Shown: positions 1-36,633 of the stretch, one piece after another
Layout: the number at the start of each line of letters is the position of its first letter
How positions within the stretch are numbered: the stretch's first letter is position 1
NCBI GenBank assembly: GCA_016290335.1
Contig: JAEETM010000035.1
Coordinates: 1 to 36,633 of the forward strand
Source: Treponema sp.
GTDB taxonomy: Bacteria > Spirochaetota > Spirochaetia > Treponematales > Treponemataceae
DNA: 36,633 nucleotides
Direction of reading: 5' to 3'
Notes under the pieces: model-generated
Seen by the model: the letters and a program-made list of their open reading frames with translations, nothing else
What the model was told of the DNA's origin: nothing
Databases searched by the model: none
Made by a program: the position numbers and the translations under genes

Positions 1-1747
1 TCTGAGTTGTAGAAACATTTTTATCCATTGAAAGGGTAGCAAAGTTCAAGCCAATATGCGGGTTGGTTTCAAAGTCTGTAGGAATGTAAATACCAAAGCG
101 CATTGTAACCGGGAACTTAATTCCTTCTTCGGAACAGTCAAAATACTTTATTGAACGGAAACGCTTCATGTTTTCCGGAGTGTTTTCAAAAACAAGGGCA
201 AAGGTACCGCCGCCAAGACGTCCGCATATTCCTTCCGGACCGGCTGCTTCTGTAAGCTTTTTTGCAATAATTCTTAAAACGGCATCTCCGCGCGGCATTC
301 CGTATAAATCATTTATAACCTTAAGTCTGTTTACATCACCACTTATAATTATGTAGCCTTTTTCAGGATTATTCTCAAGCAACTTTTTCATTATGTTTAC
401 AAAGGAGATTTTATTTGGAATGCCTGTTTCCTTATCGGTGTAAAAATTGTAAAAGAACTGTTCATTCATATAATGAATACAGTTTTCTTTTTTGTTAAAG
501 CCGTAAGCAATTGCAGTGGCCATATCCTTACAGGTTTTGTATCCACACGAGCTGCAGTTAATATTTCGTTTTTCAGGAGTCATCTTACGCATGGAATTAA
601 ATACATCTTCGTAAGTTGATTCTGGAATTGTTACAGACTGTAAATACAAATTGTCAAACTGGCGTGTAAAATCTTCATATTTTAACTTTTTAAGTTCTTT
701 CTGCAGATTCTGCCAGTTTTCGTTATAGTCGGTATCACAGTTTACATTTGTGGCATTTTTATAATAATGGGTGATTATATTTTCAAAGGAAAGCTTGTCT
801 GTTTCAATTCCGGGACCGCTGTTGCAGGCATGAGTACAGGCAAGAAAATCAATCATAAGAGGAACAAACTCTTTGTCTTTTAGGTTTTCGTAAATGCTTA
901 TAATGTCAAAGTTGTCTTTTAACTTGCTTTCCATGTATATGATTCTGGAACCGTTTGGAAAGTTTTTAGCTATTTTATTTCTGAAGCTGCCATAAATAGT
1001 ACTGCTGCTGGTAGCTTTTATATCCAATTCATCAAGCTGTGAATTATAAGATGATAAATCAACATCTTCCAGTTTTTTCATAAAATGATTGTAGGTAAGA
1101 AGGTAATTGATATTGCTGTCTGTTCCAGGGGTTTTAAACTCCTGTGTTTTTGCAATACAAGGTCCAATAAAGGCAATTTTATCATCATTTTTTAAGTATT
1201 TATGAAGATAAATGGCTTCACAGATTGCCGGTGATTGAACAGGAATAAGCTTATCAACAAGAGAAGGGTAAAACTTTTCTATTCTGTGGGTGATTGCAGC
1301 ACAGTGGTTTGCAATAAAAGCAGGCTTATCTGTTTCTGGAGCTATATCTTTTATATATTTTGTATGAGCCCACACACTTATCGTTTCACCGGCATCGCAG
1401 TTATAAATCTTATTAACACCAATTGAACGAAGGTAACCGATAACCGAAGCTATTTTTTCATCATAAAAAGTGTTGAAGGTGTTTGAGAAAATGACTGTAA
1501 TTTTTTCGCCTTCGGAAAGTGCTTTGAAAAAAGCTTCTGTATCATCTTTAAACTCTCTTGCATTATGCGGGCAGGAACGAAGACATAGGCCGCATTCGAG
1601 ACATTTTGAAGAGTTTATGCAGATTTGAGTTTTATCATTAGTATTTACAGGGATATTTGCGCCAAGAATATTACATTCTGCTATACATTTATTGCAGGCA
1701 ATACAATTATTGTTTGTGAAAATTGTACCTTTGTTATAACGACGCAT
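1..1747 (-). CDS. [FeFe]-hydrogenase-like iron-sulfur sensor with C-terminal GGDEF domain (partial, C terminus outside window)
   Basis: Reading the minus strand from the ATG at 1747 gives 582 uninterrupted codons running off the window edge. Order of parts: two ferredoxin-type 4Fe-4S motifs (C15/18/21/25 and C49/52/55/59); an [FeFe]-hydrogenase large-subunit C-terminal domain (about 80-330) with the four cysteines expected to hold the H-cluster cubane (C149, C197 in GPCIAK, C304 and C308 in LACTHAC); a small CxxCG...C FeS domain (C398, C401, C406, C423); and a GGDEF domain from about 437. In the first hydrogenase motif the proton-relay cysteine of catalytic enzymes (TSCCP) is replaced by His148. 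The GGDEF signature reads GGGTF, so cyclase activity is unlikely, although the metal-site Asp471 and the ND and RGD elements remain. This resembles sensory (HydS-like) hydrogenases rather than H2-producing enzymes. I infer a soluble redox or H2 sensor. An SD (GGAG) lies 8 bases before the ATG. Confidence 0.85.
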   Translation of the reverse strand, partial: MRRYNKGTIFTNNNCIACNKCIAECNILGANIPVNTNDKTQICINSSKCLECGLCLRSCPHNAREFKDDTEAFFKALSEGEKITVIFSNTFNTFYDEKIASVIGYLRSIGVNKIYNCDAGETISVWAHTKYIKDIAPETDKPAFIANHCAAITHRIEKFYPSLVDKLIPVQSPAICEAIYLHKYLKNDDKIAFIGPCIAKTQEFKTPGTDSNINYLLTYNHFMKKLEDVDLSSYNSQLDELDIKATSSSTIYGSFRNKIAKNFPNGSRIIYMESKLKDNFDIISIYENLKDKEFVPLMIDFLACTHACNSGPGIETDKLSFENIITHYYKNATNVNCDTDYNENWQNLQKELKKLKYEDFTRQFDNLYLQSVTIPESTYEDVFNSMRKMTPEKRNINCSSCGYKTCKDMATAIAYGFNKKENCIHYMNEQFFYNFYTDKETGIPNKISFVNIMKKLLENNPEKGYIIISGDVNRLKVINDLYGMPRGDAVLRIIAKKLTEAAGPEGICGRLGGGTFALVFENTPENMKRFRSIKYFDCSEEGIKFPVTMRFGIYIPTDFETNPHIGLNFATLSMDKNVSTTQ

Positions 1748-1765
1748 AGAAAAAACTCCACATAA

Positions 1766-1794
1766 ATTATACCAAACAAATGTGAATAATACAA
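1766..1794 (-). promoter_or_regulatory. Sigma-70-type promoter for the hydrogenase-like sensor
   Basis: On the minus strand TTGTAT (1794-1789), a 17-base spacer and TATAAT (1771-1766) precede the gene. The predicted transcript starts near 1759, giving a very short leader that begins about at the GGAG ribosome site. It lies back to back with the murG promoter, with only one base between the two -35 boxes. Confidence 0.55.
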
Positions 1795-1795
1795 A

Positions 1796-1824
1796 TTAAC
1801 ATTTGAGAAAAAATACAGTATAAT
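1796..1824 (+). promoter_or_regulatory. murG promoter giving a predicted leaderless mRNA
   Basis: TTAACA (1796-1801), 17 bases, then TATAAT (1819-1824). Transcription should start around 1831-1833, and the murG ATG is at 1833, so the mRNA would have essentially no 5' leader. No Shine-Dalgarno sequence precedes the ATG. Confidence 0.6.
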
Positions 1825-1832
1825 AGAATATT

Positions 1833-2990
1833 ATGAAATTGAATCAAAACCTTGTTGCGTTTACTGGTGGGGGAACCGGAGGGCATATTTATCCTGGTCT
1901 GGCGGTAGCGCAGGAATTAAAATCATTAGCAAAAAAAGATAATAAAGATTTAACAATATATTGGATTGGCTGTTCAAAAGGAATGGATGGAACAATCATA
2001 AATAAGGCTGTTGACGCTAATGGTGAAAAAATCGTAGACAGCTTTATTGGGATTCCTTCCGGTAAATTACGAAGATATTTTTCTTTTAAAAACTTTACAG
2101 ATTTATTCAGAATAATCGGCGGTTATTTTTCTGCGCGAAGGGCTCTTCGTAAAATTAAGCCTGCGGTACTTTTTTCCAAAGGTGGATTTGTAAGCGTTCC
2201 GCCTTGTATGGCTGCAAAACATATGGAAGTACCTGTTTATACCCATGAATGTGATTTTACGCTTGGTCTTGCCAACAGAATTAACTTTATGTATGCAAAA
2301 ACAATGTTTGTTTCGTATGAAGAAACAAAAAACAGACTCCAGAAAGGTGACCAGAAGCGCGTAATAGTAACCGGTAATCCAGTTCGAGATGTTTTTTATA
2401 GTACTGACGGTAAAAAAGGTCTTGAGTTTCTGGGAATTGCAGATAAAACAAAACCAGTTCTTCTGGTGCTTGGCGGAAGCTCTGGTGCAAGGCAGATAAA
2501 CGAGCTTGTAGTAAATAACCTTGAATATCTAACACAGAATTACATTGTTGTTCATCAGACAGGATTGTTGAATACCGATGAAAATCTTTCGCAGCAGCTA
2601 CAGAAAAAGTACAACGGAATGTACAAGCCTTATCAGTTTATTTACGAACAGATGCCCGATGTAGTTGCCGCAGCAGATGTAATCCTTTCGCGTGCCGGTG
2701 CAAACTCAATCTGGGAATCGGCTGTAATGAATAAACCTATGGTGCTTGTACCTTTGTGCGGCAACGGAACAAGGGGTGACCAGGTTGATAATGCCAGATT
2801 CTTTGAAGAATATGGTGCTGCAAAAGTTCTTGTCGGCGAACAGGCAACAGACGAAAACCTTAAATCTGCATTATCAGAAATGCTGGATGAGCAGGTCAGG
2901 GCAAAATATAAAGAGAATATAAAAAAGCTCACAGGTGATAAAAGACCTGCTGAAGAAATTGCAAAAATAATTTATAATGAATTATCATAA
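1833..2990 (+). CDS. murG: UDP-GlcNAc:undecaprenyl-PP-MurNAc-pentapeptide GlcNAc transferase MurG
   Basis: This 385-residue GT-B glycosyltransferase adds GlcNAc to lipid I to make lipid II on the inner face of the cytoplasmic membrane, the last cytoplasmic step of peptidoglycan precursor synthesis. The N-terminal glycine-rich loop GGGTGGHIYPG (residues 12-22), a GGSSGARQIN loop opening the C-terminal half and the RAGANSIWE donor-binding region are all present, and the length is normal for the family. It is first in a tight operon with cvpA (19-base gap), holB, a histidine kinase and an NtrC-type regulator. The start at 1833 is fixed by the N-terminal motif. No ribosome-binding site is visible and the promoter -10 box ends 8 bases upstream, so translation is probably from a leaderless message. 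Confidence 0.96.
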   Translation: MKLNQNLVAFTGGGTGGHIYPGLAVAQELKSLAKKDNKDLTIYWIGCSKGMDGTIINKAVDANGEKIVDSFIGIPSGKLRRYFSFKNFTDLFRIIGGYFSARRALRKIKPAVLFSKGGFVSVPPCMAAKHMEVPVYTHECDFTLGLANRINFMYAKTMFVSYEETKNRLQKGDQKRVIVTGNPVRDVFYSTDGKKGLEFLGIADKTKPVLLVLGGSSGARQINELVVNNLEYLTQNYIVVHQTGLLNTDENLSQQLQKKYNGMYKPYQFIYEQMPDVVAAADVILSRAGANSIWESAVMNKPMVLVPLCGNGTRGDQVDNARFFEEYGAAKVLVGEQATDENLKSALSEMLDEQVRAKYKENIKKLTGDKRPAEEIAKIIYNELS

Positions 2991-3009
2991 AAAAGAGAGG
3001 AGATGATTT

Positions 3010-3495
3010 ATGGGAAACTTTGCCATAATTGATTTGGTTTTATTGGGAATTATATTGCTTTTCACAGTTGTGGCTGCAATAAAGGGATTTGTAAAAGCTA
3101 TTTTTGGAAAGCTTTGCTGGATTGTAGGTTTAATCTGTTCATTCTTATTTTATAAATATGTAATGCCGATTATGAGCCAGTACATTGAAAATCCAACACT
3201 TGCAATAATTGCTTCATTTATTTCTGTATTTATTGTTGTATTCCTCATCATAAAAATTATTGAAGTTATTCTTTCAAAAATATTCAAGGGCGAAATCTTA
3301 AAGAGCCTCGACCATGCGCTTGGTGCTTTCTTTGGATTTGCAGAAGGTGTTGCAATTGTTTTTGCTATTCTGTTTGTAATTACTCAGCAGCCATGGATTG
3401 ATACAACTCAGCTTCTTGATGGAAGCATTGTTTATGGTATTCTGGATCCTTTCTTGCAGGGTACACAGGAAATGCTTAAGAAGGAAGCTGTCTGA
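3010..3495 (+). CDS. cvpA: CvpA family membrane protein
   Basis: A 161-residue hydrophobic protein with about four membrane-spanning helices (near residues 5-25, 30-50, 63-86 and 105-125). It matches the CvpA/colicin V production family in its opening NFAIIDLVLL and the basic turn AAIKGFVKAIFGK. The family is required for colicin V secretion in E. coli and in many bacteria affects envelope homeostasis; its molecular activity is unsettled. A good SD (GAGGAG) precedes the ATG. The stop codon overlaps the holB start (TGATG), so the two are probably translationally coupled. Its place between murG and holB is, as I recall, conserved in Treponema. Confidence 0.85.
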   Translation: MGNFAIIDLVLLGIILLFTVVAAIKGFVKAIFGKLCWIVGLICSFLFYKYVMPIMSQYIENPTLAIIASFISVFIVVFLIIKIIEVILSKIFKGEILKSLDHALGAFFGFAEGVAIVFAILFVITQQPWIDTTQLLDGSIVYGILDPFLQGTQEMLKKEAV

Positions 3496-4727
3496 TGTTT
3501 GAAAACCTTGTTGGCCAGGATGCATCACAATATATTTCCTCCGATATACGCAAAGGAACTTTTCCGGGAGCAGTTTTATTTTCTGGTAATAATGCCAGCG
3601 GAAAGCTCACGGCTGCTCTTGAAACTGCAAGGGTATTGTCGTGTGTTGCAACGGAAAAGCGTGGAAGCTGGAACTGTACGTGTCCATCGTGTTTAAGGCA
3701 TAAAGCCTTGAACTGTACAAATGTACTTTTAATGGGACCACGTGAGTGTTTTCTGGAAATTGAAGCTGCAAAATCTATATTTGTTAAAGCTTACATGGAA
3801 AATGCATCTTTTCTGCTTGCCGCAAGGTATTTATATTTACGCAGCGTAAGAAAGCTGACGTTAAGATTCAGCGGCATACTTTATCAGGGAGAAAACAACT
3901 TAAATAAAATAGGCACTCTTATTTCTGAAATAAATGAAAATATGGAAAAAATTGATTTTCCGTATGAACTGCCGCCGAAAGAAGAAATAGAACCAATCTG
4001 CGAAGAAATAAATAAACTTGCCCTTGAGCTTGAAAGCGAATATCTGTATACCTCAATTCCAATAAACCAGGTAAGGAATATGGAAAGCTGGGCTCATATC
4101 AGACCGGAAGAAGGGAAGAAGGTAATCATAATTGAAAATGCAGACAGAATGCAGAACAATGTAAGGAATGCCTTACTGAAAATCCTGGAAGAGCCGCCAG
4201 CAGACTGTATTTTTATTCTTCTGACTTCCAGACGAAATGCTGTGCTTCCTACAATTCTTTCAAGAGTCCGAACTTACAATTTTAAAGACAGAACGCTTGA
4301 TGTTCAGAACCAGGTTATTAAGCGCGTTTTCCATAATGACGTTTATGCTGATGAGATTTCTGAATATCTTTTAACATATCTTCCGGTTCCGGCAGAAAAA
4401 ATAAGACAGGAAGCAGAAAAGTTTATTAAAAATATTGTAGTTGGAAAAATCCCGGATGTACCAGAGCTTATAAAAGATTGCGGAAAGTTTGAACCGAAAA
4501 TTGAATTAAAACTATTCCTGCAGCATATATGCGGTTACAATAAAAAGCTTCTAAAAACTAATTCTGGCTGTGAAGCAGCAGCGGAGCTTATAAAAGTTGT
4601 CCAGAATTGTTATGATAACTGTAATTCTTACAACCAGTCGGTTCAGCAGGCTTTGGAAACTCTAATAAGGGATATTGCCAGAATCAATATTATATATGAA
4701 AGGGTTATATCACAATCATTAAAATAA
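3495..4727 (+). CDS. holB: DNA polymerase III delta' (HolB-like) clamp-loader subunit
   Basis: A 410-residue AAA+ protein of the gamma/delta' group, which opens the sliding clamp at the replication fork. Visible features: a P-loop-like GNNASGK (31-37); a zinc-binding cysteine cluster (C50, C61, C63, C66, C74); then ADRMQNNVRNALLKILEEPP with the following SRR/SRVRTY segment, the typical sensor-1 and SRC-like region. The usual SRC arginine-finger motif reads SRV, which suits delta' or a diverged subunit. Between the zinc region and the conserved NQVR segment lies an unusually long helical insertion (about 90-190), making it longer than the roughly 330 residues of E. coli delta'. It starts inside the cvpA stop codon. 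It could alternatively be called a DnaX-like subunit, but the DnaX C-terminal domains are missing. Confidence 0.8.
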   Translation: MFENLVGQDASQYISSDIRKGTFPGAVLFSGNNASGKLTAALETARVLSCVATEKRGSWNCTCPSCLRHKALNCTNVLLMGPRECFLEIEAAKSIFVKAYMENASFLLAARYLYLRSVRKLTLRFSGILYQGENNLNKIGTLISEINENMEKIDFPYELPPKEEIEPICEEINKLALELESEYLYTSIPINQVRNMESWAHIRPEEGKKVIIIENADRMQNNVRNALLKILEEPPADCIFILLTSRRNAVLPTILSRVRTYNFKDRTLDVQNQVIKRVFHNDVYADEISEYLLTYLPVPAEKIRQEAEKFIKNIVVGKIPDVPELIKDCGKFEPKIELKLFLQHICGYNKKLLKTNSGCEAAAELIKVVQNCYDNCNSYNQSVQQALETLIRDIARINIIYERVISQSLK

Positions 4728-4744
4728 ATTAGGGATGATGAAAA

Positions 4745-5995
4745 ATGCCTAGTTATGCAAAAAGAATATCACAGAAAGCATCAAAGCTTTCAAATGAACA
4801 GCTGCTCACTCTTCTTGATAATACCTTTGAAGAAAATGAAACCTTATATTCAATAATCGAGTCAATTTCTTCGGGCATGTTAGTTGTAGATAACAACTTT
4901 TGCATACTGCAGAAAAATACAATTCTGGAAAGCCGTCTTGAGTTTAAGCTTCATCCTGATGATGCCAAAATGAATATGATTCCTGTCTGGGATATCATAG
5001 AAGATGAAGAAATTGCCGATTTTTTCAGGAAATGTGCAGAAAATAAAATTACCAACAGTACTGAAGATTTTACAACTACAACAAAAGGTGGTTCAATCAG
5101 ATTTCTTACAATTTCTATGACTCCTTTAATGCACAAAAATGAACTTACCGGAAGAATTATTATAGTTCGCGATGTAACGGAAAATAAAAATCAGGAAATC
5201 CGGCTGCACCGAATGGAAAATCTTGCAAACTTGACTAATCTTGCGGCCGGAATGGCTCACGAAATTAAAAATCCTCTGGGTGCAATAAGCATTCATATTC
5301 AGCTTATACAAAAAGCACTGGAAAAGGCGAGGAATAATAATAATATTCTGCCTCCAAAAAAGTTTGTAGAAGACCATGTTGATGTTGTAAATAAAGAAAT
5401 TGACCATTTGAATAAGCTTGTTATGGACTTTTTGCTTGCCGTTCGTCCGGTAAATGCAACGCTTGAGCTTAAGGATCCTGCTAAAATCATAGAAGATTTG
5501 CTTAATTTTACAAAACCAGAGTTTACCGCAGAAAATCTTGAAATTGAGTTTACAAAACCGGAACAGAGCCGCAAAATCCTGCTTGATGAAAAGCTTTTCC
5601 GTGATATTTTTATAAATCTTTCGCAGAATGCTTTGTATGCCTTAAAAGCAAAGTTTAAGGAAAATGCCGAAAATGACGGTAAGATTTTTGCTCCCGGTCT
5701 TGATGAAAAAGGAATGTTCAAAATTGACTGTGCCTATAACGAAAACAAATACGTAATCCGTGTAATAGATAACGGTTGCGGAATGTCTTCTGATGTACTT
5801 GGAAAGATTTTTGAGCCATACTATACAACAAAAGCCAACGGTACCGGTCTTGGTATGACCATGATTTACAAAATAGTAAAAGAGTTTTCCGGAGATATTC
5901 AGGTTGAATCCGAAGAAGGCAAAGGCACTTTATTCACACTGATATTCCCAATTCCACAGAAAGATAAGAAACTGTTACCGCAAAACGGCGAATAA
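4745..5995 (+). CDS. Cytosolic PAS-domain histidine kinase (NtrB/AtoS type)
   Basis: A 416-residue sensor kinase with no membrane segment, so it should sense a cytoplasmic signal. A PAS domain spans about 30-145. The phosphoacceptor His172 lies in the H-box GMAHEIKNPLGAI. A HATPase domain follows with the N box NLSQNALYAL, G1 box DNGCGM, F box FEPYYTTK and G2 box GTGLGM. The NtrB-like H-box and the adjoining sigma-54-type response regulator (13-base gap) indicate a cognate pair. A 17-base gap separates it from holB, in the same operon as murG. T. pallidum carries what I recall as the same pair (annotated AtoS/AtoC) in the same neighbourhood. The stimulus cannot be read from the sequence. Confidence 0.9.
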   Translation: MPSYAKRISQKASKLSNEQLLTLLDNTFEENETLYSIIESISSGMLVVDNNFCILQKNTILESRLEFKLHPDDAKMNMIPVWDIIEDEEIADFFRKCAENKITNSTEDFTTTTKGGSIRFLTISMTPLMHKNELTGRIIIVRDVTENKNQEIRLHRMENLANLTNLAAGMAHEIKNPLGAISIHIQLIQKALEKARNNNNILPPKKFVEDHVDVVNKEIDHLNKLVMDFLLAVRPVNATLELKDPAKIIEDLLNFTKPEFTAENLEIEFTKPEQSRKILLDEKLFRDIFINLSQNALYALKAKFKENAENDGKIFAPGLDEKGMFKIDCAYNENKYVIRVIDNGCGMSSDVLGKIFEPYYTTKANGTGLGMTMIYKIVKEFSGDIQVESEEGKGTLFTLIFPIPQKDKKLLPQNGE

Positions 5996-6008
5996 TATAG
6001 AGGTAATT

Positions 6009-7355
6009 ATGTTTACTATTTTAACTATTGATGATGAAGAAAATATACGTAACGGACTTGCCGATAATTTTGAACTTGAAGGCTACAATGTTGCAAAAGC
6101 TGCCAGTGGAAAAGAAGGTCTTGCCATAATTGCAAAGGGTGGTATTGATTTAGTTATTACAGATTTACGAATGGATGGTATGACCGGCGAAGAGGTTGTA
6201 CGCCGCGTAACAACTGAGTATCCGGGTATTCCGATTATTGTTTTGACAGGGCACGGCAGTATTGATGATGCAACTAAAGCTATAAAATCCGGTGCCTATG
6301 ATTTTTTGACAAAACCTCTTGATCTGGACCACCTTAATCACGTTGTCAAAAATGCTTTAAAAGGCCGAGAGCAGGAACAGAAAATTACCGAGCTTCAGGA
6401 AAGGCTTCGTAAAAATGCCACAGCCGATGAAATGATTGGAAAATCTGATGAGCTTAATCGGGTAAGAATGATTATTCAGAAAGCGGCACCGACAAAGGCT
6501 TCTGTTTTGATAACGGGCGAAAGCGGTGTCGGCAAGGAGCTTGTTGCAAGAGCGATTCATAATCAGTCACCCCGAAAAGACAAGCCGTTGATTTCCGTTC
6601 ATTGTGCAGCGCTATCAGAAAGTCTTTTGGAAAGCGAATTATTCGGTCATGAAAAGGGGGCCTATACCGGAGCTGAGTCAATGCAGAAGGGAAGGTTTGA
6701 ACTTGCTGACGGCGGAACAATTTTCCTTGATGAAATTGGCGAAATAAACTTGAGTACCCAGGTAAAGCTTCTTCGAGTTTTGCAGGATAAAAAAATTGAG
6801 CGTGTAGGCAGCGGCGAAGTTATTGATATTGATGTAAGGGTAGTTGCAGCTACAAATAAAAATCTTGAAGAAGAAGTAAAGGCCGGACGTTTCCGCGAAG
6901 ATTTGTATTACAGGCTTAATGTTGTAAGAATTGAAATGCCTTCTTTAAGAGAACGAAAGGATGATATTCCGTTACTGATGCATTCGTTCTTGAAAGAGTT
7001 TAATATTGAAAATGAAAAAAATATAAAAGGCTTTGACAACCGTTCAAAATCTGCAATGATAAAATATCCATGGCCTGGAAATATAAGGGAGCTTAGAAAC
7101 TGCATTGAAAGTGCCGTAGTAATGTGCAATGGAGATGAAATAAAAATTGATGATTTACCTGCTTCTGTACGTGAACATGGCGAAGCAAAGTCAATTACAA
7201 TTCCAATCGGCATTACAATGGATGAAGCTGAAAAAATCATTATCCAGGAAAATCTTGCTGCAAATAACGGAAACAAAACACAGACAGCAGATATTCTGGG
7301 AATAGGCAGAAAAACCTTACACAGAAAAATTGCAGAGTGGGAAAGCGAAGAATAA
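6009..7355 (+). CDS. Sigma-54-dependent response regulator (NtrC/AtoC type)
   Basis: 448 residues in the classic three-part layout. The receiver domain (1-115) has phosphoacceptor Asp52 in TDLRMDG and an acidic pocket at DDE (8-10). The AAA+ central domain (about 140-370) has Walker A GESGVGKE (170-177), the sigma-54 contact loop GAYTGA (217-222, a tolerated variant of GAFTGA) and Walker B FLDE (239-242). The C-terminal Fis-type helix-turn-helix contains [18 protein letters not shown]. Together with the upstream kinase it should activate sigma-54 promoters. I found no convincing TGGCAC-N5-TTGCW promoter in the intergenic gaps here, so its targets are probably elsewhere. SD GAGG stands 7 bases before the ATG. 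Confidence 0.95.
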
Positions 7356-7727
7356 AATTTTACTGCTGATAATATCAAAAAAATCGGATAAATCTATCCA
7401 TATTCTCTATTAAGTTGTATACAAAATAATACACTTGTTATCTTTGTTGATAATCCTTGTGAGAAAATTTTGATTGATTTTGTGTATTAAAATTAATACA
7501 CCTTGATAAAGGTGTATAGTGGTTTTGTACTTTTATCCTGCAATTGCTAATGCGTGTTGCTAAAATAATACAACATGACTACTATCAGAATAAAGTACGC
7601 TATATATAGCGTACCTGTAAAACTGTATATTTATACAAAATTGCATAATTATGCAGTTTTTATTCAAAATGATGAGACTTTTGTATAAAAATCTCAAAAA
7701 TACCGGAGAAAATCACCTTTTTCAGTC
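7356..7727. other. Palindrome-dense intergenic region without a convincing gene
   Basis: This very AT-rich gap between convergent genes holds several perfect inverted repeats. GTGTATTAA/TTAATACAC (7482-7501) overlaps ATACACCTT-GATA-AAGGTGTAT (7496-7517), and the shared ATACAC can pair with either partner. A perfect 20-base palindrome GTACGCTATATATAGCGTAC lies at 7595-7614. TGTATA-TT-TATACA is at 7624-7637 and TGCATAATTATGCA at 7642-7655, with AAAACTG/CAGTTTT enclosing the last two (7619-7660). The motif TTTTGTAT/ATACAAAA also recurs. Nothing here reads as a supported protein. Confidence 0.6.
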
Positions 7728-7773
7728 AAAAAAAAGACCGAATTACCATTCATTTATAGTAATTCGGTCTTTT
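7728..7773 (-). terminator. Rho-independent terminator of glgC
   Basis: A perfect 15-base-pair stem (7732-7746 with 7759-7773) encloses a 12-base loop. Read on the minus strand, the stem runs straight into eight Ts (complement of 7728-7735). It begins 27 bases after the glgC stop. On the plus strand only four Ts follow, so it should act mainly on glgC. Confidence 0.85.
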
Positions 7774-7799
7774 ACTAAAAAAGTATAAGTAAAATAATG

Positions 7800-9095
7800 C
7801 TAAATCTCTGTTCCAGAAGGAATTGTAGCACCTTTTCTGATAACAATAATGCCGTCTGCACTGTAGAAGGAACCGTGGTCACCGTCTGGGTACTTTCTTC
7901 CAGTTACGCCAATCTTACAGTTATCGCCGATTCGGGCATTTTTATCGATAATTGTGTTTGCAATCTTACAGTTTTTGCCAATTCCTGTGTTTGGAAGGCC
8001 TTTTTCTGTATTTTCCTTCTTTTCGTCCTCGTCGTCATAGTAGTCGGCACCCATCATAATAACGCCGTCAAGCTCTGTACCATTCTGAATGATTGAGCGA
8101 ACACCAATTACAGATTTATTAAGCTTACATTCAGTAATAATACATCCTTCTGAAGTAAGAGAAGCTGTAATATCGGCCTTATTGATCTTTGAAGGTGGTA
8201 AATTACGCATGTGAGTATAGATTGGAGAGCCTGTTCCGTAGAAATCGAAGGCAGGATATGGTTCTGTAAGAGCTATATTAGCCTCGTAGAAGCTGCGGAT
8301 TGTTCCGATATCTTCCCAATAGCCGTCGAAAACATAAGAATTAATCTTTTTCTTGCCGATTGCGAGTGGAAGAATCTCTTTACCAAAATCAGTGTATTTT
8401 TCGTTTTCGCCAAGGAGGCACTGTTCCATTGTGTCTGCATTGAAGATATAAATACCCATTGAAGCCAGGAACTCTTTTTCTGGAGGTAGTGAACCACGGG
8501 CTTCTGCAGGAATCTTCCAGGCATCAATATTAAGATCTGGTTTTGGCTTTTCCATAAACTCTTTAACGCGGTTCTGCTCGTCAATCTTCATAATTCCAAA
8601 GCCTGAAGCATCGCGGCGGTTTACGGCTGTTGTTGCAATTGTAATTTCAGCACCAGATTTGATATGAGCGTTCATAAAAGCGCGTAAATCCATCTTGTAG
8701 AGCTGGTCGCCGGAAAGAATTACGTAATGAGTTGGTTTCTGAGACTTAAAGTGGATAAAGTTCTTACGAACTGCATCTGCTGTACCTTCATACCAGCCGG
8801 AATGCTCAAGAGTCTGCTCTGCTGCAAGAATCTCTACGAAACCGCCTGAAAATCGGTCAAAATTGTATGAGTTTGAAATGTGAAGATGTAATGAAGCCGA
8901 ATTGAACTGGGTAAGAAGATAAATCTTCTTGTAGCCAGAGTTGATGCAGTTTGAGAGCGGAATATCTACAATTCTGTATTTTCCGCCAAAAGAAACAGCC
9001 GGCTTTGATCTTTCTTTTGTAAGTGGATAAAGACGGGTTCCTTTTCCTCCGCCTAAGATGATGGCCAATACTCTTGGCTCTTCGCAATTGTTCAT
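7800..9095 (-). CDS. glgC: Glucose-1-phosphate adenylyltransferase (ADP-glucose pyrophosphorylase)
   Basis: 431 residues, normal for the family. It makes ADP-glucose and pyrophosphate from glucose-1-phosphate and ATP, the committed step of bacterial glycogen synthesis. The N-terminal nucleotidyltransferase signature GGGKGTRLYPLT leads into KPAVSFGGKYRIVDIPLSN, then the SGWYEGTADAVRKN region and SGDQLYKMD. The C-terminal third is a left-handed beta-helix (IGKNCKIANTIIDKNARIG). It is monocistronic here, with SD AAGGAG 8 bases before the ATG, its own promoter upstream and a strong terminator downstream. No other glycogen genes are in view. Confidence 0.95.
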   Translation of the reverse strand: MNNCEEPRVLAIILGGGKGTRLYPLTKERSKPAVSFGGKYRIVDIPLSNCINSGYKKIYLLTQFNSASLHLHISNSYNFDRFSGGFVEILAAEQTLEHSGWYEGTADAVRKNFIHFKSQKPTHYVILSGDQLYKMDLRAFMNAHIKSGAEITIATTAVNRRDASGFGIMKIDEQNRVKEFMEKPKPDLNIDAWKIPAEARGSLPPEKEFLASMGIYIFNADTMEQCLLGENEKYTDFGKEILPLAIGKKKINSYVFDGYWEDIGTIRSFYEANIALTEPYPAFDFYGTGSPIYTHMRNLPPSKINKADITASLTSEGCIITECKLNKSVIGVRSIIQNGTELDGVIMMGADYYDDEDEKKENTEKGLPNTGIGKNCKIANTIIDKNARIGDNCKIGVTGRKYPDGDHGSFYSADGIIVIRKGATIPSGTEI

Positions 9096-9144
9096 AGAAG
9101 GTTCTCCTTTTTGTATATGTTAAATGTAATATTTTTCTGAATAT

Positions 9145-9173
9145 ATTATAAATCCTAAAAGGCTGATTTGCAA
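9145..9173 (-). promoter_or_regulatory. glgC promoter
   Basis: On the minus strand TTGCAA (9173-9168), 17 bases, TATAAT (9150-9145). The predicted start is near 9138, giving a leader of about 43 bases before the glgC ATG at 9095. Confidence 0.6.
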
Positions 9174-9188
9174 TGAATAAAAAATCAC

Positions 9189-9215
9189 TAAACTATCATT
9201 TTTGAATCCCGATAA
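9189..9215 (+). promoter_or_regulatory. Sigma-28 (FliA) flagellar promoter upstream of flgF
   Basis: TAAA (9189-9192), exactly 15 bases, then CCCGATAA (9208-9215). The sigma-28 consensus is TAAA-N15-GCCGATAA, so there is one mismatch. It ends 46 bases before the flgF start codon and points into the flagellar genes. Confidence 0.75.
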
Positions 9216-9261
9216 AGAAAGTAGATGTAAAAACTTTAACTTAGGGAGATATAGTGAAAAA

Positions 9262-10065
9262 ATGATTCGAGGTTGGTACACCGGGGCTTCCGGTATGAAT
9301 GCACAGCAGAACAGGCTTGATGCTATTTCCAACAATCTTGCCAACGTTGACACTGCCGGTTATAAACGTGACATTGCAGTAAGTAAATCATTTCCAGAGC
9401 TTTTAATCCGCCGAACTAATATGGACGGTGTGTATAAGCTTCAGAATGGAATGGGCAGTGCAGATGCGGCTCCAGTTATGGGCAAGCTTGGACTTGGCGT
9501 TGAGACAAACGAAAATTACACGGATTTCAGTCAGGGCTCTTTCAAAATCACAAACACAAATACAGATGCAGCTCTTGGTGGAAAAGGATTATATGTAATA
9601 GACACTCCAAACGGTGAGCGTTATACAAGAAATGGTAACTTTCTTATTGGAAAAGAGGGAATCCTTGAAACAAAAGATGGTTATCCTGTACTTGGAGAAA
9701 AGGGGTATATCCGCCTTACAACTGATAAAATTACAATAAATGAAGACGGAATAATCACTTATTCTGAGGACGGAACAGAAGTTGACCGCTTTAAGGTAGT
9801 TCGTTTTGACAATGAGCGTTATCTTAAAAAAATGGGAAACAGCTTTTATGCAACAAACGATATTGCAGGTCCGGCACATATTGCAGAAGGAAATGAACGA
9901 CCACGTTTTGTTCAGGGTTACACAGAAACTTCAAATGTAAACGTTGTAAACGAGATGGTTCAGATGATTGAAGTTAACCGTGCTTATGAAGCAAATCAAA
10001 AGACAGTGCAGTCGGAAGATTCAATGATGAGCACACTCTGGCAGAAGGTTGCGGTATTAAGTTAA
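9262..10065 (+). CDS. flgF: Flagellar basal-body proximal rod protein FlgF
   Basis: 267 residues of the FlgF/FlgG rod family, in the periplasm within the basal body. The N-terminal rod signature runs GMNAQQNRLDAISNNLANVD, and the C-terminal D0 helix ends in NEMVQMIEVNRAYEANQK. The start at 9262 is preferred over an in-frame ATG at 9202. The upstream one lies inside the sigma-28 promoter, whereas 9262 starts directly with the family's MIRGWYTGASGM. A GGGAG ribosome site lies 13 bases upstream, a slightly long gap. It is first in a flgF-flgG-flgJ set. Spirochaetes often label the pair flgG1 and flgG2; position and divergence favour flgF for this copy. Confidence 0.88.
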   Translation: MIRGWYTGASGMNAQQNRLDAISNNLANVDTAGYKRDIAVSKSFPELLIRRTNMDGVYKLQNGMGSADAAPVMGKLGLGVETNENYTDFSQGSFKITNTNTDAALGGKGLYVIDTPNGERYTRNGNFLIGKEGILETKDGYPVLGEKGYIRLTTDKITINEDGIITYSEDGTEVDRFKVVRFDNERYLKKMGNSFYATNDIAGPAHIAEGNERPRFVQGYTETSNVNVVNEMVQMIEVNRAYEANQKTVQSEDSMMSTLWQKVAVLS

Positions 10066-10070
10066 AAGAA

Positions 10071-10125
10071 GGAGGAAGAAGCTGAAAGATTGCTGCGCAC
10101 TGCTCGCAATCTTTCTTAACGCTTC
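10071..10125 (+). promoter_or_regulatory. Hairpin lying between the Shine-Dalgarno sequence and the flgG start codon
   Basis: GGAGG is at 10071-10075, but the flgG ATG is at 10137, far too distant for direct use. Between them GAAGC-T-GAAAGATTGC (10078-10093) can pair with GCAATCTTTC-TTAAC-GCTTC (10106-10125). With the hairpin folded out, SD and ATG are about 13 bases apart. No other SD precedes the ATG. The inner palindrome (AGATTGC...GCAATCT) resembles a common dispersed bacterial palindrome, which suggests insertion into the ribosome-binding spacer. Confidence 0.5.
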
Positions 10126-10136
10126 TACGATGTTAT

Positions 10137-10931
10137 ATGGTACGAAGTTTGTGGACAGCGGCTACCGGAATGAACGGTCAGCAGTCAAATATAGATGTTA
10201 TTTCAAACAATCTTTCAAACGTAAATACAACTGGTTATAAACAGCAGAGAGTTGAGTTTGAAGATTTAATTTATCAGAATGTAAAACTGGCAGGAACTCC
10301 AGCAACAGAAGATACAGTGACACCTGTTGGCATTCAGCAGGGTACTGGTGTTAAGATTGCAGCAACTCAGCGTGTTATGAATCAGGGTTCTTTGCAGAAT
10401 ACCGGTGTTGATACTGATGTTGCAATTGTTGGTGAAGGCTTTTTCCGTGTTGAAAAATATGACGGAAGTTATGCATACACCCGTGACGGTAGCTTTAAAA
10501 TTGATTCAAATGGTCAGCTTGTTACCTCAAACGGTTTGCGCGTTATGCCTGAAATTATTCTGCCAGATGGATATGATGTTTCAACTTTGAATATCACTCA
10601 GACTGGTAAGGTTAGCGTAAAGGTAAACGGACGTAACGACCCGGTAGAAGTTGGTCAGATTGAATTGTACCGCTTCCCGAATGCAGTTGGTCTTAAGGCT
10701 GATGGGGACAACCTTTTTAAGGTAACTTCTGCAAGTGGCCAAGCAATTGCCGGACGTCCTGGTTTTGAAGGCTTTGGTGATACACGTCATAAGTTTTTGG
10801 AAATGTCTAATGTGTCTGTTGTGAACGAAATGGTTCAGATGATTGTTGCACAGCGAGCCTACGAGTTTAATTCAAAGGCAGTACAGACTTCGGACAGTAT
10901 GCTTAGTACAGCTGTAAATCTTAAGAGATAG
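10137..10931 (+). CDS. flgG: Flagellar basal-body distal rod protein FlgG
   Basis: 264 residues, the usual FlgG length. It forms the distal rod that carries the periplasmic flagellar hook. It begins MVRSLWTAATGMNGQQ and continues VISNNLSNVNTTGYKQQ, the flagellar rod signature. A central beta region follows, and the protein ends with the D0 helix NEMVQMIVAQRAYEFNSKAVQ. The start is certain from homology even though the SD is displaced behind a hairpin. A palindromic repeat fills the gap to flgJ. It is transcribed with flgF, probably from the sigma-28 promoter at 9189. Confidence 0.95.
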   Translation: MVRSLWTAATGMNGQQSNIDVISNNLSNVNTTGYKQQRVEFEDLIYQNVKLAGTPATEDTVTPVGIQQGTGVKIAATQRVMNQGSLQNTGVDTDVAIVGEGFFRVEKYDGSYAYTRDGSFKIDSNGQLVTSNGLRVMPEIILPDGYDVSTLNITQTGKVSVKVNGRNDPVEVGQIELYRFPNAVGLKADGDNLFKVTSASGQAIAGRPGFEGFGDTRHKFLEMSNVSVVNEMVQMIVAQRAYEFNSKAVQTSDSMLSTAVNLKR

Positions 10932-10934
10932 TGA

Positions 10935-10969
10935 GTCATTTTCGGGCTTGACCCGAAAATCTGTATGAC
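10935..10969 (+). repeat. CTTGA-loop palindromic repeat, copy between flgG and flgJ
   Basis: ATTTTCGGG-CTTGA-CCCGAAAAT (10938-10960) is a perfect 9-base-pair stem with a five-base loop. An outer GTCAT/ATGAC pair (10935-10939 and 10965-10969) extends it. It begins 4 bases after the flgG stop. Confidence 0.8.
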
Positions 10970-10992
10970 ACTTTATTTGGGTGGGATAAAAT

Positions 10993-11505
10993 ATGAACGT
11001 TGGATTAGTTTCAAATACATTTAGCGGAATCACAAACGGTAAGGGCGCAGTTCAGTCTGCAAAGTTTACAAGCGATGGGGAAAAGTTTTCTGAGCTTATA
11101 AAAAGGCTGCAGGGTCAGGATGAAGGAAGGGGAACTTTAGCTTCTGACCAGATTGCAGAAGACGGCAGATTGAATGGCGAATATACTACTGGTTATTCTG
11201 GAACTTTTGTTTCTCAAGCTGATAAAGTGGCTGCTCCAAGTGGTGCGGCTGCGAATCAGGCTAATCCTCACGTAAAACCTACAACAATAGATAAAACCTC
11301 CAAGCTCTATGAAAAATCAATGGAGCTGGAGGGCTACTTTGTAAAGCAAATGCTTTCTGCAATGCGAAAAACTGTGATGAAGGCTTATGAAGGTGATTTT
11401 GCCACCCAGACTTACGAAGATATGCTTTTTGATGAATATTCAACAGCCATGACAAAAAATGCAGGCTTCGGTCTGGCAGATCAGATTTATCTGTCATTAG
11501 TATAA
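10993..11505 (+). CDS. flgJ: Rod-binding protein, FlgJ N-terminal domain only
   Basis: 170 residues. The C-terminal 70 (MELEGYFVKQMLSAMRKTV onward, then TYEDMLFDEYSTAMTK) are the FlgJ rod-binding or rod-capping domain. The muramidase domain fused to it in E. coli and Salmonella is absent, as usual in spirochaetes and several other groups. It should cap the growing rod during periplasmic assembly. The first 100 residues are low-complexity and probably flexible. The SD is weak (GGTGGG, 6 to 8 bases upstream). It follows flgG across a palindromic repeat. Confidence 0.85.
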   Translation: MNVGLVSNTFSGITNGKGAVQSAKFTSDGEKFSELIKRLQGQDEGRGTLASDQIAEDGRLNGEYTTGYSGTFVSQADKVAAPSGAAANQANPHVKPTTIDKTSKLYEKSMELEGYFVKQMLSAMRKTVMKAYEGDFATQTYEDMLFDEYSTAMTKNAGFGLADQIYLSLV

Positions 11506-11511
11506 TTAATA

Positions 11512-11530
11512 TGCTGAACTTGATTCAGCA
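11512..11530 (+). repeat. CTTGA-loop palindrome after flgJ
   Basis: TGCTGAA-CTTGA-TTCAGCA is a perfect 7-base-pair stem with the same CTTGA loop as the other copies but an unrelated stem. It lies 6 bases after the flgJ stop and 17 bases before the tRNA. It could also serve as a weak transcript end, but no T-run follows. Confidence 0.55.
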
Positions 11531-11547
11531 GTTAATACTTAATATTT

Positions 11548-11618
11548 GCGGATATAATACATCGGTAGTATGCGAGCTTCCCAAGCTTGAAAGGCGGGTT
11601 CGACTCCCGTTATCCGCT
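11548..11618 (+). tRNA. tRNA-Gly (anticodon CCC)
   Basis: The cloverleaf folds completely. The acceptor GCGGATA pairs with TATCCGC (11548-11554 with 11111-offset arm 11611-11617, that is 11611-11617). The D stem is ATAC/GTAT with GGTA in the loop. The anticodon stem CGAGC/GCTTG encloses TTCCCAA, with CCC at 11580-11582. The T stem GCGGG/CCCGT encloses TTCGACT. The discriminator is T, as usual for bacterial tRNA-Gly. The 3' CCA is not encoded. Confidence 0.93.
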
Positions 11619-11657
11619 TAACATACATTTTTTCTCCCGTATGTTTTACATCTACTT

Positions 11658-11692
11658 AAATCTCTGTTTGCGTTGCAAGCAGAGATTTTTTT
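11658..11692 (+). terminator. Rho-independent terminator after tRNA-Gly
   Basis: A 14-base-pair stem with one G-U pair (11658-11671 with 11675-11688) and a GTT loop, followed by a run of Ts through 11692. It ends 17 bases before the convergent radical SAM gene's stop codon. Confidence 0.85.
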
Positions 11693-11709
11693 CTTTTAAA
11701 TGCACTTAA

Positions 11710-12807
11710 TCAGCTGGCACTCTGAATTATTTTTTCAACTTCCATTCTTTTTTCGTAAAGAACACAACCGCCTTTGTGGTCATCTTTAAGGTAGTCGCCA
11801 TCCTGTAAAAGCCTGAATAATCTTGAATTAAGAGCCTGACGCAGGGAAGTGTCGCGAACATTTATATCAGAGTAGGGAGAAAAAGGACAAGGTTCAGCTC
11901 CCCCGTGGGAATTGATGTGGAAAAAGCCTCTACCTGCTGCAATGCAACCACCCGAGCTTTTTTCATCACCTGGGAAAGATACAAATACCAGGTCTTCATA
12001 ATCAACTCGGGAAGAGTCAATAAAAGCTTTAAGCTGGTCTCTTTCTTCATCACCTGGAGCAAGTTCTTCGCTTTCGCTTGTAACTGGAACAAACTCAACA
12101 TAAAGAACAAGCTTGCAGCCTTTTTTACGCAGGTCTTCTATAAAAGCTTTTGAAGTAACTTCTTTTATATTTTCTTTTGTGACGGTAATGGAAACTCCAA
12201 AAATAAGCTTTCTTTCCTGCAGGTCATTCATAGCAGTAATAAGCTTGTCATAGACTCCATTTCCACGGCGGCTGTCTGTTACTTCCTTGTTACCTTCTAT
12301 GCTGAGAACTGGGATAAGATTGCGGTGTTTTGTAAAAAGCTCCAGATAGGAATTGCCGATAAAAGTTCCGTTGGTGAAGATTGGAAAAAGGATATTTTTC
12401 ATCTGGCTTGCGTGGTCAATTACATCCTTTCTTAAAAGAGGTTCGCCACCCGCAAGCAGAATAAAGCTTACGCCTAAATCATCTGCTTCTTCAAAAATTG
12501 CCCGCCATTCTTTACCTGACAGCTGGTGTTGAGGTTCGCCGTCTACTGTAGCATGATTGCAGCGGGAGTAGCAGCCGGCACAATGGAGATTGCAGGAAGA
12601 GGTAATACTTGCAATTAAAAAAGGAGGAATGTGCTCTCCATTTTTTTCGGCCAGGGCCCGCTTTTGAGATGCTTTTTTTGAAGCTGCTGCAAACTTAAGC
12701 ATAAAAGCACTTTCTACCGGATTTGAAAAAGTGGCCTTTAGTGCATCTGCAACAACTCTTTCAACACCTTTTGTCATATATTCCTGAATGTTAAATTCTG
12801 TATGCAT
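11710..12807 (-). CDS. Radical SAM protein with SPASM-like C terminus, function unknown
   Basis: 365 residues. The radical SAM cluster motif is C72-NLH-C76-AG-C79, followed by the SAM-binding GGEP (120-123). The C-terminal part has further cysteines in GGCIAAGRG, EPCPFSP and GGCVLYEK, in the region where SPASM/twitch proteins hold an auxiliary Fe-S cluster. The first 60 residues form a helical extension typical of radical SAM enzymes annotated only generically. No precursor peptide or heme gene is adjacent. A flavodoxin gene ends 32 bases upstream on the same strand and could supply electrons for SAM cleavage; that link is inference. Catalysis by SAM cleavage is very likely, but the substrate is unknown. 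Confidence 0.85.
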   Translation of the reverse strand: MHTEFNIQEYMTKGVERVVADALKATFSNPVESAFMLKFAAASKKASQKRALAEKNGEHIPPFLIASITSSCNLHCAGCYSRCNHATVDGEPQHQLSGKEWRAIFEEADDLGVSFILLAGGEPLLRKDVIDHASQMKNILFPIFTNGTFIGNSYLELFTKHRNLIPVLSIEGNKEVTDSRRGNGVYDKLITAMNDLQERKLIFGVSITVTKENIKEVTSKAFIEDLRKKGCKLVLYVEFVPVTSESEELAPGDEERDQLKAFIDSSRVDYEDLVFVSFPGDEKSSGGCIAAGRGFFHINSHGGAEPCPFSPYSDINVRDTSLRQALNSRLFRLLQDGDYLKDDHKGGCVLYEKRMEVEKIIQSAS

Positions 12808-12839
12808 TTTCTTATCCCTGTTTTTTTAAATTTAGACTT

Positions 12840-13262
12840 CTAGCTTTCGAATTGCTTTTTAATTTTACTGGCAAACTCAGCGGCATCATTTAAATCCTTC
12901 TGGTCTGGCTTTCCTTTATGGATTCCCTTGAATTCTCCCTTGCAGTGAAATTCTTCTTCCAGCATTGGAATACCAACCTTATCGGCTTCGGCCTTAACCT
13001 TTTTGTAGGTAGAATTAAGCATTGCAGCTGAACCAAAATTTACAATTTTTCCAACCTTTTCCTTATCCAGAGAAGCAACAAATTTTCTTACCTCCGGATC
13101 GATTGTAAAGGCATAATAGGAATTTCCAAGAAATAGCAGATCTACCTTTTCGGTCACCGGTTCACTGATTGGTCGGGCAGTAACACCAAGTGCCGCAGCA
13201 ACAGCCTCTGCCAGCTTTTTTGTATTACCAGTTTTGGTATAGTATCTTACTGCATAAGTCAT
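12840..13262 (-). CDS. Flavodoxin-like protein
   Basis: 140 residues of the flavodoxin fold. The FMN phosphate loop is TKTGNTKKLAEAV (9-21), then LLFLGNSYYAF in the second flavin loop region and a conserved GSAAM turn. It should carry electrons using FMN in the cytosol. The ribosome site is good (GGAGG, 8 bases before the ATG). It lies just upstream of the radical SAM gene and downstream of the glutathione peroxidase terminator, so the two probably form a separate unit. I could not recognise its promoter in the short gap, so partial read-through from the peroxidase operon is possible. Confidence 0.85.
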   Translation of the reverse strand: MTYAVRYYTKTGNTKKLAEAVAAALGVTARPISEPVTEKVDLLFLGNSYYAFTIDPEVRKFVASLDKEKVGKIVNFGSAAMLNSTYKKVKAEADKVGIPMLEEEFHCKGEFKGIHKGKPDQKDLNDAAEFASKIKKQFES

Positions 13263-13283
13263 TTTAAAAATCCTCCATAAAAG

Positions 13284-13311
13284 AAAAATCGGCTTAAAAA
13301 AACTTAAGCCG
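13284..13311 (-). terminator. Terminator of the glutathione peroxidase operon
   Basis: On the minus strand CGGCTTAA pairs with TTAAGCCG (13311-13304 with 13297-13290), followed by ATTTTTCTTTT. It lies 17 bases after the stop of the second peroxidase gene. Confidence 0.65.
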
Positions 13312-13327
13312 TTTGAGTTAAAGTGGG

Positions 13328-13867
13328 CTACAAAAGAGCTTTGATGCAGTCTTCAATCTTCTGCATATCGGCAGTTGGTTCAAATCTTGCAACAACATTG
13401 CCCTGGCGGTCAATTACAAACTTTGTAAAGTTCCATTTAATGTCAGGCTTTTTTGCCCAGTCTGGATCTGACGCAGCAAACATTTTTTCAAGAAGGGGCT
13501 TAAACTGGTGCTCTTCAAAACCTTCAAAACCCTTTTGTGCTTTAAGATAAGTGTAAAGAGGGAGCTCATTTTCTCCGTTTACATCAGATTTTTTCATCTG
13601 AGGGAAGGTGGTGTTATAATGTACAGTACAGAACTCGTGGATTTCTTCATCAGAGCCTGGAGCCTGTGCGCCAAACTGATTGCAAGGAATATCAAGAATC
13701 TCCAAGCCCTTGTCGTGATAATTTTTGTAAAGCTTTTCTATAGGTTCATACTGAGGTGTAAAGCCGCAGCCTGTAGCTGTATTTACAACAAGAATAACCT
13801 TATCCTTGAACTTTGAAAGGCTGAGTTTTTCGCCCTTACCTGTAGTAACTTCGTAATCGTAAATCAT
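13328..13867 (-). CDS. Glutathione peroxidase family protein, copy 2 (cysteine type)
   Basis: 179 residues counted from the ATG at 13867, which has GGAGG 6 bases upstream. A longer in-frame start at 13930 would run into the preceding gene and adds nothing like the family. It reduces peroxides; bacterial cysteine-type enzymes mostly use thioredoxin rather than glutathione. The peroxidatic Cys34 sits in NTATGCGFTPQY. The catalytic Gln (CNQF) and Trp-Asn (WNFTKF) are present, and the FCTV cysteine is the likely resolving residue. Compared with copy 1 it carries an extra segment of about 20 residues (FEEHQFKPLLEKMF region) before WNFTKF. It starts one base after the stop of copy 1, so the two form one operon. 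Confidence 0.9.
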   Translation of the reverse strand: MIYDYEVTTGKGEKLSLSKFKDKVILVVNTATGCGFTPQYEPIEKLYKNYHDKGLEILDIPCNQFGAQAPGSDEEIHEFCTVHYNTTFPQMKKSDVNGENELPLYTYLKAQKGFEGFEEHQFKPLLEKMFAASDPDWAKKPDIKWNFTKFVIDRQGNVVARFEPTADMQKIEDCIKALL

Positions 13868-13868
13868 C

Positions 13869-14348
13869 TTATGCCTCCAGAGCCTTTCCAATATATTCAT
13901 CAATTTCTTCAGGAGTTTCTGCCGGTGCAAATCTCTTTAATACAGTTCCATCCTTTGCAACAAGAAACTTTGTAAAGTTCCATTTTACTCTTGGTCCAAT
14001 AGCTCCCTTCTGCTGATTTTTAAGATAATTATAAAGAGGTTCTTCATTCTTTCCATTTACATCAATTTTTGCAAACTGAGGGAAGGTAATGCCAAAGCGG
14101 CCGGTACAGAAGGTGTGTATTTCTTCGGCAGTTCCTGGTGCCTGGTTCATAAACTGATTGCAAGGAAAATCTAGAATCTCAAAACCCTTTTCTTTATATT
14201 TATCATAAAGATTCTGAAGACCTTTATACTGGGGTGTAAAACCGCAGCCTGTAGCAGTGTTTACAATCAAAAGAACCTTTCCGCTATAATCTTTCATGGA
14301 AACTTCTTTTCCGTCTCTTGCTTTTACTGAATAATCATAAATACCCAT
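13869..14348 (-). CDS. Glutathione peroxidase family protein, copy 1 (cysteine type)
   Basis: 159 residues, the compact bacterial form. The peroxidatic Cys35 sits in NTATGCGFTPQY; PCNQF and WNFTKF supply the Gln, Trp and Asn of the catalytic tetrad, and FCTG the probable resolving cysteine. It is the first gene of the tandem peroxidase pair, and both proteins start almost identically, pointing to local duplication. Upstream lies a promoter bracketed by two identical OhrR-like boxes, with an OhrR gene divergent beyond. The expected role is detoxifying organic hydroperoxides in an anaerobe exposed to oxygen. Confidence 0.92.
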   Translation of the reverse strand: MGIYDYSVKARDGKEVSMKDYSGKVLLIVNTATGCGFTPQYKGLQNLYDKYKEKGFEILDFPCNQFMNQAPGTAEEIHTFCTGRFGITFPQFAKIDVNGKNEEPLYNYLKNQQKGAIGPRVKWNFTKFLVAKDGTVLKRFAPAETPEEIDEYIGKALEA

Positions 14349-14382
14349 AGTTTTTTACCTCGCTTAATAAGTATTGTTTTAG

Positions 14383-14399
14383 ATTAAATTGTGTACAAT
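14383..14399. promoter_or_regulatory. OhrR-like operator, box 1
   Basis: ATTAAATTGTGTACAAT, identical over 17 bases to box 2, exactly 60 bases away. The near-palindromic ATTGTGTACAAT core and flanking ATTAA resemble the B. subtilis ohrA operator (AATTGTATACAATT type). It lies just downstream of the predicted transcription start of the peroxidase operon. Confidence 0.75.
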
Positions 14400-14414
14400 C
14401 AAACTCTATTAAGA

Positions 14415-14443
14415 AATATAATATAAAATATTGATTTTGTCAA
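14415..14443 (-). promoter_or_regulatory. Promoter of the glutathione peroxidase operon
   Basis: On the minus strand a perfect TTGACA (14443-14438), 17 bases, then TATATT (14420-14415). The -35 box touches operator box 2 and the start region reaches box 1, so a repressor bound at both would block it. Confidence 0.75.
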
Positions 14444-14459
14444 TTAAATTGTGTACAAT
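14431..14459 (+). promoter_or_regulatory. Candidate ohrR promoter overlapping operator box 2
   Basis: TTGATT (14431-14436), 17 bases, TACAAT (14454-14459). The -10 box lies inside operator box 2, which would give autorepression of ohrR. Confidence 0.45.
14443..14459. promoter_or_regulatory. OhrR-like operator, box 2
   Basis: Second exact copy of the 17-base box, overlapping both the peroxidase -35 and the candidate ohrR -10. Here the left flank extends the match to CAATTAAATTGTGTACAAT, close to the known OhrR operator pattern. Confidence 0.78.
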
Positions 14460-14537
14460 ATAAATAATTGTTTATTATTTTTTTGAAAATTGCTGCCCAA
14501 GAATAATTTAGGGTAGGATTATAAGGATTAAATTGAA

Positions 14538-15011
14538 ATGAAAGAAACAGAAACAGAAAAACCAGAATCTCAGGAATTATTTAATCCTCTGGCTCTTGAT
14601 AATCAGATTTGTTTTGGACTTTATGTCTGCTCCAAGGAAATAATAAGATTATATGCACCGATTCTGGAACCGCTGGGACTTACATATACTTCCTATATAA
14701 CGCTTCTTTCTCTCTGGGAAAAGGATAACGTAACAATAAAAGAATTGGGAACAAGACTTTTCCTTGATTCAGGAACCCTTACACCTCTGCTTAAAAAAAT
14801 GGAAGCTCAGGGACTTGTAACCAGAACAAGAAGCTCCAAGGATGAGCGCACGGTATTTATAAAGCTCACAGAAAAGGGAAGGGAACTACGCATAAAGTGT
14901 CTTGATGTTCCAAAGCAGATGATGTGCAATAATCTTATGGAGCTTGATGAAGCAGTGGAGCTTTTGCAGAGCCTTCATAAAATGATGAAAAAAATGGCCT
15001 GCCACAATTAG
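14538..15011 (+). CDS. ohrR: OhrR-type MarR family peroxide-sensing repressor
   Basis: 157 residues. The start of the fold, LDNQICFGLYVCSKE, matches OhrR with the single redox-sensing Cys25. The winged helix follows with TIKELGTRLFLDSGTLTPLLKKM and the wing RSSKDERTVFIKLTEKG, a pattern very close to B. subtilis OhrR. In that family organic hydroperoxides oxidise the cysteine and release the repressor from DNA. The gene is divergent from two glutathione peroxidases, with two identical operator boxes between, so they are the likely targets instead of the usual ohr gene. A second cysteine, Cys31, nearby could take part in disulfide sensing. The SD before the ATG is weak (AAGGA about 12 bases upstream). 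Confidence 0.9.
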   Translation: MKETETEKPESQELFNPLALDNQICFGLYVCSKEIIRLYAPILEPLGLTYTSYITLLSLWEKDNVTIKELGTRLFLDSGTLTPLLKKMEAQGLVTRTRSSKDERTVFIKLTEKGRELRIKCLDVPKQMMCNNLMELDEAVELLQSLHKMMKKMACHN

Positions 15012-15056
15012 TTTCTATAGAAATTAGTTCTGCCGCAATTACTTTCTGCTTTTCAA

Positions 15057-15085
15057 TTGAAATCATTTCTCCATATTATTATAAT
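15057..15085 (+). promoter_or_regulatory. murC promoter giving a predicted leaderless mRNA
   Basis: TTGAAA (15057-15062), 17 bases, TATAAT (15080-15085). The ATG at 15092 is 7 bases after the -10 box, where transcription should begin. No SD precedes it. This is the same geometry as the murG promoter. Confidence 0.65.
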
Positions 15086-15091
15086 TAATTT

Positions 15092-16735
15092 ATGCAAAAA
15101 GAAGATCAGACTCAGAATTCAGTTTTAAAAACACAGATAAAAAAGCTTCCTGCCAGCTTAAAAGGCATTCATTTTCATTTTGTAGGAATCAAGGGAACTG
15201 GAATGGCTGCCCTTATGGAAATATTTGTTCATAACGGTGCAATAATTACCGGTTCTGATGTTTCGGAGAGATTTTACACCGATGAAATACTTGAAAAACT
15301 GGGGATAAAAGCCCTTCCTTTTAGTGCAGAAAATATTACAGACAGCGTAGAGTATGTTGTTTATTCTTCTGCCTATAAGCTTGATGTAAATCCTGATTTA
15401 ATTGAAGCTACAAAACGTGGTATTCCCTGTCTGCTTTATACAGAAGCTCTCGGTGCTTATAGTGCTCGTGCTTATTCCTGCGGAATCTGTGGTGTTCACG
15501 GAAAAACTTCTACGACTGGGCTTGTAGGAACAATCCTTAAAGAAATTGATGATATTCCCAGCCAGGTGCTTGCGGGTAGTGTAATAAACTCCTTTGGCGG
15601 AACCTGTACCTATACGTCGCCTTTGGTAAATGATATGTCCTCGTTGGGCTCGACCCGGCAATCCCCGCAAAAATCCATTTTTGTTGCCGAAACCTGCGAA
15701 TACCAGCGTCATTTTATGAGCTTTTGTCCGCAGAAAATCATCCTTACTTCTGTTGAATCTGACCACGAAGATTATTATCCGACCTATGAATCAATAAGAG
15801 ATGCCTTTGTCGATTATATCTGCAAGCTGCCAATGTTCGGTGAGCTTATTTACTGTGCCGATGATGCAGGAGCGGTGGAAACTGCCTTAATTGCCTATAA
15901 CAAGCGCCCGGACTTACATCTGCTTGCCTATGGTGTGAATGCTGGTGGAGATTACGGCATTACCTTTGAAAAGGTTGAAGATGAAAAGAATCAGTTTGGA
16001 ATAAAGCTTTTTGAGGGAACTGTAGAGGCTGAAAAGTCTGGTGATAAAGCTGGTAAAGGGAAAGGCTTTTACCTTAAAATGCCCGGTCACCATGAAGTGC
16101 TTGATGCAACGGCCGCAGTAGCTCTTGTCTGCCAGCTTTTGCGTTATTTTGGCAAACATCCTTCTGAATATGTCGAAAAAATTGCACAAGGTTTGGCTAA
16201 TTTTTCTGGTGGTAAGCGTCGCAGTGAAATTGTAAAGCATTTTAAAACAAAATCTGGCAAGGATGTTATAGTAATTGACGATTATGGCCACCATCCAACT
16301 GCCGTAAAAACAACTCTGGAAGGTTACAGACAGTTTTATAAGGGGCGTAAGTTAATTGTTGATTTTATGAGCCACACCTATAGCCGTACGCAAGCCCTTT
16401 TGAAGGAGTTCGCACGCAGTACCGCAGCTGCTGACATCATCATTTTGAATAAAATCTACAGTTCTGCCCGCGAAAATGCCGCAGATTTTAATATTACCGG
16501 CCGCACTTTGTTCGACGAAACTGTAAAATATATTGATTCTGTCCCTGAAAACGAATGGAAAAATGAACAGAATAACAGAAAAAAGCCCCAGGTTTTCTAT
16601 TACGAAGAAGCCACCGAGGCCGCCGACTTTGTAAAATCAGAGCTTGAAAAACCTCTTCCACCGGAATACAGCGACGGCTATCTGTTTATAACTATGGGTG
16701 CCGGCGACAACTGGAAGCTTGGAAAAATGCTTTAA
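15092..16735 (+). CDS. murC: UDP-N-acetylmuramate--L-alanine ligase (Mur ligase)
   Basis: 547 residues of the Mur ligase family, which joins L-alanine to UDP-MurNAc using ATP at the start of the peptidoglycan stem. The Rossmann start HFHFVGIKGTGMAALMEIF (27-45), the ATP loop GVHGKTSTTG (134-143), the FVAETCEY block (197-204) and the C-terminal domain with DDYGHHPTAVKTTLE are present. It is longer than typical MurC (about 460-490 residues). Residues 182-191 (MSSLGSTRQS) are encoded by a copy of the dispersed palindromic repeat, inserted in frame just before FVAETCEY. A second insertion-like stretch lies around 305-330. Mpl, the recycling ligase, is an alternative, but no separate murC is in view. 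Confidence 0.85.
   Translation: MQKEDQTQNSVLKTQIKKLPASLKGIHFHFVGIKGTGMAALMEIFVHNGAIITGSDVSERFYTDEILEKLGIKALPFSAENITDSVEYVVYSSAYKLDVNPDLIEATKRGIPCLLYTEALGAYSARAYSCGICGVHGKTSTTGLVGTILKEIDDIPSQVLAGSVINSFGGTCTYTSPLVNDMSSLGSTRQSPQKSIFVAETCEYQRHFMSFCPQKIILTSVESDHEDYYPTYESIRDAFVDYICKLPMFGELIYCADDAGAVETALIAYNKRPDLHLLAYGVNAGGDYGITFEKVEDEKNQFGIKLFEGTVEAEKSGDKAGKGKGFYLKMPGHHEVLDATAAVALVCQLLRYFGKHPSEYVEKIAQGLANFSGGKRRSEIVKHFKTKSGKDVIVIDDYGHHPTAVKTTLEGYRQFYKGRKLIVDFMSHTYSRTQALLKEFARSTAAADIIILNKIYSSARENAADFNITGRTLFDETVKYIDSVPENEWKNEQNNRKKPQVFYYEEATEAADFVKSELEKPLPPEYSDGYLFITMGAGDNWKLGKML
15637..15664 (+). repeat. CTTGA-type palindromic repeat inside the murC coding sequence
   Basis: Aligned without gaps to the intergenic copy at 27479-27506, 20 or more of 28 bases match, including GGGCT-GACCCG. 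The loop reads CTCGA and the stem is kept partly by G-U pairs. The reading frame passes through it without a stop. Confidence 0.65.
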
Positions 16736-16768
16736 TTTTGAAAATATTTTTTTTAAGGAAGATATAAA

Positions 16769-17644
16769 ATGATTAGTATGACAGGTTATGCTTACGAAGA
16801 GGTTTCTACAGAAAACTATCTTGTGAGCGTGGAGATAAAATCGGTTAATTCTCGCTTTTTGGATTTGACAGTAAATCTGCCGTCGTATTTGAATCCGATT
16901 GAAAGCTGGTATAGGGGGAAAATCAGCGAAAAAGTTGCCAGGGGAAAGGTTGATGTTTATATCCGCATAAAGGAGCTTCATTCTGATGCGGCAGTTACTG
17001 TAGATACTGAGCTTGCAAAAACTTATATGAATGCGTATAGACAGATTGCAACTGCTGCTGGTCTTGCGGCTGTGAATCCCGGGGCGGCACTTTATGCACT
17101 TGTGAATCAGGAAGGGGTGCTTAATTCAAATAGAACTTATGATACAGAAAAATACAAACTGCTGATTGATCCTGTTTTTGAAAAGGCGTTTGAGCGGTTT
17201 TTGAGCGATAAGGCAAGGGAAGGCGAAAGGATGAAGGCTGACCTTTTGGAAAAGCTTGCTGCTCTTGAAAAATGTGCAGCTTTCTTTAAGGAATGGCAGC
17301 CAAAAATGGAAGCTATTTTTAAGGAGCAGATTACAGCCCGTTTTAATGAGCTTCTTGGCGAGAATGCCGACCAGAACCGAATAATGAGCGAAACTGCGGC
17401 TATGCTTGTAAAATATACGATTAATGAAGAAATTGTAAGGCTTGCAAGTCATATTTCGGCAATGAAGGATGAAATAAACAATAATCCAATTCCGGGTAAA
17501 AGACTCGATTTTATCTGCCAGGAAATGAACCGCGAAATAAATACCATTGGCAGTAAAAATCAGTTTGCAGAAGTGAGTGCAATGGTTGTAAATGCAAAGG
17601 ATGCGCTGGAAAACATACGTGAGCAAAGTAAAAATGTTGAATAA
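16769..17644 (+). CDS. YicC family endoribonuclease-like protein
   Basis: 291 residues, the usual YicC/YloC length. It starts with the family hallmark MISMTGYAYEE, continues EIKSVNSRFLDLTVNLP, and ends with the conserved block GKRLDFICQEMNREINTIGSK. E. coli YicC has been reported to act in RNA decay and the family is described as endoribonucleases; its role in Treponema is unknown. The SD AAGGAAG is 9 bases before the ATG. It follows murC by 33 bases on the same strand. A heptamer repeat cluster starts in its stop codon and fills the gap to cmk. Confidence 0.92.
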   Translation: MISMTGYAYEEVSTENYLVSVEIKSVNSRFLDLTVNLPSYLNPIESWYRGKISEKVARGKVDVYIRIKELHSDAAVTVDTELAKTYMNAYRQIATAAGLAAVNPGAALYALVNQEGVLNSNRTYDTEKYKLLIDPVFEKAFERFLSDKAREGERMKADLLEKLAALEKCAAFFKEWQPKMEAIFKEQITARFNELLGENADQNRIMSETAAMLVKYTINEEIVRLASHISAMKDEINNNPIPGKRLDFICQEMNREINTIGSKNQFAEVSAMVVNAKDALENIREQSKNVE

Positions 17645-17675
17645 TTCATAATTCATAATGCATAATGCAGAATGG
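17641..17675. repeat. 7-base tandem repeat cluster, left arm
   Basis: Successive heptamers CATAATT, CATAATG, CATAATG, CAGAATG (17647-17674) follow the YicC stop codon. They are the reverse complement of the CATTATG units in the right arm, so the two can pair. Confidence 0.65.
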
Positions 17676-17702
17676 AAAATACCTAAATAATTGTGTAATA
17701 AG

Positions 17703-17765
17703 AATTGTGAGTTGTGAATCATGAATTGTAAATTGTGCATTATGCATTATGCATTGTGCATTCAT
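17703..17765. repeat. 7-base tandem repeat cluster, right arm
   Basis: Nine consecutive heptamers run without a break: AATTGTG, AGTTGTG, AATCATG, AATTGTA, AATTGTG, CATTATG, CATTATG, CATTGTG, CATTCAT. They resemble the short tandem heptamer repeats known from other bacteria. The array ends 13 bases before the cmk start. Confidence 0.75.
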
Positions 17766-17778
17766 TAAGGATAAGTGT

Positions 17779-18324
17779 ATGAAATTAATGAAAGATGTTA
17801 GAATTGCAATTAGCGGAAAATCAGGATGTGGAAATACTACTGTAAGCGGAATGCTGGCAGAAAAATTGGGTATTAAGCTCATAAATTATACCTTCCGTCA
17901 GCTGGCAGAAGAAAAAGGTATGACTCTTAAACAAGTAATTGATGCTGCCCGTGATGATGATTCCTATGATAAATATGTAGATAAACACCAGGTAGAGTTG
18001 GCACTGGAGCAGCCTTGTGTTTTGGGGAGCCGTCTTGCCATATGGATGCTTAAGGAAGCTGATTTTAAGATTTATCTTTATGCCAGTGACGATACCCGAG
18101 CCGGCCGTGTTTACAACCGTGAAGGCGGCGATTTACAGGCTATAAAAGATTTTACTGCCATGCGCGACCGCGAAGACACAGCCCGCTACAAGGAGTTCTA
18201 CGGCATAGACAACAATGACTACCAGTTTGTAGATTTGATTGTCCACACCGATGACAAGAACCCCGAACAGATTGTAGCCCTCATTCTGGAAAAGCTGGAA
18301 GAAAAGGGCTTGATTACGCGTTAA
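17779..18324 (+). CDS. cmk: Cytidylate kinase-like protein
   Basis: 181 residues counted from the ATG at 17779, which has AAGG 8 bases upstream; an earlier in-frame ATG at 17749 lies inside the heptamer repeats and is unlikely. It begins RIAISGKSGCGNTTVSGMLA, a P-loop in which the usual GKST reads GNTT, then LAEEKGMTL and a DDDSYDKYVD segment. The lid-like part includes REGGDLQAIKDFTAMRDRED. This is the compact AAA/cytidylate-kinase-like family, which phosphorylates CMP or dCMP with ATP. Replacement of the P-loop lysine by asparagine (GCGNTT) is seen in this family as annotated in many genomes, but activity should not be assumed. Confidence 0.75.
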   Translation: MKLMKDVRIAISGKSGCGNTTVSGMLAEKLGIKLINYTFRQLAEEKGMTLKQVIDAARDDDSYDKYVDKHQVELALEQPCVLGSRLAIWMLKEADFKIYLYASDDTRAGRVYNREGGDLQAIKDFTAMRDREDTARYKEFYGIDNNDYQFVDLIVHTDDKNPEQIVALILEKLEEKGLITR

Positions 18325-18328
18325 GCTT

Positions 18329-20041
18329 TTATTCCAAAACCATTATATAGCTGTAGATTTCCTGACCACCGTTGATTTCATAAATCTCTGTTCCTGGATG
18401 CTTCTGTTTAAGGTAAGTCTTAATTTCAGAGGCTTCTTCTTCTGTAGAATCAATTCCGCGGATAAAGATACAGGCTTCATGGTCAGTAAAATCAATTATA
18501 TCGATCATATTCATGGCTGCTTTTTTTCTTTCATCAGCAGAAGAAACTATTTTTTTGTCGCAGAAACCGATGTAATCACCCGGATGAAGATTAAAACCAT
18601 CCATTTGAGTAGCACGTACACAATGCGAAATACTGTAAGTTTCTACACCCTGCATAGCCTCATTCAGTCCTTCAATAATTTCCTGGGTGTTACCACTTTC
18701 TGTATCCATCATTGTAACAACGGCTAAGCCCTGGCCAATATTTTTAGTTTCAATTACATGAATCTCGGATGCCTTGTAGATTTTAGCTGCCTGCTGGGCT
18801 GCAAGAATTACGTTTCCGTTATTAGGAAGTACAAAAATTACATCGGCATTTACGCTTTCAAAGGCTTTTATAAAATCTTCAGCAGAAGGATTCATGCTCT
18901 GGCCGCCGTTTACAACAAAATCAGCCCCGTAATCCAGGAAGGTTTGCTGAATGCCGCTTCCAGATGCAGTGGCAACAAGACCATAAGGCTTGCGTTCTTC
19001 TGCTGCGGCTTTAACCTTAGTTTCAAGCTTGTCATCCTCCTCCTGCTGATTTTGCTTTTGACCAGCTGGAGCTTCACCGTCCTTGTAAATGGTGTTATGC
19101 TGCAGGGACATGTTTTCAATCTTTACAGTAAGAAACTCACCGAACTGCTGGCAGAAGGCAAGAATCTTATCAGGAGTCATTGTGTGAACGTGCAGCTTTA
19201 CAATTGTTCCGGTTTTAAATGCAACTACAGAATTGCCATTTTCATTTAAGAACTTTCTGATGATTTCAACATCAAAGTTTTTTGTGTCTGTTTTTTTGTT
19301 CTGAAGTCTGAGCATAAGCTCTGTGCAGTAACCAAACTCAAGCTCGCTGTCTTCGTTAAAGGAATCAAGATCAAGCTGTTTTGGAGCGTTTACAGGATTA
19401 TTCTGCTCACTATGAATTGCCTGAGCAGGAGCTTCTCCAGTAAGGCTTTTTTTCATTCCTTTTACAATGTAAATCAGACCGGCTCCACCAGAATCTACTA
19501 CACCAGCTTTTTTAAGTACAGGCAAAAGGTCTGGAGTACGTTCAAGAGATTCCTTTGCTTCTTTTAAGAAGGCATCAAAAAAATCCACTGGAGTTTTTGC
19601 ATTTACACTGCAGGCATAAGCTGTAGCATCCTTTGCAACTGTAAGAATTGTACCTTCTGCCGGGGTCATAACAGAGTTGTAGGCGTGTTTTACACCATTT
19701 TGAAAGGCTTCTCCAATCTGTTTTGTATCAGCAGTCTGTAAGCCTTTAAAGCCCTCAGAGATTCCATAAAAAAATTGAGAAAGAATTACACCAGAGTTGC
19801 CTCTTGCACCAAGCAGCATTCCCGAAGAAATCTTTTCTGAAACCTTTGAAAGATTTTTCTCTTCAGGGATAATAGCGTTAGTTCCGCCGGTCATTGTCAT
19901 AAGCATGTTGTCGCCAGTATCGCCGTCGGGAATTGGGAAAACGTTAAGATTATTTATCTCATCCGAGTGAATCTTAAGGTTACCGGCTCCCATCGAAATC
20001 ATTTTTGAATAAATTGCACCGTCAAAAACAACAGAACTCAT
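18329..20041 (-). CDS. fakA: Fatty acid kinase subunit FakA (DAK phosphatase family)
   Basis: 570 residues, the expected YloV/FakA length. The N-terminal DhaL-type kinase domain carries the Mg-ATP motif NVFPIPDGDTGDNMLMTM, SGMLLGARGNSGVILSQ and DSGGAGL. The C-terminal half is the FakA-specific region. In Firmicutes FakA phosphorylates fatty acids held by FakB so that exogenous fatty acids enter phospholipid synthesis. A DegV/FakB gene ends 13 bases upstream on the same strand, giving the complete two-part enzyme. A low-complexity linker (EAPAGQKQNQQEEDD) joins the halves. Its stop lies 4 bases from the convergent cmk stop with no terminator visible. Confidence 0.92.
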   Translation of the reverse strand: MSSVVFDGAIYSKMISMGAGNLKIHSDEINNLNVFPIPDGDTGDNMLMTMTGGTNAIIPEEKNLSKVSEKISSGMLLGARGNSGVILSQFFYGISEGFKGLQTADTKQIGEAFQNGVKHAYNSVMTPAEGTILTVAKDATAYACSVNAKTPVDFFDAFLKEAKESLERTPDLLPVLKKAGVVDSGGAGLIYIVKGMKKSLTGEAPAQAIHSEQNNPVNAPKQLDLDSFNEDSELEFGYCTELMLRLQNKKTDTKNFDVEIIRKFLNENGNSVVAFKTGTIVKLHVHTMTPDKILAFCQQFGEFLTVKIENMSLQHNTIYKDGEAPAGQKQNQQEEDDKLETKVKAAAEERKPYGLVATASGSGIQQTFLDYGADFVVNGGQSMNPSAEDFIKAFESVNADVIFVLPNNGNVILAAQQAAKIYKASEIHVIETKNIGQGLAVVTMMDTESGNTQEIIEGLNEAMQGVETYSISHCVRATQMDGFNLHPGDYIGFCDKKIVSSADERKKAAMNMIDIIDFTDHEACIFIRGIDSTEEEASEIKTYLKQKHPGTEIYEINGGQEIYSYIMVLE

Positions 20042-20054
20042 TCGAAAAACACTC

Positions 20055-20948
20055 CTATTCTGCTTTGTTGAATGTTACTGGCTTACCAAAGCCATAGATT
20101 GAAACTGCATCTGGTCCGATTGAAGCACCAATAATTGGTCCAATGTAACCGATGTATACATCCTTGCAAGGAATCTGCTCTTTAATCATATTTGCAAGCT
20201 GGTCAACTTCTTCCTTGCTGCAGTCTGCGTGTGTAAGATAAATTGTCTGACTTTCTGAATTAATAAGGTTTTCTTTAAGAAGGGCAACAATTTCTTTCAT
20301 TGAGTTGAGGCGGCCCTTAACTTTTTTGAAGGCTGCCTGTTCGCCGTTATAGTCGGAAACGATGATTGGTTTTACGCCCATAAGATTTCCAAAGAAGGCA
20401 GCAGAAGCTTTTACACGGCCGGCGCGGTGAAGGGCATCCAGAGAGTGGACGGTACAGAACTCGTGAACATTCTTTTTATTGTTTACAACCCAGTCTGCAA
20501 CTTCATCAACAGATTTTCCCATTGCGGCGAGCTTTGCGGCTTCCATTGCAAGCATTCCAAGACTGAAGCTTGAGTTGAGCGAGTCAATACAGATGATTTT
20601 ATTGTCTGGATAAGTTTCTTTAAGCTTGTTTGCAAGTACGCTTGCTGTATTTACTGAACCAGACTGTTTTGAAGAGCAGGCAATGTATACAATGTCCATT
20701 CCCTGGTCAAGGTATTTTGTAAATACGGTCTGGAACTCGTCAACCGGAACCTGTGTTGTGGTGATTCTTTTACCGGAACGCATAATTTCATAAAAAGCAT
20801 GAACATCTTCTGCGGTCCATTCAAGAAGGGCTGGAGAAGTTTTGCCTTCAAAAACTGTGTTCATCTTTACGTAATCAATATCATATTTTTTTAATAATTC
20901 TTCTGTTAAATCAGAGCAGGAATCTGTAATAATTTTAACTTTGTTCAT
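20055..20948 (-). CDS. fakB: DegV family fatty acid-binding protein (FakB)
   Basis: 297 residues, normal for DegV. It begins KIITDSCSDLTEEL and holds ITTTQVPVDEF, ACSSKQSGSVNTA and DSLNSSFSLGMLA, the fatty-acid carboxylate-binding region of the family. The HSLDALHRAGRVKASAAFFG segment near residue 165 is the RxG part typical of DegV. It presents a bound fatty acid to FakA for phosphorylation in the cytosol. An SD (AGGAG) precedes the ATG. Placement directly before fakA strongly supports the FakB role. Confidence 0.92.
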   Translation of the reverse strand: MNKVKIITDSCSDLTEELLKKYDIDYVKMNTVFEGKTSPALLEWTAEDVHAFYEIMRSGKRITTTQVPVDEFQTVFTKYLDQGMDIVYIACSSKQSGSVNTASVLANKLKETYPDNKIICIDSLNSSFSLGMLAMEAAKLAAMGKSVDEVADWVVNNKKNVHEFCTVHSLDALHRAGRVKASAAFFGNLMGVKPIIVSDYNGEQAAFKKVKGRLNSMKEIVALLKENLINSESQTIYLTHADCSKEEVDQLANMIKEQIPCKDVYIGYIGPIIGASIGPDAVSIYGFGKPVTFNKAE

Positions 20949-20967
20949 AAAAATCTCCTTTTATTAG

Positions 20968-21420
20968 CTATGCAGCAAGCTGCTTAATCCATCTTTTTTC
21001 TTTGAGCGAAACTTTTCCGTCTATTGCACAGATCATAAGGCAGATAATTACAATGTCGTTTTTCAATTCATCAGAGAAAAGACCAAGAATATCTACCATC
21101 TGGTTGGCAATTGTTTTAAGCTGTTTTGCTTCTTTTTTATATTCTTTAAAGGCTTTCTGACATTCTTCATAAGTAACTTCTCTGTTGAAAAAAGCCCTGA
21201 GTAAAGGAGATATAATGGCATATTCTTCTTCTGCAAGTTTTCCATCTGCAGCAATTGCACTCATTATGAAGGAAAAGAAAATAGCAGCTCCGTCAACACC
21301 ATTTTCTGCGGCAGCCTGTAGAGCAGGAAGTACATTAGTAGATTTTTCTGTAAGATAAGCTGTGTAAGAAACTACATCCATCTGCTCAAACTCTTTGCAA
21401 AGCATTTCAAACTCTTTCAT
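20968..21420 (-). CDS. TerB-like helical protein
   Basis: 150 residues, all helical. Two repeated acidic helix turns, AADGKLAEEEY (about 57-67) and AIDGKVSLKEKRWI near the end, are the pattern of the TerB/DjlA N-terminal-like metal-binding fold. No signal peptide or membrane segment is visible. It is the first gene of the TerB-fakB-fakA run (19-base gap to fakB), with SD TTGGAG 8 to 9 bases before the ATG. TerB-like domains are linked to stress and membrane-associated complexes; the role here is unknown. Confidence 0.7.
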   Translation of the reverse strand: MKEFEMLCKEFEQMDVVSYTAYLTEKSTNVLPALQAAAENGVDGAAIFFSFIMSAIAADGKLAEEEYAIISPLLRAFFNREVTYEECQKAFKEYKKEAKQLKTIANQMVDILGLFSDELKNDIVIICLMICAIDGKVSLKEKRWIKQLAA

Positions 21421-21529
21421 TTTTATACTCCAATTCTAGTATTTGATATGAAGAAAATAAGAAATTAAAGTAAACTGAAAATAAACATGGGGGAAAAAGC
21501 TTTAAGCTTTTCAATTAATCATTTCAATG

Positions 21530-21558
21530 TTTAAAAAAATATTATGATATGTTATAAT
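21530..21558 (+). promoter_or_regulatory. Candidate opp operon promoter
   Basis: TTTAAA (21530-21535), 17 bases, TATAAT (21553-21558). The start near 21565 would give a leader of about 30 bases containing AAGGA (21579-21583) before the oppB ATG at 21595. Confidence 0.5.
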
Positions 21559-21594
21559 TAAAGTTATCATAAAAAACTAAGGATTTATAAAATC

Positions 21595-22506
21595 ATGTGG
21601 AAATACATTATCAAACGCATTCTTCTTGCCTTGTTCACAATCCTTTTAATCTGCATAATCACTTTTGCCTTGATGAATGCTATTCCAGGCGGACCTTTTA
21701 ATAAGGAAAAAGCCTTGAGCGAAGCGACAATTGCCGCCCTGAATGCCCGCTACAACCTGGACAAGCCGCTTCCCGTACAATTTTTCCTGTATATGAAAAA
21801 CCTTCTGCACGGTGATTTTGGTGTAAGCCTTAAGAACGGACGCGAAATTAAAGACATAATCGGCGAATCCTTCCCGGTTTCCTGCAGGCTTGGGCTTTCT
21901 GCTGTTATAGTTGCACTCATTCTTGGCACAATTTTCGGTAGCCTTGCAGCTCTTATGCGCAACAAGTGGCCCGACCGTGTAATCATCTTTTTTTCAACGC
22001 TTTTTACTGCAGTTCCAAGCTTTGTACTTGCAACTCTTCTGCTGTTGATTTTCAGTATAAAGCTGGGCTGGATACCTGTTTGGTCCGCAGATTCCACCAA
22101 TTATCTGCTGCCGGTAATAGCATTGGCCGCTTATCCTATGGCATATACAACCCGTCTTGCAAAAACAAGCATGCTGGATGCACTTAGTCAGGATTATATC
22201 CGTACCGCCAAAGCCAAAGGTGTTTCAAAGTACAAAATCATTTTCAAGCACGCACTTCGCAATTCACTTTTGCCAATCATCACGTATGCAGGACCAGAAA
22301 TTGCCTATATCATAACCGGCTCAATGGTTGTAGAAACAGTTTTCACCGTTGGTGGAATTGGTTCAAAGTTTGTAAGCGCAATTACAAACAGAGACTACAC
22401 AATGATTATGGCAACCACAATCTTCCTTGCAACGCTTATGGTTACCGCCAACGTAATCTGCGACCTTTTGTATAAGGTTGTAGACCCGCGAATCAAATAC
22501 GAATAA
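21595..22506 (+). CDS. oppB: Oligopeptide ABC transporter permease OppB
   Basis: 303 residues with about six membrane helices. It starts MWKYIIKRILLALFTILLIC, includes the conserved AIPGGPF near residue 30, and carries the cytoplasmic EAA-like loop DYIRTAKAKGVSKYKIIFKHALRNSLLP that docks onto the ATPases. It forms the membrane pore with OppC for ATP-driven import of peptides. It is first in the oppBCDFA operon, with a 60-base gap to oppC. The second small periplasmic part and the GSMVVETVFTVGGIG end match the family. Confidence 0.95.
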   Translation: MWKYIIKRILLALFTILLICIITFALMNAIPGGPFNKEKALSEATIAALNARYNLDKPLPVQFFLYMKNLLHGDFGVSLKNGREIKDIIGESFPVSCRLGLSAVIVALILGTIFGSLAALMRNKWPDRVIIFFSTLFTAVPSFVLATLLLLIFSIKLGWIPVWSADSTNYLLPVIALAAYPMAYTTRLAKTSMLDALSQDYIRTAKAKGVSKYKIIFKHALRNSLLPIITYAGPEIAYIITGSMVVETVFTVGGIGSKFVSAITNRDYTMIMATTIFLATLMVTANVICDLLYKVVDPRIKYE

Positions 22507-22566
22507 CAAAAAATGGCAGCCTGTAAAAAATGCTGCACAGAATAGGAATATAAACAGGATATAAAA

Positions 22567-23667
22567 ATGACAAGTTTTGATGTAAATAAAACGCCCAAAA
22601 AAGCAGCCCTCAGTCTTCAGCTAAATCTGGAAAAGTTTGAAGGAAGTCTGGACCAGCAGTTTGAAAAAGCAACCGACGAAGAAAAAAGACAGCAGGATGT
22701 AATGAGCGAAAGTACAACCTTTTTTAAGGATGGTATGCGCAAGCTCTTCAAAAATCCACTCGCAGTAGCAAGTATAATCGTACTCAGTTTTATAATCATA
22801 ACAATCATAGCAGCCCCGCACATTGTTCCTTACAGCTACGAAGAAATACTTTCCGTAGAAGGCAAGCGCGATAAGGGGGCAAAAAATCTGCGACCCTTTG
22901 AATACAGCAAGGCAGAGCAGGCTTATATAGAACAGGGGAACTTCCGTTTTCCGCACATTTTTGGAACGGACGAGCAGTGCCGCGACTATTTTATAAGGGT
23001 AATTTACGGTACAAGAGTTTCACTTGTTGTAGGCTTTTTTGCGAGTCTTATAGTACTTATCATAGGAATTATTTACGGAAGTATTTCCGGTTATGCTGGC
23101 GGTAAAGTAGATTTAATAATGATGAGGATTGTCGATATTATCTATTCGCTGCCCGATATGCTTGTAATAATCCTGCTTTCGGTAGTGCTGTCGAATGTCC
23201 TGCAGTTTAAGCCGGGATCGTTCCTTGCAAGCATTGGTTCAAACATGGTTTCGCTTTTTATAGTTTTCGGACTTCTTTACTGGGTTGGAATGGCACGCCT
23301 TATCCGCGCCCAGATTCTTTCAATAAAGGAAAATGAATACATTCTTGCGGCACGCTCAATCGGTGCAAAGCCTGGACATATAATCAGAAAGCACATAATT
23401 CCAAACTGTCTTTCTGTAATCATCATTTCTACAGCGCTTCAGATTCCTTCGGCAATTTTTACAGAAAGTTATCTCAGCTTTGTAGGACTTGGTGTTCAGG
23501 CTCCTATGCCGTCACTTGGTTCCCTTGCAAACTCTGCACGCGGCGGTTTACAGAGCTATCCGTATAAACTGGTTTTCCCGGCTCTTATGATTTGTCTGAT
23601 TGTTTTGAGCCTTAATCTTTTGGGTGATGGTTTGCGCGATGCCTTTGACCCTAAGTTAAAAAAGTAG
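22567..23667 (+). CDS. oppC: Oligopeptide ABC transporter permease OppC
   Basis: 366 residues. A hydrophilic, charged N-terminal extension of about 60 residues precedes the first membrane helix (NPLAVASIIVLSFIIITII). The core has HIFGTDEQCRDYFIRVIYGTR in the periplasmic loop and the EAA-like loop EYILAARSIGAKPGHIIRKHIIPN for ATPase contact. The end GDGLRDAFDPKLKK is the family signature. OppC-type proteins often have such N-terminal extensions, so it is not abnormal. The SD before the ATG is weak. The oppD gene follows after a few bases. Confidence 0.95.
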   Translation: MTSFDVNKTPKKAALSLQLNLEKFEGSLDQQFEKATDEEKRQQDVMSESTTFFKDGMRKLFKNPLAVASIIVLSFIIITIIAAPHIVPYSYEEILSVEGKRDKGAKNLRPFEYSKAEQAYIEQGNFRFPHIFGTDEQCRDYFIRVIYGTRVSLVVGFFASLIVLIIGIIYGSISGYAGGKVDLIMMRIVDIIYSLPDMLVIILLSVVLSNVLQFKPGSFLASIGSNMVSLFIVFGLLYWVGMARLIRAQILSIKENEYILAARSIGAKPGHIIRKHIIPNCLSVIIISTALQIPSAIFTESYLSFVGLGVQAPMPSLGSLANSARGGLQSYPYKLVFPALMICLIVLSLNLLGDGLRDAFDPKLKK

Positions 23668-23676
23668 GTGGTGAAT

Positions 23677-24666
23677 ATGAGCGAAGTTTTATTGAGTGTA
23701 CAGGATTTACATACGGCTTTTACCACCGATAAGGGAGAGGTTCAGGCTGTAAACGGAATCTCCTTTGATTTGGATGCGGGCGAGATTCTTGGAATTGTAG
23801 GGGAGTCGGGCTCTGGTAAAAGTGTTACTGCTTATTCCATTATGCAGATTCTGGCTGATAACGGCAGCATAAAAAGTGGAAAGGTTTTGTATAAGGGTAA
23901 GGATTTAGTTGGTTTTTCTTCTGATGAGATGAAAAGCTTTAGGGGAAAATGCTGTTCAATTATTTTCCAGGATCCTATGACCAGCCTTAATCCAGTTTTT
24001 ACAATAGGAAATCAGCTTAAGGAAGCAATCAAGCTGCATACAGATAAACGTGGCGATGAACTTAAAAAGCGTGCCGTAGAAATGCTTGAGCTTGTAGGAA
24101 TAAATGAACCGGAGCGGAGACTTAAGCAATATCCGTTTGAGCTTTCGGGCGGTATGAGGCAGAGAGTTATGATTGCCATGGCGCTTGCCTGCGAGCCTGA
24201 TATTCTTATTGCTGATGAGCCTACCACTGCGCTTGATGTTACCATTCAGGCACAGATTCTGGAAGAAATACAAAAGCTTCAGAAAAAAATGGGAATGGCT
24301 GTAATCCTCGTAACTCATGACTTGGGTGTAATTGCAAACCTTTGCGATGACATTATTGTTATGTACGGTGGCCGTGTTTGCGAGCGTGGTACTGCTGATG
24401 AAATCTTTTACAATTCAAAGCATGAATATACAAAAGGCTTGCTGAACTCTATACCTAATGCCAGCAATATGAATAAAAAGCTGGAACCAATTTCCGGCAC
24501 GCCAATAAATCTTCTTAATTTGCCAAAGGGCTGTTCTTTCTGTACCCGCTGTAAAAATGCAATGAAAATCTGTCTTAGCCAGCAGCCGGAAGAATTATAT
24601 ATAAACGAAAATCATATTGCCTCCTGCTGGATGAATGTAAAAGAAGCGCTGGAGGAAACAAAATGA
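23677..24666 (+). CDS. oppD: Oligopeptide ABC transporter ATP-binding protein OppD
   Basis: 329 residues from the ATG at 23677. The GTG codons at 23668 and 23671 form part of the AGGTGG ribosome site, so the later ATG is preferred. Walker A is GESGSGKS (42-49), the Q-loop QDPMTSLNP, the ABC signature LSGGMRQR, Walker B ILIADEPT, and the switch His lies in THDLG. The C-terminal extension has the cysteine pattern GCSFCTRCKNAMKIC seen in Opp/Dpp ATPases. It energises peptide import as a heterodimer with OppF. Its stop codon overlaps the oppF start (ATGA). Confidence 0.95.
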   Translation: MSEVLLSVQDLHTAFTTDKGEVQAVNGISFDLDAGEILGIVGESGSGKSVTAYSIMQILADNGSIKSGKVLYKGKDLVGFSSDEMKSFRGKCCSIIFQDPMTSLNPVFTIGNQLKEAIKLHTDKRGDELKKRAVEMLELVGINEPERRLKQYPFELSGGMRQRVMIAMALACEPDILIADEPTTALDVTIQAQILEEIQKLQKKMGMAVILVTHDLGVIANLCDDIIVMYGGRVCERGTADEIFYNSKHEYTKGLLNSIPNASNMNKKLEPISGTPINLLNLPKGCSFCTRCKNAMKICLSQQPEELYINENHIASCWMNVKEALEETK

Positions 24667-25631
24667 GCGAAAATAAAAGCGAAATAATACTTGATGTTCA
24701 GAATCTTAAAAAATATTTTCCGGTACGCTCTGGTTTTAAGAATCTTACGCTTAAGGCAGTTGATGGAGTTTCTTTTTCTATAGGTAAAGGTGAAACTCTT
24801 GGACTTGTAGGTGAGTCTGGCTGCGGTAAAACAACAGTCGGCAGGACTCTGCTTCATCTTTATAAACCCACTGACGGTAAGGTGATTTTCGAAGGCGAAG
24901 AGGTTACCGAAAAAAACATCAACGAAATGCGTAAAAAAATGCAGATGGTTTTCCAGGATCCTTATTCCTCACTTAATCCTCGAATGACCGTTGAAGATAT
25001 AATTGGGGAACCGCTTGATGTTCATCATCTTTATGCAAATAAGGCAGAAAGACGCGAAAAGGTTTTAAGTCTTATGGAACTTGTTGGTTTGAACTCCGAG
25101 CATGCTACCCGTTATGCACATGAGTTTTCCGGCGGACAGAGGCAGAGAATTGGTATTGCTAGGGCTCTGGCTGTAAAACCTGATTTTATTGTCTGTGACG
25201 AACCTGTTTCTGCTCTTGATGTTTCAATTCAGGCGCAGATAATCAATATGTTTGAAGAGCTGCAGGAAAAGCTTGGACTTTCTTATCTTTTTATTGCACA
25301 CGACTTGCTTGTAGTTCAGCATATTTCAAAGCGAATTGCCGTAATGTATCTGGGTAAGCTTGTAGAAATTGCAGATGCAGATGAGCTTTGTAATCATCCG
25401 ATTCATCCGTATTCAATAAGCCTTCTTTCCGCAGTACCAATTCCAGACCCTAAGATTGAGCGGAACAGAAAACGAATTGTGCTGGAAGGTGATGTTCCGA
25501 GTCCGCTTGCTATGCCGGAAGGGTGTCCGTTCAGAACAAGATGTAAGTATGCTAGCGAAAAGTGCAGTAAGGAAATGCCGCTTCTTACAGACAGAGGTAA
25601 CGGTCATTTTGCGGCGTGCCATAATGTATAG
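24663..25631 (+). CDS. oppF: Oligopeptide ABC transporter ATP-binding protein OppF
   Basis: 322 residues. Walker A is GESGCGKT (50-57), Q-loop QDPYSSLNP, signature FSGGQRQR, Walker [13 protein letters not shown], and the switch histidine lies in AHDLLV. The C terminus carries [15 protein letters not shown], the Opp/Dpp cysteine cluster. It pairs with OppD. The start overlaps the oppD stop, indicating coupled translation. Two palindromic repeats and a likely secondary promoter separate it from oppA. Confidence 0.95.
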
Positions 25632-25658
25632 TCATTGTCGCACTTGATGTGACAATCT
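25631..25658 (+). repeat. CTTGA-loop palindromic repeat before oppA, first copy
   Basis: Stem ATTGTCGCA/TGTGACAAT (one G-U pair) around CTTGA, with the shared GTC start and CT end. The GTC abuts the last base of the oppF stop codon. Confidence 0.8.
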
Positions 25659-25663
25659 ATAAT
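25635..25663 (+). promoter_or_regulatory. Candidate oppA promoter formed from a repeat copy
   Basis: TTGTCG (25635-25640) inside the first repeat, 17 bases, TATAAT (25658-25663) at its edge. The transcript would begin near 25670 at the second hairpin. The -35 matches consensus at four of six bases. Confidence 0.45.
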
Positions 25664-25667
25664 ATTA

Positions 25668-25695
25668 GTCATTCTCCGATACAATCGGAGAATCT
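25668..25695 (+). repeat. Palindromic repeat before oppA, second copy
   Basis: ATTCTCCGAT-ACA-ATCGGAGAAT (25671-25693) is a perfect 10-base-pair stem with the GTC and CT ends of the family but a different loop. The oppA SD AAGGAG (25697-25702) follows directly, so this hairpin would sit at the 5' end of an oppA message. Confidence 0.75.
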
Positions 25696-25709
25696 AAAGG
25701 AGATTTTTT

Positions 25710-27467
25710 ATGAAAAGAACAAACTTAATGTATGGAATGGCAATTGCTTCCATCATCCTTATGACTGGTTTGCTTGGTTGTAAAGATGAGAAAAAGAAGC
25801 AGCCGGCAGCTCAGCAGGTTGAAGAAATTAAAGTCAGACCTGCAACTGAGCTTGTAAGCAAATCATTTATTGACCCGGTAAAAGGCTGGTCAAAATATGA
25901 TAACCTTATTAAAGAAATCAAGGCAGAAACAAATTACGAAAGCAGAACAAAGAAAATGCACGAAGCAGAAGACATTCTTATGTCTAACTACTGTGTAATT
26001 CCTTTGTACTACTACAACGATGTTTACATGCAGAAGCCTTATGTAAGCGGAATCTACGCTAACGCATTTGCAACAAAGTTCTTTATGTATGCAAAAATGA
26101 GTAACGGTGCAAAAACTCTCCGAATCAATCTTGCTTCTGAGCCAGATTATCTTGACCCGGCTTTGAACTCATCTGTAGACGGTGCCTGTCTTGCTGCAAA
26201 TACATTCTCTGGTCTTTATACCTATAACGAAAAGGGTGTTACTGTTCCAGCCTGTGCAGAAGGCTATACAGTTTCTGATGACGGCTTAACTTACACTGTA
26301 ACCTTGAAAAAAGGCCTCAAATGGTCAGATGGTTCAGCTTTAACAGCCGCAGACTTTGAGTATTCCTGGAAGCGTGCAGTTGCTCCAGATACAGCAGCAG
26401 ACTACGAATATATGTTCTCCGGCTTTGACGGCTACGAGGATGGCAAGCTTAACGTAAAGGCTGTAAACGCTACAACCTTAAAGTTTGTTCTTTCTGCTCC
26501 ATGTGCTTATATTGAAGACTTAATGGCATTCCCAACCTTCTATCCTGTATGCAAAAAATATGTTGAATCTCATGCTACAAAAGAAAATCCTGGTGCTTGG
26601 TGTGCAGATGCAGGCTTTGTAAGTAACGGTGCTTATGTTTGTACAGGCTGGAAACACGATGTTTCTATGACTTATGAAAAGAATCCTTACTGGTACGATG
26701 CAGCTAACGTTACAGTTGAAAAGCTTGAGTTTATGCTTTCTGCTGATGATACAGCAATTTTTGCTGCTTACAATGCCGGAAACCTTGATTTTGCCGATTC
26801 AGTTCCAACTGATGAAATTGCAAAGCTTCTTGAAACAAAGAACTCTGAGTTCTATATCATTGACGAGCTTGGAACTTATTATGTTGCATTCAATGCAAAG
26901 AGCAGCCTCTTTAATGGTAAAACACCGGAACAGGCAGCCTGTATGCGTCAGGCATTCTCTCTGCTTGTTGACCGCGAATACATTGTAGAAAATATCGGAC
27001 AGACAGGCCAGGTTGCTGCAAACGCATTTATTCCTCTTGGAATGGCTGATGGTAACGGCGGTATATTTAAGTCAGAACCTGTTTCTCAGGGATATTATGA
27101 TCCAAGCGAAATCAACAAGAATCATGACCAGACTGTTGCAAAAGCAAAAGAACTTCTTATGGCTGCCGGCTTTAAGTTCGGGGCTGACGGCAAGCTTTCT
27201 GCTGAAACTCCAATTGTTATTGAATATCTTACAAATGAAAACTCTGGACACATTGCGGTTGCTGAATCAATGCAGCAGGATTTCTCAGCTGTAGGTATTA
27301 AGATGACCATTCAGGTTCAGGACTGGAACGTATTCCTCGAAGAACGCAAGAACGGTAATTTCGACATCGCCCGCGAAGGCTGGATTGCCGACTTTAACGA
27401 CCCAATCAACATGCTTGAAATGTGGATTTCTACTTCCGGCAACAACGACTGCCAGTTTGGTAGATAA
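25710..27467 (+). CDS. oppA: Oligopeptide-binding lipoprotein OppA with circularly permuted domain order
   Basis: 585 residues, SBP family 5. The lipoprotein signal ends LLGC (Cys24). Residues about 61-130 (KYDNLIKEIKAE, RTKKMHEAEDILM, VIPLYYYND, KFFMYAK) are the pattern that normally closes an OppA protein. The usual N-terminal start of the fold follows at about 135: TLRINLASEPDYLDPAL, then GLKWSDGSALTAADFEYSW and so on. The protein ends REGWIADFNDPINMLEMW...GNNDCQFGR, exactly where the missing C-terminal segment would join. Nothing resembling that segment lies downstream. The frame is open throughout, with a good SD and a terminator. Both ends of this fold belong to one lobe, so a permuted protein could fold. 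It should capture peptides at the outer face of the inner membrane for OppBCDF. Misassembly or decay remains possible. Confidence 0.9.
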   Translation: MKRTNLMYGMAIASIILMTGLLGCKDEKKKQPAAQQVEEIKVRPATELVSKSFIDPVKGWSKYDNLIKEIKAETNYESRTKKMHEAEDILMSNYCVIPLYYYNDVYMQKPYVSGIYANAFATKFFMYAKMSNGAKTLRINLASEPDYLDPALNSSVDGACLAANTFSGLYTYNEKGVTVPACAEGYTVSDDGLTYTVTLKKGLKWSDGSALTAADFEYSWKRAVAPDTAADYEYMFSGFDGYEDGKLNVKAVNATTLKFVLSAPCAYIEDLMAFPTFYPVCKKYVESHATKENPGAWCADAGFVSNGAYVCTGWKHDVSMTYEKNPYWYDAANVTVEKLEFMLSADDTAIFAAYNAGNLDFADSVPTDEIAKLLETKNSEFYIIDELGTYYVAFNAKSSLFNGKTPEQAACMRQAFSLLVDREYIVENIGQTGQVAANAFIPLGMADGNGGIFKSEPVSQGYYDPSEINKNHDQTVAKAKELLMAAGFKFGADGKLSAETPIVIEYLTNENSGHIAVAESMQQDFSAVGIKMTIQVQDWNVFLEERKNGNFDIAREGWIADFNDPINMLEMWISTSGNNDCQFGR

Positions 27468-27478
27468 TTTTACCAGAA

Positions 27479-27506
27479 GTCATTGTCGGGCTTGACCCGA
27501 TAATCT
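27479..27506 (+). repeat. CTTGA-loop palindromic repeat after oppA
   Basis: Stem ATTGTCGGG/CCCGATAAT (one G-U pair) around CTTGA with GTC and CT ends. It begins 12 bases after the oppA stop and directly precedes its terminator. Confidence 0.82.
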
Positions 27507-27512
27507 GTAAAG

Positions 27513-27550
27513 CACCCTGAGATTTCATTAGAAGTCTCGGGGTGTTTTTT
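27513..27550 (+). terminator. Rho-independent terminator of the opp operon
   Basis: A 14-base-pair stem (27513-27526 with 27531-27544, two G-U pairs) closes an ATTA loop and runs into six Ts (27545-27550). Confidence 0.9.
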
Positions 27551-27632
27551 ATTTAACAAAAGGAGTTTTACCCCCATCTGTTTTTCTGCAGCCGGAGTAT
27601 AATTATAAAAAACAAAATAACACGAGGTGATT

Positions 27633-29720
27633 ATGAAAAAGCTGACATTAACATTATTTGCCGGTCTCACAGTTTTATTCGGCGTTCTTTTATGCGTGAG
27701 TGTGATAGGGTGTGGAAATAGTGCTGGTGGAGATCCAGAACAAACGCAGGATGATGAAAATGAAATTAAAATAGAACCTTATTACGGTGAAGCAACATAT
27801 GATAAATCAACAAAAACTGTAAAGTTTCCAGCAGAATGGAAAAACTTTCAGCTTCCTTTGACTGAAGCAAAAGATAAATATATTTGTGTGGAATACAGTA
27901 ATCTTAAGGGCGGAATTACATTATATGTGCATTATGACGATGGTGATAATAACTATGATAATGACGGAAACCCATACACTCAGGAATCATTTGTTTCTTA
28001 TAAAGATAAGATTTATCTGGAATTAGAAGAATTTAAATATATAAGTTCGAAGAAAATTAGAATCAAGTTTTTGTCTATAACACCTGCAGCAGAAGTTACA
28101 ATAAACAAAATATATTTTACAGGTGAAAAAATTGAAAATAAATCCCCTATAATTGATAAAAAATCAGACGAAAATGCTGTAGCATTCGACAATACAATTT
28201 CTTCAATCAATTTTGTAAAAGATATGGGTGTCGGTTTTAATCTTGGAAACTGTTATGAAGCCCATAAATCTATGAATGATCCTGCTGATATTTATTTGGG
28301 ATGGGATGGTCATGAATATTGGGCTGAACCAGATATGTCTGAAAAGGTAATAGAATCTTTGGGTGAAAAGTTTGGAAAAGATGATTCAGGAAAATCAAAT
28401 GCAAAAACAATCCGTATTCCAGTAACCTGGTATAATCATATTATTGACGATAAATATACAATTGATCCGTACTGGATGGAAAACGTAAAAAAGGCAGTGG
28501 ATTATGCTTTAGCACTTGATTATTATGTAATCATTAATTCTCATCATGATACACCGGAAACTCATGAACCATTAAAATATCATGAAGGATATATTCTTAG
28601 AGATACTCCGGAAGATATTGCTGAATCAGAGCGTTTCTTAAAAGCAATTTGGGAACAGATTTGTAAAGCATTCAATAATTCTTACGATGAACATCTCATT
28701 TTTGAAACTATGAACGAACCTCTTAATTCTGATGATCAGCATTGGGGAGTTGATAAAAACTGTGAATTGTGTTTAAAGGAAGCAGAACTCAATAATCGTT
28801 TTAATCAGCTTGTTCTTGATACAATCCGGGCGAGTGGTGGAAACAATGCTAAACGTTTTGTGATGATTCCAAATGTTGGTTGTGACAGAGATAGTGGTCT
28901 GGATGAAGTATTTAAAATGCCAAAAGATAAAGAAACGGCAACTGACAAATTGATTCTTACTGTACACTGGTATCCGTTGGATATTGGTCATTTATGGAAA
29001 ACTGAATCCTGGGATTTACAAATGATGGATGATATTTTCTCAGATTTGAACAAGAACTTTGTTGAAAAAGGTATTCCTGTTGTTATTGGTGAAGTTGGAC
29101 CTTCAGAGGGTAATTTTGAAAATCTAGTTCAAGGAAAATCTGAAGAAGAAAAAAATCTTGAAGCACTCAAACCATTAAGCGATTTAGCTAAGTATGCAGG
29201 GAAGTATAATATGTCTATCATCATCTTCCATCTGAGTGATTTAATGCGTACAATCAACGGAAAATACCTTCCGGAGTATCTTGTTGAAGACTGGAGTAAT
29301 CAAGATGAAATTGGAAATACAATGGAAATTGGATTTGATGATTATTGGGTACAAGAAGATGAAGTTTCATTCAATAAAGCTACAGGTACTGTCAGTTTTA
29401 AAAAACAGTATGCTGATTTTTCTTTAAATCCCGAATACGAAGCAAAGGATAAGTATATCTGTCTGGAATATGAAAATCTGAAAGGTGAAATTACATTATT
29501 TGCAGCTTATGATGAAGGCGATAACAACTGGTATAATGAAGGAAATCCATATGATTCAGTCACATTTGTTTCTTCCAAAACAAAAGTTTATCTTGGATTA
29601 GACGAATCTAAAATGACGGCCTCTAAAAAACTGAAAATCAAATTACAATGCAGAAGTGAAAATGGAGAGGCAGAAGTAAAAATCAACAGAATCTATTTTA
29701 CATCAGGAGATTCCGATTAG
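27633..29720 (+). CDS. Lipoprotein GH5 family glycoside hydrolase flanked by two related beta-modules
   Basis: 695 residues from the ATG at 27633 (AGGTGAT just upstream; the GTG at 27627 lies in that SD). The signal peptide ends in lipobox VIGC (Cys27). A GH5-type TIM barrel spans about 185-580. The catalytic acid/base Glu362 is in ETMNEPL, the likely nucleophile Glu487 in VIGEVGPS, and GFNLGNCYE and SHHDTP are other GH5 landmarks. It should cut beta-1,4-glucan or a related plant polysaccharide at the cell surface or in the periplasm. Two homologous modules flank the barrel at about 50-165 and 590-690, sharing AKDKYIC-EY-NLKG-ITL, Y-(D/E)GDNN and NRIYFT or NKIYFT. I do not recognise them as a named carbohydrate-binding family. 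A two-component pair follows 60 bases downstream. Confidence 0.87.
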   Translation: MKKLTLTLFAGLTVLFGVLLCVSVIGCGNSAGGDPEQTQDDENEIKIEPYYGEATYDKSTKTVKFPAEWKNFQLPLTEAKDKYICVEYSNLKGGITLYVHYDDGDNNYDNDGNPYTQESFVSYKDKIYLELEEFKYISSKKIRIKFLSITPAAEVTINKIYFTGEKIENKSPIIDKKSDENAVAFDNTISSINFVKDMGVGFNLGNCYEAHKSMNDPADIYLGWDGHEYWAEPDMSEKVIESLGEKFGKDDSGKSNAKTIRIPVTWYNHIIDDKYTIDPYWMENVKKAVDYALALDYYVIINSHHDTPETHEPLKYHEGYILRDTPEDIAESERFLKAIWEQICKAFNNSYDEHLIFETMNEPLNSDDQHWGVDKNCELCLKEAELNNRFNQLVLDTIRASGGNNAKRFVMIPNVGCDRDSGLDEVFKMPKDKETATDKLILTVHWYPLDIGHLWKTESWDLQMMDDIFSDLNKNFVEKGIPVVIGEVGPSEGNFENLVQGKSEEEKNLEALKPLSDLAKYAGKYNMSIIIFHLSDLMRTINGKYLPEYLVEDWSNQDEIGNTMEIGFDDYWVQEDEVSFNKATGTVSFKKQYADFSLNPEYEAKDKYICLEYENLKGEITLFAAYDEGDNNWYNEGNPYDSVTFVSSKTKVYLGLDESKMTASKKLKIKLQCRSENGEAEVKINRIYFTSGDSD

Positions 29721-29780
29721 ATTCTTGTTAGCAACTGGAAAAGTCAATAAAATATAATTACGAGAAGATTTGTTTTTTGT

Positions 29781-31844
29781 TTGATGATTCTAACCGTTCT
29801 TCCTCTTGCCGGTGTTTTTGCGCAGACAAAATCTGTTTATTCAGATTTCCCGGATTATGAGCTGAAAACAAAAATCAACGGCGATGAAAAGTTTGATTTT
29901 CTGGAGCTTTATTCTGAACGCAAAAAATCAACGCGGTTAGTGTGCGTTAACAAAAATAAACCTTCTGAGTATTCCGTGCTTTTTGAAAACCGTGCAAAAC
30001 AGGATTACAGTTTTACCGCAATGTTTTACAGCAAAAAATCGGACACATTATATTTTCATATTGTGGCAAGTCCTGCGCCTGTTAACAGTTATGTTGTTTA
30101 TTATGATGCAGGACTTTATTCGTTCAGCAGGAAGAACGGTGTTTTTTCAAAAGATGATTGCAAACGTTATTATGTTCCTGAGAAATGGATTTTTGATTTT
30201 GTAAAAGATGCTTTTCTTAAAAAAGGTGATTATGCGGGCTTTGTAGATTTTGTCAGCTCAATTTCTGATTCATGCGAGAAAAAGCTGTGCGTTACAGATG
30301 ATGACGGCAAATTACTTTATGATGAAAATGCTGCTGAATACATCTGGAAAAACAATCTTTATTCTTCGGATTCTTTTGCCTTTTTGAATAAGTATTTAAA
30401 GCGGGTAGAAAAGGGTGCTGTTACTGAAAAATCAGCCTTTACGTTAAACGGCTGCCCTGAGCTTAAAGATTCTGCCTGCAAAGATACCCTGAACGTTACT
30501 AATTTTGTACAGAGTGATGACGGCATCTGGTTTATAAATGAAAAATCGCTTCCTGTAGAAAACACTGATAATAATGGAAACAAATATACAAAATGGGAAA
30601 CTCAATATTTAACTCCATATCTGCTTGAAGATAAAAACGGTAATCTTGTACATCAACAACCTGAAGCAATAAAACAGTTTAAAATTTGTCCAATAATAAG
30701 TGAGCCAGATGAGGTAGATAAGGGCTTTTTCGTTTATAACGGCTGGCTTTTAATGCGCGATATGGATGGACAGACTTTTTGTGCATATAAAAATGGAGAG
30801 TTTCTCAGTAAGCCAAGTTATTCACAGATGATTTCGTTTTTGAGTGAATTAAATAAGCCTGTTGAAAAAAATGAGCTAAAGGTTGAGAAAAATCCAGCAA
30901 CTCCAACACATCAAGTAATTCAAAAATCACAAGAGCCGGTTGAATCAGAACCTGAAATTTCATTACAGGAAAGTTTAATCTCCGAATCGCAAATTGAAGA
31001 TTCTGTACAACCAGACACTTCATCTTCAATCAACATTTGGTTTCTAATTTCAATAATCTTATTTCTTCTTCTTGCAGCTGCAATCGTCATCATCATCACC
31101 CTGCATTCAAAAAAATACGAGCAGCACTTAAACAAAAAGGATAAGCGTCTCATCTTCACAATTCAAAACAATGAACGCACAAAAATCTCTCGCGACCTTC
31201 ACGATTCAGTAGTTCAGACTGTAAGGGCAATCCGCACCGATGTAGAAATGCTTAAAGTTCAGCCGGAAGAAGTTGTAAAACAGCAGCAAATCATCAAAGA
31301 AATTACAGACAGCGTGTTTCTTTTGCGAAATATCTGCTACAACCTGAGTCCTGCAGAAATTAGTGTTGCCGAAAACTCTGGCGGAAAAGGTGGCACCACA
31401 AATCATCTTGAACTGCTTTCTGTAATAGACACCCTTTGCAAGCAGTTTTCACAAAAAACTAAAATCCCTTGTACCATCAATACCGACACAAACTTTTACA
31501 TCCCGATTTTTACACTTGAAGTTTCAAAATACGTTATCCGCGTAATTCAGGAAATCCTGTCGAATATAGAAAAACATTCGTTTGCAACTTCGGTGAGCAT
31601 TCTAATAAGCAACGAGCAACTGGAAGAAAAGGAAATGCTTAAGCTTGTTGTAATTGATGATGGAATTGGCTGCGAGCAGAGCGAAATGACAAAAAACAAG
31701 CATCATTTTGGCGTGCGGAATATTATTGAAAATATAAACCTGGCAGGCGGTAAGGTTGAGTTTTATACAAAACCAAACGAAGGAATGAACATTGTACTAA
31801 AAGTGCCGTGTTCGCGTGCTTTAAAAGAGGACAGTTCAAAATGA
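29781..31844 (+). CDS. Membrane sensor histidine kinase, NarL/DegS type (start codon uncertain)
   Basis: 687 residues if started at the TTG at 29781 (next in-frame ATG 29784). Upstream codons back to a stop at 29748 encode TRRFVFC in frame, completing a proper signal peptide ahead of LMILTVLPLAGVFAQ. No ATG, GTG or TTG opens that part; ACG at 29760 sits where an ATG would be expected. An unrecognised extracytoplasmic domain (about 20-410) precedes one membrane helix (418-441). The HisKA_3 phosphoacceptor His474 lies in ISRDLHDSVVQT and the HATPase ends VIDDGIG...HHFGVRNI. The cognate regulator overlaps its stop (ATGA). Position after the GH5 gene suggests carbohydrate sensing, which is inference. 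Confidence 0.85.
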   Translation: MMILTVLPLAGVFAQTKSVYSDFPDYELKTKINGDEKFDFLELYSERKKSTRLVCVNKNKPSEYSVLFENRAKQDYSFTAMFYSKKSDTLYFHIVASPAPVNSYVVYYDAGLYSFSRKNGVFSKDDCKRYYVPEKWIFDFVKDAFLKKGDYAGFVDFVSSISDSCEKKLCVTDDDGKLLYDENAAEYIWKNNLYSSDSFAFLNKYLKRVEKGAVTEKSAFTLNGCPELKDSACKDTLNVTNFVQSDDGIWFINEKSLPVENTDNNGNKYTKWETQYLTPYLLEDKNGNLVHQQPEAIKQFKICPIISEPDEVDKGFFVYNGWLLMRDMDGQTFCAYKNGEFLSKPSYSQMISFLSELNKPVEKNELKVEKNPATPTHQVIQKSQEPVESEPEISLQESLISESQIEDSVQPDTSSSINIWFLISIILFLLLAAAIVIIITLHSKKYEQHLNKKDKRLIFTIQNNERTKISRDLHDSVVQTVRAIRTDVEMLKVQPEEVVKQQQIIKEITDSVFLLRNICYNLSPAEISVAENSGGKGGTTNHLELLSVIDTLCKQFSQKTKIPCTINTDTNFYIPIFTLEVSKYVIRVIQEILSNIEKHSFATSVSILISNEQLEEKEMLKLVVIDDGIGCEQSEMTKNKHHFGVRNIIENINLAGGKVEFYTKPNEGMNIVLKVPCSRALKEDSSK

Positions 31845-32449
31845 CACACAATCTTTTTATAGTTGACGACCATTTTATGCTCCGAAAAGGAATTGCCGCT
31901 TATCTGGAAGAAAAAACTTTCTGGAGAATTACCGGAACCTTTGCAGATTCAAAATCCTGCCTGGAAGAATTGAATAGGGCTGCATCTGAGCTTCCCGAAA
32001 TTATCATAATCGACATACAGCTGGGAAAAGAATCAGGTTTTGAGCTTGTTAGTCGTATCAAACTTAAGTTTCCCCAAATAAAAGTCGTAATCTATTCAAT
32101 GTTCGATACTCTGGGCTTTAAGCTGCAGGCAAAAGATTTAGGTGCCCAAGGTTTTATTTCCAAGGCCAGCAGTGACGAAAAGCTTGTTGCCTGCCTGAAT
32201 ACCGTAAAAAATGGTGGAAGCTACTACGAAGAAAATGACCTGTCCATTCAAAAAGAGCTTGATTCTATCGTCCCTTTCCTAAAAGAAAATGAACGCCGGG
32301 TTTTCGAGCTTGTCTTACAGGGCAAATCCAATGAGCAAATTAAAGACGAGCTTTTTCTGGGGCTTCATACCGTAGAAAATTATGTTAGCTATATTTTGAA
32401 TATTTCAAATTGTAAAAACCGTAAACAGCTGATTGAAAAGTTCTGCTAA
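31841..32449 (+). CDS. NarL/LuxR-type response regulator
   Basis: 202 residues from the ATG at 31841, which overlaps the kinase stop by four bases; an in-frame GTG at 31808 is less likely. The receiver has DDH (9-11), phosphoacceptor Asp58 in IIIDIQLG, and FISKASS with the conserved Lys. The C-terminal LuxR helix-turn-helix reads NERRVFELVLQGKSNEQIKDEL followed by GLHTVENYVS. With the upstream kinase it forms a phosphorelay that binds DNA. The adjacent GH5 gene is a natural candidate target; no binding site could be identified. Confidence 0.92.
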   Translation: MTHNLFIVDDHFMLRKGIAAYLEEKTFWRITGTFADSKSCLEELNRAASELPEIIIIDIQLGKESGFELVSRIKLKFPQIKVVIYSMFDTLGFKLQAKDLGAQGFISKASSDEKLVACLNTVKNGGSYYEENDLSIQKELDSIVPFLKENERRVFELVLQGKSNEQIKDELFLGLHTVENYVSYILNISNCKNRKQLIEKFC

Positions 32450-32462
32450 AAGAAAATCTTTT

Positions 32463-33902
32463 TTATTCCATTTTTAAGCTATAATCTTTTTTCATTCCAT
32501 GTGCGCCAAATATCTGCCATTCGCCTTGTCCCAGTCTCTGTAAAATAGCCTTACGCTCCATTGCGCATAAGGCCGGATCTGTGTCTACAGAAGTCATAAG
32601 AACTGGTGCATACTGATTGTACTCTGTCTGTTCCTTTGTCATTCCGTGAATGTTTACATATATATCGCCGGAAAAAACTATGTGATGTGTATAGTCAATG
32701 AGCACACTTTCTCCCGGAAGGTGTCCGCCTTTTCCTTCGTAAACTTCAAAATGCAGCTCACCAAAATCAAAAAATCCAGTCTGAACAAGAGCTTCTGTCT
32801 GCTGTTCAGGAGACTGCCATAGAGCCTGGACCTTTGCCGGTTCAGGTGGCTGGTAGCAGGTGAGTGCCTTGCAAATATTTATATAGGGCTTATGTAAAGG
32901 ATTTTGTTCCCGGTAACCGTTCTTGCCATTGTATTCTAGCTCCAGACATTTCTTTGATTTTGAGCTTGCATAGATTTCATCAAAAAGAGGAAGAAGCCCG
33001 CAATGGTCTACGTCTGCATGTGTGATGTAAATGCGTTTTTTGATTTTATCAAAATCAGGAAGAAGAGTTTTAAAAAGCTTCAGCATTTCGTCCTTATAGA
33101 GTGCATAACCGCTGTCTATAAAAAGAGTTTCGTTGTTACTCTGGATGATTGCTGTGTTACTTCCACAAGGGGGCTCAATCAAAATGATTTTTGTATTCTC
33201 TGTGATTTTGTGATTTGTTATTCGCGGTAAAAACTTTTCTCCACGACAGGCTGCCAGAAGATGTGCAAAACGGCTGATGCTTTCAAAAGTTTTATATGGA
33301 GAAAGACCTTTTTCATCAAGCATCTGCATTACAATATTTGTGTTTATTAAAAGCTCATCTCGTAAGCTTTCAGAAAGCCCAAGACACTGAACAAGCTCCG
33401 AAACAAAGGAATTATAAAAAATGCTGTTGTCCAGAATCTTTTCTGAATGATTATAGTCAAGAAGTCTTACAGGGCAGAGAGCTTGTGCTTTTTTCAGAAA
33501 CTCATTTAATTTTGTTTCATCACCAACAAAAAGCCCCATCTTAAAAGCCTGAAAATCACTTCCATTTTCCTGTGAGCTGATATAGGAAATATTTAACTGG
33601 AAATCATTTATAAGCCGCAGTATTTCTGTAACGCTTCCAGGCTTGTCTGCAAGGGTAAACTCCAGAAGAACAATGCTTGGTTCTGTTTTAGTATTATGCA
33701 GGTAACCGATTTCCCAAAGAAGTAAATCTGCTTCTTTGAGTTTTTCTTCATCACCTTCTGCATCTATAAAAAGAGTGTGAGAATCAACAGCTTTGTTATA
33801 GCTTACTCGGGTGATATTTATTCCTAGCTTTGCAAAACATTCACTTGCTTTAAGAAATGCACCAATATGATTTGGCATGTTTGTGATATAGGTTTTCTTC
33901 AT
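32463..33902 (-). CDS. ACT-ACT-metallo-beta-lactamase-fold fusion protein
   Basis: 479 residues, cytosolic. Two ACT-like domains (about 1-70, NHIGAFLKASECFAKLGINITRV; and 76-150, LADKPGSVTEILRLINDF) are followed by a helical linker (155-225) and a metallo-beta-lactamase-fold domain (about 235-479). The metal motif reads THADVDHCG: His295, Asp297, Asp299, His300, where most family members have HxHxDH. Later ligands appear as GGHLPGES, FSGDIY and FGAHG. The ACT domains suggest that an amino acid or other small molecule controls the hydrolase. The substrate is unknown. It is convergent with the response regulator (14-base gap) and transcribed alone. Confidence 0.8.
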   Translation of the reverse strand: MKKTYITNMPNHIGAFLKASECFAKLGINITRVSYNKAVDSHTLFIDAEGDEEKLKEADLLLWEIGYLHNTKTEPSIVLLEFTLADKPGSVTEILRLINDFQLNISYISSQENGSDFQAFKMGLFVGDETKLNEFLKKAQALCPVRLLDYNHSEKILDNSIFYNSFVSELVQCLGLSESLRDELLINTNIVMQMLDEKGLSPYKTFESISRFAHLLAACRGEKFLPRITNHKITENTKIILIEPPCGSNTAIIQSNNETLFIDSGYALYKDEMLKLFKTLLPDFDKIKKRIYITHADVDHCGLLPLFDEIYASSKSKKCLELEYNGKNGYREQNPLHKPYINICKALTCYQPPEPAKVQALWQSPEQQTEALVQTGFFDFGELHFEVYEGKGGHLPGESVLIDYTHHIVFSGDIYVNIHGMTKEQTEYNQYAPVLMTSVDTDPALCAMERKAILQRLGQGEWQIFGAHGMKKDYSLKME

Positions 33903-34005
33903 AATAAAGCTAATATATCACATTTTCCGGGCTCTGTGCATATAATAACATTTAATTATACTAAAGTTCTTTAATATTTTTTAAATTTTCTCTTGAAAAT
34001 CTCGG

Positions 34006-34011
34006 TATAAT
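34006..34011 (+). promoter_or_regulatory. Candidate -10 box for the XRE-cupin gene
   Basis: TATAAT preceded by GG but without a convincing -35 at 17 bases. A start near 34018 would give a leader of about 168 bases containing a palindromic repeat and a GC-rich stretch. Confidence 0.3.
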
Positions 34012-34022
34012 TCTGTAAGATA

Positions 34023-34050
34023 AGATTGTCGGGTCAAGCCTGACAATGAG
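34023..34050 (-). repeat. CTTGA-loop palindromic repeat before the XRE-cupin gene
   Basis: Stem ATTGTCGGG/CCTGACAAT (one wobble) around TCAAG, which is CTTGA on the minus strand; the AGATT start is the family's AATCT end reversed. Confidence 0.78.
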
Positions 34051-34170
34051 TGAGCGCTGGTAGCACCTGCGCAGCAGCCGACCGCAAGGGAGCCTTTGGC
34101 GGACTGAGGACGGTGAGCGTTAGCGAAGTGCGGACATAGCGACCCGAGCGGAGCGAGGGGCACTCCCACA
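34051..34170. other. GC-rich noncoding stretch in an AT-rich context
   Basis: About 80 of 120 bases are G or C (67%), against roughly 40% around it. It has short purine-rich echoes such as GAGCG, TTAGCGAAG and CGGAGCGAG. An open frame on the minus strand crosses it and the adjacent repeat, but its composition is not protein-like. It separates the repeat from the ribosome site of the XRE-cupin gene and may be part of a larger dispersed element or a structured leader. Confidence 0.5.
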
Positions 34171-34185
34171 AAAAAGAGGTGCAGT

Positions 34186-34737
34186 ATGAACGAAGAAATC
34201 AAAGCTGTAGCACAACGATTAATCGGTTTACGTGACATTATGGACGTAAGCGTGGAAGAAGCTGCCGGTGTTTGCGGTGTTTCTATTGAACAGTATCAAA
34301 AGTACGAAAGTGGCTATGTTGATATTCCGGTTGGCATTTTACAGTCAATGGCAAAAAAATACGGTATTGATTTAGGAACCTTGATTTCTGGTGATGAACC
34401 TCGAATGAAAACCTACTGCCTTACCAAAAAGGATAAAGGTCTTTCTGTTGACCGCCGCAGCGACTACAAATATCAGGCACTTGCTGCAGGCTTCCAGAAC
34501 CGCAAGGCTGACCCTTTTATTGTTACAATCACACCGGAAGAAACCCGCGAGATTCACTATAATGCGCATCCAGGCCACGAGTTTGAATATATGATTGAAG
34601 GCTCCATGAAAATTGTCGTTGACGGTAAAGAAATGGTACTCGAAGAAGGCGACAGCATTTATTTTGATGCTACCAAGCAGCACGGTATGCAGGCCTTGAA
34701 CAATAAAAAAGCTAAGTTTTTGGCAATAATAATTTAA
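34186..34737 (+). CDS. XRE-family regulator with C-terminal cupin domain
   Basis: 183 residues. The N-terminal helix-turn-helix (about 1-65) contains DVSVEEAAGVCGVSIEQYQKYE. A cupin domain follows at about 105-183, with HPGHEFEYMIEGSMKIVVDG and LEEGDSIYFDATKQHGM holding the His/Glu metal-site pattern. Such HTH-cupin proteins sense a small metabolite and control a neighbouring gene, and this type often precedes an acyl-CoA synthetase, as here. SD GAGGTG is 8 bases before the ATG. The GC-rich leader and a repeat lie upstream. Confidence 0.9.
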   Translation: MNEEIKAVAQRLIGLRDIMDVSVEEAAGVCGVSIEQYQKYESGYVDIPVGILQSMAKKYGIDLGTLISGDEPRMKTYCLTKKDKGLSVDRRSDYKYQALAAGFQNRKADPFIVTITPEETREIHYNAHPGHEFEYMIEGSMKIVVDGKEMVLEEGDSIYFDATKQHGMQALNNKKAKFLAIII

Positions 34738-34746
34738 AATTACACT

Positions 34747-34774
34747 GTCATTCTCGTGCTTGTCACGGGAATCT
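34747..34774 (+). repeat. Palindromic repeat before the acyl-CoA synthetase, forward half of an inverted pair
   Basis: Stem ATTCTCGTG/CACGGGAAT (one wobble) around CTTGT, with GTC and CT ends. Confidence 0.75.
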
Positions 34775-34778
34775 TAGA

Positions 34779-34806
34779 AGATTGTCGGGTCAAGCCCGAC
34801 AATGAC
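34779..34806 (-). repeat. CTTGA-loop palindromic repeat, reverse half of an inverted pair
   Basis: Perfect stem ATTGTCGGG/CCCGACAAT around TCAAG, with AG at the start and GAC at the end. Only four bases (TAGA) separate it from the forward copy, so the two form a head-to-head unit. An ATG at 34802 falls within it and is not the real gene start. Confidence 0.82.
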
Positions 34807-34825
34807 ATATATAAGGATATACAAA

Positions 34826-36520
34826 ATGCTTGAAGATTTTCTAGAAAAAACTGAGTTTACAGATTATAAAGATTTTTTTGAAAACTATAAAATAAAGGTG
34901 CCTGCAAACTTCAACTTTGGTTACGATGTAGTTGATGTTCTGGCACAGCGTACTCCAGATGCCACAGCCTTTATCTGGTGCAATGACAATGATGAAGAGC
35001 TGGTAATGAGCTTTGGTGAACTCAAAGAACGTACCGACCGAGCCGCCGTATATTTCCGCAGTATTGGCATTAAACGTGGGGACTTTGTAATGCTCATTTT
35101 GCAGCGTCGCTACGAGTTCTGGATTTCCATTGTTGCCTTGCATAAAATTGGTGCTGCCGTAATTCCTGCAACTCACATGCTTACAAAAGAAGATATTGTT
35201 TTCCGCTGTAATGCCGCTTATATCAAGGCAGTTGTTGCAGTTGACCATCGAGAGCTTTTCAAATATATAGAAGATGCCCAGAAAGAGTGTCCTTCGCTTA
35301 AAACTCTTGTGGCAGTTCCACCGTTTGGAATTGACCAGGGTATGAGCGATGAGTTTAAGCAAAATCATCCAACCTGGCTCGATTTTACTGAGGGCTGTAA
35401 GAATGTAAGTGAAGCGGATCTTAATGAGTTCCGTTCTCTTAAACGCGAAGAAATCAGCAAAAATGATGATATTCTTCTTGCTTATTTTACTTCCGGTACA
35501 ACAAGCCATCCAAAACTTGTTTCACACAACTATCTTTATCCGCTCGGACACATTGTTACAGCCAGCTACTGGCAGCAGGTTCAGAAGGGTGGACTTCACC
35601 TTACAGTGGCTGATACCGGTTGGGGAAAGGCAGTTTGGGGTAAGCTTTACGGTCAGTGGATTGCTGAATGTTCTGTATTTATTTATGACTATCACGACAA
35701 GTTTAAGCCAATTGATCTTATCAAGCAGATTGAAAAACATCATATTACTTCCTTCTGTGCTCCTCCAACAATCTACCGCTTCCTTATCCAGGAGGATTTG
35801 ACCAAGTATAATTTCTCAAGTTGTCTACATTGGTCTACAGCCGGAGAGCCATTGAGTGAGGAAGTATTCAATAAGTGGAAGGAAATCACTGGAAAAGAGA
35901 TCCGCGAAGGCTTTGGACAGACAGAAACAACTCTTTCTCTCTTCAATTACGGCAACGAACGCATAAAACCAGGAAGCCTTGGAAAGCCTGCTCCTTATTA
36001 CAATGTTACTTTAATAGACGATGAAGGTAACGAGGTTGAAGACGGTGAAGTTGGCGAAATCGTAGTTGATATGAAAAATGGTAACTTCCCGGGCCTCTTT
36101 ATGGAATACTTTGGTGACCAGGCCCGTACAAAAGCAGTTATGCACGACGGCTACTATCATACAAGCGATAACGCCTGGCGTGATGAAGACGGTTACTTTT
36201 GGTTCACCGGCCGCAATGACGACGTAATCAAGTGTTCAGGTTACCGAATCGGTACCTTTGAGGTTGAATCTGTTCTTATGCAGCACCCGGCCGTTGTAGA
36301 ATGTGCCGTTACCGCCGCCCCAGACCCGGTCCGTGGACAGGTTGTAAAAGCTACAATCGTTCTTGCCAAAGGTTATACACCAAGTGATGAGCTTGTAAAG
36401 GATATTCAGAACTTTGTAAAGAAAACTACAGCTCCTTATAAGTACCCTAGAATTGTTGCCTTTGCAGACAGCCTTCCAAAAACAATTTCCGGCAAAATCA
36501 TGCGAAAGGATATTAAATAG
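34826..36520 (+). CDS. AMP-forming acyl-CoA synthetase
   Basis: 564 residues from the ATG at 34826 (AAGGA 8 bases upstream); an in-frame ATG at 34802 lies within the palindromic repeat. It belongs to the ANL superfamily of adenylate-forming enzymes, which activate a carboxylic acid with ATP and transfer it to CoA. The phosphate loop reads YFTSGTTSHPK, GFGQTETT is the A5 motif, YHTSDNAWRDEDGYFWFTGRNDD the A7-A8 region, and the C-terminal catalytic Lys lies in KTISGKIMRKD. The sequence is nearest the medium-chain/acetyl-CoA synthetase-like group, but the substrate cannot be read. It follows the XRE-cupin gene, its likely regulator. Confidence 0.92.
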   Translation: MLEDFLEKTEFTDYKDFFENYKIKVPANFNFGYDVVDVLAQRTPDATAFIWCNDNDEELVMSFGELKERTDRAAVYFRSIGIKRGDFVMLILQRRYEFWISIVALHKIGAAVIPATHMLTKEDIVFRCNAAYIKAVVAVDHRELFKYIEDAQKECPSLKTLVAVPPFGIDQGMSDEFKQNHPTWLDFTEGCKNVSEADLNEFRSLKREEISKNDDILLAYFTSGTTSHPKLVSHNYLYPLGHIVTASYWQQVQKGGLHLTVADTGWGKAVWGKLYGQWIAECSVFIYDYHDKFKPIDLIKQIEKHHITSFCAPPTIYRFLIQEDLTKYNFSSCLHWSTAGEPLSEEVFNKWKEITGKEIREGFGQTETTLSLFNYGNERIKPGSLGKPAPYYNVTLIDDEGNEVEDGEVGEIVVDMKNGNFPGLFMEYFGDQARTKAVMHDGYYHTSDNAWRDEDGYFWFTGRNDDVIKCSGYRIGTFEVESVLMQHPAVVECAVTAAPDPVRGQVVKATIVLAKGYTPSDELVKDIQNFVKKTTAPYKYPRIVAFADSLPKTISGKIMRKDIK

Positions 36521-36555
36521 ATATTTACGAAAGGTTTTAAATAAATAATTTCTAC

Positions 36556-36619
36556 AAAATCTCCTGTGGGTGTGGTATAATAGTAAAATATTTATACAAA
36601 TATTGCTGCAGGAGATTTT
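36556..36619 (+). promoter_or_regulatory. Inverted repeat enclosing a promoter and masking a ribosome site
   Basis: AAAATCTCCTG (36556-36566) is the exact reverse complement of CAGGAGATTTT (36609-36619), which contains the SD of the gene starting at 36622. TATAAT lies between them at 36576-36581. Read-through RNA from upstream would contain both arms and hide the SD; RNA started at this promoter (near 36588) would lack the left arm. Confidence 0.5.
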
Positions 36620-36621
36620 TT

Positions 36622-36633
36622 ATGACTGACTCA
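36622..36633 (+). CDS. Start of a gene cut by the window end
   Basis: ATG at 36622 preceded by AGGAG (36610-36614) at a good distance. Only MTDS is visible, so no function can be assigned. Confidence 0.6.

Follow-up and report, generated by a model that had tools for sequence, protein, structure and literature searches.

The last gene of an opp operon in this Treponema contig encodes a peptide-binding lipoprotein in which the segment that normally closes the chain appears to open it. The locus raises the question of whether the protein is a natural circular permutant and, if so, how such an order may have come about. In the window (the whole stretch of DNA that was analysed, 36,633 nucleotides), the genes run oppB-oppC-oppD-oppF-oppA in one direction at 21595-27467, with the following features:

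21595..22506, + strand: oppB, permease (BPD_transp_1; best NCBIfam match Opp3B, under its cut-off)
22567..23667, + strand: oppC, permease (BPD_transp_1 and OppC_N; best NCBIfam match Opp3C, under its cut-off)
23668..24666, + strand: oppD, ATPase (ABC_tran and oligo_HPY; best NCBIfam match OppD, under its cut-off)
24663..25631, + strand: oppF, ATPase (ABC_tran and oligo_HPY; best NCBIfam match OppF, under its cut-off)
25710..27467, + strand: permuted oppA, 585 aa, ATG start, stop codon included (SBP_bac_5, 8.2e-83)
25710..25781, + strand: lipoprotein signal peptide and Cys24 (LLGC; lipobox found by eye and with a simple pattern)
25782..25880, + strand: linker, residues 25-57, between the lipid cysteine and the moved segment (from sequence)
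25881..26096, + strand: residues 58-129, the former C-terminal segment placed at the N-terminus (matches 8are 451-518 and 8ay0 447-507)
26097..26111, + strand: new internal join of the old C- and N-termini, residues 130-134, MSNGA (gap between the two profile matches)
26112..27464, + strand: old N-terminus and core, residues 135-585, end NNDCQFGR (matches 8are 14-450)
27381..27392, + strand: codons of W558-D561, Trp/Asp pair for the peptide amino end by motif (GWxxD)
27509..27548, + strand: terminator-like hairpin 3' of oppA (18 pairs, T-rich tail)

The window OppA is thus accompanied by two permeases and two ATPases. Pfam places it in SBP family 5 (SBP_bac_5, 279 bits against a cut-off of 32.4), and this sole match, at residues 179-579, looks ordinary. 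The next gene downstream (27627-29720) encodes a glycosyl hydrolase family 5 (cellulase) domain, at 6.6e-45.

When OppA was compared with PDB sequences by phmmer, it aligned to solved structures in two pieces of swapped order. For B. subtilis OppA (8are), window residues 129-581 corresponded to 14-450 (207.8 bits) and residues 59-124 to 451-518, the latter piece scoring 14.6 bits, with an i-Evalue of 0.07 alone. For DppE (8ay0), the pieces were residues 130-574 (17-439) and 59-117 (447-507; 35.7 bits, i-Evalue 2.8e-8), and MppA (3o9p) gave the same two pieces, the second being weak at 10.9 bits. None of the PDB matches listed (best 60 of 93, 102 and 95) was contiguous across the join. This swapped alignment implies that the closing segment of an ordinary OppA now lies at the front of the protein, whose chain ends at NNDCQFGR. 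A sequence-only reading of the same DNA had assigned residues ~61-130 to the usual closing segment, a range right within a few residues (59-124 by phmmer), and had the protein stop where that segment is expected, in agreement with a core match that ends at residue 581 (450 in 8are). As that reading would require, the front and core pieces both match Opp/Dpp proteins in swapped order (8are, 8ay0 and 3o9p).

The full set of family 5 segments is present, order aside, as both pieces align to 8are and 8ay0; the ordinary linear order, with both termini in domain I, is replaced by the swapped one. The old ends are joined, the new termini lie at one site, and little has been lost (434|436 on the profile described below). 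On these alignments, the window OppA is a genuine natural circular permutant. Like OppA, DppE and MppA (SBP family 5, cluster C), it has the full-length sequence, in two pieces, oppBCDF partners, a lipoprotein anchor and the Trp/Asp motif; unlike them, it has its N-terminus made in lobe 2 and its old termini joined. Our main reading, to which we would give a probability of about 0.88, is that of an OppA-type (family 5, cluster C) natural permutant, partnered with the preceding oppBCDF, joined in lobe 1 and reopened in lobe 2. A turn of ~5 residues would link the former termini, which are neighbours in lobe 1, and a lobe-2 surface loop would have been opened to give the new start and stop; the chain would then fold to the ordinary two-lobed trap and deliver peptides.

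The same order could also be produced if two adjacent oppA pieces had been wrongly joined in assembly or annotation. Tandem oppA genes do occur and many of the relatives are metagenome bins, and misassembly was already a worry of the earlier reading, which had suggested a search for relatives of the same order. In 120 of 121 proteins (the window's and the best 120 of 6505 matches), the segment precedes the core and the C-terminal tail is absent, the lone exception (P0119) being a 460-aa fragment that begins in the core. The order was likewise permuted in 80 of the 80 genome loci fetched (the scan kept 80 of 124 confirmed). An opp ORF lies within 1 kb upstream of the permuted gene in 76 of these; in the other four, the match is near the contig start or on a short contig without an opp ORF. 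The named strain Treponema bryantii XBD1002 carries the permuted gene, and two more family-5 genes, of ordinary order, elsewhere in its genome. These counts dispel the misassembly worry.

An identical join recurs, moreover, in 241 rows from independent assemblies (202 distinct by their last 300 residues), and another of the cuts described below, cut C, sits on a 3.1-Mb contig of Helicovermis profundi. Purifying selection acts across the new join: with four spirochaete relatives (NG86), dN was ~0.04-0.08 and dS ~0.66-1.06 for residues 55-585, and the join-spanning residues 58-150 gave dN 0.03-0.06 and dS 0.59-1.03. An artefact has next to no chance of being the explanation and is refuted for practical purposes, leaving a permutation that is inherited.

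Mapping of 585 proteins onto a 506-position profile of ordinary OppA gave 315 permuted, 256 ordinary and 14 partial ones. All but 4 of the permuted proteins (311/315) fall in three tight bins, and relatives of lower similarity are permuted at sites other than that of the window (cut A). The median last and first positions are 434 and 436 for cut A (241 rows; profile coverage to 434 and 436-505), 346 and 349 for cut B (34 rows), and 263 and 264 for cut C (78 rows). This tally includes later loci, leaves out eight permuted rows that are fragments or have broken frames, and was not de-duplicated; by the last 300 residues, 202 of 241 rows are distinct for A, 30 of 34 for B and 64 of 78 for C. Recurrent natural permutation at three sites is thus the larger finding here.

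Between the old ends, the joining stretch has a median length of 5 residues in cut A (range 4-8, 241 rows), 8 in cut B (6-17) and 6 in cut C (4-40). The cut-A join is nearly lossless, the median number of unmatched profile positions over the 241 rows being 1 on either side. A permuted chain might instead be functional solely in a domain-swapped dimer, in which one molecule is completed by the moved segment of another, and such a dimer has been described for AliC, of the same family (accessible parts of PMC11192437). However, a join of ~5 residues connects strands that adjoin in lobe 1, so closure within one chain needs no swap. We consider obligate swapping most improbable and keep to a permuted chain that would close on itself.

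Cut C also occurs in the named species Helicovermis profundi, Fusibacter bizertensis and Clostridium grantii (names from the sources). At locus L289 (2840-12990), five cut-C permuted oppA genes stand in tandem on one strand. At L235 (1564-3397), which holds the same gene as L300 (4311-6144), a cut-C gene is split across two reading frames.

After re-registering, the best ordinary relative is, over the full length, 60% identical for cut A, 67% for B and 71% for C, versus 39-48% at best between the three cuts. In an 81-row tree (our trees being quick, unrooted searches), A occupied one region, B two (the L199 group; L201/L202) and C three (the Helicovermis group; the L205/L289-L295 group; L299 alone, on a long branch). 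A single clade was not rejected for A (AU p 0.13). It was rejected for B (AU 4.6e-10; 6.5e-4 without the nested ordinary proteins) and for C (AU 3.9e-45), as was the union of C's two main groups without nested ordinary proteins (AU 7.7e-6). The main B group alone was also rejected (AU 7.7e-6), because the ordinary-order proteins P0136 and P0142 sit inside it, a placement on which both parts of the protein agree.

The rejections, together with the nested ordinary proteins, indicate that the same loop was cut repeatedly or that some proteins reverted. By these trees, a single origin is rejected for cut B and for cut C, and cut A fits one origin; permuted proteins stand at no fewer than five places in the tree, and some ordinary-order proteins lie inside permuted clades. 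The one odd gene of the sequence-only reading is, then, permuted as claimed but not singular: there are at least five such lineages, and three cut sites among them. From its spread, e.g., in the solved OppA, DppE and MppA, we infer that the ordinary order is ancestral. The nearest ordinary-order protein of cut A, L206 (6494-8248), gave a first impression of a simple ancestor; in the 81-row tree, the second one built, before which long-branch ordinary proteins had been removed by name, it nests inside cut A (support 92). L206 may be the ancestral form or a return to ordinary order.

How close the two parts of each protein are to ordinary relatives also bears on a fusion, by which an OppA would have lost its tail and independently gained, at its front, a C-terminal-like segment from another gene. 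The moved segment of P0001 does find its best ordinary match in L237 (77 bits), ahead of L206 (71 bits), the best match of the core. Yet this segment is only 72 residues long, and its best matches belong to the same Clostridia oppA neighbourhood as those of the core; in cuts B and C, both parts are about equally close to the same ordinary relative (67/69 for L199-P0136, 68/70 for L200-P0235). Nearly lossless joins at three sites would, besides, be unexpected from chance fusions. We regard fusion as very unlikely, and permutation of one oppA sequence as the better account.

The permuted protein is patchily distributed. In a sample of 118 genomes from the genus of T. bryantii, 5 had it, at 82-89% identity, the next best matches being of ordinary order and at most 41% identical. 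Among 296 Spirochaetota genomes, with at most four candidates scored per genome, at least 4 had it at an identity of at least 78%. In the class of genome G125 (391 genomes), at least 3 genomes had cut A and at least 7 had other cuts, the counts being lower bounds because three candidates were scored per genome. In a tree built from the window protein and 77 proteins of the loci, the 13 spirochaete rows form two separate groups within the Bacillota rows, which we read as at least two transfers. Spirochaetes appear, therefore, to have got cut A from Bacillota at least twice, and the window gene looks as if it was acquired from Bacillota already permuted.

Genome G126 contains, in addition to a cut-A gene at 71% identity, a divergent cut-A paralogue (L226, 4378-6447), a 690-aa open frame 51% identical to the window protein. 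No opp ORF was detected beside it in the 12 kb fetched.

The first permuted genes would have originated by tandem duplication and subsequent trimming. This is also what the earlier reading had proposed, as a tandem duplication whose outer parts were then lost, and it is still our best guess: relatives carry tandem oppA copies, both ordinary (L219-L222, L288, L305) and permuted (L289, L290, L292), but no fused-dimer intermediate was found among the long-ORF loci fetched (L219, L220, L288, L296, L297). The ORFs of ~1100-1175 aa that we had considered as fused OppA dimers at these loci proved to be separate ordinary genes of 534-567 aa, two of them in tandem at L219/L220 and at L288. At L209 (2317-10251; also L064), an ordinary oppA lies directly before oppBCDF and a permuted one directly after.

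The closest ordinary neighbours of cut A in the tree carry an enlarged loop at the cut site (L206, +10 residues; L162, +9; L131/L161/L248, +28). This expansion is absent in the L148 group, close by score to cut A, and 49 of 311 ordinary proteins likewise have at least 8 additional residues there. A general rule of loop enlargement before cutting fails for B and C. Among 240 cut-A rows there are 41 long C-terminal tails, 36 of them with a second Trp; being confined to part of the clade, these were not relied on as remnants of a duplication overlap.

A dispersed palindrome (GTCATTGTCGGGCTTGACCCGA-like), a REP-like element of these Treponema, occurs in the window at 10935-10962, 27479-27506, 34023-34050 and 34779-34806 (4 copies at ≤3 mismatches, 5 at ≤5). 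Of the loci that share the permutation, 2 of 14 from spirochaetes contain it and none of 66 from Bacillota. The idea that the palindromes flanking oppA (25631-25695 and 27479-27506) had helped the rearrangement was not borne out, as these are dispersed repeats and the gene looks acquired already permuted.

Regarding the position of the cuts in the fold, the accessible text of PMC10924461 states that the N- and C-termini of other oligopeptide-binding proteins are close together in domain I, in line with the earlier claim that both termini of OppA-type proteins belong to one lobe. In AliD, lobe 1 comprises residues 29-296 and 583-617, and lobe 2 residues 297-582 (PMC11192437, in part); in YejA, residues 287-539 form lobe 2, and a C-terminal stretch of 40 residues belongs to lobe 1 (PMC10924461, in part). 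Cuts A and B, ~70 and ~158 profile positions before the end, would therefore both be inside lobe 2. By alignment, cut C maps between residues 278 and 288 of Salmonella OppA. Presumably the lobe 2 boundary of that protein is at residue 271, and cut C would then be just inside lobe 2. Hence, we infer that all three cuts lie in lobe 2.

The lipid-bearing N-terminus accordingly appears to shift, in all three cuts, from lobe 1, where ordinary OppA has it, to lobe 2, and this relocation of the anchor would be the chief physical effect of the permutation. Median linker length between the lipid cysteine and the fold is 41 residues for A, 26 for B, 28 for C and 21 for the ordinary type, over those proteins in which the lipobox pattern was found (76/120, 17/23, 37/52 and 142/161, respectively). 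As a lipobox-like Cys was found by pattern in 76 of 120 cut-A proteins, the rest are at most candidate lipoproteins.

W558 and D561 are invariant in 59 of 59 aligned proteins, and the GWxxD motif occurs in 239/241 rows of A, 33/34 of B, 61/78 of C and 294/310 of the ordinary type. In AliD, W498 and D501 hold the peptide amino end (accessible parts of PMC11192437); by motif spacing only, W558/D561 would be their equivalents. The motif, the operon and the selection together point to a working peptide receptor.

The closest precedent is TpMglB-2 (Tp0684) of T. pallidum, a circularly permuted glucose-binding lipoprotein ("Type Ic / Cluster Bc"), whose authors suggest an adaptation to membrane anchoring; it, too, is a naturally permuted substrate-binding lipoprotein of treponemes and gut Gram-positives (PMC4990184, in part). 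TpMglB-2, however, is of cluster B (sugar) with another cut, and its moved part matches poorly, whereas that of the window OppA is clearly homologous. The sole Pfam match of the latter, SBP_bac_5, sets it apart from the Type Ic cluster B fold. Permutation among substrate-binding proteins was also found, by CPSARST, for the glycine-betaine-binding proteins ProX/OpuAC (PMC2395249, in part), but there it is a deep structural relation (<24% identity) in another family, the ordinary relatives of the permuted OppA being 60-71% identical. The earlier reading knew of no described natural permutation in family 5, and our searches agree: we found no case in the open literature, including the accessible portions of PMC4990184, PMC2395249 and PMC2588589 (subscription journals and preprints lay outside the search).

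Tentatively, and with some doubt on our own part, we suggest that OppA-type proteins switch repeatedly from ordinary to permuted order, and perhaps back, with tandem copies as the raw material, three lobe-2 loops as break points, and selection favouring a lobe-2 anchor that alters the contact between the trap and OppBC. If this is true, TpMglB-2 would be the same solution reached by another family. One family with several cuts and close ordinary relatives (60-71%) offers a clean natural experiment on the origin and purpose of permutation, and the proposed common feature, an anchor on the other lobe, could be put to a direct test in a textbook transporter. Profile annotation hides the permutation, since Pfam shows one ordinary match and the named proteins bear ordinary names in the sources; many gut bacteria have the rearranged peptide-binding protein.
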